Positions 1 through 43,244 of a stretch of DNA of 43,244 nucleotides are shown in pieces; the stretch's first letter is position 1; the number at the start of each line of letters is the position of its first letter. The position numbers were made by a program, and so were the translations under genes. The stretch is from Gammaproteobacteria bacterium. Its GTDB lineage: Bacteria; Pseudomonadota; Gammaproteobacteria; Steroidobacterales; Steroidobacteraceae. The notes under the pieces were generated by a model, which saw only the letters and a list, made by a program, of their open reading frames with translations, did not search any database and had not been told where the DNA came from. The stretch covers positions 1 through 43,244 of the forward strand of contig JAFAPI010000231.1 of NCBI GenBank assembly GCA_019247195.1, in the 5' to 3' direction.

Positions 1-1
1 G

Positions 2-178
2 TTCGAGCGCGCCAAGCGGGGCTACGCGCGTGGCTGGGAGCCGGTGCAGTTCGTCGATCGGATCCAGCGCTACCTCACGCTGCTGGCATGGCAGCCGGGT
101 GACGCCCCTAGCGGCGGAACGGACCACGCGGGGAGTGAGCCGGTGCCGTCCGGGACCGTGACGGCCCGCGGCGGCTAA
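2..178 (+). CDS. mltF: C-terminal fragment of a probable membrane-bound lytic murein transglycosylase F
   Basis: Only the last 58 codons, ending in TAA, lie in the window; the gene starts to the left. The readable part has the pattern YARGWEPVQFVDRIQRYL, which resembles the end of the transglycosylase domain of MltF-type enzymes (usual form YARGREPxxYVxxIRxYxxxL). It is followed by a low-complexity Gly/Ser/Pro tail. MltF cleaves peptidoglycan glycan strands at the outer membrane. The mltF-tadA neighbourhood is conserved in gammaproteobacteria, which supports the call. The stop overlaps the stop of the convergent tadA by a few bases. The fragment is short, so another SLT-family lytic transglycosylase is possible. 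Confidence 0.6.
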   Translation, partial: FERAKRGYARGWEPVQFVDRIQRYLTLLAWQPGDAPSGGTDHAGSEPVPSGTVTARGG

Positions 179-642
179 AGGGGAGCACGCCGCGCGGCGA
201 AGAACGCCTGGAGTGGCGCCGCACACGCCTCCATCAGCACCCCGCCGAATACATCCACGCGATGGTTGAGCCCGGGCAGGGTAAAGACGTTCAGCAGGCT
301 CCCGGCGGCACCGGCGCGAGCATCCCAGGCGCCGAATACCAGCCGCTCGACGCGCGCATGCACCAGCGCCGCGGCACACATGGCGCACGGTTCGAGCGTG
401 ACGTACAGCGTAGTGCCGGTGAGCCGATAGCTCTGCAGGGCCCGGGCCGCCGCGCGCAGTGCCAGGATCTCGGCGTGCGCGGTGGGATCATGGATGCCGA
501 CGGGCGCATTGCCGGCGCGCGCCAGGATCGCCGCGCCGCGCACCAGCACGGCCCCCACCGGCACCTCGCCGGCCGCCTGAGCCCGGGCCGCCTCCTCGAG
601 TGCGGCACGCATGAACGAGACGTCGCGCGGCTCCTCAGCCAT
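175..642 (-). CDS. tadA: tRNA-specific adenosine deaminase TadA
   Basis: 155 residues, the normal TadA length. The enzyme deaminates A34 to inosine in tRNA-Arg(ACG) in the cytoplasm. The zinc site is complete: HAE at residues 56-58 (zinc ligand His and proton-shuttle Glu) and PCAMC at 85-89 (two Cys ligands), in the same positions as the E. coli enzyme. The ATG at 642 is chosen because [18 protein letters not shown] aligns with the TadA N-terminus; a longer reading frame upstream only adds Arg/Ser-rich antisense sequence. The start overlaps the end of the upstream M23 peptidase gene by 8 bp, suggesting translational coupling in an xseA-M23-tadA unit. Its stop overlaps the convergent mltF-like stop. 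Confidence 0.95.
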
Positions 643-1483
643 CGGGCGGTGACGGGGTGAGCAGCAGCTGCGGATCGATGAACGTCGCGTTGAGCGCGAC
701 GCCAAAATGCAGGTGCGGACCGGTCGCACGGCCTGTCGCACCCACCTCGCCGAGCACCTCCCCCCCTGCCAGCACCTGACCGGTCTGCACTTTGATGGCG
801 CTCAGGTGGCAATACATCGTCACCAGTCCGCCGCCGTGATCCAGGATCACGGTATTGCCGTTGAAGAAGTAGCGGCCGGTGTCCACTACCCGGCCCGGCG
901 CGGCGGCCCGCACCGGCGTACCAAGCGGTGCGGCGATGTCCATGCCGGTGTGCGGGCTGCGCGGCTCGTTGTTGAAAATGCGTCGCGAACCGTAGGAACT
1001 CGAGCGCACGCCCGGCACGGGTTGCAACAGCTGCAGCGTGCGCGGCGGTTGCTCTGAATAGCTGGCGAGTGCGTGCATGATGCGGGGTCGCTCGCGCCCG
1101 ACCCGCGCCAGGTCGGCCGGGGACAGATCCACCTGCCGCGGCGCCACGCTCAAGCGCTGCACGGCATATGCCTTGTCGTGCACCTCGAACTCAAGTGCCC
1201 GTCCCTCGGTGGTCCCATCGGCCAGGCGCGCCACCGCAGGCCCTGGCTGCTGCGCGAGCGGTATGCCGATAACCGCCATCCAGCCCGGCGCATGCCGCAG
1301 CACCAGCACCCGGTGCTCCGCAAAAGTGACGATCGGGGCGCTGTCTGTGCTCACCTCGAGCGGCAGCAGCGCGATGCCCCCCGGCACCCGCTCCTGCTGC
1401 GGGAGGGACAGCTCGGCCGCCGTTCCCATTGCCATCGACCATCCCAGCGCGAGGGCCATCAAGCTCAGCCCCGGCCGCCCCAT
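635..1483 (-). CDS. Secreted M23 family metallopeptidase (LytM-type)
   Basis: 282 residues. Residues 1-22 form a signal peptide (hydrophobic stretch ending TAA-E), so the protein is exported to the periplasm. Residues about 30-140 are a beta-rich N-terminal domain as in peptidases with an M23 N-terminal domain. The LytM catalytic domain is at about 155-275, with all zinc and catalytic residues visible: HTGMD (His178, Asp182), YCHL (His226) and HLHF (His257, His259). A complete site implies an active peptidoglycan endopeptidase rather than an inactive EnvC/NlpD-type activator. The gene lies 4 bp downstream of xseA and overlaps tadA. No lipobox is seen. Confidence 0.9.
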
Positions 1484-1487
1484 TACC

Positions 1488-2915
1488 TCAGCCCTCCTCG
1501 GTGCGACCGGTGACCCGCGCCGTCAGCGTGCCGCGCTGCAGACGAGCCCGCACTTCCTCGCCTGCCGGCACGAAGCGGGCATCGGTCAGGACCGTGCCAT
1601 CGGCACGGGTCACGATCGCGAAGCCGCGCTCGAGGGTGGCGAGCGGACTCACGGCGTGTAACGCCCGCCGGGCGAGATCGAGACGATGTCCAGCGGCTGC
1701 GAGCTGGGAACGAAACCGGTTCTCGAGCCGCGCACCCAGCCGCTCGCGCTGCAGGTGGGTGGCACCGAGGCGGCCCTGCAGGGCGTGGCGCAGACGTTGA
1801 CTCAACTCCGCGTGACGCGCCGCGGTTTGACTGAGTCGCAACGCGGGCGAGCAGCGCTCGAGGCGCCGCGCGACCTCGGCCAGGTGACGCCGCTCCTGCC
1901 CGAGGCGCGCCTGCAAGGCTCGCCCCGCCCGCAAGGAGAACTGGTCCACGCGCTGCATTTGTGCGTTCAGACGCAGACCCGGGTGGCAGCGCGCCAGGCG
2001 GGCGCGCGCGGCCGTGTAACGGCCCTGCAGCAACTGCATCTCGCGGCGCAGACCGGCGGTGAGGCGCTGCAGGGTACGAGAGAGAGCCTCGCGACATGCG
2101 TCGCCGTCCGGTACCGCCAGCTCCGCGGCCGCGGAGGGCGTCGGGGCGCGCAGGTCGGCGACGAAGTCCACGATCGTGAAATCGATTTCGTGGCCGACGC
2201 CTGCTATCAGAGGTATCTCGCAGGCAAAGACGGCGCGTGCCAGGTGCTCGTTATTGAACGCCCAGAGGTCCTCGAGCGAGCCACCACCACGCGTGAGTAT
2301 GAGAATGTCGCACTCCGCACGAGCGCGGGCCAGGGCCAGCGCGCGCACAAGCGCCGCCGCCGCGGCGCTGCCCTGCACCGGCGCCGGATAGATGAGTACC
2401 GCCGTGGCGGGAAAGCGCCGCGCCAGGATGTGCAGGATGTCACGCAATGCCGCGCCGGTCGGTGAAGTGATCAGGCCGACGCGGCGTGGATAGCGCGGCA
2501 GCGCCCGCTTGCGCTCCGGCGCAAACAGCCCCTCGGCGGCCAGCCGTGCCTTCAGCCGCTCGAACTCGCGCTGCAGGGCACCAAGGCCGGCCTCCTCCAG
2601 CTGCTCGACTACCAGCTGATACTCCCCGCGCGCCTCGAAAACCGTCAACCGACCGCGCACCAGCAGCTGGGCGCCCGGGCGCGGGGTGAAGCCGACCAGC
2701 ATGTTCTTGCTGCGGTACATGGCGCAGCGCACCTGGGTGTCGCGGTCCTTGAGCGAGAAATACCAGTGTCCGGAGGCAGGCTGCGCGAAGTTGGAAAGTT
2801 CGCCCTCGACCCAGACCACTCCGAGGCCGCGTTCCAGCAGCAGGCGCACCTCCCGCGTCAGGCGCGAGACGCTATAGACCTCGCGAACGGGGACCTGTTT
2901 TTCCTGGCCGATCAT
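1488..2915 (-). CDS. xseA: Exodeoxyribonuclease VII large subunit
   Basis: 475 residues, slightly longer than E. coli XseA (456). The N-terminal OB-fold (about 10-110, [15 protein letters not shown] start and a WVEGELSNF motif) is followed by the catalytic domain with the family signature [27 protein letters not shown], and then a long helical C-terminal region rich in Arg and Leu. With XseB it degrades single-stranded DNA in repair; xseB is not in this window. The ATG at 2915 has a GAGG ribosome-binding site about 6 nt upstream. Divergent orientation from guaB across a 57-bp gap matches the E. coli arrangement. It is first in the xseA-M23-tadA unit. Confidence 0.97.
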
Positions 2916-2938
2916 CAGCCCTCGACCTTAGCACGAGG

Positions 2939-2967
2939 TTTACCGCCACGGCCGCGGCGCATATAAT
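2939..2967 (+). promoter_or_regulatory. Sigma-70 promoter of guaB
   Basis: A TTTACC -35 (2939-2944) and a perfect TATAAT -10 (2962-2967) are separated by exactly 17 bp. Transcription should begin about 7 nt after the -10, at or within 2 nt of the guaB ATG (2973). No purine-rich ribosome-binding site fits between them, so the transcript is predicted to be leaderless. Confidence 0.75.
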
Positions 2968-2972
2968 TACGC

Positions 2973-4439
2973 ATGCGCATCCTCGAAGAAGCCCTCACCT
3001 TCGATGACGTCCTGCTGGTTCCGGCGTACTCGGAAATCCTCCCGCGGGAAGTCGATCTCTCCACCCAGGTCACACGCCGCATCCGGCTGAGCGTGCCGCT
3101 GCTGTCGGCCGCGATGGACACGGTCACCGAGGCGCGCCTGGCGATCACCATCGCGCAGGAAGGCGGCCTCGGGATCATCCACAAGAGCATGACCATCGAG
3201 GCGCAGGCCCGCGAGGTGGGGCGGGTGAAGAAGTTCGAGAGCGGCGTGATCAAGGATCCGATCACCGTTTCGCCCAACATGAGCATCCGCGAAGTGCTCG
3301 ACCTGACGCGCGCGCGCGGCATCTCCGGCGTGCCGGTGGTGGTGGGCCGCAAAGCCGTCGGCATCGTCACGCACCGCGACCTGCGCTTCGAGCACAAGCT
3401 CGAGGCTCCTGTGTCCTCGGTCATGACGCCCAAGGAGCGTTTGATCACCGTGCGCGAAGATGCCTCCAAAGAGGAGGTATTGGCGCTGCTGCACCGGCAC
3501 CGCATCGAGAAGTTGCTGGTCGTCAATGCCGACCATGAGCTGGTCGGGATGATCACCGTCAAGGACTTCCAGAAGGCGACCGAATTCCCGCGCGCCGCCA
3601 AGGACGACGGCGGCCGCCTGCGGGTCGGCGCGGCGGTCGGCACCACGCCCGACACACTCGATCGGGTCGCGGCGCTGCGCGAGGCGGGAGTGGATGTGAT
3701 CGTCGTGGACACCGCGCACGGACACTCCCGCGGCGTACTCGAAACGGTACGCCGCATCAAGGCGAAGTGGAACGACAGTCAGGTAATCGCGGGTAACATC
3801 GCCACCGCCGATGCGGCGCGCGCACTGGTGGAGGCCGGCGCGGACGCGGTCAAGATCGGTATCGGCCCAGGCTCCATCTGCACCACACGCATCGTCGCGG
3901 GCGTGGGGGTGCCGCAGATTTCCGCGGTGGCCAACGTGGCCGCCGCGCTCGCCAAGAGCGACGTGCCGATCATCTCCGACGGGGGCATCCGCTTCTCCGG
4001 CGACATCGCCAAGGCACTCGCCGCCGGGGCGCACGCGGTGATGATCGGGGGTCTGTTCGCCGGTACCGAGGAGTCACCGGGTGAGGTCGAGCTGTACCAG
4101 GGAGCTTCCTACAAGTCCTACCGCGGCATGGGCTCGCTCGGTGCCATGGGTGAGCGGCAGGGATCCGCGGATCGTTATTTCCAGGATGCCGCCACCGAGC
4201 TGCAGAAGCTCGTACCCGAAGGCGTCGAGGGCCGCGTCCCCTACAAGGGCAGCCTAGTGACGATTCTGCACCAGCTCAGTGGCGGACTGCGCGCGGCGAT
4301 GGGTTACACCGGCAGCCGCAATATCACCGAGCTGCGCACCCGGCCGGTGTTCGTGCGCATCACTACCGCCGGGGTGCGCGAAAGCCACGTCCACGACGTA
4401 TCGATTACCAAGGAGGCGCCCAACTATCGGGTGTCCTAG
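2973..4439 (+). CDS. guaB: Inosine-5'-monophosphate dehydrogenase
   Basis: 488 residues, the standard length. It oxidises IMP to XMP with NAD+, the first committed step to GMP, in the cytoplasm. The TIM-barrel catalytic domain is split by two CBS domains (about 93-205). The catalytic loop GPGSICTTR places the nucleophile at Cys303; the flap and IMP-binding motifs ([21 protein letters not shown]) are intact. The start [17 protein letters not shown] aligns with the E. coli N-terminus, so the ATG at 2973 is well supported although it lacks a Shine-Dalgarno and sits at the predicted transcription start. guaA follows after 4 bp. Confidence 0.98.
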
Positions 4440-4443
4440 AGGT

Positions 4444-6069
4444 ATGGCTCAACCCGCCACCGCGATGACCGCTTCCGCTCCCAGCCCGGCCCACGCCGGC
4501 GACATCCACGCACATCGCATCCTGATTCTGGATTTCGGCGCGCAGTACACCCAGCTCATCGCGCGGCGCGTGCGCTCGCTCGGTGTCTATTGCGAGATCC
4601 ACCCGTGGGACATGAGCGACGCCGAGATCAGGTCCTTTGCCCCGCGCGGCATCATCTTGTCCGGTGGCCCGGAGTCGGTCACGGAGGCGGACCCGCCGCG
4701 CGCCGCCGCGGCGGTCTACAACCTCGGCGTACCGGTGCTTGGCATCTGCTATGGCATGCAGACGATGGCCCAGCAGCTCGGCGGGCGGGTCGCGCCCGCG
4801 AGCGAGCGTGAGTTCGGCTACGCCGAAGTCACCGTGACGGGCAGCTCGCGCCTCCTCGATCATCTCGCGGACCGGCATGACAGCCACGGACACCCGTTGC
4901 TCGATGCGTGGATGAGTCACGGCGACCGGGTCGAGGCCCTACCGCCGGGCTTCAGCGCCACGGCCCGCACGACGACCACTCCGCTAGCGGCGATGGCGGA
5001 TGAGAGCCGCCGCTTCTACGGACTGCAGTTTCATCCCGAGGTCACCCACACCCCGCAGGGCTCGAAGCTGCTGGAGCGGTTCGTGCGTGAGATCAGCGCC
5101 TGCGATGCACTGTGGAGCGTCGGCAACATCATCGCCGATGCCGTGCAACGGCTGCGCGCCCAGGTCGGCGCCGGTAAGGTACTGCTGGGACTGTCAGGTG
5201 GCGTCGACTCGTCGGTCGTGGCGGCGCTGCTGCACCGGGCGATCGGCAAGCAGCTCACCTGCGTGTTCGTCGATCACGGCTTGCTGCGGCTCGGCGAGGC
5301 AGACCAGGTGATGGCGACTTTCGCCGAGCATCTCGGCGTCAATGTGCTGCGCGTCGACGCGGAGCAGCGCTTCCTGCGCGCCCTGACCGGAGTGAGCGAC
5401 CCCGAGGTGAAGCGCAAGATCATCGGCCGCACCTTCATCGAGGTTTTCGACGAGCAGGCTCAGCAGCTGAGCGGCGTGCAGTTCCTCGCGCAGGGCACGA
5501 TCTACCCCGACGTGATCGAATCGGCCGGGGCACGCACCGGCAAGGCGCACGTGATCAAGTCGCACCACAACGTGGGAGGGCTGCCGGAAAAGATGCACCT
5601 GCAGCTGGTCGAGCCGTTGCGCGAGCTGTTCAAGGACGAAGTACGCCAGATGGGGATCGAGCTTGGTCTGCCGCCCGAGCTCGTCCAGCGCCACCCCTTT
5701 CCCGGGCCGGGCCTCGGGGTACGCATCCTGGGCGAGGTGCGCAAGGAGTTCGCCGATCTGCTGCGGCACGCCGACGCCATCTACATCGAGGAGCTGCGCC
5801 GGCACGGACTGTACGAGCGCACCAGTCAGGCGTTCGCGGTGTTCCTGCCGATCCGCTCAGTCGGCGTGATGGGCGATGGCCGCCGCTATGACTACGTCAT
5901 CGCGCTGCGGGCGGTCGAGACGGTGGACTTCATGACCGCGCACTGGGCGCGCCTGCCCTACGAGTTTCTCGAGCACGTGTCGCGCCGCATCGTCAACGAA
6001 GTGGCCGGAATCTCGCGAGTGGTGTACGACATCTCCGGCAAACCGCCTGCGACGATCGAGTGGGAGTGA
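4444..6069 (+). CDS. guaA: GMP synthase (glutamine-hydrolysing)
   Basis: 541 residues from the ATG at 4444, which follows the guaB stop by 4 nt with AGAGGT just before it; an internal ATG at 4465 is a possible alternative. It aminates XMP to GMP using glutamine and ATP. The N-terminal class I glutamine amidotransferase has its Cys102 (ICYGMQ), His197 and Glu199 (QFHPEV) triad. The ATP-pyrophosphatase domain carries the [10 protein letters not shown]-loop, and the C-terminal dimerisation domain ends [15 protein letters not shown] like other GuaA proteins. The extra N-terminal residues before HRILILDFG are poorly conserved. Co-transcription with guaB is expected. Confidence 0.97.
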
Positions 6070-6120
6070 GGTCGAGCGCGAGGATCGCCTGCAGCTGTTC
6101 GGGGGGAACACTCACTCTCG

Positions 6121-7368
6121 CTAGTCCAGTGCACGCTGCAGCACCGGATCAAGCCCCGCCTTGACCTCTTCCCAGGTGGTCTTGACCTCGATGTCCGGTC
6201 GAATACGGTTCTCGGCACTGCCCGGCGCGAACTGGTAGAAGCGCGTCGAATAGGAGATCACGATGTGGGAGTTGGGCAAGGACAACTGTCGGTTCTCCTG
6301 ATAACTGTTCGGTCGCTCACCGATCGGCTCTCCCACCAGTATCGCCGCGGTCCGCTGGCGAAAATGCGCCGCATTGGACATCGCCGCGGAGAAGGTGAGG
6401 TTGCCGATCAGTACGAACAGGTGTCCGCGCTGGTTGACCGCGCTCGCTGCGATCGGGTTCACCAACTGGTGCAAGCCCACGAAATAGTCCCCACCGCCGT
6501 TTTGCCGCAGATCGACGATGAGCTTATCGGGGGGCGCGACCTGCAGTCGGTGCCGAAGTGCGGCGGCCGGCGCACGCAAGTCGCGATAGCTGCGGAAGTC
6601 GCAGTAGAGCACGCGTTCATCCTGCAGCGGCTGGCACCAGAGGGGATCGTCGGGGTGCTGCTGCCGCAGCGGAATCTGGGCCGACACATCCTGCCAAGAA
6701 TCCGGCCCCACCGCGCTCGTCGGGCCCGGCGTCAGGTCCAGGCTGAACGGGTGGCCCTGGTCATCGAGCAGGTCAAAGCGCGCATGCTGTGCGTCCCGGG
6801 CGAGATCCATTCCGTGCAGGAAGATGCCTTTGGTCAGGCGCTGATCGGCGAGCTCGTCGCGCAGTTCCGCGCTCTCATCGGCGGGCGTGACCTCCAGCAT
6901 GCGCCGATGCGCCTCGGCGATGGGCACGCCGCCAATCGCAACCACCCGCGCACCCCGCGCCGCCTGACCGTCCGCCCGGGTCTGAACCACGCGCCACTCG
7001 GCGCCAAACCGTCTCAGCCTGATTGGCAGGACATCCGCGTGATCGAAACCCGTAACGCCGGTATGCCCGTCCCCGATCATCCGGACGATTCGCTCCATGC
7101 CAACCACGATATGGTCGCCGTCGAGGGTCGCTACCCTGAGCTCGAGGTCCGCGATCGCGGCTTCGAACGTAGCCCGCGAGACGACGTGAAAGGCATTGAG
7201 GTGTCGCGCGGGCAGTTCCCGCGCGAGCACCTGCAGGTCGGCGCGCCATTGCGCAGGGGTGAGGTTCTCGGTCGGCGGGGTGGACGCGCAAGCCCCCAGC
7301 AAGGCAGGCAGAACCCCAGCGGCGGCCCATGACCCGGTTCGAAGATTTCGGCTCAACGATTTCACCAT
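6121..7368 (-). CDS. S41 family peptidase-like lipoprotein
   Basis: 415 residues. An N-terminal signal ends in a lipobox LLGAC with the lipidated Cys at position 27, so a membrane-anchored, probably periplasmic lipoprotein. The middle region (about 130-180, ARVVAIGGVPIAEA) resembles a PDZ-like segment. The C-terminal half contains the S41/tail-specific protease core: IVDLRQNGGGD and the Ser-bearing loop GNLTFSAAMSNA. These are typical of S41 peptidases of the tricorn/interphotoreceptor-retinoid-binding type. The substrate is unknown. It is convergent with guaA (51 bp between stops) and divergent from the membrane protein at 7548. It could be a catalytically altered homologue; the partner residues of the Ser were not assigned. 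Confidence 0.8.
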   Translation of the reverse strand: MVKSLSRNLRTGSWAAAGVLPALLGACASTPPTENLTPAQWRADLQVLARELPARHLNAFHVVSRATFEAAIADLELRVATLDGDHIVVGMERIVRMIGDGHTGVTGFDHADVLPIRLRRFGAEWRVVQTRADGQAARGARVVAIGGVPIAEAHRRMLEVTPADESAELRDELADQRLTKGIFLHGMDLARDAQHARFDLLDDQGHPFSLDLTPGPTSAVGPDSWQDVSAQIPLRQQHPDDPLWCQPLQDERVLYCDFRSYRDLRAPAAALRHRLQVAPPDKLIVDLRQNGGGDYFVGLHQLVNPIAASAVNQRGHLFVLIGNLTFSAAMSNAAHFRQRTAAILVGEPIGERPNSYQENRQLSLPNSHIVISYSTRFYQFAPGSAENRIRPDIEVKTTWEEVKAGLDPVLQRALD

Positions 7369-7547
7369 ACGCCAAACGCCCCTGAGGCGCGGGAAATGTC
7401 CCGGCCTCGATCTGCCGGCGTGTTACATTCAAGCAAGAGCGCTGTCTCGTTCAACCCGTTGCACGCGCTGCAAACGCTCGGTCGCAGCGATCCCTCGCCC
7501 GGACGCGAAACAAAGAGATCTAAACGTCAACCCGAGAGGAGAGCCTG

Positions 7548-8309
7548 ATGGTGGCAGAGGTCACATTTCGCGCCACGGAGCAAACCTCGCACAGTCGCTT
7601 TCATGTCGTCATGGCGGCGGTGTTCGTCCTTATTGCCTTCGGCAGCTTCACGCCGACCTACTGGTCGCCCGTCATCTTCGGTCCGGTTTCGCTCCCACCC
7701 ATCGTGCACTTGCATGGTGCCCTGCTCTTCAGCTGGACTTTGCTGTATCTGCTGCAGACCGGCCTCGTGGCGACCGGGCGCCTCAGACGGCATCAGGCGT
7801 TCGGCCTGTTCGGCATCGCGCTCTTCAGTCTCATCTGCTGCTCGATCCTCGCGACGCGGCTGATCCTGTTGCGGCTGGAAGTGCAGCAGGGCTTCGGGGA
7901 GGCCGGCCGTCGTTTTTCCGCGCTGGCGCTGTGCTCGCTGCCGCTGCTGATTGGCTTCTTCGCGGCCGCCATCGCCAATAATCGTCGCCCCGAGATTCAT
8001 CGCCGCCTCATGTACCTGCTGATGGTGGGGCTGATGATTCCGGCGCTGGCCAGGATCTTCCTGGTTCTGCTGAAGCCAGCGGGCGCGCTCGGGCCCCCGC
8101 CGCCAGTGGTAGTCGTCTTCCCGACCCTGACCGCCGCACTGCTGATCGTGGTGGCCATGGTGCGCGAACGGCGTCAGGAGCGGCGCATCCATCCGGTCAC
8201 GCTGTACGGTGGACTGATATTGCTGCTCTGGACGCTGGCGATCGTGCCTTTTTCGAGCACCCCGGCCTGGCTCGCGACCATTCACGCCCTGGAGAAGATC
8301 GCGGGCTGA
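7548..8309 (+). CDS. Multi-pass membrane protein of unknown function
   Basis: 253 residues with about seven hydrophobic helices (roughly 20-40, 52-75, 85-110, 125-142, 155-172, 182-205, 220-240). A short basic loop GRLRRHQAFGL follows helix 2, and a His in VHLHGALLF lies at the start of helix 2. This pattern recalls predicted heme- or quinone-associated small membrane proteins of the DUF2306-like type, but I do not recognise it firmly. A good GAGGAGAG ribosome-binding site lies 5 nt before the ATG. The 179-bp gap upstream is shared with the divergent S41 lipoprotein gene. No enzymatic motif is visible. Confidence 0.75.
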   Translation: MVAEVTFRATEQTSHSRFHVVMAAVFVLIAFGSFTPTYWSPVIFGPVSLPPIVHLHGALLFSWTLLYLLQTGLVATGRLRRHQAFGLFGIALFSLICCSILATRLILLRLEVQQGFGEAGRRFSALALCSLPLLIGFFAAAIANNRRPEIHRRLMYLLMVGLMIPALARIFLVLLKPAGALGPPPPVVVVFPTLTAALLIVVAMVRERRQERRIHPVTLYGGLILLLWTLAIVPFSSTPAWLATIHALEKIAG

Positions 8310-8314
8310 CGGAC

Positions 8315-8338
8315 CGCCCTTGCCTCAGGGGCAGGGCG
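8315..8338. terminator. Possible bidirectional hairpin between convergent genes
   Basis: CGCCCT-TGCC and GGCA-GGGCG form a roughly 9-bp GC stem with one bulged base and a 4-5 nt loop. It starts 6 nt after the stop of the seven-helix protein and contains the end of the convergent MCPxC gene. No good T-tract follows on either strand, so intrinsic termination is uncertain. Confidence 0.35.
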
Positions 8339-8522
8339 CCTCACGCGGCTTTGATTCGCGCTGCTCCACGCGCGCGGCTGTGGCGGAGCGCGGGTGGGCG
8401 CCACCTTGAGATTGCCACGCCAGACGAAGCCTGCCCAGTCGCGTCGCCGCGGCTGCGACTCCACCGCAGCTCGCGGCCCCGGCGAGCGCGGACGCGAGCA
8501 ATCCCGCGCAGGCCGGGCACAT
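8325..8522 (-). CDS. Small MCPxC protein coupled to a DUF899 gene
   Basis: 65 residues beginning MCPACAGLLASALAGAASCGG, then a Thr/Leu/Arg-rich tail. Its ATG overlaps the TGA of the upstream DUF899 gene by one base (TGATG), a classic re-initiation arrangement, which makes it unlikely to be a chance frame. Small bacterial proteins with this opening (MCPxC, then a short hydrophobic Ala/Gly helix with SxGG) recur in proteobacterial genomes, as I recall, without assigned function. The CxxC near the N-terminus followed by one membrane-like helix suggests a membrane-tethered thiol peptide; this is inference. The C-terminus from about residue 40 looks poorly conserved and runs through the hairpin. 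Confidence 0.6.
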   Translation of the reverse strand: MCPACAGLLASALAGAASCGGVAAAATRLGRLRLAWQSQGGAHPRSATAARVEQRESKPREAPCP

Positions 8523-9106
8523 CAGGTCGTGCCGGCAGCGCCGTAGGAGAACTTGGGGTGCCAGTCCCCCGCGCCTTGCGGCAGCAGATCGAAGAAATGA
8601 TAGGTGGCGCAGAAATCATCACCCGGACTGAAGCCGGTGTCCCCGACGCGCGCCAACCCGTCCGCGCTGCGGCGAAACACCGAGACGCCCGGCAGCCAAC
8701 GCGTGCCGGAGCGATAGCCCATGTCCGCGGCGAAGGTGCTGCCGGCGTGGCTGACCATCGGGAAGCGCCAGCCGCGCGTCGCGGCGAACTGCCGCTGCAC
8801 CTCCGGCGCGTCCGGGCTCGACACCACGAACGCGGCCCGACTGCTCAGGTGCGGATGCAGCCCGTTGTAGCCGTCGGCCCACATCGTGCAGGCGGGACAA
8901 CCCTTTCCCATGTTGTGCACGACGATGAGGTCGTCGTGCGCGCCAAACAGCTGCGAGAGCCGCACCGCACCGGCGGCGCTCTGTAACTCGTAGTCCTGAA
9001 CCGGCTCGGGCTGCGCGGCGCGGCGAGTCTGCAGCAGCTTCTCGCGCAGCGCATGGATCTGGCGCCGGTAGTCGGCGATCTGGGCCGCAGCTTCGGCATA
9101 TTTCAT
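8522..9106 (-). CDS. DUF899 family protein (predicted thioredoxin-like dithiol oxidoreductase)
   Basis: 194 residues. After an N-terminal helical segment (RQIHALREKLLQTRR), the core has the DUF899/COG4312 pattern: LSQLFGAHDDLIVVHNMG, then a CPAC motif in the position of the thioredoxin active site (GKGCPACTMWADGYNG), WRFPMVS, and a C-terminal YHFFDLLP. The family is predicted to act in thiol-disulfide exchange; no substrate is known. The ArsR stop codon TGA forms part of this gene's GAGGAA ribosome-binding site, so the two genes are tightly coupled. It is a shorter, divergent paralogue of the DUF899 protein at 9608. No signal peptide, so probably cytoplasmic. Confidence 0.85.
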   Translation of the reverse strand: MKYAEAAAQIADYRRQIHALREKLLQTRRAAQPEPVQDYELQSAAGAVRLSQLFGAHDDLIVVHNMGKGCPACTMWADGYNGLHPHLSSRAAFVVSSPDAPEVQRQFAATRGWRFPMVSHAGSTFAADMGYRSGTRWLPGVSVFRRSADGLARVGDTGFSPGDDFCATYHFFDLLPQGAGDWHPKFSYGAAGTT

Positions 9107-9116
9107 GGGCGGTTCC

Positions 9117-9539
9117 TCAGCGGGAGCGTGGCTTGGTCACGGTGGGTTTCGGGCGTCGCCCACGCCGTGCATCGATCTCGGCCAGCGTGGCGGCGAGCAG
9201 GTCGAACTGCGCCTGCCAGTACTTGGTGTAGCGGTTGAGCCAGAGCGCGGCTTCGTAGAGTGGTCTCGCCTCGAGGCTGCAACGGCTGATGCGTCCGCTG
9301 CGCGCCTGCTGCACGAGGCCGGCACGCACGAGCACCTGGATGTGACGCGACACGGCCTGCAGCGAGATGTCGTAGGCGGCGGCGATCTCCGACACCAGCA
9401 GTTCCGCGCCGTCCAGACGTTCGAGGATGTTGCGTCGCAGCGGGTCCGCCAGCGCGGAGAACACTTGGTCCAGGTGCAGGGGCGCGGCAGCCGCACGCTC
9501 ATGGCCGGAGACTTCCTGCAGATGACCGTGACTGCGCAT
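9117..9539 (-). CDS. ArsR-family transcriptional repressor
   Basis: 140 residues. A winged helix-turn-helix of ArsR/SdpR type occupies about 22-105: VFSALADPLRRNILERL, then SEIAAAYDISLQAVSRHIQVLVRAGLV as the recognition helix region and a wing RSGRISRCSLE. The basic tail ends in RRGRRPKPTVTKPRSR. No Cys pair of metal-sensing ArsR proteins (CxC in the recognition helix) is seen, so the signal may not be a metal. It precedes a DUF899 gene by 10 bp and diverges from a second DUF899 gene, so it probably represses both. The start at 9539 lies next to the predicted transcription start; a downstream GTG is possible. Confidence 0.88.
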   Translation of the reverse strand: MRSHGHLQEVSGHERAAAAPLHLDQVFSALADPLRRNILERLDGAELLVSEIAAAYDISLQAVSRHIQVLVRAGLVQQARSGRISRCSLEARPLYEAALWLNRYTKYWQAQFDLLAATLAEIDARRGRRPKPTVTKPRSR

Positions 9540-9543
9540 ACAG

Positions 9544-9575
9544 CTGATATTATCAACCTGTTAGTTTATAATCAA
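9544..9575. promoter_or_regulatory. Overlapping divergent promoters with a candidate ArsR operator
   Basis: Rightward: CTGATA (9544-9549), 17 bp, then perfect TATAAT (9567-9572), reading into the DUF899 gene at 9608. Leftward: TTGATT (9570-9575), 17 bp, then TAATAT (9547-9552), reading into arsR. The region holds a perfect TGATA-T-TATCA palindrome (9545-9555) and two direct ATWATCAACC copies (9549-9558 and 9568-9577) offset by 19 bp. A repressor bound here would block both promoters at once. Confidence 0.6.
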
Positions 9576-9607
9576 CCGGAGCGTTAACTATCGACCCGGA
9601 GGTTTTT

Positions 9608-10360
9608 ATGCGTACCGACCCCACGCACGCCGTCGTGTCCGCCGCCGAATGGCTCGAGGCCCGTCGCGCACTCCTCGCCAAGGAAAAGGCGTTTTCGCGG
9701 CTGCGCGAGGAGCTGGCACAGCAACGCCGCGCCCTTCCCTGGGAGCGCGTGATAAAGCCATATCGGTTTGCGACGCCCGAGGGCGCGGCGTCCCTGGCCG
9801 AGCTGTTCGGACCTCATTCACAGCTCATCGTCTATCACTTCATGTTTGCGCCGCAGGCCGAGGCGGGCTGCGCCCACTGCTCGTTCTGGGCTGATCACTA
9901 CGACGGCATGCTGCCGCATCTGGCCGCCCGCGACGTGGCATTTACCGCCGTGTCACGCGCGTCGCTCGCGCGGCTGGAAGCTTTTCGCGCGCGCATGGGC
10001 TGGCGCTTTCGCTGGGTCTCTTCCGATGACGGAGACTTCAACTACGACTTCCAGGCTTCGTTCCGCCCCGAGGCGCGGGCCAGCGGACAGGTTTTCTACA
10101 ACTACGCTGAAGGGCCGGCGGTGGCGTCGGACCGCGAAGGCATCAGTGTCTTCTGCCGCGATCGAGCCGGCACCGTGTTCCACACCTACTCCTGCTATGC
10201 GCGCGGCATCGACATGATGAATGGCACCTATCAATTCCTCGACCTGACTCCCAGGGGGCGCGATGAGGATCCGCAGAACCCGCAGTCCTGGGTGCGCTAC
10301 CACGATCGCTACGGTGCGGCCGCGGCCGCAAAGCAGGGCTCGAGCGCCGGGGCCACGTAG
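9608..10360 (+). CDS. DUF899 family protein (predicted thioredoxin-like dithiol oxidoreductase)
   Basis: 250 residues, the typical full-length form of the family. Recognisable blocks: WLEARRALLAKEKAF at the N-terminus, LAELFGPHSQLIVYHFMF, then a CAHC motif (GCAHCSFWADHYDGM), WRFRWVSSDDGDFNYDF, GISVFCRD, and the C-terminal HTYSCYARGIDMMNGTYQFLDLTPRGRDE. DUF899 proteins are predicted dithiol-disulfide oxidoreductases and probably cytoplasmic. The GGAGG ribosome-binding site lies 7 nt before the ATG. It diverges from arsR, sharing one promoter region. Its 3' end overlaps the convergent acyltransferase gene by 52 bp. Confidence 0.92.
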   Translation: MRTDPTHAVVSAAEWLEARRALLAKEKAFSRLREELAQQRRALPWERVIKPYRFATPEGAASLAELFGPHSQLIVYHFMFAPQAEAGCAHCSFWADHYDGMLPHLAARDVAFTAVSRASLARLEAFRARMGWRFRWVSSDDGDFNYDFQASFRPEARASGQVFYNYAEGPAVASDREGISVFCRDRAGTVFHTYSCYARGIDMMNGTYQFLDLTPRGRDEDPQNPQSWVRYHDRYGAAAAAKQGSSAGAT

Positions 10361-12312
10361 TGGGCCCCAAACTCCGAAAGGTGGTTGCGATCGTTATAGA
10401 GCGCGCGCCCCTTGAGCTTGTAGAGGCAGGCGGTGCCTGAGCAGAGCGGCCCCTTGGGGTCCGCCACCCGCACGACGCCCGTGCGGGCCAGCGATCTGAT
10501 CTGCGTGTCCCAGGGCGCTGCGGCGGCGTAGGCCTCGCCGCGACTGATGGCGAGGAAGTCATCGGCGATACCCCGCCGCTGCGCCATGGCCAGGCCATAT
10601 GAGACGGCGTACGGCAGCAGCGGCACGTCGAGCACCACGCATACCGCGCGTCCGGGGCTGGTAATCGCGCTAACCGTATTGCGCAGCGCCCGGCCGAACT
10701 CGCCCACGCCTTCCTCCCCGGTGTCCCGCTGGCGCAGGCGATCGCCGGCCCAGTAGCCGACCAGCAGCACTTCGGTGGGTGCGAGACGTGCGACGGCTGC
10801 GACCGCCGCGGCGTTGAAGGGGGCGCATTTCGGATTGCCGGCCGGCCCGGCGGCCAGGTTGATGACATCCAGCAATGGACGGCAGGACGAGGTCGCGACC
10901 AGGTAGACAGCGCGGCCCCGTGGCGCGCTGACGTCGATGACCCCAGGCAGCAGCGCGAGCGCGTGACTATCCCCCCACAGCAGCACCGCGGGCGCACCCG
11001 GCGGTCGCAGCCCGTACTGGCACACTGCTCCGGCGCGAATGGCCGCGGCCGACTTCTCCAGGCAGTCCGTCACCTCACGCAGCCGCCCCGGATCGACCCA
11101 ACTGTCACCCAGCAGGCTGCGGGTGGACGCGGCAAAACGCTGCGGGAAGCCGTCCGAGCGCCACAGCGCGACACCGCTCAGACACACCAGCGCACTGCCG
11201 GCGACGGCTGCGAGCACCAGCCCGTGCACGCTGCGCAGGATGCGGCGCCGCCGCACCGGCTGCTCGATGTAGCGCCAGCTCAGGGTCGCGAGTAGCCCGG
11301 TGGCGGCCAGGGCGAGTGCGCGCAGCGCGGGACTCACTGGGGTGACGTGCCAGTAGTTGAGCCACTGCAGCAGCGGCTGGTGCCACAGATAGAGTGAATA
11401 GGAAATCAGTCCGAGAAACACCAGCGGGCGCCAGGCGAGGACGTGCGCCACCCATGTCCGGCGCAGGCGGCCACTCTCGATCAGCCCCGCGGTCGCCAGA
11501 CAAGGCGCGAGGGTGTAGGCCCCTGGATACGGCAGCCCCGGGTCGTAGACAAAGGCCACACCGATAAGCACCGCCAGACAGAGAAACGCGCCGCTTTCCT
11601 CGACCCAGGCCGCGCGGACACGGCTGCCGCGCAGGGCGAGCAGCGCCCCGAGCAGTAACTCCCAGGCACGCGTCGGGGCGGCGAAGTAGTTCACCGCCGG
11701 GCGGTAGCGGGCCGCCCACAGACACAACAGCAGGGAGGCCACCGCGAGGACCGCGAGCGCTGCGGCACGCCGCGCCGGCAGATAACGCACCAGCAGCAGC
11801 AGGAGGAGCGGGTACACGAGATAGAACTGCTCCTCCACTGCGACCGACCACAGATGGCCGAGCGCGACCGTCTGTCCGGGGCCGAAGTAGCCGCCGTCGC
11901 TCCAGGCGGCGAGGTTACTGAGCAGCAGCGGGGCTGCGGCGAGGTGCTTGCCGAGGTAGACCAGGCTCTCTGGCAGCAGCAGCCAGAGCGAGACGAGGAA
12001 TGTGACCAGACAGACCACCAGGAGCGCTGGCAGGATGCGCCGCGCGCGGCGCAGGTAGAACTCCGCCAGGCGCCGCGGCTGAGTGTCGGCGTGCGAGACG
12101 AGCAGCAGCTGCGTGATCAGGTAACCGGAGATGACGAAGAACACGTCCACGCCGACGAATCCTCCGGAAAAACCCGGCACCTGTGCGTGAAAGAGAATGA
12201 CTGCGAGCACCGCGAGGGCCCGCAGGCCGTCGATATCGGGGCGATAGGCGGGCGCCACGCCGCCTGCGCCCGCCGCCGCCCTGTGTGCGTTCACCACCCC
12301 CACCGCCGCCAT
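10309..12312 (-). CDS. OafA/YrhL-like membrane acyltransferase with SGNH domain
   Basis: 667 residues. The N-terminal half (about 22-370) is an acyltransferase-3 domain with about ten membrane helices and the hallmark YRPDIDGLRALAVLAVILFHA at its start and FFVISGYLI soon after. The C-terminal periplasmic SGNH hydrolase-like domain (about 430-660) shows LLWGDSHAL with the nucleophile Ser, and DRNHLS with the catalytic Asp/His. Such fused proteins O-acetylate lipopolysaccharide O-antigen, peptidoglycan or exopolysaccharide; the target here is unknown. It lies 29 bp downstream of der and may be read through from that operon. The end overlaps the DUF899 gene on the other strand. Confidence 0.93.
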   Translation of the reverse strand: MAAVGVVNAHRAAAGAGGVAPAYRPDIDGLRALAVLAVILFHAQVPGFSGGFVGVDVFFVISGYLITQLLLVSHADTQPRRLAEFYLRRARRILPALLVVCLVTFLVSLWLLLPESLVYLGKHLAAAPLLLSNLAAWSDGGYFGPGQTVALGHLWSVAVEEQFYLVYPLLLLLLVRYLPARRAAALAVLAVASLLLCLWAARYRPAVNYFAAPTRAWELLLGALLALRGSRVRAAWVEESGAFLCLAVLIGVAFVYDPGLPYPGAYTLAPCLATAGLIESGRLRRTWVAHVLAWRPLVFLGLISYSLYLWHQPLLQWLNYWHVTPVSPALRALALAATGLLATLSWRYIEQPVRRRRILRSVHGLVLAAVAGSALVCLSGVALWRSDGFPQRFAASTRSLLGDSWVDPGRLREVTDCLEKSAAAIRAGAVCQYGLRPPGAPAVLLWGDSHALALLPGVIDVSAPRGRAVYLVATSSCRPLLDVINLAAGPAGNPKCAPFNAAAVAAVARLAPTEVLLVGYWAGDRLRQRDTGEEGVGEFGRALRNTVSAITSPGRAVCVVLDVPLLPYAVSYGLAMAQRRGIADDFLAISRGEAYAAAAPWDTQIRSLARTGVVRVADPKGPLCSGTACLYKLKGRALYNDRNHLSEFGAHYVAPALEPCFAAAAAP

Positions 12313-12341
12313 TGTGCCCGCGGTGGGACGGGCCGTCGCCC

Positions 12342-13721
12342 TCAGCGCCGACCGGACGCCTTGGAGCGGACGCGCCGCGACCCGTGGCGCGACGGGCGCG
12401 CACGCCGCGCCGCGTAGGGGTTGGCATCGGTGCGGTACTCGATCAGGACCGGGGTCGCGAACAGGTCATAGGCCTTGCGGAACACGTTCGAGAGGTAGCG
12501 CGTATACGCCTCGGGCACCGCCGCCGTCTGGTTGCCATGGATGACGATGCGGGGTGGATTGCGGCCCCCCTGGTGGGCGTAGCGCAGCTTGATGCGCCGG
12601 CCGTGCACCAGCGGGGGTTGATGTGCGCTCAGCGCCTGCTCCAGCGTGCGCGTCAGCTCACGCGTCGGCAGGGTACGCATGGCCCCTTCGTAGGCGCGCA
12701 CCACTGAACCAACCAGCTCCCCCACCCCGGTCCCATGGCGCGCCGAGATGTAGTGCAGCGGGGCGAACGGCACGAAGTCGAGCTTGAGCGCGAGTTGTCG
12801 CTCGATTTCCGCCCGTTGCTCCGGTGCGATGCCGTCCCACTTGTTCACCGCGATCACCAGCGCGCGGCCGCGCTCGAGAGCGAGACCGAGCACGCTCGCA
12901 TCCTGTTCTGCCACAGTGTCGTGCGCGTCGAGCACCAACACCACGACGTGCGCCTCGCCGATCGCTTGGAGAGTCTTGGCGACGCTGGCGCGTTCGACCG
13001 CGTCCTCGACCCGTGCCCGGCGCCGCACGCCGGCCGTGTCAATGAGCACGAACGCCCGCCCGTCACGCTCGAAGGGCACGAGGATGCTGTCGCGGGTGGT
13101 GCCGGGCTCCTCGCTGGCGATGACTCGCTCCTGGCCCAGCAGCCGGTTGACGAGGGTCGACTTGCCGACGTTGGGCCGGCCGATGACGGCGATGCGAATG
13201 GCGCTGGTGTCCTGGGCGGGAGCGGCGTCCGGGGTGTACCCGGCCAGCACTCCCTCCATGAGCGCGTCACAGCCTTGGGAGTGGCTGGCGGAGATCGGGT
13301 AAGGGTTGCCAAAGCCAAGAGCATGGAATTCCGCCGCCACAACGTCGGCATCGAGGCCCTCCGACTTATTGAGCGCGAGCGTCACAGGCTTGCCGCTGCG
13401 CCGCAGCTCGCGGGCTACGAACTGATCCTGCGGGGTGAGTCCGGCGCGCGCATCCGCCACCAGCACGATGCGATCGGCCTCGGCCATGGCACGTTCGGTC
13501 TGTTCGCGCATCTGCGCCTCGATGCCCGCGGGATGCTCGATGAGGCCCCCGGTGTCGATCACCACGGCCGGCACGGGGCCCACCTGGGCGAAGCCGTACT
13601 GACGGTCACGCGTCAGGCCGGGGGCGTCCGCGACAATCGCGTCGCGGCTCGCAGTCAGCACGTTGAACAGCGTCGACTTGCCGACGTTGGGGCGGCCGAC
13701 GAGCGCCACGACGGGCAGCAT
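12342..13721 (-). CDS. der: Ribosome-associated GTPase Der (EngA)
   Basis: 459 residues. Two tandem GTPase domains each carry a GRPNVGKS P-loop (first at about 9-16) with DxxG motifs (DTGGL, DTAGV) and NKxD-type motifs (NKSE in domain 1, NKWD in domain 2), followed by a KH-like C-terminal domain and a basic tail. Der is needed for 50S subunit maturation. The ATG at 13721 begins MLPVVALVGRPNVGKS, as in other Der proteins; a longer upstream frame is only antisense of bamB. Domain 1 has NKSE in place of NKxD, a common variation. It lies 14 bp after bamB, the usual order. Confidence 0.97.
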   Translation of the reverse strand: MLPVVALVGRPNVGKSTLFNVLTASRDAIVADAPGLTRDRQYGFAQVGPVPAVVIDTGGLIEHPAGIEAQMREQTERAMAEADRIVLVADARAGLTPQDQFVARELRRSGKPVTLALNKSEGLDADVVAAEFHALGFGNPYPISASHSQGCDALMEGVLAGYTPDAAPAQDTSAIRIAVIGRPNVGKSTLVNRLLGQERVIASEEPGTTRDSILVPFERDGRAFVLIDTAGVRRRARVEDAVERASVAKTLQAIGEAHVVVLVLDAHDTVAEQDASVLGLALERGRALVIAVNKWDGIAPEQRAEIERQLALKLDFVPFAPLHYISARHGTGVGELVGSVVRAYEGAMRTLPTRELTRTLEQALSAHQPPLVHGRRIKLRYAHQGGRNPPRIVIHGNQTAAVPEAYTRYLSNVFRKAYDLFATPVLIEYRTDANPYAARRARPSRHGSRRVRSKASGRR

Positions 13722-13735
13722 CGGCCCCAACCTGC

Positions 13736-14938
13736 CTACTGGGGGGTTGGCGCGCCCGGGGTGCCCTTGGCGGCGGTAGCACCCCGCGGGCTGACGCGAT
13801 AGGCGTTGATCTGGCCGCGGTCGTTGCTGACTACGACGACGTCGCCCAGCACCACCGGCGCGGCACTGATGCGGGTGCGGCCGGTGCTGACGCGGGCCGC
13901 GAGAGCACCACTCGCCTTGTCGAGCCAGTGCACGTAGCCCTGCAAATCCCCGACCACGATCGCGTCGGCCATGCTGGCAGGAGTCGAGAGCCGCCGGTGG
14001 GCGAGCGCACTCTGGCGCCATACCTCCGTCCCCGTGCGTGCGGTGAGCGCCACCACGTCGCCGTCGGCGGTCGAGACGTAAAGCGTATCCCCCGCCAGTG
14101 TCATGCCGCGGTAACTCGAGGCCTCGTGCGACCACCATACCTGACCGGTATCGAGGGCCAGCATGGCGATACGCCCCTGAAAGCCCACCGCATAGACGTT
14201 GGATCCTTCGGCTATCACCGCGGAATCGATATCGGCCAGGCGTTCTAACTCCGTGCGGCCGTGCGGCGGCGTGACGGTCGCCTCCCACTGCATCGAACCG
14301 TCACCGGCATTGACCGCGAGTACCTTGCCGTTGTCGAAGCCGCACAGCACCAGATCGCCGGCGATCAGCGGCGTCGCGGTACCCCGCAGCGACAGGCGCG
14401 GCACCTGCTGCTCCTGCAGCCATAGCTCGTGTCCGTCGGCCGGCGACAGTGCGTGCAGGCGTCCGTCGACGGTGCGCACCACGATCAGCCGGGCCGAAAT
14501 GGCCGCGGGCGCGAGGATTTCCCCGTTCAGGCGCACGTGCCAGCGGACCTGACCGGAGCCTGAGTCGAGGGCGAAAAACTGTCCGTCGCTCGCGCCGACG
14601 GTCAAGAGCTCGCCCGCGACGGCGGTGCCGCCGGCGAGCGGTGCTTTGAGGTGGCCGCGCCACTGCAAGCGGCCAGTGCGTGCGTCGAACGCGGCGATCT
14701 CGCCCTTGTGGCCAGCGGCGTAGATACGCTGGCCGTCGCTCGCGACCCCGAGACCGAGGCGCAGTGCCACGGCCTTCTTGTCGTCCACCGAGGCACTCCA
14801 CAGATGCCGGACGTTGAGAGTGGCGTTGAAGGGAGTCAGCTTCGCAGGCTGATCGATGGCCTTGTCCTTGGAACAGGCCGCGCTCAGGCACACGGCGGCG
14901 AGCGCGGCGAGGGTCAGGGCCCGGTGCATGCGGTTCAC
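13736..14938 (-). CDS. bamB: Outer membrane protein assembly factor BamB
   Basis: 400 residues. The signal peptide ends in lipobox LSAAC with the lipidated Cys at 22, giving an outer-membrane lipoprotein facing the periplasm. The rest is an eight-bladed PQQ-type beta-propeller with repeated motifs such as DARTGRLQWRG, DSGSGQVRWHV, DTGQVWWSH and TARTGTEVWRQ. BamB supports the BamA complex in inserting beta-barrel proteins. The ATG overlaps the end of the yfgM-like gene by 4 bp and der follows, matching the conserved hisS-yfgM-bamB-der order. A second in-frame ATG three codons in is an alternative start. Confidence 0.96.
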   Translation of the reverse strand: MNRMHRALTLAALAAVCLSAACSKDKAIDQPAKLTPFNATLNVRHLWSASVDDKKAVALRLGLGVASDGQRIYAAGHKGEIAAFDARTGRLQWRGHLKAPLAGGTAVAGELLTVGASDGQFFALDSGSGQVRWHVRLNGEILAPAAISARLIVVRTVDGRLHALSPADGHELWLQEQQVPRLSLRGTATPLIAGDLVLCGFDNGKVLAVNAGDGSMQWEATVTPPHGRTELERLADIDSAVIAEGSNVYAVGFQGRIAMLALDTGQVWWSHEASSYRGMTLAGDTLYVSTADGDVVALTARTGTEVWRQSALAHRRLSTPASMADAIVVGDLQGYVHWLDKASGALAARVSTGRTRISAAPVVLGDVVVVSNDRGQINAYRVSPRGATAAKGTPGAPTPQ

Positions 14939-15588
14939 TTGCCCGCCGCCGTCGGCGGGGCGCTGTCCGCGGCGAGGTCGGCAATCTTCAGGTCGAGCAA
15001 CGGCGCCGCACCAGCCTCGGGTGCGCTCTTCGCCTCTCGGTACTCGCGCAATGCCGCGGCCCGGTCGCCCTTGGCGAAATAGGCGTCGCCGCGCACTTCA
15101 TGGAAGCGTGCCGCGAAGCTCGCGGGCGCGGACTCCTTCAGCGTGCTAAGCGCGGCGTCCGGTTGGCGCTGCGCGATCTGCACGCGCGCCAGACGCAGGC
15201 GCGCGATGAGTCCGAGCTCGTGGTCCTTGGAGTTCATCGCCACCGCGGCAAGCTCTCGCGCGGCCTTGTCGAGCTCGTTGCCATCGACGTAGACACGCGC
15301 CGCGAGGAGTTTGGCCTGATCGGTGTAGGGCGACCCGGGCGCGTCCCGCTCCAGCTCGCCGAGCAGCACCAGGGCCTGCGAGCGGTCTCCGCGCTCGAGG
15401 GATTGCACCATGCCGATGTATTTCCCCCCGGCGGCGAGACGGGCGGCGTCCTGGTGTTGTTGCCACCAGCGCCAGCCGGCGAGTCCGGCGACCACCACCA
15501 CGACGGCGCCCAGCACGGCAAGAGCGTTCTCGCGCACCTGCGCCTTGAGCCATTCCCATTGTTCTTTTTCGGACAGGTACTCTTCCAC
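14935..15588 (-). CDS. yfgM: YfgM-like inner-membrane tetratricopeptide protein
   Basis: 217 residues. An N-terminal cytoplasmic segment with SEKEQWEWLKAQVREN is followed by one membrane helix (about 23-41) and a periplasmic domain of TPR-like helices (about 50-200), matching YfgM, an ancillary SecYEG/PpiD-associated protein that helps periplasmic chaperone networks. The family signature E(K)EQ(W)E.LK.W..EN before the helix is present. It lies between hisS (10 bp) and bamB (4-bp overlap), exactly the E. coli position. The Pro/Ala-rich C-terminal tail is not conserved. Confidence 0.92.
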   Translation of the reverse strand: MEEYLSEKEQWEWLKAQVRENALAVLGAVVVVVAGLAGWRWWQQHQDAARLAAGGKYIGMVQSLERGDRSQALVLLGELERDAPGSPYTDQAKLLAARVYVDGNELDKAARELAAVAMNSKDHELGLIARLRLARVQIAQRQPDAALSTLKESAPASFAARFHEVRGDAYFAKGDRAAALREYREAKSAPEAGAAPLLDLKIADLAADSAPPTAAGK

Positions 15589-15598
15589 GCGTTCCCCC

Positions 15599-16891
15599 TC
15601 AATCCTCCAAGGCGCCGAGGGCGCGCAGCGCCTGATCGACGGCCGTGGGTAACTCGTCCAGCGGACACTCGCTCTGACCGGAGGTCTGCCGCAAAGGTTT
15701 CATTCCGATCATCCCGCGCGCCAGCTCGTCCCCAGCGACGATCAAGGCGAGCGGCGCCCCGCTCTTATCGGCGCGGCGGAACTGTGCCTTGAAGTTGCCG
15801 CCACCGAGATTCAGTTCGATGCGCAGGCCCGGGCGTTGATCTCGCAGGTGCTCAGTGATCTGCAGCGCCCGCTCGGTCACCGCCGCCCCGTTCACCACTA
15901 CATAAAGGTGTGGGCGCACGGGGGCTGGCGCGCGGCCGGCGCGCACCAGCAGCGTGACCAGGCGCTCGACCCCCATGGCAAAACCTACGGCCGGCGTCGC
16001 GTCCCCGCCCAGCTGGGGGATCAGTCCGTCGTAGCGGCCACCGGAGCATACGGCATTCTGGGCCGACGTGGCGGCCGTGATCCACTCGAACACCGTGCGG
16101 TTGTAGTAGTCCAGGCCGCGCACCAGACGTGGGTTGATGCTGAATTCGACCCCGACCGCGTGCAGCAGCGCGCACAGCTCCTCGAAGTGCTTCCGTGACT
16201 CAGCATCCAGGTGCTCAGTCAGCAGGGGCGCGCCGGCGATGAGCTCCTGCATCGCCGGGTTCTTGCTGTCGAGGATGCGCAGCGGGTTGCCCTCCAGCCG
16301 ACGCTCGCTGTCCGCGTCGAGCTGCGTGGAGTGGGCCCGCAGATAGTCCGTTAGCCGCGCGCGGTACGCGCGACGGCTCTCCGGCGTACCGAGTGAGTTG
16401 ATCTCGAGTCGCAGTCCCTGCAGTCCGAGGTTGCGCCACAGCCGTGCGCTGAGGGCGATGAGTTCGGCATCCACGTCGGGACCGGGACAGCCAACCGCCT
16501 CGACGTCGACCTGCCAGAACTGCCGGTAGCGCCCGGCCTGTGGCGCCTCGTGGCGAAACATCGGGCCCAGGCACCACAGTTTGTGGCGCTGACCCCGCAA
16601 CATGCTATTGGAAATGAGGGCGCGCACGATGCCGGCCGTCGCCTCGGGGCGCAGCGTGAGGCTGTCGCCACCACGGTCGATGAACGTGTACATCTCCTTG
16701 CCGACGACGTCGGTGTGCTCGCCGATGGCGCGCTTGAAGAGTTCTGTGCGCTCCAGCAGCGGGACGCGGATCTCCTCGTATCCGTACGCTCCGAGCACTT
16801 CACGCGTACACGACTCGAAGTGCTGCCACGCCGCGATGTGCTCGGGCAGCACATCGTTCATGCCCCGCACCGGCTGGATCGGTTCGCCCAC
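15599..16891 (-). CDS. hisS: Histidyl-tRNA synthetase
   Basis: 430 residues, a class IIa aminoacyl-tRNA synthetase charging tRNA-His. Class II motif 2 is seen around GPMFRHEAPQAGRYRQFWQ, the histidine-specific motif as LVRGLDYYNRTVFEW, and motif 3 as AVGFAMGVERL; the anticodon-binding domain fills the last 100 residues. The start is a GTG at 16891, two bases after the rodZ stop, giving the N-terminus GEPIQPVRGMNDVLP that aligns with other HisRS proteins. In E. coli ispG lies directly upstream; here that gene is absent and rodZ abuts hisS. Confidence 0.97.
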   Translation of the reverse strand: MGEPIQPVRGMNDVLPEHIAAWQHFESCTREVLGAYGYEEIRVPLLERTELFKRAIGEHTDVVGKEMYTFIDRGGDSLTLRPEATAGIVRALISNSMLRGQRHKLWCLGPMFRHEAPQAGRYRQFWQVDVEAVGCPGPDVDAELIALSARLWRNLGLQGLRLEINSLGTPESRRAYRARLTDYLRAHSTQLDADSERRLEGNPLRILDSKNPAMQELIAGAPLLTEHLDAESRKHFEELCALLHAVGVEFSINPRLVRGLDYYNRTVFEWITAATSAQNAVCSGGRYDGLIPQLGGDATPAVGFAMGVERLVTLLVRAGRAPAPVRPHLYVVVNGAAVTERALQITEHLRDQRPGLRIELNLGGGNFKAQFRRADKSGAPLALIVAGDELARGMIGMKPLRQTSGQSECPLDELPTAVDQALRALGALED

Positions 16892-16893
16892 GC

Positions 16894-17673
16894 TCAGGCC
16901 CCCGGCGCCGCTGCGGCGGGGGAGACCTGGCCGGCGGCGCTCACCATCACGTGTGCATCGCCGCGACGACGTACCATGCCGGCGAGTGTCAGCGCGCGCC
17001 CATCGATCTCGAGGGTCACGCCCGTCGCGTTACCCAGTACCACTCTGAGCGGCGGCACACCCCTTACTGTACGCACGCTGCCCGCCGCCACGAGACCGTC
17101 CAGCAGCACCTGGCCGCCAGAGTCGCTCACCTGTGCCCAACTGGCTTGCGAGAAACGCAGCGCCAGCTGGACCACGGCGGATGCCTGGCGGTTGGCGGCT
17201 GCCGTGGCTGGGAGTGCGCGCGGGGGCGTTTCGGGAGTGGCAGTCGTCGGCACCGGTTGGGCGACAAACCGCGGCCTGGTGCGCGGCTGCGCCAGCAGCC
17301 ACCACAGCGCACCCGCCAGCGCCAGGCCCGATACTGCGAGCACGGCCGGCAGCATGAAGGGGGAGGCCTCCGCCCCGCGGCCTCCGCGTGGAATGCGCGT
17401 GAGGTCTGGCTGGCGCGCCGACGCCGGCGCGGCGCTTGCATACAGCTCCTGCAGCTGCTCGCGGGCCTCGCCCACGAGCTCGGCGTAGCGGCGCAGATGC
17501 CCCCGCACGTAGACGTCGGCCCCGAGCGCGCCAAAGTTCTCCGCCTCGAGACACTCGAGCACGCGGGCGTCCACGTGCAGCCTCTCCGCAGCCTGTAGCA
17601 CCGTCAGGCCGCGCTTTTCCCGCGCGGCGCGCAGCCGGGTCCCGATACCGACGCCGCCGGTCTCGCCCGCCAC
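16894..17673 (-). CDS. rodZ: RodZ-like cytoskeletal adaptor protein
   Basis: 259 residues from a GTG at 17673, four bases after the pilF stop; upstream in-frame sequence is antisense-like pilF reading and is rejected. Domains: a cytoplasmic Xre-type helix-turn-helix (about 9-75, GTRLRAAREKRGLTVLQAAERL), a linker, one transmembrane helix (about 106-128), a Pro/Thr/Ala-rich segment, and a C-terminal DUF4115 beta domain (about 165-250). RodZ links MreB filaments to the elongasome and supports rod shape. The place between pilF and hisS is as in pseudomonads, but without the usual ispG. Confidence 0.88.
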   Translation of the reverse strand: MAGETGGVGIGTRLRAAREKRGLTVLQAAERLHVDARVLECLEAENFGALGADVYVRGHLRRYAELVGEAREQLQELYASAAPASARQPDLTRIPRGGRGAEASPFMLPAVLAVSGLALAGALWWLLAQPRTRPRFVAQPVPTTATPETPPRALPATAAANRQASAVVQLALRFSQASWAQVSDSGGQVLLDGLVAAGSVRTVRGVPPLRVVLGNATGVTLEIDGRALTLAGMVRRRGDAHVMVSAAGQVSPAAAAPGA

Positions 17674-17677
17674 GCGC

Positions 17678-18454
17678 TCAACCCGGGTTCGAGTCCAGGG
17701 TCGCCAGCGCGCGGGTCTGCTCGGTGCCCGGGAAGTTGAGTTGCAGTTTCCGCGCGTAGCGCTGTGCCCCGATACGATCGTTCTGCGCCCGCGCCACCCG
17801 CACACCGAGCAGCAGCAGGTCAGGCGTTTCGGAATAGCCGTTGAGGAAGGCATCGATGCGCGTCCGTGCTGCCTGCAGGTCGCGCTGCTGGAAGTCCATG
17901 TCCGCAAGCTGGTAGACCGCCTCCCCATAGGTGGGGCGTAGCTGCAGTGCCTGGGCGAAGTGCAGGCGCGCGTCGGCGTCGCGCTTGGCAGCACGCAGGC
18001 AGACACCGGCGTTGGTGTAGGCGGCCTCGGGTGTGCGGTACAGGGCGTTGCGTGCCGCCTCTTCGAAACGCTTCACTCCCTCATCGGTGCGACCATGCTG
18101 GCACAGGTAGACCGCGTAGTTGTTGATCACATTGGGATCGTGCGGCGCAAGCCGCAGCGCGGCGCGAAACTCGGCATCCGCCTTGTCCGGAGTCCCCATC
18201 CGCTCGAAGAGCAATGCGCGAACGCTGTGCACCTCCGGGTTGTTCGGGTCCTGCGCCACTGCCTTATCGAGCTTCTCCTTCGCCAGCGCGAGCTCACCCT
18301 GGTTGAGATAGGCGCTGCCCAGCTGCGTGTTCGCCGCCGCGGCGTCATGCGGCTTGTTGCCGCGGGTCGGCGTGCCGCCGCAGCCACTCAGCAGCAGCAT
18401 GATGCCGACGGCGAGTGGGCGCAGCAGGCGAAGTTCGGGATGAATTTTGCTCAT
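17678..18454 (-). CDS. pilF: Type IV pilus biogenesis pilotin PilF/PilW
   Basis: 258 residues. The signal peptide ends in lipobox LLSGC with the lipidated Cys at 25, so an outer-membrane lipoprotein. The rest is about six tetratricopeptide repeats (e.g. [24 protein letters not shown], then [21 protein letters not shown]). PilF guides assembly of the PilQ secretin of type IV pili. The gene sits between rlmN (4-bp ATGA overlap) and rodZ, the order seen in Pseudomonas and relatives, implying the organism makes or made type IV pili. Confidence 0.92.
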
Positions 18455-19581
18455 GGTTGCACTGCAATGCCGATGACCTTGCTCCCCAGCCGCACGGTGG
18501 TACGGTCGATGACGCGCCCGGCCAACTGACCGCAGGCCGCGTCGATATCCTCGCCGCGCGTGCGCCGCACCGTAGCCAGCACTCCCCGCTGCAGCAGCTC
18601 GTCACGGAAGCGCTGGATCACCACAGGCGCTGAGCGCCGATAGCGCGTACCCGTGAAAGGGTTGAACGGAATGAGGTTGACCTTGGCCGGGTGTCCGCGC
18701 AGCAGCCGGGCGAGGGCCCGCGCCTGGGCCGGTGCGTCGTTCACGCCCTCGAGCATCACGTATTCGAAAGTGACGCTGCGGCCGTTCTGCTCATCGAGAT
18801 AATGCCAGCAGGCCTGCAGCAGTTCCGCGATCGGGTGCTTGCGGTTGATTGGCACCAGCTGGTTGCGCAGCGCATCGTCGGGGGCATGCAGCGAGACGGC
18901 TAATGCGACATTAGTCTCCTGCGCCAGGCGGTAGATCTGCGGCACGAGTCCCGAGGTCGAGAGCGTCACGCGGCGGCGCGACAGATCGAAGCCGAAGTCA
19001 TCGAGGAGGATGTGCAGGGCAGGCACGACGTTGCGCAGGTTGGCGAGCGGTTCACCCATCCCCATCAGCACGACATTGGTGACGCGGCGTTCCGCCGCTT
19101 GCGCGGCCGAATCATCGGCGGAAGAGAGTAGTCCGAGCTCGCGCACCGCCAACCACACCTGACCCACGATCTCCGCAGTGCTCAGGTTGCGATTGAAGCC
19201 TTGCTGGGCGGTCGCGCAGAAGGAGCAGTCGAGTGCGCACCCCACCTGCGAGGAGATGCACAGCGTGCCGCGCTCGGGCTCAGGGATGAACACCATCTCG
19301 AAGGCTTGCTTCGCATCCGCCTTGAGCTGCCATTTCACCGTGCCGTCCGCGGACTGCTGCACCGCGCCGATGGCGGGCGCGCGGATTTCCGCTTGCTCGG
19401 CGAGGCGCTGCCGCAGCGGTTTGGCCAGGTCAGTCATGGCATCGAAGGAATCTGCACCACGCTTGTAAACCCACTGCATGAGCTGGCGCGCGTGGAAGGG
19501 CTTGCCGCCGAGCGCCGCCACGAACTCCTCGAGTGCGGGACGCGGCAAACCGAGCAGGTTGGTGCGGTCCGCGGGATCCAT
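18451..19581 (-). CDS. rlmN: Dual-specificity RNA methyltransferase RlmN
   Basis: 376 residues. A radical-SAM enzyme that methylates C2 of A2503 in 23S rRNA and A37 in tRNAs. The CxxxCxxC cluster motif is CALDCSFC at 115-122, followed by the family block [12 protein letters not shown]; the methyl-accepting Cys lies near residue 350 in AACGQLAG. The N-terminal accessory domain ([25 protein letters not shown]) is intact. The ATG at 19581 aligns with the family; a longer upstream frame is the antisense of ndk. It follows ndk by 16 bp and overlaps pilF by 4 bp. Confidence 0.97.
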
Positions 19582-19597
19582 GGGGCAGCGGGCGCGC

Positions 19598-20029
19598 TCA
19601 GCGGGCGCGCGAATGCAGCTCCGTTGCACTGAAGAAGAAAGCGATCTCGCGCGTGGCGGTGTCCGCGGCATCTGAGCCGTGCACGACATTCTGCTCGATG
19701 CTGCGGGCGAGATCCGCGCGGATGGTTCCCGGGGCGGCCTTCTTGGGATCGGTAGCCCCCATGAGGTCGCGGTTCTTGGCGATGGCGTTCTCGCCTTCGA
19801 GTACCTGCACCATGAGAGGTCCTGAGCTCATGTAGCGCACCAAATCCTGGAAAAATGGGCGTTCACGGTGCACGGCATAGAAGCCCTCAGCCTCACGAAG
19901 CGACAGCTGTTGCATGCGCGCGGCAATGATCGACAGGCCGGCTTTCTCGAAGCGACGATAGACCTCGCCGATCAGATTTGCGGCCACGCCGTCGGGTTTG
20001 ACGATGGACAAGGTGCGCTCGAGCGCCAT
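19598..20029 (-). CDS. ndk: Nucleoside diphosphate kinase
   Basis: 143 residues, the standard length. It transfers the gamma-phosphate between nucleoside triphosphates and diphosphates through a phosphohistidine. The active-site His117 is in NVVHGSDA, and the family start [12 protein letters not shown] and the loop [15 protein letters not shown] are intact. It heads the leftward unit ndk-rlmN-pilF-rodZ-hisS-yfgM-bamB-der; a plausible sigma-70 promoter lies about 70 bp upstream. Confidence 0.98.
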
Positions 20030-20104
20030 TTCGCAGGACCTTTCTGGGCTGAAATAAGGAGCCGACCCGGCCGGGCGTACCCGGGGGGCGAGAACAAGCG
20101 GCGC

Positions 20105-20133
20105 AGTCTACCGTGGGGCGGGTACGCCGGCAA
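20105..20133 (-). promoter_or_regulatory. Candidate sigma-70 promoter of the ndk operon
   Basis: On the minus strand, TTGCCG (20133-20128) and TAGACT (20110-20105) are 17 bp apart; each matches four of six consensus bases. Transcription would start near 20098, leaving a 5' leader of about 70 nt before the ndk ATG at 20029. It lies in the 161-bp gap after iscA. Confidence 0.45.
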
Positions 20134-20175
20134 TTTAAAGACCGGCGGAAGTCCGCGTTTGCTAAGGAATTTTCC

Positions 20176-20189
20176 CCGGCATAAGCCGG
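20176..20189 (-). terminator. Small hairpin just after iscA
   Basis: CCGGC and GCCGG form a perfect 5-bp stem with a 4-nt loop starting 2 nt after the iscA stop on the minus strand. It is followed by an A-rich rather than a T-rich run, so it may be an inefficient terminator or only an RNA end-protecting stem. Confidence 0.3.
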
Positions 20190-20190
20190 C

Positions 20191-20514
20191 TCAGACCGAG
20201 AAGCTCTCGCCGCAGCCGCACTCGCCCTTGACGTTCGGATTGCGGAAGCGGAAGGCCTCGTTCAGACCCTGTTTGACGAAGTCCACGACCGTGCCATCCA
20301 GGACTTTCAGGCTCTCCGTGTCGACGAACACCTGGACGCCGCGGTCCTCGAAGACCGCGTCCCCGGGTTCGGCGCGGTCGGCATAGTTAATCACGTAGGC
20401 GAAGCCTGAGCAGCCCGTCTTGCGGATTCCCAGGCGCAATCCGATACCGTGACCGCGGGCCGCGAGGAAGCTCTTAACCCGATGCGCGGCCGATTCCGTC
20501 AGCGAGATGGCCAT
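20191..20514 (-). CDS. iscA: Iron-sulfur cluster assembly A-type carrier IscA
   Basis: 107 residues, the same length as E. coli IscA and more like it than ErpA or SufA ([26 protein letters not shown] start, [12 protein letters not shown] end). The three cluster or iron ligands are Cys35, Cys99 and Cys101. It carries Fe-S clusters to [4Fe-4S] apoproteins in the cytoplasm. It follows the IscS fusion gene by 21 bp, so the two are probably co-transcribed. iscU, hscB, hscA, fdx and iscX, which normally flank it, are absent here. Confidence 0.93.
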
Positions 20515-20535
20515 CGATGTCCATATTGTAGCGCC

Positions 20536-22017
20536 TCAGTGCCAGCGTGTGAGGCAGTCACGCAACGCGTCCTCCACGATAAGCAGGCGGCCCAGCTTTT
20601 CGACCGGCACGGCGCGCGCTGCCGCCCACTCTGCTGGCGTGCCCGGGATCAGATCAGCGCTTCGCCGGCCCGCGAGCTGAGCGCAGAGCCACGCCGCCGT
20701 ATCCACAGTATGGGGGCACGCCAAGGCTTTAAAACGTGCCTCCTTCACAGTGTCACCGCGCACGATCAGATGAAAGCGTATCCACGTGCCCTGCTCGGGA
20801 CCGCCCGCCTCCCCGCTCACGAGCGTGACGCCCGGCGCCGGCGGCGGCTCCTGGCCCGGCGCCATCGAGCGTAGGCGCCGCACCTCGCGCACGACCGTTG
20901 CAGCCGCAAGGTCTACTTCCGATTCGCTGCTGAACCGCCCCAGGCTGAAGCGCAGCGTGCTCTCGGCCAGACGGGCGCTGCGGCCCATCGCATGCAGGAC
21001 GTGGGAGGCATCGCGCACTGCGGAATTACACGCGGCCCCCGTCGAGACTGCCAGCCTGTCCTGCACCGCTGCCAGCAGGCTCTCCCCCTCGACCCCCTCG
21101 AAGGAGACGCTCAGGATACCGGGGACACGCGGAGCCCCTGCGCCGTTCAGGTGCACGCCGCCGAGCGTGGCCAGTGCATGCCACAGTCGCTCACGCAGCA
21201 GCGTGAGGCGGGGGCCCTCCTCCTGCAGCAAATGCCCGGCGAGCTCACACGCCGCGCCGAAACCCACCAGCTGGTGCGTGGGCAGGGTGCCCGGGCGCAG
21301 GCCGCGCTCCTGGCCCCCGCCGAACAGCACGGGCTGCAATGCCCTGCCGCGCACTCCCTCGCCCACGTACAGCGCACCGATTCCCTTGGGACCATACAGT
21401 TTGTGCGCGGTGAAGGAGGCGAGGTCGACGGGCAGGGAAGCCAGGTTGAGGGGCACCTTACCCAACGCCTGCGCGCAATCGGTGTGAAAAAGAATGCCGC
21501 GCGCGCGACAGAGCGATCCTAGCGCAGCGATGTCCTGCAGCACCCCGGTCTCGTTGTTGGCGTACATCACGGACACGAGCAGCGTGTCCGCGCGCAGCGC
21601 GGCGGCGAGCACGGCCGGCTCGAGTACACCGCTGCGCGCAGGCGTGAGGTAAGTCACGCTGCAGCCCTGCCGCTCGAGGTGCCGGCACGGATCAAGCACG
21701 GCCTTGTGCTCGGTGCGCAAGGTGACCAGGTGCCGCGGACCGGCACTGGCGCGCGCCGCCCCCAACAGGGCCAGGTTGTCGGACTCGGTCGCGCCGGAGG
21801 TGAAAATGATCTGCTCGGGCGCGGCACCGACGAGCGCCGCCACCTGTGCCCGCGCACGCGCTGCGCGCTGCGAGGCCCGCGCGCCGTAGGCGTGCTGCGA
21901 AGCTGGATTGCCGAAGTCGCCGTCACGGCCCAGGCACTCCGCCATCGCGCCTGCCACCGCCGGATCGACCGGAGTCGTCGCCGCATAGTCAAGATACAGG
22001 GGTGGCGCCGAACTCAA
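20536..22017 (-). CDS. iscS: Cysteine desulfurase (IscS-type) fused to a degenerate IscU-like domain
   Basis: 493 residues, about 90 longer than IscS. Residues 7-386 align closely with IscS: YLDYAATTPVDP start, His104 (TEHKAVLDPC), PLP-binding Lys206 (TAHKLYGPKG) and the sulfur-carrying Cys330 in TGAACNSA. Residues about 402-493 resemble the IscU/NifU N-terminal scaffold (RFHLIVRGDTVKEARFKALACP, ending IVEDALRDCL), but only the middle Cys (Cys434) is kept. The first ligand (usually ACGD) and the third (usually HCS) are replaced. The desulfurase should be active, supplying sulfur from cysteine; the added domain may receive sulfur or bind partners rather than build a cluster. The gene overlaps trmJ by 4 bp. 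Confidence 0.92.
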   Translation of the reverse strand: MSSAPPLYLDYAATTPVDPAVAGAMAECLGRDGDFGNPASQHAYGARASQRAARARAQVAALVGAAPEQIIFTSGATESDNLALLGAARASAGPRHLVTLRTEHKAVLDPCRHLERQGCSVTYLTPARSGVLEPAVLAAALRADTLLVSVMYANNETGVLQDIAALGSLCRARGILFHTDCAQALGKVPLNLASLPVDLASFTAHKLYGPKGIGALYVGEGVRGRALQPVLFGGGQERGLRPGTLPTHQLVGFGAACELAGHLLQEEGPRLTLLRERLWHALATLGGVHLNGAGAPRVPGILSVSFEGVEGESLLAAVQDRLAVSTGAACNSAVRDASHVLHAMGRSARLAESTLRFSLGRFSSESEVDLAAATVVREVRRLRSMAPGQEPPPAPGVTLVSGEAGGPEQGTWIRFHLIVRGDTVKEARFKALACPHTVDTAAWLCAQLAGRRSADLIPGTPAEWAAARAVPVEKLGRLLIVEDALRDCLTRWH

Positions 22018-22757
22018 GACCTTTCCCCCGCGCTGCGCCGACGCCCCTGCACCGCGGTCAGGATCCCGCGCAGGATGTTGGCCTCGTTCTGGTCGAGTTC
22101 GGCACGCTGCAGAAGCCGTCGCAGACGCGCCATCAGGTGCGTGCCGCTCTGGGTCCGGTCGCGGAAGTCAACCTCCTCCAGCACCTGGGCCAGGTGCGCG
22201 TACAGGCGCTCCAGCTCCTCAGGCGACGCGAGCGCGGCGGCGGGCGGCGCCGTCGCGGGCGCGACCAGTCCCCCGCCCGCGCGAAAAAGCTCGTAGCCGA
22301 CGAGCAGCACCGCCATGCCGAGGTTTAAGGAAGGATAACGCGCGCTTGCCGGAATGCGGATCAGCAGGTGTGCCTGCTCGAGATCCTGGTTAGTCAGGCC
22401 GGTGCGCTCGGCCCCGAACAGGATCGCGACCGGGGCTGTCTGAGCCGCAGCGACGATGCGCGGCGCGGCCGTGCGCACATCCAGCACGCGAAAGTACTGG
22501 TCGCGTTCGCGGGCGGTCGTGGCCGCGACGAGTCCGCAACCCTCGAGCGCTGCGGCGACGCTCCCCACCGTACGCGCGGCGGTGAGCACGTCGTCTGCCC
22601 CCGAAGCACGCGCCGAGGCCTCCGGGTGCGGAAAGGCACGAGGCTGCACGAGCACCAGCTCGGCGAGGTCCATGTTCTTCATAGCGCGCGCCACAGCGCC
22701 GATGTTGCCCGGGTGCGAGGGAGCGACGAGCACGATGCGGATGGCGGGAGAATTCAT
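22014..22757 (-). CDS. trmJ: tRNA (cytidine/uridine-2'-O-)-methyltransferase TrmJ
   Basis: 247 residues, as in E. coli. A SPOUT-class knotted methyltransferase that 2'-O-methylates position 32 of several tRNAs. Motifs: IRIVLVAPSHPGNIGAVARAMKNM at the N-terminus, ILFGAERTGLTN in the middle and IPASARYPSLNLGMAV at the knot, with a helical C-terminal dimer domain. It diverges from suhB across 73 bp, the conserved gammaproteobacterial layout, and overlaps the cysteine desulfurase by 4 bp. In most relatives iscR would lie between these two genes; it is missing here. Confidence 0.96.
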   Translation of the reverse strand: MNSPAIRIVLVAPSHPGNIGAVARAMKNMDLAELVLVQPRAFPHPEASARASGADDVLTAARTVGSVAAALEGCGLVAATTARERDQYFRVLDVRTAAPRIVAAAQTAPVAILFGAERTGLTNQDLEQAHLLIRIPASARYPSLNLGMAVLLVGYELFRAGGGLVAPATAPPAAALASPEELERLYAHLAQVLEEVDFRDRTQSGTHLMARLRRLLQRAELDQNEANILRGILTAVQGRRRSAGERS

Positions 22758-22830
22758 CTGTTACGCTAGCGGCTGTCCGGCGTGCGCGGCTCAGGCCGCG
22801 ACGCCCCACCCTTCTGTGAGCTTAGTTACC

Positions 22831-23631
22831 GTGCAGCCGCTTCTCAACATTGCCGTGCGCGCCGCGCGCCGCGCCGGCGAAGTCATCGTCCGCAGTCTGA
22901 ACCGGCTGGAGTCACTGACGATCACCTCCAAGGGCCGCAACGATTTTGTCACCGAGATAGACCGCGCCGCGGAGCAGGAGATCATCGGCACGATCCGCCG
23001 CCACTACCCGCAGCACGCAATTCTGGCCGAGGAAAGCGGCCGCAGCGGCGAGCACGACACGCTGTGGATTATTGACCCTCTCGACGGTACCACCAATTTC
23101 CTGCACGGCTTCCCGGTATTTGCGGTTTCCATCGCCTGCCAGATCCGCGGCCGGCTCGAACACGCGGTGATCTACGATCCGATGCGTCAGGAGCTCTTTA
23201 CCGGTTCGCGCGGCGCGGGTGCGCAACTCGACAACCGCCGCATCCGCGTCAGCAAGGCACGCGCCCTGGAGGGGGCCCTGCTCGCGACCGGCTTTCCTTA
23301 TCGCGCTAATACCCGCCACCTCGACGCCTATCTCGGCATGTTGCGTGCGGTCACCGAGCAGGCGGCAGGTGTGCGTCGGCCTGGAGCGGCGGCACTGGAT
23401 CTCGCCTACGTTGCCGCCGGGCGCGTCGATGCTTTCTGGGAGATCGGGCTTTCGCCCTGGGACACGGCCGCCGGCACACTGCTAATCCAGGAAGCCGGCG
23501 GACGCGTCGGCACACTCAGCGGTGCGGAGTACCGACAGGGCGGGCACATAGTGGCTGGCACGCCCAAGGTGTACGCCGCACTGCTGGAGTTGCTCGCGCC
23601 GTACGTGCCGCAGGAGCTGCGCGACGCGTAA
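22831..23631 (+). CDS. suhB: Inositol-1-monophosphatase family protein SuhB
   Basis: 266 residues from a GTG at 22831, chosen because QPLLNIAVRAARRAGE aligns with the SuhB N-terminus; an in-frame GTG at 22816 is an alternative. The family metal-binding motifs are intact: EES (about 67-69), DPLDGTTNF (about 82-90) and WDTAAGTLLIQEAGG near the C-terminus. SuhB dephosphorylates inositol phosphate and in enterobacteria also acts in rRNA transcription antitermination complexes. No clear Shine-Dalgarno precedes the start. It diverges from trmJ and is followed 78 bp later by an amino-acid permease. Confidence 0.95.
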   Translation: MQPLLNIAVRAARRAGEVIVRSLNRLESLTITSKGRNDFVTEIDRAAEQEIIGTIRRHYPQHAILAEESGRSGEHDTLWIIDPLDGTTNFLHGFPVFAVSIACQIRGRLEHAVIYDPMRQELFTGSRGAGAQLDNRRIRVSKARALEGALLATGFPYRANTRHLDAYLGMLRAVTEQAAGVRRPGAAALDLAYVAAGRVDAFWEIGLSPWDTAAGTLLIQEAGGRVGTLSGAEYRQGGHIVAGTPKVYAALLELLAPYVPQELRDA

Positions 23632-23709
23632 CACGCCGCAACGGGCAACCGCGTCCTCGCTTTCCCTAGGATGCTTGTGTAGAGTCCCTGCGCAAAATAC
23701 GGGGGCTCC

Positions 23710-25194
23710 ATGCTGCGACAACTGCTGGCCACCAAGTCAATCGATGAGTTGCATGCGCAGGAATCCTCCGGGAATCAGCTGCGCCGAGCGCTAAATGCGA
23801 CGCATCTCACGCTGCTCGGGATCGGCGGTGTCATCGGCACGGGGATTTTCGTGCTCACCGGCACCGCGGCTGCCAACGAGGCCGGTCCCGCGCTAACACT
23901 GTCGTTCATCCTGGCCGGCATAGGCTGCGCCCTGGCGGGACTGTGCTACGCGGAATTCGCCTCGATGATCCCGGTGTCGGGGAGCGCCTACTCCTATTCC
24001 TACGCCACGCTCGGCGAGGGTATCGCCTGGTTCATCGGCTGGAACCTCGTGCTCGAGTACCTGTTCGCCGTGGCCACGGTCTCGGTGGGCTGGTCGGCGT
24101 ACGTCGTGAGCTTCTTTGCGGATCCACTGCACGTGCACATAGCACCGGCCCTGTCCAACGCTCCATTTGATGCGGTTGGCGAGACGATGCATATCGTGCG
24201 CACCGGTGCGCTGGTCAATGTGCCGGCGATGTTGGTCATCGCCTTTCTCACCTTTATCTGCTACATCGGGATCAAGCAGTCTGCCAACTTCAACGTGTTC
24301 ATCGTCACCATAAAAGTTACGGTGATTCTGCTGTTCATTGTCTTCGGCCTCAGCTACGTCGATACCGGCAACTGGCATCCTTACATCCCTCCCAATACCG
24401 GACATTGGGGCTCGTTCGGCAAGAGCGGCATCCTCGCGGCGGCCGGCGTCATCTTCTTCGCCTACATTGGCTTCGATGCGATTTCGACTGCGGCGCAGGA
24501 ATGCAAGAATCCGCAACGGGACATGCCGATCGGCATGCTGACCAGCCTCGTCATCTGCACGATCCTCTACGTCATCGTGGCCGCGGTCCTGACCGGCATG
24601 GTGAATTACAAGGACCTCAACGTCGCCGCCCCGGTGGCGCTGGCAATCGATCGCTATCCACCCCTGCATAAGCTCGGGTGGGTGGTCAAACTCGGCGCGA
24701 TCGCCGGCATGACCTCCGTCATGTTAGTCATGACGTTGGCCCAGGCGCGCATTTTCTTTGCGATGGCGCGGGACGGGCTGCTGCCGCCGCTCTTCGGCCG
24801 CGTGCATCCGCGCTTCAAGACCCCGACGGTGGGTACGCTGGTCACCGGTACCATAGCCCTGGTCATCGGCGGACTGTTGCCGGTCAACCTGCTCGCCAAG
24901 GTCGTTTCAATCGGCACCCTGTCCGCGTTCGTCACCGTGTGCATCGGAGTGCTGGTGCTGCGCAAGACCCGCCCCGAGCTCCCACGCCCTTTTCGTACGC
25001 CCTCCCCGTGGTTCACCTGTATTGCAGGCGCGGGCGTGTGTTTCTCGATGATGGCCTCGCTCGGAGCTCCCACCTGGTGGCGGCTGCTGATCTGGACCGC
25101 AATCGGCGTGCTCGTGTATGTGTTCTATGGCTATCGGCACAGCCGCTTGCATGAACCAGACCGCGAAGGCGTGGCGAGCCAGGAGCGCAGCTAG
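23710..25194 (+). CDS. APC-family amino-acid permease
   Basis: 494 residues with 12 predicted membrane helices. The first helix carries the substrate-binding motif GVIGTGIFVLTG, and helix 6 has FFAYIGFDAISTAAQECKNPQRDMP, features of the cationic amino-acid transporter/YfnA branch of the APC superfamily. It probably imports amino acids in symport with protons; the specific substrate cannot be read from the sequence. The N-terminal segment (LLATKSIDELHAQ) matches this branch too. The stop overlaps the convergent terC-like gene by 4 bp. Confidence 0.9.
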   Translation: MLRQLLATKSIDELHAQESSGNQLRRALNATHLTLLGIGGVIGTGIFVLTGTAAANEAGPALTLSFILAGIGCALAGLCYAEFASMIPVSGSAYSYSYATLGEGIAWFIGWNLVLEYLFAVATVSVGWSAYVVSFFADPLHVHIAPALSNAPFDAVGETMHIVRTGALVNVPAMLVIAFLTFICYIGIKQSANFNVFIVTIKVTVILLFIVFGLSYVDTGNWHPYIPPNTGHWGSFGKSGILAAAGVIFFAYIGFDAISTAAQECKNPQRDMPIGMLTSLVICTILYVIVAAVLTGMVNYKDLNVAAPVALAIDRYPPLHKLGWVVKLGAIAGMTSVMLVMTLAQARIFFAMARDGLLPPLFGRVHPRFKTPTVGTLVTGTIALVIGGLLPVNLLAKVVSIGTLSAFVTVCIGVLVLRKTRPELPRPFRTPSPWFTCIAGAGVCFSMMASLGAPTWWRLLIWTAIGVLVYVFYGYRHSRLHEPDREGVASQERS

Positions 25195-25916
25195 CGACGC
25201 TGCGGCTCCCCAGGGTCTGCCCGCCGGCGCCGCACCCGCATGTTGAGCAGCTCGATCCCCAGCGCAAAGGCCATGGCGAAGTACAGGTAACCCTTCGGGA
25301 TTTCGAAGTGCAGGCTCTCCGCTACCAGCGCAAATCCGATCAGTACTAGGAAGGCCAGCGCCAGCATCTTGATGGTCGGGTGGCGGGCAATGAATGCCGC
25401 GAGTGAACGGGACACGAGCATCATCACGATGATGGCGACCACGATCGCGGCGACCATGATCGTGACCTGCGGCACCAGCCCCACTGCGGTGAAGACCGAA
25501 TCGAGTGAGAAGACGATATCCAGCAACCCGATCTGAATGATCGCGGTGCCGAGGCGCGCTGGTGGCCCCGTTGGCGGCAAGAGCGCGGCGCCTTCGAGCG
25601 TGCGGTGCATCTCGAGCACGCTCTTGCCAAGCAGGAACAGCCCCCCGGCGAGGAGGATGAGGTCGCGTGGCGAGACGACCTGTCCCGCTATCCTGAACAG
25701 GGGCCGCACCAAATGCGTCAGCCATACCACCGAGAACAGCAGTGCGATGCGGGTGACCAAGGCCAGCCCCAGGCCGAACAGACGCGCTCGGTTCTGCTGT
25801 TCCGCCGGAACCCGACCCGCAACCAGGGACAGGAAGACAAGGTTATCGAGGCCGAGGACGATCTCGAGCAGCGCCAGCGTCAGAAAAGCCAGCCAGGCGT
25901 GCGGGTCGGTCAGCAC
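25191..25916 (-). CDS. TerC-family integral membrane protein
   Basis: 241 residues with about seven membrane helices. Two family motifs holding conserved Asp residues are visible: EIVLGLDNLVFLSL (first helix) and DIVFSLDSVFTAVGL (middle), as in TerC/YgdQ/YoaE proteins. Members export manganese or help metalate and insert exported proteins. It lies 11 bp after secF, so it is likely part of the Sec operon, which fits a proposed role of TerC proteins near the Sec translocon. The exact function is not known. Confidence 0.9.
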   Translation of the reverse strand: MLTDPHAWLAFLTLALLEIVLGLDNLVFLSLVAGRVPAEQQNRARLFGLGLALVTRIALLFSVVWLTHLVRPLFRIAGQVVSPRDLILLAGGLFLLGKSVLEMHRTLEGAALLPPTGPPARLGTAIIQIGLLDIVFSLDSVFTAVGLVPQVTIMVAAIVVAIIVMMLVSRSLAAFIARHPTIKMLALAFLVLIGFALVAESLHFEIPKGYLYFAMAFALGIELLNMRVRRRRADPGEPQRR

Positions 25917-25927
25917 AGCGCCTCAGC

Positions 25928-26860
25928 TCAGGGCAGGTGATCGAGAGCCGCCTTCTTGACGCTGGGAAAGACATGCTCCGCGGTGAGGCCGCAGTCGAGG
26001 GCGATGGCACTCGAGATGTAGATCGAGGAATAGGTTCCGGCGATGATGCCGATCAGCAGAGCGGCGGAGAAACCCTTCAGTACCGGTCCCCCCAGAAAAA
26101 GCAGCGCCACCACCACGATCGACGTCACCACCTTGGTCATGATAGTGCGAGACAGTGTCTGATTGATGGACTGATCGAGCACCACGTCCGGCGGTGAGCG
26201 GCGGTTGCCCTCGAACCGCTCGCGGATGCGATCGAACACCACCACGGTGTCGTTCAGCGAGTAGCCGATCACGGCGAGGATCGCCGCGACCACCGCCAGG
26301 TCGAACGACATCTGTGTCACCGAGAAGAAACCCAGCACCAGGATCGGATCGTGCATCACGGCGAGGATGGCGCCGAGCGAGAGCCGCCAGGTGTGGAAGC
26401 GAAAGGCGATATAGAGAAATATGCCCGCCAGGGTAAAGACCAGCGCCCACGCCGCGCTCACCTTGAGCTCATTGCCGACCTGGGGACCGACCACGTCGAG
26501 CTGCACCACCTGCACCGCCGGGTTCACCTTCTTCAGCGCGTCATCGAGGCGCTGACGCACCTCGCTCGCGGTCTGGTTGGAGGGGGGCAGGCGGATGGCG
26601 ATGTCGCGCGAAGAACCGAAATTCTGCACCTGGGGGTCGCGGAACCCCGCCGCGACGAGCGCCCCCCTTACGGTGTCCACGTCCGTCGCCTGGGGGAAGC
26701 TCACCTCTGCGCTCACCCCGCCCGTGAAGTCAATGGCGAGATTGAGGCCGCGGGTGAAAAACGACACCAGCGACACGACAATCAGCAGCGCCGACAGCGT
26801 GTACCACACCTTGCGGGTGGCCATGAACGGGTAGTTGGTTTGGTGGCTAAAGAATTCCAC
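25928..26860 (-). CDS. secF: Protein translocase subunit SecF
   Basis: 310 residues from a GTG at 26860, which has AGGA 6 nt upstream and gives the typical EFF start; earlier in-frame codons extend into the gap and are rejected. Six membrane helices, the DFTGG motif after the first (LNLAIDFTGG), a periplasmic loop, and the later helices with GYSLNDTVVVFDRIRE. With SecD and YajC it uses the proton gradient to pull exported proteins across the inner membrane. It follows secD by 22 bp and is followed by a terC-like gene. Confidence 0.97.
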   Translation of the reverse strand: MEFFSHQTNYPFMATRKVWYTLSALLIVVSLVSFFTRGLNLAIDFTGGVSAEVSFPQATDVDTVRGALVAAGFRDPQVQNFGSSRDIAIRLPPSNQTASEVRQRLDDALKKVNPAVQVVQLDVVGPQVGNELKVSAAWALVFTLAGIFLYIAFRFHTWRLSLGAILAVMHDPILVLGFFSVTQMSFDLAVVAAILAVIGYSLNDTVVVFDRIRERFEGNRRSPPDVVLDQSINQTLSRTIMTKVVTSIVVVALLFLGGPVLKGFSAALLIGIIAGTYSSIYISSAIALDCGLTAEHVFPSVKKAALDHLP

Positions 26861-26882
26861 GGTCAGTCCTGGCGCGGCGTTT

Positions 26883-28742
26883 TCAGATGGAGAGCCGCGC
26901 GATCTTGCGTCGGCCGCCGTACATGAGGGTGAGCACCGCACGGCTGCCCATCAGCGCAGTGAACATGGAGGTAGCAATCCCAAGGATAAGTACCACCGCG
27001 AAACCCTTGATCGGCCCCGTGCCCAGCACCCACAGCACCACGCCGGCGATGAGGGTGGTGATATTTGAGTCCGTAATCGCCGACAGCGCCTTCTCAAATC
27101 CCGCACGGATCGCGGCCTGCGGCGAGACACCTTTGCGCAGCTCTTCGCGAATGCGCTCGTAGATCAGCACGTTGGCATCGACGGCCATGCCCACGGTGAG
27201 GATGATGCCCGCGATGCCTGGCAGGGACAGCGAGGCGCGCATCATCGACAGCAACGCCGTCAGCAGGATGACGTTGGCGAGCAACACGGCGTCCGCCACC
27301 AGCCCGAAGATCTTGTAATAGATCGCCATGAACAGGAAGACGCCCGTCATGCCGACGATGAGCGCGGTGACCCCCTTCTGAATGTTTTCGCGACCGAGGC
27401 TCGGTCCCACCGCGCGTTCCTCGATCGGATAGATGACGGTGGCGAGCGAGCCGGAGCGCAACAGCAGCGCGAGGTCCCGGGCCTCTCCTGCACCCAAGCC
27501 GGTGATTTCAAACTGGTTGCTGAACACGCCCCGAATCGTGGCATCGTTGATGACGGTCTCATCGGTGACGTCGCGGCTGACCTTACGGCCATTCACCTCG
27601 CTGGTCTCCCGACGCTTCTCGATCAACACCACCGCCATGCGCTTGTTGAGGTTCTGCCGCGTGGTCTTCAGCATGTTCTCGCCGGCCCGCGCATCGAGCC
27701 GGATGTTGACGGCCGGCCCTTCCTGCGACTGACCGGTGGTCGCGTTGGTGAGCTGATCGCCGGTGGCGATCACCTCGCGCTTGAGCAGCACGGGCCGGCC
27801 GAAGCGGGTGTGTGTGTAGAGCTTGGAGCCGAGGGGTGCCCGTCCGAGCGCCGCCGCCTCCATGGCGTTGTTCTGCATGTCCTCAAGACGGAACTCGAGT
27901 GTCGCCACGCGCCCCAGGATGTCCTTCACCTCGGCAGAGTTCTGCACTCCCGGCAGCTGCACGTTGATGCGATCGACACCCTGGCGCTGCACGATGGGCT
28001 CGGAGACACCGAGCTCGTTGACGCGGTTGCGCAAGGTGGTGATGTTCTGCTGGATGGCGTAGTCCTGCCGCTCGCGCACCTGCGCGGGCGTCATCGTGCC
28101 GGTGATCACCGTGCCGGCGGGACCGGCTTGGCTGCTGATGGCGAGTCCCTGGAACGGCTGGTTGAGCGCGGCACGGGCGGCGGTGACGTCAGTCCCGGCC
28201 GGCAGCACTACCCGCACCGCACTCTCGGCACCGAGCGGGGTGACGTCCTTGGGCGTGATATTGGCTGTGGCCAGGGCGCGCCGGGCGTCCTGCGCGTAGC
28301 CCTCGAGTGCCTGCGCGACCGCGGAATTCACGTCCACCTGGTAGAGCAGGTACAACCCACCGCGCAGGTCCAGTCCGAGGGGCATGGGGCGCATACCCAG
28401 CACCCGCAACAACTCCGGGGTACGCGGCGCAAACGACAGCGCGGTAATGTACGTGGTCTGATACTTGTCGTTGACAGCGTCGCGCGCAGCGAGCTGGTCG
28501 GCCACATTGCCGAAACGCACCATGAGCCGGCCGGCGTCGGTGTAACTCCTGGCGAAGTGAATGTTGCGCTGGCGCAGGAAGTCCTCGATTTCGTGCGCCG
28601 CGCTGCTGCTCATCGAGGTCTTGTCCTTGCGCGCGACCTGCAGGGCGGGATCCTCACCGAAAAAATTGGGCAGCGCGAATAACAGCGCCAGCAGCAAGAC
28701 TGCTGCGACGAGCAGGTATTTCCAGCGCGCGTATTCCAGCAT
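26883..28742 (-). CDS. secD: Protein translocase subunit SecD
   Basis: 619 residues, the usual proteobacterial length. An N-terminal helix (about 8-27), the LGLDLRGGLYLLYQVD motif, the large periplasmic P1 domain with head and base (about 110-440), and five C-terminal helices with GMAVDANVLIYERIREELRKG. The protein pairs with SecF. The gene lies one base after yajC and 22 bp before secF; the order yajC-secD-secF is conserved. Confidence 0.98.
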   Translation of the reverse strand: MLEYARWKYLLVAAVLLLALLFALPNFFGEDPALQVARKDKTSMSSSAAHEIEDFLRQRNIHFARSYTDAGRLMVRFGNVADQLAARDAVNDKYQTTYITALSFAPRTPELLRVLGMRPMPLGLDLRGGLYLLYQVDVNSAVAQALEGYAQDARRALATANITPKDVTPLGAESAVRVVLPAGTDVTAARAALNQPFQGLAISSQAGPAGTVITGTMTPAQVRERQDYAIQQNITTLRNRVNELGVSEPIVQRQGVDRINVQLPGVQNSAEVKDILGRVATLEFRLEDMQNNAMEAAALGRAPLGSKLYTHTRFGRPVLLKREVIATGDQLTNATTGQSQEGPAVNIRLDARAGENMLKTTRQNLNKRMAVVLIEKRRETSEVNGRKVSRDVTDETVINDATIRGVFSNQFEITGLGAGEARDLALLLRSGSLATVIYPIEERAVGPSLGRENIQKGVTALIVGMTGVFLFMAIYYKIFGLVADAVLLANVILLTALLSMMRASLSLPGIAGIILTVGMAVDANVLIYERIREELRKGVSPQAAIRAGFEKALSAITDSNITTLIAGVVLWVLGTGPIKGFAVVLILGIATSMFTALMGSRAVLTLMYGGRRKIARLSI

Positions 28743-28743
28743 C

Positions 28744-29079
28744 TCAGGCGCTCTTCAGCGTGCCCTTAGGCACGAGTTGCTGGATCTGCACCTTTTGCAC
28801 CTTGACGCGCACCCCCTCGGCGACCTCGAGGGTCACGAAGGTATCGCCCACCTCCGTTACCCGCCCGAGGAGCCCGCCGTTGGTCACCACCTCATCGCCG
28901 GCGCTCAACCGCGAGACCAGGCTCTGATGCTCACGGGCACGCTTCTGCTGGGGGCGGAACAGCAGGAAGTAGAAGATAGCGACGAACACCACCACCATGA
29001 GTAGCGGCGAGAGCGGTGAGAGCGGGCCCGAGGCGTTCGGGGCAGCCTGCGCCCAGGCGGCGGATATCAGACCGTTCAT
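28744..29079 (-). CDS. yajC: Preprotein translocase subunit YajC
   Basis: 111 residues. One membrane helix (about 27-45, LLMVVVFVAIFYFLLFRPQQKR) followed by a cytoplasmic beta domain with GDEVVTNGGLLGRVTEVGD, the family signature. It is an accessory part of the SecDF complex. The ATG at 29079 gives NGLISAAWAQAAP; a longer frame upstream lies in the gap behind tgt and is rejected. It follows tgt by 31 bp. Confidence 0.96.
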   Translation of the reverse strand: MNGLISAAWAQAAPNASGPLSPLSPLLMVVVFVAIFYFLLFRPQQKRAREHQSLVSRLSAGDEVVTNGGLLGRVTEVGDTFVTLEVAEGVRVKVQKVQIQQLVPKGTLKSA

Positions 29080-29110
29080 ATGTGGCGTCCGGCAGGCGAA
29101 AAGGGCGGCA

Positions 29111-31293
<2,183 letters not shown>

Positions 31294-31310
31294 GCGCGCA
31301 ATGTCACGGC

Positions 31311-32291
31311 TCAGGTGCTCTCATCGAGCTCCGCCTCCCCGCGCGCGGCCGAGCCCTTGGGGCCGAGGAGTGCATCGTGGCCGGCGCGATGCCCGCCGCG
31401 GGCCGGCAGCGTGGCCTGCAGGTCTAGGGTCTTATGCTGGCGCAGCACGTGTAGCGTGAAGGTCTCGCCGGGCTGGTAAGAGCTGAGGATGCGGGTCGCG
31501 TGCGAACCACTCGTCGGCTGTCGTCCGTCGATCGCCAGGATCACATCGCCATCCTGCAGTTTGAGCGCGTCATCCGCCGCGGCGTGCACGACGAGCACAC
31601 CCTTGTCGCTGCCGAAGTAGCTGCCGAGGCGGGGCGTGAGCGTGACCAGTTCCAGATCCCGCAACGCCCCGCGCGGCAGCGCTCCGTTCATGTCCCAGAA
31701 CTCGAAGTCCTGCAGCTCCGGTAAACCGCGCACCTTGGCGAGCAGATCGAGGCCGCTGCGGGCGGTCACGGTGAGTTCCTGCGTGCGTCCGGCGCGCAGG
31801 ATACGTACCTTGACCTGGCTGTCAGGTTTGATCTCGCGGAGAATGTTGACCACCTGGCGTGCGGGATCCGGGCCCTGCAACTCGACCCCGTTCACCGCGA
31901 CTATGACGTCCCCGGCACGAATGCCCGCCTCCTCGGCGGGTCCGCCCGGGCTGACCGTCCGCACGCGCGCGCCATGCTGTGCCTCCGCCGGCTCGAGCTC
32001 TACACCGATAATGGGATGGCCTGGGTCCACGAAGGGCATGACCCGCTCCAGCACCGCGCCGCTCAGCTGCGTCGAGAGTCGCGCCACCTCGGTGGCGGCG
32101 GCCTCGAGCTTCTTCTGCGCGGCCTGCAGCTGTGCGTCCAGATCGGGCTGCGCGGGCGCACGCGGTGCGGCCGGCGCCGCCGGCGGTACCGGCGCAGGCG
32201 GCGGGGACGACTGGGCCAGGGTCACGCCCGCCGCGCAACCGACCATAGCGAGCAAGGCGGCGGATACGTTCGTAAGCTTCTTCACCTGCAA
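31311..32291 (-). CDS. Exported protein with two PDZ domains
   Basis: 326 residues. A signal peptide (about 1-27) is followed by a Pro/Ala-rich linker, a short coiled coil (about 50-80), a first PDZ domain (about 93-178, IIGVELEPAEAQHGARVRTVSPGGPAEEAGIRAGD pattern) and a second PDZ domain (about 222-296, GVLVVHAAADDALKLQDGDVILAIDGR). No trypsin-like GNSGG Ser motif is present, so it is not a DegS/MucD protease itself. Lying in one unit with an ECF sigma factor and an anti-sigma-like protein, it may sense misfolded envelope proteins or control the anti-sigma factor; that is inference. Confidence 0.8.
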   Translation of the reverse strand: MQVKKLTNVSAALLAMVGCAAGVTLAQSSPPPAPVPPAAPAAPRAPAQPDLDAQLQAAQKKLEAAATEVARLSTQLSGAVLERVMPFVDPGHPIIGVELEPAEAQHGARVRTVSPGGPAEEAGIRAGDVIVAVNGVELQGPDPARQVVNILREIKPDSQVKVRILRAGRTQELTVTARSGLDLLAKVRGLPELQDFEFWDMNGALPRGALRDLELVTLTPRLGSYFGSDKGVLVVHAAADDALKLQDGDVILAIDGRQPTSGSHATRILSSYQPGETFTLHVLRQHKTLDLQATLPARGGHRAGHDALLGPKGSAARGEAELDEST

Positions 32292-32305
32292 ACTCCTTCA
32301 GTCAA

Positions 32306-32830
32306 TCAGGGCAATCGGTAGGCGAGTGCCTCGGCGAAGCGCACCTGGGCCAGGGTGCCGGCCAGCCGTGAGCGCTCGCGCTGCAGGGCCACCAGCTGCG
32401 CCGGATCGGCACCTTCGGTGCGCTCGGCGCTCAGCAGGTCATCGACGCGGGCAATCCGGTCCTGCAGACGTTCCACCGCGGCATGTGTGCCGACGTGCAC
32501 CAGTACGGGTTCGCCCGCCGGCGGCTGCGCGCTCCATCCCGCCGCCGCCGTGGGGATCCGCTGCGGTAGCTGGTGCGCTGCGTTGTGCCAGGGTGCCTCG
32601 GCGGGGCGCGTGCCGGTGCTGACTACACGGTACAGGACCGGCGTCGCGGCCAGGACCGCCACCGCCGCCGCCGCCAGCCCGCGCCCGAACCCGATAACCC
32701 TCCTCCGGCCCTCGGCCCGGCCGCGCGCGCGGCGCTCGAACTCTGAGTAGCTGTAGGGCGGCGCAGCGGCGGCGGGCAGATCGCGCAACAGTCGCCGCAG
32801 CGCGCGCTGCCTCTCTAGATCATCGTGCAT
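32306..32830 (-). CDS. Putative anti-sigma factor (single-pass membrane protein)
   Basis: 174 residues. A short cytoplasmic N-terminus (MHDDLERQRALRRLLRDLP) with an Arg-rich stretch, one membrane helix at about 48-68, and a periplasmic region with a helical, possibly coiled-coil end (AVERLQDRIARVDDLLSAER). The gene overlaps the ECF sigma gene by 16 bp, the usual mark of a cognate sigma/anti-sigma pair. The zinc-binding HxxxCxxC motif of ZAS anti-sigma factors is missing, so binding would differ from that class. No clear homologue is recognised; the assignment rests mainly on position and topology. Confidence 0.6.
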   Translation of the reverse strand: MHDDLERQRALRRLLRDLPAAAAPPYSYSEFERRARGRAEGRRRVIGFGRGLAAAAVAVLAATPVLYRVVSTGTRPAEAPWHNAAHQLPQRIPTAAAGWSAQPPAGEPVLVHVGTHAAVERLQDRIARVDDLLSAERTEGADPAQLVALQRERSRLAGTLAQVRFAEALAYRLP

Positions 32831-33393
32831 GAGGTATGTGACTCCGTCGGCTCAAGCCATGCGCGCAGCCGGGCGTGCGCGCGGGCCAGCTGCGACTTAG
32901 AGAAGCTCTCGGAGCGGCCGAAGGCCGCCGCGATCTCCTGGTGCGAGTAACCTTCCACCTCGTACATCCAGACGATCGCCCGGGCCGTCGGCCCCAGCCG
33001 CGCCAGTGCGCGCTCCAGATCCAGCTGCTCTGGCCGGTAACCGGGGCTCACCAGCGCCATCACCTCGGCTTCGATGCTGCTGTCAACGGGCTCGAGACTC
33101 AGTCGGGCCCGCTGCCACGGAGAGCGCAGGTGCATAAGGCAGCGCGTCAACGCGATCTGGCGCAGCCACGCGCCCAGCGGTGCTTCGCCACGGAATTGGC
33201 TCAACCGCTCGTAGAAAAGCATCATCGTATCCTGGAAGAGGTCCTCGGCCAGTTCGCGCTGCCCGATGAGTCGCCGGATAAACGCTGCCGCAGCGGGAGC
33301 CAGAGCGGCGTACAGGCTCTGCCGGGCCGAGGGTTCTCCTCTCAAGGCTCGGGCCAGCAGCTCCGCGGGAACACTGATGTCGGTGAGACCCAC
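32815..33393 (-). CDS. ECF-family RNA polymerase sigma factor
   Basis: 192 residues from a GTG at 33393 that follows AAGGGA. The longer frame upstream runs antisense through the tRNA-Leu gene and is rejected. Region 2 is at about 20-85 (LAEDLFQDTMMLFYERLSQFRGEAPLGAWLRQIALTRCL), and region 4 at about 130-185 (YEVEGYSHQEIAAAFGRSESFSKSQLARAHARLRAWL), with the SHQEIAAAF helix-turn-helix that reads the -35. It starts a likely unit: sigma, anti-sigma, PDZ protein, then queA-tgt-yajC-secD-secF-terC. Regulated genes are unknown. Confidence 0.88.
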   Translation of the reverse strand: MGLTDISVPAELLARALRGEPSARQSLYAALAPAAAAFIRRLIGQRELAEDLFQDTMMLFYERLSQFRGEAPLGAWLRQIALTRCLMHLRSPWQRARLSLEPVDSSIEAEVMALVSPGYRPEQLDLERALARLGPTARAIVWMYEVEGYSHQEIAAAFGRSESFSKSQLARAHARLRAWLEPTESHTSCTMI

Positions 33394-33453
33394 TTCCCTT
33401 AGATGCGCCGGCCCGCCAAAAGGTCGCAGGTACCGGTGGCGGGCGCGAGGTCC

Positions 33454-33459
33454 TATACT
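33454..33459 (+). promoter_or_regulatory. -10 element of the tRNA-Leu promoter
   Basis: TATACT matches five of six consensus bases. It is followed by a GC-rich discriminator (GCCGCGCG), typical of stringently controlled stable-RNA genes, and lies 23 bp before the tRNA 5' end. No good -35 is seen about 17 bp upstream. It is divergent from the sigma-factor gene, whose start is 60 bp away. Confidence 0.55.
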
Positions 33460-33482
33460 GCCGCGCGTCCCAGCCCCTCGCA

Positions 33483-33793
33483 GCCCGAGTGGCGGAATTG
33501 GTAGACGCAGCGGACTCAGAATTTTGAGCCCCCGTGGGGAAATCCGCGGGGTGAAGCCCGTCAAACTCGGCGAAGGCCCGCGTTAGGATCACCGCGAGCT
33601 GACACCGAGCCAAGCCTGCACCTCGGTGCAGGAAGGTGTAGAGAGCAGACGGCGGGCACCTAAAGCCGAACGGCCACGGTGAAGGCGTGCTCCAGACCAC
33701 GAACCCGGCGGGGCCGGGGCGGCGCAAGTCGAAGTGGTACGAAAATCCGCCGCCCTTAAAAGCGTGTCGGTTCGACTCCGACCTCGGGCACCA
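33483..33793 (+). tRNA. tRNA-Leu (anticodon CAA) interrupted by a group I intron
   Basis: Exon 1 is 33483-33517 (35 nt) and exon 2 is 33742-33793 (52 nt), giving an 87-nt mature tRNA with encoded CCA. The acceptor stem GCCCGAG/CTCGGGC is perfect, the anticodon stem GCGGA/TCCGC is perfect, the T stem GTCGG/CCGAC is perfect, and the long variable arm (CGC..GCG) is that of a class II tRNA-Leu. Joining the exons gives loop C-U-C-A-A-A-A, so the anticodon is CAA, reading UUG codons; the loop and D-arm match E. coli tRNA-Leu(CAA). The 224-nt insertion after C34 is annotated separately. Without splicing the anticodon arm is broken. Confidence 0.95.
33518..33741 (+). ncRNA. Group I (IC3-type) self-splicing intron in tRNA-Leu
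   Basis: 224 nt, no open reading frame for an endonuclease. The guide sequence TTGAG (33524-33528) pairs with exon CTC plus AG across the 5' splice site (P1), and TTTT (33522-33525) can pair with exon-2 AAAA (P10). P2 is a 9-bp stem (33530-33538 with 33543-33551) capped by a GAAA tetraloop. P3 pairs CTCGG (33566-33570) with CCGAG (33605-33609). P7, the guanosine site, pairs GAGCA (33643-33647) with TGCTC (33688-33692), next to the conserved AGACGG. A GCAA-capped stem lies near the 3' end, and the last intron base is G. The core resembles the Azoarcus and cyanobacterial tRNA introns. Confidence 0.93.
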
Positions 33794-34074
33794 ACGCGCT
33801 GCGGATTTCTGCGGCGGTCAACGCGGATCAGCGCCAGCCGTTGCATAACCGCGCGCGCGTACGGCTGGCCGGGTGGACGCGTCGCTTACGTAGGGTGTTC
33901 ACCGACTGACTGCGCCCCACAGCAGCCCGTAAGCTTCTCAGTACAACCGTGACCCTTGGGGTGCGCGCGGGCGCACCGCGAGTTCACATAAACACAGTGG
34001 CTCTGTCGCCCTGGGCAGACGACTTGCGACGAGCTCAACCACCATGCGACTTTGGATGAAACTCCGGTGAAGGG
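33794..34074. other. 281-bp intergenic stretch after the tRNA
   Basis: No convincing coding frame. It holds one inverted repeat (annotated separately) and, near its end, a more AT-rich part around 33980-34060 that may hold the promoter of the lipoprotein gene at 34075; no strong -35/-10 pair could be fixed. No repeat of the tRNA 3' end was seen, so there is no sign of an integrated element. Confidence 0.5.
33833..33869. repeat. 9-bp inverted repeat downstream of tRNA-Leu
   Basis: GCCAGCCGT (33833-33841) and ACGGCTGGC (33861-33869) are perfect inverted copies with a 19-nt loop rich in CG. It may act as the end of the tRNA transcript, 40 bp after the CCA, but no T-tract follows, so an operator or processing signal is also possible. 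Confidence 0.5.
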
Positions 34075-36210
34075 ATGTTAGGGATGATGCGTGAGCGCGC
34101 AGGCCTGTTAGGGACGGTGGTGCTGTGGGTGCTGGGCGTTGTGGCCTGCAGCCATGTCGGCAGCGACCCAACGGGCGCGCCGACCATTACCTCCCAGCCC
34201 AGCAATCAGACTGTAGCCGCCGGCGCGACCGCGACGTTCACGGTTATGGCGGCCGGCGCCGCTCCGCTGAGTTACCAGTGGCTCCGCAACGGCGCGGCAA
34301 TCAGTGGGGCGAACGGCCCAAGCTACAGCTTGGCGACCAGCAGCTCCGACAACGGCGCGAGCTTCGCCGTTACGGTCAGCAACGCTTCGGGGTCAGTCCA
34401 GAGCACTGCCGCCACGCTCACGGTCAATCCCGGAGGCCCGAGCATCACCGCGCAGCCGCAGGATCAAACCGTCGTCGTCGGTACTGCGGCCACCTTCAAC
34501 GTAACGGCGAGCGGCGTGGGGACGCTGACCTACCAATGGGCGCGTAATGGCACGGCGATTGCCGGCGCGACCGGCAGCAGCTACAGCACGGCGGCCACGA
34601 CCAATGCCGATAACGGGGCCCTGTACTCCGTGGTGGTCAGCAACAGCATCGGCAGCGCCACGAGTCGCAGCGCGGTTCTCACCGTGACCGGCGCCAGCGC
34701 GGGTACCGATATCGTCACCTACAAGTACGACGTCGCGCGCACTGGCGCCAACACAAACGAATCGCTACTGACCCCGGTGAATGTCACCGCGGCCACCTTC
34801 GGCAAGCTGCGCTTCCTCACCACCGATGGGAAAGTCGACGCGCAGCCGCTGTACCTCTCCGGGTTTTCAGTCGGCGGCGCGGTTCGCAACGTGGTCTACG
34901 TTGCGACTGAGAATGATTCGGTGTACGCCTTCGACGCGGACAGCGGCGCACAGTTATGGCACGTGTCGCTGGTGCCCAGCGGCGAGACCGTGGTCGATCT
35001 CTCGGCCTCCTGTGATGAGACCGTGCCGGTCATCGGCATCACGGCCACCCCGGTGATCGATCGTGCCGCGGGCGCCCTTTACGTGGTGGCGATGACAAAA
35101 TCGGGCGGCAGCTCGACCTGGCACCAGCGGCTGCATGCCCTCAGCCTTACCAGCGGCGCAGACCTGCGTCCCGCCACCGACATCAGCGCCAGCTACCCCT
35201 CCGCCGGGGGCTCCATCACCTTCGATCCAATGCAGTACGAGGAGCGGGCCGGCCTGCTGCTGCTCAACCACACGATCTATACCGCCTGGACCTCCCACTG
35301 CGACAACAAGTTTTACACCGGCTGGATCATGGGTTTCAGCGCCGCGGACCTGGGCCAGACCGCCGTGGTCAACATCGCACCGAACAGCGGCGGCGCCGGG
35401 CCCTCGATCTGGATGTCCGGCGGGGGTCTGGCGGCCGACAGCAGCGGCAGCATCTATCTGCTAAGTGCCAACGGGGTCTTCGACACCACCCTGGACGCTA
35501 ATGGCTTCCCCAACATGGGCGACTACGCCAATGCGTTCGTGCGTCTCGACACCAGCAGCGGGTTGCGCGTGGCGGATTACTTCGCGCTCTATAACACCGT
35601 CGTGCTTTCGAACAACGACGTGGACCTCGGTTCTGGGGGGGTGATGCTGCTGCCCGATCTCACCGATGCCAACGGGACGGTGCGGCAGCTCGCGGTGGGC
35701 GCCGGCAAGGACGGCAACATCTACGTGGTTGAGCGCGGCAACATGGGCAAGTTCGACCCGAACGGCAACAACATCTGGCAGGAGGTCGGTGGTCAGCTAG
35801 GCAACGTGGTGTCGGGGGGTGTGTGGGGCACACCCGCTTACTTCAACGGCCATGTCTACTACTGCGGTGCGGGCCTCGAGCTCGCATCCTTCAGCGTGAG
35901 CAATGCGCGACTCTCCTCCACTCCCACGACGGTGAGCGCGGCCGACTTCCCTTATCCCGGCTCGGCCCCCTCAGTCTCGGCCAACGGCACGAGCAATGGC
36001 ATCGTGTGGGCACACATGAACACTAACCCGGCTGCGCTATATGCCTTCGACGCCAACGATATGACGAAGGTGCTTTATCACAGCGATGATCCCAACCTTA
36101 ACGGCCGCGACAACTTCGGCCCCGGCAACAAGTTCATCACGCCGGTGGTCGCGGACGGTAAGGTGTTCGTCGGCACGACCACCGGCGTTGCCGTGTTCGG
36201 CCTCTTCTGA
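34075..36210 (+). CDS. Lipoprotein with two Ig-like domains and a beta-propeller-like domain
   Basis: 711 residues. The N-terminal signal ends VVAC, with a lipidated Cys at 25; starts at 34075, 34084 or 34087 are all possible. Two tandem bacterial Ig-like domains (about 35-122 and 122-208) share the pattern PxITxQPxxQTVxxGxxATFxVxAxG...YQWxRNGxAIxGA...SYS...DNGAxxxVxVSNxxGSxxS. The rest (about 215-711) is a PQQ-type propeller-like region with YVATENDSVYAFDADSGAQLWHVS and similar blades. The mix suggests a surface or periplasmic binding protein; no catalytic motif is seen. Base composition is similar to its neighbours. It stands alone between the tRNA and a NUDIX gene. Confidence 0.85.
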   Translation: MLGMMRERAGLLGTVVLWVLGVVACSHVGSDPTGAPTITSQPSNQTVAAGATATFTVMAAGAAPLSYQWLRNGAAISGANGPSYSLATSSSDNGASFAVTVSNASGSVQSTAATLTVNPGGPSITAQPQDQTVVVGTAATFNVTASGVGTLTYQWARNGTAIAGATGSSYSTAATTNADNGALYSVVVSNSIGSATSRSAVLTVTGASAGTDIVTYKYDVARTGANTNESLLTPVNVTAATFGKLRFLTTDGKVDAQPLYLSGFSVGGAVRNVVYVATENDSVYAFDADSGAQLWHVSLVPSGETVVDLSASCDETVPVIGITATPVIDRAAGALYVVAMTKSGGSSTWHQRLHALSLTSGADLRPATDISASYPSAGGSITFDPMQYEERAGLLLLNHTIYTAWTSHCDNKFYTGWIMGFSAADLGQTAVVNIAPNSGGAGPSIWMSGGGLAADSSGSIYLLSANGVFDTTLDANGFPNMGDYANAFVRLDTSSGLRVADYFALYNTVVLSNNDVDLGSGGVMLLPDLTDANGTVRQLAVGAGKDGNIYVVERGNMGKFDPNGNNIWQEVGGQLGNVVSGGVWGTPAYFNGHVYYCGAGLELASFSVSNARLSSTPTTVSAADFPYPGSAPSVSANGTSNGIVWAHMNTNPAALYAFDANDMTKVLYHSDDPNLNGRDNFGPGNKFITPVVADGKVFVGTTTGVAVFGLF

Positions 36211-36270
36211 TGCGTTGAGGGCATCGACGCCGCGTCGACACCGCCGGCACCGTTCCGTATCCTCGCGGCG

Positions 36271-36822
36271 ATGAACTTCTGCAGCCACTGCGGGGCTAAG
36301 GTCGAGCTGCGTGTCCCAGCGGGCGATCACCTGCCGCGCTATGTGTGCGCTGCCTGCGGTCGCATCCACTATCAGAACCCGCGCCTGGTGGTGGGTTGCG
36401 TGCCGGAGCACGAGGAAAAGATCCTCCTGTGCCGGCGCGCCATCGAACCGCGCCGCGGTTACTGGACCGTGCCGGCCGGATTCATGGAAAATCGCGAAAC
36501 GCTGCAGCAGGCCGCCGCGCGCGAGTGCCACGAGGAGGCCCTGGCGGAGGTCGTCATCGGCTCGCTGCTGAGCGTGGTGCATGTGCTGCACGCTGAGCAG
36601 GTCCACGTCTTTTTCCGTGCGCGCTTACCCCAGGCCCGCTACGCACCAGGACCGGAGAGCCTCGAAGTGGCTTTGCTCGCCGCGGCGGAGATCCCCTGGG
36701 CCGACCTGGCGTTCCGCAGCACCGACTTCACCCTCCGCCACTATCTCGATGATCGTAACGCGGGCCGGGAAAACCACTACTTCGCCACCCTCGACCGCTC
36801 GCACCCGCCCGCTCCGGCCTGA
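36271..36822 (+). CDS. NUDIX hydrolase with N-terminal zinc ribbon
   Basis: 183 residues. An N-terminal zinc ribbon has CSHC (Cys4, Cys7) and CAAC (Cys26, Cys29). The NUDIX box is GFMENRETLQQAAARECHEEAL: the catalytic Glu residues of REUxEE are intact, though the usual Gly near its end is replaced by Leu. Proteins of this layout are related to NADH pyrophosphatase NudC but shorter; they hydrolyse nucleoside diphosphate-linked compounds such as ADP-ribose or FAD. The substrate is not known here. It stands 60 bp after the lipoprotein gene and 87 bp before the ferredoxin gene. Confidence 0.9.
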   Translation: MNFCSHCGAKVELRVPAGDHLPRYVCAACGRIHYQNPRLVVGCVPEHEEKILLCRRAIEPRRGYWTVPAGFMENRETLQQAAARECHEEALAEVVIGSLLSVVHVLHAEQVHVFFRARLPQARYAPGPESLEVALLAAAEIPWADLAFRSTDFTLRHYLDDRNAGRENHYFATLDRSHPPAPA

Positions 36823-36909
36823 GCCAGCACCGCGCGCCGGCCCCATGGCACAATGCCGCCCCGCCGGATCGGGGCGGGCGCGCGGGCGCGCGCATTGCGA
36901 GGAATCTGC

Positions 36910-37233
36910 ATGACGTTCGTGGTTACCGAAAATTGCATCAAGTGCAAGTACATGGACTGCGTCGAGGTGTGTCCGGTCGACTGCTTCCACGAAGGACCGA
37001 ACTTTCTGGCCATCGACCCGGAGGAGTGCATCGACTGCACGCTCTGCGAGCCGGAGTGCCCGGTTGAGGCGATCTTCTCGGAGGAGGAGCTGCCGGCGGG
37101 TCAGGAACAGTTCAAGGAACTCAACGCGCAGCTGGCCAAGCAATGGCCGGTGATTACGGAAAAGAAAGAAGCGCCGGCGGATGCCAAGGAATGGGAAGGC
37201 AAGCCTGAGAAGCTGAAGCTCCTCGAGCGCTGA
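36910..37233 (+). CDS. fdxA: Seven-iron ferredoxin FdxA
   Basis: 107 residues, very like Azotobacter ferredoxin I. Nine Cys at 9, 12, 17, 21, 25, 40, 43, 46 and 50 give one [3Fe-4S] and one [4Fe-4S] cluster. The C-terminal tail ([20 protein letters not shown], ending LLER) is the family's typical extension. It carries electrons in the cytoplasm. The ATG at 36910 has GAGGAA 6 nt upstream; a longer upstream frame is rejected. It is convergent with dsbC, with one base between stops. Confidence 0.96.
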
Positions 37234-37234
37234 T

Positions 37235-37969
37235 TCAGGGGGCGTGCGCCTCCTTCAGCTGCGCCACCAGGACATCCGGCGGCACATATCCCGGCAACAG
37301 ATCGCCGTTGGGCAGCACGATGGCCGGCGTGCCGTCGATCGCAAAATCCTTGCCGAGGGCATAGCTGCGCGCCACCGGGTTGTCAGCGCAGGGCTTGGTC
37401 TTGAGCTCCTGCCCCTGTTTGGCGCGCGTGAGCGCATCGTTCCGATCAGCCGAGCACCACACCTGCTCCGCCTTGGTCCAGGCGGGACTGTTGGGGCCGG
37501 TACGCGGGTACAGCAGGTAGCGGACCCGCACCCCGAGGCGGTTGTACTCGCCGATCTGGCTATGGAGCTTGCGGCAGAAGGCGCACTCGACGTCGGTGAA
37601 CACCGTTACCGTGTACTTGGGCTCACGCGGACTGAAGATGAGCATCTCGTCCTCGGGCACGGCGGCGATCATCTTGGCCCGCAGCTCGCGCCGGTGCTCC
37701 TCTGTCACATTGCGATTGCTGTTGAGCTCGAACAGGTCCCCCGACAACGCATACTTGCCATCGGCGGTGACGTAGGCGATCTCGGCGCCGCGGGTGTACT
37801 CGTACACTCCGGGGATGGGGCTTGCGCGCAGCTGGTCAGCCCTGGCGCCGGGTATGTGCCGGGCGACCTCAGCCCGCGGGTCGGGGGAGGTGGACTCCTG
37901 TGCGGCTGCGCAGGCAAGCGTGCCAAGCGCTGCGCACGCCAGAGTGTTCCTGAGCCATCTGCCTGCCAT
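37235..37969 (-). CDS. dsbC: Thiol:disulfide interchange protein DsbC
   Basis: 244 residues. A signal peptide (about 1-23) sends it to the periplasm. The N-terminal dimerisation domain (about 30-85) is followed by a thioredoxin fold with active-site CAFC (Cys129-Cys132) instead of the E. coli CGYC, a second structural Cys pair further on (VWCSAD and TKPCAD), and the cis-proline loop DGTPAIVLPNG. It repairs wrong disulfides with DsbD as reductant. The order xerD-dsbC matches E. coli; 98 bp separate them. Confidence 0.94.
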   Translation of the reverse strand: MAGRWLRNTLACAALGTLACAAAQESTSPDPRAEVARHIPGARADQLRASPIPGVYEYTRGAEIAYVTADGKYALSGDLFELNSNRNVTEEHRRELRAKMIAAVPEDEMLIFSPREPKYTVTVFTDVECAFCRKLHSQIGEYNRLGVRVRYLLYPRTGPNSPAWTKAEQVWCSADRNDALTRAKQGQELKTKPCADNPVARSYALGKDFAIDGTPAIVLPNGDLLPGYVPPDVLVAQLKEAHAP

Positions 37970-38067
37970 GGTGCGTCCGTTCCCTTACGCTGGATGGCGC
38001 TGCCGCGTGGGTCACGCGCTGCGGATCGTCAGTTTAGCAGAGCGCGCCAGGCAGGCGTCGGCCTGGC

Positions 38068-38991
38068 TCAGCCGCGCGGGTGATGCTGCGCGTGCAGCTC
38101 TTTGAGGCGTTCGCGCGCTACGTGCGTGTAGATCTGCGTGGTCGACAGGTCGCTGTGTCCGAGCAACATCTGCACGACGCGCAGGTCCGCGCCGTGATTG
38201 AGCAGATGCGTGGCGAAGGCGTGACGCAGGGTGTGCGGGGAGAGTTCCTTGGCGATGCTCGCCTTGCGGGCATAGCGCTTGATGATGTGCCAGAACGCCT
38301 GGCGCGTCATGCGGTCGCCGCGCCGGGTCGGGAACAGGTAGTCGGTCTGACGCTCGAGCAGGATCTCCCCGCGCGGGCCACGCATGAATTCCTTCAGCGC
38401 GCGCATCGCTTCCTCGCCGAGCGGGATGAGCCGCTCACGGTCGCCCTTGCCGAGGATGCGGATGACGCCCTGATTGAGGTTGATCTGACTCTGGCGCAGG
38501 TTCACCAGCTCCGAGACGCGCAAACCGGTGGCGTACAGCACCTCGAGCATGGTGCGGTCGCGGTTGCCGAGCGGATCACTGACCACGGGTGCGGACAGCA
38601 GTGCCTCGACCTCTTCCTCGGTGAGCGAGCGCGGCAGCGAGCGGCCGATCTTCGGCATGGCGATCTGGGCGGTGGGATCTTCGCGGATGGCGTTCTCGCG
38701 CATCAGATAGCGGAAGAAGCGGCGGAAGCTCGACAACTGCCGGGCGGTGGAGCGTGGGCGCGCACCGGCGCGGACGCGCCAAGCGATGAAATCCTGCAGA
38801 TCGGCGCGGGAAGTGCGCATGATCGGCACGTTGCGCTCGGCGAGCCAGCGGGCGAGCGCGGTCAGATCGGCGCGATACGCGGCCAGGGTATTGGGCGATA
38901 GGCCGCGTTCCATCCACACCGCGTCGAGAAAACGCGACACTGCGGGGTCGGCATCGGCGCCAGGGGACATCGCGATCGCGGTATTCGACAA
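38068..38991 (-). CDS. xerD: Site-specific tyrosine recombinase XerD
   Basis: 307 residues. The full set of catalytic residues is visible: Arg158 (ATGLRVSEL), Lys182 (GKGDRERL), His253 and Arg256 (SPHTLRHAFATHLLNHGAD), His279 (LLGHSDLSTTQ) and Tyr288 (IYTHV). With XerC it resolves chromosome dimers at dif. The sequence is clearly XerD rather than XerC or an integrase, as it matches the E. coli protein through its end (LHAQHHPRG). The start at 38991 is chosen; an in-frame ATG seven codons later is possible. Confidence 0.97.
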   Translation of the reverse strand: MSNTAIAMSPGADADPAVSRFLDAVWMERGLSPNTLAAYRADLTALARWLAERNVPIMRTSRADLQDFIAWRVRAGARPRSTARQLSSFRRFFRYLMRENAIREDPTAQIAMPKIGRSLPRSLTEEEVEALLSAPVVSDPLGNRDRTMLEVLYATGLRVSELVNLRQSQINLNQGVIRILGKGDRERLIPLGEEAMRALKEFMRGPRGEILLERQTDYLFPTRRGDRMTRQAFWHIIKRYARKASIAKELSPHTLRHAFATHLLNHGADLRVVQMLLGHSDLSTTQIYTHVARERLKELHAQHHPRG

Positions 38992-39183
38992 AGCCCTAGT
39001 CTCGCTGGAAGCTACTCAGCGCACGCGCGCGGCGGCGCTGTGCGTGTCTCGACTTCCCGGTAATGTGGTGACCGCAGTATGGTGAGCGGAGTGGCCGCAT
39101 CGACGTGATCACCTTCACATCCGTCGCACGGCATTAACATAAAGAGAACCAGTTCACACCACGCCCGTCATGGTCCGCGCTCC

Positions 39184-40005
39184 ATGCTGAAGTCCCGACT
39201 GCTGGGAGTGCTGCTCGCCCCGGCACGCCTCGCCTATACCCTGTGGGTCAGCATGGTGTTCCTCGCCGTCGGCCTGAGCGCGCTGCTGCTGCTGCTGGCG
39301 CTGCCCCGGGTCACGCAGCGTAGGAGCGCCGCCCGCGCGCTGGCGCGGCTGTTCCTGAGCGGCGCTGGCATGCCGCTCAAGATCTGCGGGGCACCCCTAC
39401 CGCCCGGACAGTGCGTGGTGGTATGCAACCACGCGAGCTACCTAGACGGTATCGTGCTCACCGCGGCGCTGCCGCCAGACTTCACTTTCGTCATCAAACG
39501 CGAGATGGCCGAGGTCCCGCTGGCCGGCGCGGCGCTCAGGCGCCTCGGTTCGCAGTTCGTGGAGCGCTCCGATCGCCAGCGTCGCGCTGCGGACGCCCGG
39601 CGGGTGCTGCGCGACGCCACGCAGGGGCAGTCCGTGATGTTCTTCCCGGAAGGCACGTTCACACCGCTGCCGGGACTGCTGAAGTTCCACCTCGGCGCCT
39701 TCGTCACGGCAGTGCGCGTCGGCTGTCCTATCGTGCCCGCCGTACTCACCGGCACCCGTCGTGCCCTGGCGCCCAGCGGAGCCCTGCCCCGCCCGGGCCG
39801 GCTGACGCTGCGCATCCTGCCCGCGCTTGCGCCCCCGCTGGAGTCTGAGCCGCACGGCGTCACCACGCTGCGCGATGCGGCGCGGGCGGCGATCCTGGCT
39901 GCACTCGGCGAGCCGGATCTCACATGTTGCGACGATACTGGCCGCCCACCTGATACAGCGCGTGCGAAATCTGCCCCAGCGAGCAGACCTTCACACTCTC
40001 CATGA
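39184..40005 (+). CDS. plsC: 1-acyl-sn-glycerol-3-phosphate acyltransferase family protein
   Basis: 273 residues. An N-terminal membrane segment (about 18-42) is followed by the acyltransferase domain with NHASYLD (His83, Asp88: the HX4D motif), a middle block ending QFVERSD, FFPEGTFT and a later VPAVLTGTRR. These are the four PlsC-family blocks. It probably adds the second acyl chain to lysophosphatidate or a similar lysolipid at the inner membrane. The last 29 codons overlap the 3' end of icmF on the opposite strand by 86 bp and form a poorly conserved tail. The exact acceptor is not certain. Confidence 0.88.
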   Translation: MLKSRLLGVLLAPARLAYTLWVSMVFLAVGLSALLLLLALPRVTQRRSAARALARLFLSGAGMPLKICGAPLPPGQCVVVCNHASYLDGIVLTAALPPDFTFVIKREMAEVPLAGAALRRLGSQFVERSDRQRRAADARRVLRDATQGQSVMFFPEGTFTPLPGLLKFHLGAFVTAVRVGCPIVPAVLTGTRRALAPSGALPRPGRLTLRILPALAPPLESEPHGVTTLRDAARAAILAALGEPDLTCCDDTGRPPDTARAKSAPASRPSHSP

Positions 40006-43000
40006 GCTCGGCAAACACGTTGCCACCCGCAGCCGCGACAGCCTGCAGGCGCTCGAGCGCAGAACCTGATGCGCCGGCATTGCGCGCCTGGAAAGCGCGC
40101 ACAGCGCTCACCTGCCCCTGCTTCTCCTCCTCGGTAGAACGGATCAGCTCAGCACCCTTGTGCTCCTCGGCGCCATCGGCTCCGGACAGGAAAGTGTTCA
40201 CGCCCACGATCGGCAGCGAGCCGTCGTGCTTCTTGGTCTCGTAGTAGAGCGATTCTTCCTGGATCTTGCTGCGCTGGTACATGGTCTCCATCGCACCCAG
40301 TACCCCGCCCCGCTCGGCCAGGGCCTCGAACTCCTTGTAGACGGCTTCCTCGACCAGGTCGGTCAGGTAGTCAATCGCGAACGAGCCCTGCCAGGGGTTC
40401 TGGATCTTGTTGAGACCCAGCTCGCGATTGATGATCAGCTGGATCGCCACTGCGCGGCGGACGCTCTCCTCGGTAGGTGTCGTGAGCGCCTCGTCGTAAG
40501 CGTTGGTATGCAGACTGTTGCAGTTATCAAAAAGCGCATAGAGCGCCTGCAGGGTGGTGCGGATGTCGTTAAAGGCTATCTCGCGCGCATGCAGACTGCG
40601 ACCGGAGGTCTGCACGTGGTACTTCAGCATTTGACTGCGTGCCGCCGCGCCGTAGCGTTCACGCATCGCCCGCGCCCAGATGCGTCGCGCCACACGGCCG
40701 ATCACCGCGTACTCTGCGTCCATACCATTGGAGAAGAAAAACGAAAGGTTCGGCGCGAAATCATCGATCTTCATGCCGCGGGCCAGGTAATACTCGACGA
40801 TGGTGAAGCCGTTAGCGAGGGTGAAAGCGAGCTGCGAGATCGGATTCGCGCCGGCCTCGGCGATGTGGTAGCCGGAGATTGAGACCGAGTAGAAATTACG
40901 CACCTGGTGCGCAATGAAATACTGCTGCACGTCTCCCATCATGCGCAGCGCGAACTCGGTGGAGAAGATGCAGGTGTTCTGCGCCTGGTCTTCCTTGAGG
41001 ATGTCCGCCTGCACGGTGCCGCGCACAGCCTGGAGCGCCGCGGCGCGGATGCGCTGATATTCCTCCGCCTCGAGCAGCTGCTCGCCACTTAATCCCAGAA
41101 GCGCCAGCCCAGACCCGTCGTGGTGCGGCGGCAGCCCGCCGCGATATGTGGGTGCGGCGCAGCCGCGCGCTGCCGCCGCGGCGTGCAGCGTGGCGATGCG
41201 TTGCTCGGCCTGGGCCCAGCGGCCCTGCGAACGCAGGTAACGCTCGACCTGCTGGTCGATAGCGGTATTCATGAACATGGCGAGCAGCATCGGTGCCGGC
41301 CCATTGATGGTCATGGACACCGAGGTTGCCGGATCGCACAGGTCGAAGCCTGAGTAGAGCTTCTTCATGTCATCGAGCGTCGCAATCGAGACCCCGGAGT
41401 TACCGGTGCGACCATAGATATCCGGTCGCGTGTCCGGGTCTTCGCCGTAGAGCGTGGTGGAATCGAAGGCGGTGGAGAGGCGCGGCCCGTGGCCGTGCGC
41501 CAGATAATGAAAGCGGCGATTGGTGCGCTCGGGCGCTCCCTCGCCGGCGAACATGCGGGTCGGATCTTCCTCCGTGCGCCGGTACGGGTAAACCCCGCCC
41601 GTGTAGGGATAGGCGCCGGGGAGGTTCTCGGTGAGGATGAAATGCAGCAGCTCCCCCCAGTCCTCCACGCGCGGCAATGCCAGTTTGGGGATCGGCATGC
41701 GGGCGAGACTTTCGGCGTAATTTTCGCCGCTCACTTCGCGGCCCCGCACGCGGTAGCGGTAGGTGGCCGCGCTCGCGGCCTGGGCCCGCTCGGGCCACGC
41801 CCGCAGCTCGGCGCAGGCCGCGGCTCCCATCTCCTCGAGTGCCTGGTTGTAAGCGATGCGCAACTCGCGGCGTGAGGCATCTGCGGTGCCGTCGGCCAGC
41901 AGCGCGGGCGGATAACTGTCGAGCGGACCTGGCAGCGCACCATCGTGCAGCGTCCGTAGTGCCTGATACAGCGCATAGGCCCGCCGCGCGGCCGCGCATT
42001 GCGCCTCGGCTTCGGCGCGCAGCTCACGCCCTGCCTGGGCGATCTCGGCGAGGTAGCGGATGCGGGCGGGCGGGATGAGGGCGGCGCCGGGTGCGCGGGC
42101 CGGGGGCTGAGAACCGGGCAGCTGCCAGTCGCCCGCGCCGATATGGCGTGCTGCCAGCGCCGCGCACAAGGCGGTGAATAGCTGGTTCACGCCCGGATCG
42201 TTGAAACGGCTCGCTATCGTCGGAAAGACGGGTAACTCTGCATCCGGCAGCTGCGCCTGCTGGGGGTGGTTACGGCGCCACTGCTTACGCACGTCGCGCA
42301 GACTGTCCTCCGCACCGCGTTTCTCACTCTTGTTAAGCGCGATGAAATCGGCGTAGTCCAGCATGTCGATCTTTTCCAGCTGACTCGCCGCTCCGTACTC
42401 GCCGGTCATCACATAGACCGACAGGTCGACCAGATCGACGATCTCGCTGTCGGATTGCCCAATGCCCGCGGTTTCGACCAGTACCAGGTCGAAGCCGCTC
42501 GCCTGATACAGGGCGACGACTTCCTTGAGCACCGCGGCGGTGGCCAAGTGCGCCCGCCGCGTCGCCAGCGAACGCATGAAGATGTTCTCGGCGGCCAGGC
42601 TGTTCATCCGGATCCGGTCGCCCAGCAGTGCGCCACCGGTGCGGCGGCGTGTCGGGTCCATGGCGACCACCGCGATCTGCAGCGCAGGGAACTGACGTAC
42701 CAGCCGCGCGAGCAGCTCGTCCGTGAGACTCGACTTGCCCGCGCCGCCGGTACCGGTGATGCCTATGACCGGGACCCGCTGGCGACTGCGTGCCAGCGCG
42801 CGTCGGATCTGCTCGGCCTGTGCCTCGCCCCCATTCGCGCCCTCGAGCACCGAAATGGTGCGCGCGATCAGCCCCTGATCACGCGCGTTGAGCGGCCGGA
42901 ACTCATAGGGCGGTTTGCGCACGGCCGCTAGCCGCCTGAAAACATCGTCGATCATGCCGGCGAGGCCGAGGCGGCGTCCATCTTCCGGGGTGTAGATCTT

Positions 43001-43243
43001 CTCCACGCCGTGACGCTCTAGCGCCTCGATCTCGTGCGGCGCAATCGTTCCCCCGCCGCCGACCACCACGCGGATGTGTTCGTAGCCCTGCTCGCGGAGC
43101 ATGTCCACCATGTAGGTGAAGTACTCGTTGTGTCCGCCTTGGTATGAGCTAACGGCGATCGCGTCCGCATCTTCCTGGATCGCCGCACGCACGATATCCG
43201 CGACGCTGCGGTTGTGGCCGAGATGCACGACCTCGGCGCCCCG
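39920..43243 (-). CDS. icmF: Fused isobutyryl-CoA mutase IcmF (5' end outside window)
   Basis: About 1,107 codons are present; the N-terminal start lies beyond the right edge, because the reading frame continues in from it with RGAEVVHLGHNRSV. Order of domains: the rest of a B12-binding domain (GGHNEYFTYMVDMLREQGYEHIRVVVGGGG), a MeaI-like G-protein chaperone (GITGTGGAGKSSLTDELLARL P-loop; NKSEKRG), and the acyl-CoA mutase barrel (RTGNSGVSIATLDDMKKLYSGFDLC, DQAQNTCIFSTEFALRMMGDVQ). IcmF isomerises isobutyryl-CoA and n-butyryl-CoA, or related acids such as pivalyl-CoA, with adenosylcobalamin. Its 3' end overlaps the plsC-like gene. Confidence 0.96.
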   Translation of the reverse strand, partial: RGAEVVHLGHNRSVADIVRAAIQEDADAIAVSSYQGGHNEYFTYMVDMLREQGYEHIRVVVGGGGTIAPHEIEALERHGVEKIYTPEDGRRLGLAGMIDDVFRRLAAVRKPPYEFRPLNARDQGLIARTISVLEGANGGEAQAEQIRRALARSRQRVPVIGITGTGGAGKSSLTDELLARLVRQFPALQIAVVAMDPTRRRTGGALLGDRIRMNSLAAENIFMRSLATRRAHLATAAVLKEVVALYQASGFDLVLVETAGIGQSDSEIVDLVDLSVYVMTGEYGAASQLEKIDMLDYADFIALNKSEKRGAEDSLRDVRKQWRRNHPQQAQLPDAELPVFPTIASRFNDPGVNQLFTALCAALAARHIGAGDWQLPGSQPPARAPGAALIPPARIRYLAEIAQAGRELRAEAEAQCAAARRAYALYQALRTLHDGALPGPLDSYPPALLADGTADASRRELRIAYNQALEEMGAAACAELRAWPERAQAASAATYRYRVRGREVSGENYAESLARMPIPKLALPRVEDWGELLHFILTENLPGAYPYTGGVYPYRRTEEDPTRMFAGEGAPERTNRRFHYLAHGHGPRLSTAFDSTTLYGEDPDTRPDIYGRTGNSGVSIATLDDMKKLYSGFDLCDPATSVSMTINGPAPMLLAMFMNTAIDQQVERYLRSQGRWAQAEQRIATLHAAAAARGCAAPTYRGGLPPHHDGSGLALLGLSGEQLLEAEEYQRIRAAALQAVRGTVQADILKEDQAQNTCIFSTEFALRMMGDVQQYFIAHQVRNFYSVSISGYHIAEAGANPISQLAFTLANGFTIVEYYLARGMKIDDFAPNLSFFFSNGMDAEYAVIGRVARRIWARAMRERYGAAARSQMLKYHVQTSGRSLHAREIAFNDIRTTLQALYALFDNCNSLHTNAYDEALTTPTEESVRRAVAIQLIINRELGLNKIQNPWQGSFAIDYLTDLVEEAVYKEFEALAERGGVLGAMETMYQRSKIQEESLYYETKKHDGSLPIVGVNTFLSGADGAEEHKGAELIRSTEEEKQGQVSAVRAFQARNAGASGSALERLQAVAAAGGNVFAELMESVKVCSLGQISHALYQVGGQYRRNM

Positions 43244-43244
43244 C

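Follow-up and report, generated by a model that had tools for sequence, protein, structure and literature searches.

A group I intron with a C-G 5' splice-site pair in bacterial tRNA-Leu(CAA), and its possible role as a mask of an element's attachment core

The IC3-type group I introns of tRNA-Leu(UAA) in cyanobacteria and proteobacteria are inserted after position 34 of the tRNA; the intron described here, from a tRNA-Leu(CAA) gene of a Steroidobacteraceae bacterium, has the same insertion point, a guide ending in GAG, the same core motifs and the same P9 layout. It differs from them in its CAA anticodon, in a C-G pair that takes the place of U-G at the 5' splice site, and in its P7, GAGCA/UGCUC, which is unlike that of most UAA introns seen. 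To our knowledge, U-G at the 5' splice site is near-universal among group I introns; the wobble pair is read by J4/5 and J5/4 in known structures, and C-G in its place impairs the ribozymes that have been tested. In 1995 Hur and Waring reportedly described C-G in place of U-G at the 5' splice site of two group I introns; the substitution is the same as that seen here, but the introns are reportedly others than that of tRNA-Leu(CAA). Integrative and conjugative elements (ICEs) of the Tn4371 family carry trb-type transfer genes.

Tn4371-family ICEs, for example ICE-KKS102-4677, use tRNA-Leu as their integration target (PMC9960961); the target is shared with the elements described below, and one of these has trb-type genes, a likeness that does not imply membership, and no carried tRNA or intron is mentioned in the available text of that paper. 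Group I introns are known from tRNA-Ile2 of Acidovorax and Burkholderia and from tRNA-fMet of cyanobacteria (PMC8450103); these likewise lie in tRNA genes that tRNA finders miss, and the tRNA-fMet intron is in the anticodon loop, however the tRNAs are others than Leu(CAA), and the accessible part of the paper draws no link to att sites. Guerrero-Bustamante and Hatfull (2024) have described tRNA-dependent lysogeny and the replacement of tRNAs by integrating phages (PMC10865867); that work, in the text available, deals with phages and does not discuss introns, whereas the spare tRNA here is split by a ribozyme and the element examined carries conjugation genes. As PMC4390854 and PMC4033280 cite it, Randau and Soll proposed that a tRNA gene resists integration once it is split or interrupted; there too the interruption removes the integration target, but the disrupted genes covered by those citations are mainly archaeal, whereas the features here are a predicted self-splicing intron, the element's own core, and a spare gene on the element. 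The idea of blocking by interruption is already known, and so is tRNA replacement by integrating phages; it is the combination of intron, element's own core and spare tRNA that appears new, and searches of mainly open-access literature listed no paper seen to give an account of tRNA-Leu(CAA) group I introns or of an att-masking intron.

The window is the whole stretch of DNA analysed, 43,244 nt (positions 1 to 43,244 of contig JAFAPI010000231.1, assembly GCA_019247195.1). Its features are as follows, with the basis of each at the end of the line:

33483-33793, + strand: entire tRNA-Leu(CAA) gene, interrupted by a group I intron; sequence
33483-33517, + strand: 5' exon, tRNA positions 1-34, last base C34; continuous with exon 2 in intronless relatives
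33518-33741, + strand: group I intron (IC3-like), 224 nt, last base omega-G 33741; conserved core, covariation, empty sites
33742-33793, + strand: 3' exon, A35-A36 through the encoded CCA; 49-52 nt identical in intronless relatives
33515-33528, + strand: P1, CTCAG 33515-33519 with guide TTGAG 33524-33528, splice-site pair C33517-G33526; alignment column pair
33530-33551, + strand: P2, 33530-33537 with 33544-33551; both-side changes in 7/8 pairs
33556-33657, + strand: P3, GCCCGTC 33556-33562 with GGCGGGC 33651-33657, pseudoknotted core helix; 95.8% of cells paired, 4/7 pairs covary
33566-33609, + strand: P4, 33566-33570 with 33605-33609, with P5 and the J4/5 and J5/4 bases within; alignment
33615-33632, + strand: P6, 33615-33621 with 33626-33632; 7/7 pairs covary
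33641-33693, + strand: P7 (guanosine site), G33641 and G33643-A33647 with 33688-33693; 100% of cells paired
33696-33738, + strand: P9, 33696-33700 with 33734-33738, with P9.1 and P9.2 within; alignment
33515-33745, + strand: would-be att core CTCAAAA (anticodon loop 32-38), as CTC 33515-33517 plus AAAA 33742-33745; relatives' elements
30238-31293, - strand: queA; Pfam Queuosine_synth, also flanking several intronless alleles (synteny)

The gene has the 7-bp acceptor stem, the long variable arm and the CCA of a tRNA-Leu, and CAA as its anticodon once the exons are joined. In eight genomes of the same genus whose sequences were read, the intronless gene reads GGACTC/AAAATCC (the slash marks the junction), that is, exon 1 joined to exon 2; because these alleles are continuous at the predicted point, they fix both the junction and the CAA anticodon. 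The sequence-only reading, which had called a tRNA-Leu(CAA) with an insertion after position 34, is borne out by these exact empty sites, and its coordinates and base assignments are correct to the base; the guide TTGAG and the C-G pair 33517/33526 that it had described are confirmed in the sequence and in the alignment. It had also allowed for another exon boundary with a U at the splice site, which the intronless alleles rule out here: if the site were shifted to follow U33, the base preceding exon 2 would have to be C, whereas the last base of the intron is G. Several intronless and intron-bearing genes have the queA side of the locus in common.

ARAGORN reported no tRNA in the window, and an Rfam Intron_gpI covariance search, suggested earlier as a check, gave no match in the window or the whole genome, even at E values up to 10. 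Rfam release 15 at gathering thresholds likewise returned nothing in 12 related loci that hold group I introns (L031, L034, L116, L122, L002, L018, L051, L192, L142, L155, L180, L183). As L031 and L034 are ordinary tRNA-Leu(UAA) introns and the model misses them too, its silence looks like a limit of the model, a gap in the tools and not in the gene; the tRNA finder and the Rfam scans used here have a blind spot for these genes.

The fold was assessed in an alignment of 54 precursors (49 CAA, 5 UAA) selected from the introns collected. Over the 54 sequences 91.3% of cells pair, against 32.3-45.7% when partners are slid by 1-3 columns, a control in which the structure is somewhat favoured by having been set by hand from the window sequence, the first row; both-side changes occur in 46 of 71 pairs, against a shuffled mean of 28.7, and 0 of 500 shuffles reach as high. 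A P3-P8 pseudoknotted core with the P7 guanosine site, as expected of group I, is present (P3 95.8% and P7 100% paired), and P7 pairs in 54/54 sequences with compensatory changes; it reads GAGCA/UGCUC in the window intron and GACU/AGUC in other relatives, and three of its pairs show compensatory change. P1 forms by CTC/GAG pairing, and all 126 of the 126 parsed CAA introns (the matches listed plus those of the genus) end in G, with 3' ends picked by exon match and not by the G. The covariation supports the fold of the window intron and is not due to chance.

The splice-site column of this alignment is C-G in 49/49 CAA rows and U-G in 5/5 UAA rows, so that the U-G wobble, a near-universal and not strictly defining mark of group I introns, is absent from every aligned CAA intron; C34 at the splice site is demanded by the CAA anticodon. 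It had been proposed that the intron either tolerates C-G or compensates for it elsewhere. J4/5 and J5/4 together read AA/AA in 26/30 CAA introns outside Steroidobacteraceae and Bdellovibrionales, in 2/16 of the Steroidobacteraceae group, in 2/3 Bdellovibrionales and in 2/5 UAA introns; a lineage-wide change of the wobble receptor was set aside, the pattern being drift in one group, with UAA introns varying as well. P7 was also rejected as the compensating element, as viral and resident tRNA-Leu(UAA) introns with U-G have the same P7. With no consistent compensation found in J4/5 and J5/4 of the 54 introns or in the P7 comparison, that half of the proposal finds no support, and the other half stands in a qualified form: C-G seems to be tolerated. 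A site after U33, which retains a U-G pair, fits an alphaproteobacterial CAA intron (L075) and a UAA intron (L061). The set provides a large natural sample of C-G introns beside U-G sister introns in tRNA-Leu(UAA), and therefore close natural pairs in which the near-universality of U-G can be tested.

A pattern scan of 84,980 genomes yielded at least 118 loci, and among those listed 103 parsed as tRNA-Leu(CAA) with an intron after C34; since the pattern demanded GAG and the J6/7 motif, C-G in this set is partly by construction, however the 23 genes of the window's genus found by BLAST, and not by pattern, also have C-G. Left out of the counts were 10 listed loci that remained unparsed (L055, L058, L077, L078, L090, L095, L097, L131, L135, L138), the three intronless alphaproteobacterial loci L056, L066 and L074, and L061 and L075, which fit the U33 site. 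Scan loci and the 23 genus genes, with duplicates removed, come to at least 102 distinct tRNA-Leu(CAA) introns, of which 97 have the P7 GAGCA and five, all from Bdellovibrionales, another P7. The window intron is thus no isolated case, C-G being present in each of the 49 CAA introns aligned, and the search for other intron-bearing tRNA-Leu genes advised in the sequence-only reading was productive: UAA in this genome and many CAA in relatives. The CAA introns come mostly from Steroidobacteraceae, Burkholderiales and Lysobacterales; named carriers include Bordetella, Caballeronia, Acidovorax, Comamonas, Cupriavidus and others, and Vallotia endosymbionts, whose reduced chromosomes of about 1.1 Mb (L103, L130, L148, L150) retain the intron-bearing tRNA-Leu(CAA). 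A metagenome-assembled genome (MAG) labelled Mycobacterium also has a CAA intron (L073), and contamination is suspected. A survey of 58 genomes of the window's genus found the gene intron-bearing in 33, intronless in 14 and split by an element in one (G496, locus L083); the rest gave divergent matches only (2) or no match at E 1e-9 (8).

Intron-bearing copies in Burkholderiales, in Lysobacterales and in a single genome of the window's genus occur as replacement genes at one end of integrative elements. Among the matches listed, a broken tRNA-Leu 5' half lies upstream in 27 of the at least 102 distinct CAA introns, 179-253 nt from the intron-bearing gene in 26 of the 27 and 8 nt in one (L093); the half runs into CTCAAAAA and then into unrelated sequence. 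The other 75 intron-bearing copies, again among the matches listed, have no half-tRNA within ~330 nt upstream. A search for tRNA halves covered 22 genomes, 16 with a split half and 6 without; among the 16 it recovered the host's missing 3' half in 14, nine of which have it on the contig of the 5' half (11.5-77.5 kb away) and five on a different contig, and it did not find the half in G070 and G071. The host 5' half and the far 3' half form 7/7 acceptor pairs in 13 of the 14 (5/7 in G074), and in 8/14 the host half is a better match for the far half than the element's tRNA is. The sequence common to both ends includes CTCAAAA in 14/14 and is exactly CTCAAAA in 12; this is the anticodon loop, positions 32-38, with the intron placed between its third and fourth bases. 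The would-be att core of the window, which is interrupted in the same way, is deduced from these 14 pairs of element ends in relatives. What looked like a 3' half at L057 and L117 was discarded, as it lies inside protein-coding-like sequence.

Nine far ends from 8 genomes were examined, and seven of them have an integrase-like ORF that starts 64-180 nt from the far half; five of the seven were scanned with Pfam, and all five are tyrosine integrases with Phage_integrase and arm-binding domains, while the calls at L187 and L188 rest on the first residues of the ORF; the far ends L182 and L186 have other genes in place of an integrase. One element encodes TrbI, CagX, VirB8 and TrbL, which are conjugation genes. 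In these relatives, then, the host gene is split at a short core without reconstruction, and a tRNA of the same isotype is carried together with a tyrosine integrase. The split hosts have no other tRNA-Leu(CAA) at E up to 0.001, and the further matches read (G062, G063, G068, G070, G072) are UAA. The tRNA-half search found the intron and no half-tRNA in two Vallotia endosymbiont genomes (G076, G077); in G078 and G081 the intron-bearing tRNA is apparently carried as cargo, the element around it having reconstituted the host tRNA as such elements normally do. The window genome has the complete gene and no half-tRNA, and none of the 10 ORFs scanned around the window's tRNA is an integrase; by eye, the sequence upstream of this tRNA resembles that of the split host gene of L083, and not the region upstream of that element's spare.

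Five alphaproteobacterial loci (L056, L058, L066, L074, L078) have a broken tRNA-Leu(CAA) 5' half with an intronless spare ~180 nt on, and in 5/5, as read from the near ends, the spare has TTCAAAA for CTCAAAA, so that loop position 32 is T and not C. The main sample may have missed intronless spares that keep the core whole, as its pattern requires the intron; a pattern census of Burkholderiales found split genes in 2 of 399 genomes, both already counted. Within the genus, element scars accompany 3 of 15 intronless genes (G005, G010 partial, G496) and 0 of 33 intron-bearing genes (one-sided Fisher p 0.026), or 2 of 14 (p 0.084) once the split genome G496 is left out, in a comparison that is post hoc and small and ignores descent; a second intron-bearing fragment at a contig end in G012 was not counted as a scar. 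The contrast fits protection and suggests it. In G005 (L046 451-537, 5184, 11163, 16991) the intronless tRNA-Leu(CAA) is followed by three more 3' halves, as from tandem elements.

The explanation that we consider probable is that the window holds a resident, self-splicing tRNA-Leu(CAA) intron, kin to the introns in element-borne spares, which masks the att core. The intron would remove itself by two guanosine-driven transesterifications, with the C34-G pair in P1. Elements, at least one of them with trb-type conjugation genes, insert in the anticodon loop of a host tRNA-Leu(CAA) at the core CTCAAAA; the insertion splits the host gene, and the carried spare tRNA would replace it. A spare whose core was whole would be open to the same integrase; because the intron lies inside CTCAAAA, the spare carried here would no longer be a target. 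The DNA of the spare, and that of a resident gene such as the window's, would be hidden from the integrase, and splicing would restore an unchanged tRNA at the RNA level. The window's gene, which no element adjoins, may be protected in this way, and the intron could have entered it by recombination with a carried spare, by decay of an old element or by vertical descent. If masking holds, it would provide a concrete reason for the presence of group I introns in the anticodon loops of bacterial tRNA genes, which many integrases use as target sites, and the intron would alter the DNA target with the tRNA unaltered.

A comparable layout is found in a phage that is reported to lack its tRNA. According to the accessible text of PMC10865867, the Gordonia phage Daredevil integrates at tRNA-Lys-TTT, does not rebuild it and has no tRNA of its own; its plaques are clear, as the authors of that paper had predicted. 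At 41821-42131 on the - strand of the Daredevil genome, NC_048021.1, lies a tRNA-Lys(UUU)-like precursor that the annotation omits and that contains a group I intron (L054, L192), and the phage's core, CGGACTTTTAATCCGC, lies ~165 nt from this intron-bearing tRNA-Lys(UUU). Daredevil may have been scored as lacking its tRNA despite having one; the clear plaques count against rescue of lysogeny by this intron-bearing tRNA in that host. Viral scans gave at least 129 parsed motif matches (at least 120 plus 9), of which 64 gave a tRNA; among the viral matches listed, one of the 64 tRNA introns has an extended core match of 16 nt, against at most 10 in shuffles, no more than 600 nt away, and the contig in question is Daredevil itself, 100% identical over 3301 nt. 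Two more viral introns reach p 0.017 and 0.033, which is chance level among 64. With an att-like core at one in 64 among the matches listed, and that one in Daredevil, phage tRNA introns in general were rejected as masks.

A wider form of the proposal is that the ribozyme was recruited as an att mask and arose as such at least twice, in the Leu-CAA elements and in the Lys-UUU Gordonia phage, with the resident genes as relics or immune alleles and C-G kept throughout; we advance it tentatively, as a possibility that falls just short of an even prospect.

The kinship with tRNA-Leu(UAA) introns that had been proposed for the window intron is upheld, as UAA introns with the same P7 occur in resident and in viral genes. 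The resident tRNA-Leu(UAA) genes of G068, G070, G079 and G080 (L339, L340, L341, L342) have the CAA-type P7 with a U-G splice site, and so do tRNA-Leu(UAA) genes on viral contigs (L313, L314, L316, L319, L321; five parsed of nine motif matches); the nearest U-G relatives of the window intron are UAA introns found in Burkholderiales, in Lysobacterales and on viral contigs. A quick maximum-likelihood tree of 118 introns places the 97 CAA introns that have the GAGCA P7 in one group (SH-aLRT 100), the CAA introns of Bdellovibrionales in a separate group (SH-aLRT 95), and the UAA introns of the window's genus in a third group on a long branch (SH-aLRT 100). Trees that hold all 97 CAA introns together are unrejected, with AU p 0.81 when the viral UAA introns are added and 0.90 with all nine UAA introns, and so is the tree that holds the nine UAA introns together (AU p 0.64); as both arrangements stand, one early change of isoacceptor within the CAA-type P7 family, in either direction, would suffice.

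An origin of the intron within this lineage, from its own intron-bearing tRNA-Leu(UAA) gene by transfer or by anticodon mutation, would account for the only other match in the window genome, a tRNA-Leu(UAA) gene that is itself intron-bearing at the same place (L031), and UAA and CAA introns are close kin elsewhere in the family. However, the UAA introns of the genus form a separate long-branch clade, so a local copy from UAA to CAA is unsupported; the CAA introns of the genus group with those of other orders, and the P7 and P3 sequences differ between the two. This origin is accordingly very improbable, and the cross-isoacceptor step suggested by the sequence-only reading has no support within this genome, where the UAA intron belongs to a distant clade, and is likely deeper in the family.

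The main competitor to masking is a history in which the intron is a neutral or selfish passenger, the spare having been copied by chance from an intron-bearing gene and the splitting of the core being an unselected by-product. Resident copies in the genus stand without an adjoining element, the two Vallotia endosymbiont genomes keep the intron where no half-tRNA was seen, and an att-like core accompanies only Daredevil among the 64 viral tRNA introns of the matches listed; moreover, sister introns occupy the corresponding position in resident tRNA-Leu(UAA) genes, which makes a passenger history somewhat more likely than it would otherwise be. Against it stand the Lys-UUU phage, an unrelated system with a similar layout, and the alphaproteobacterial loci, where the core is changed in a different way, and we hold it to be a serious but rather unlikely account. 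Less still can be said for the view that the C-G intron splices poorly or not at all, in a gene that is decaying or conditional, with UUG read by tRNA-Leu(UAA). The near-universality of U-G and the impairment of tested ribozymes by C-G speak for it, and wobble reading by tRNA-Leu(UAA) could make the gene dispensable; yet core, splice sites and exons are conserved across several orders with strong covariation, and no second tRNA-Leu(CAA) was detected in the split hosts at E up to 0.001, the other matches read being UAA. Poor splicing is for these reasons highly unlikely, and masking by a resident intron is the reading that we retain.

Related introns were met in several other settings. The IC3-type viral introns L193-L321 have, among the matches listed, parser anticodons UAA in 50 of 64, UUU in four, CAU in three and others in one or two each; in a 595-kb uncultured phage (L053 1201-1609) an HNH-like frame lies directly upstream of the P7 motif, before the tRNA 3' exon. 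Among plasmids, 1274 records, most of them enterobacterial, have matches at 60-80% identity, and the plasmid L051 (3001-3253) has, beside aac(3)-IId, a tRNA-Leu(UAA) whose 215-nt group I intron is ~71% identical to that of the window. A Burkholderiales MAG (L092, ~861 and ~1449) carries an intron-bearing tRNA-Leu(UAA) and an intron-bearing tRNA-Leu(CAA) ~0.6 kb apart.
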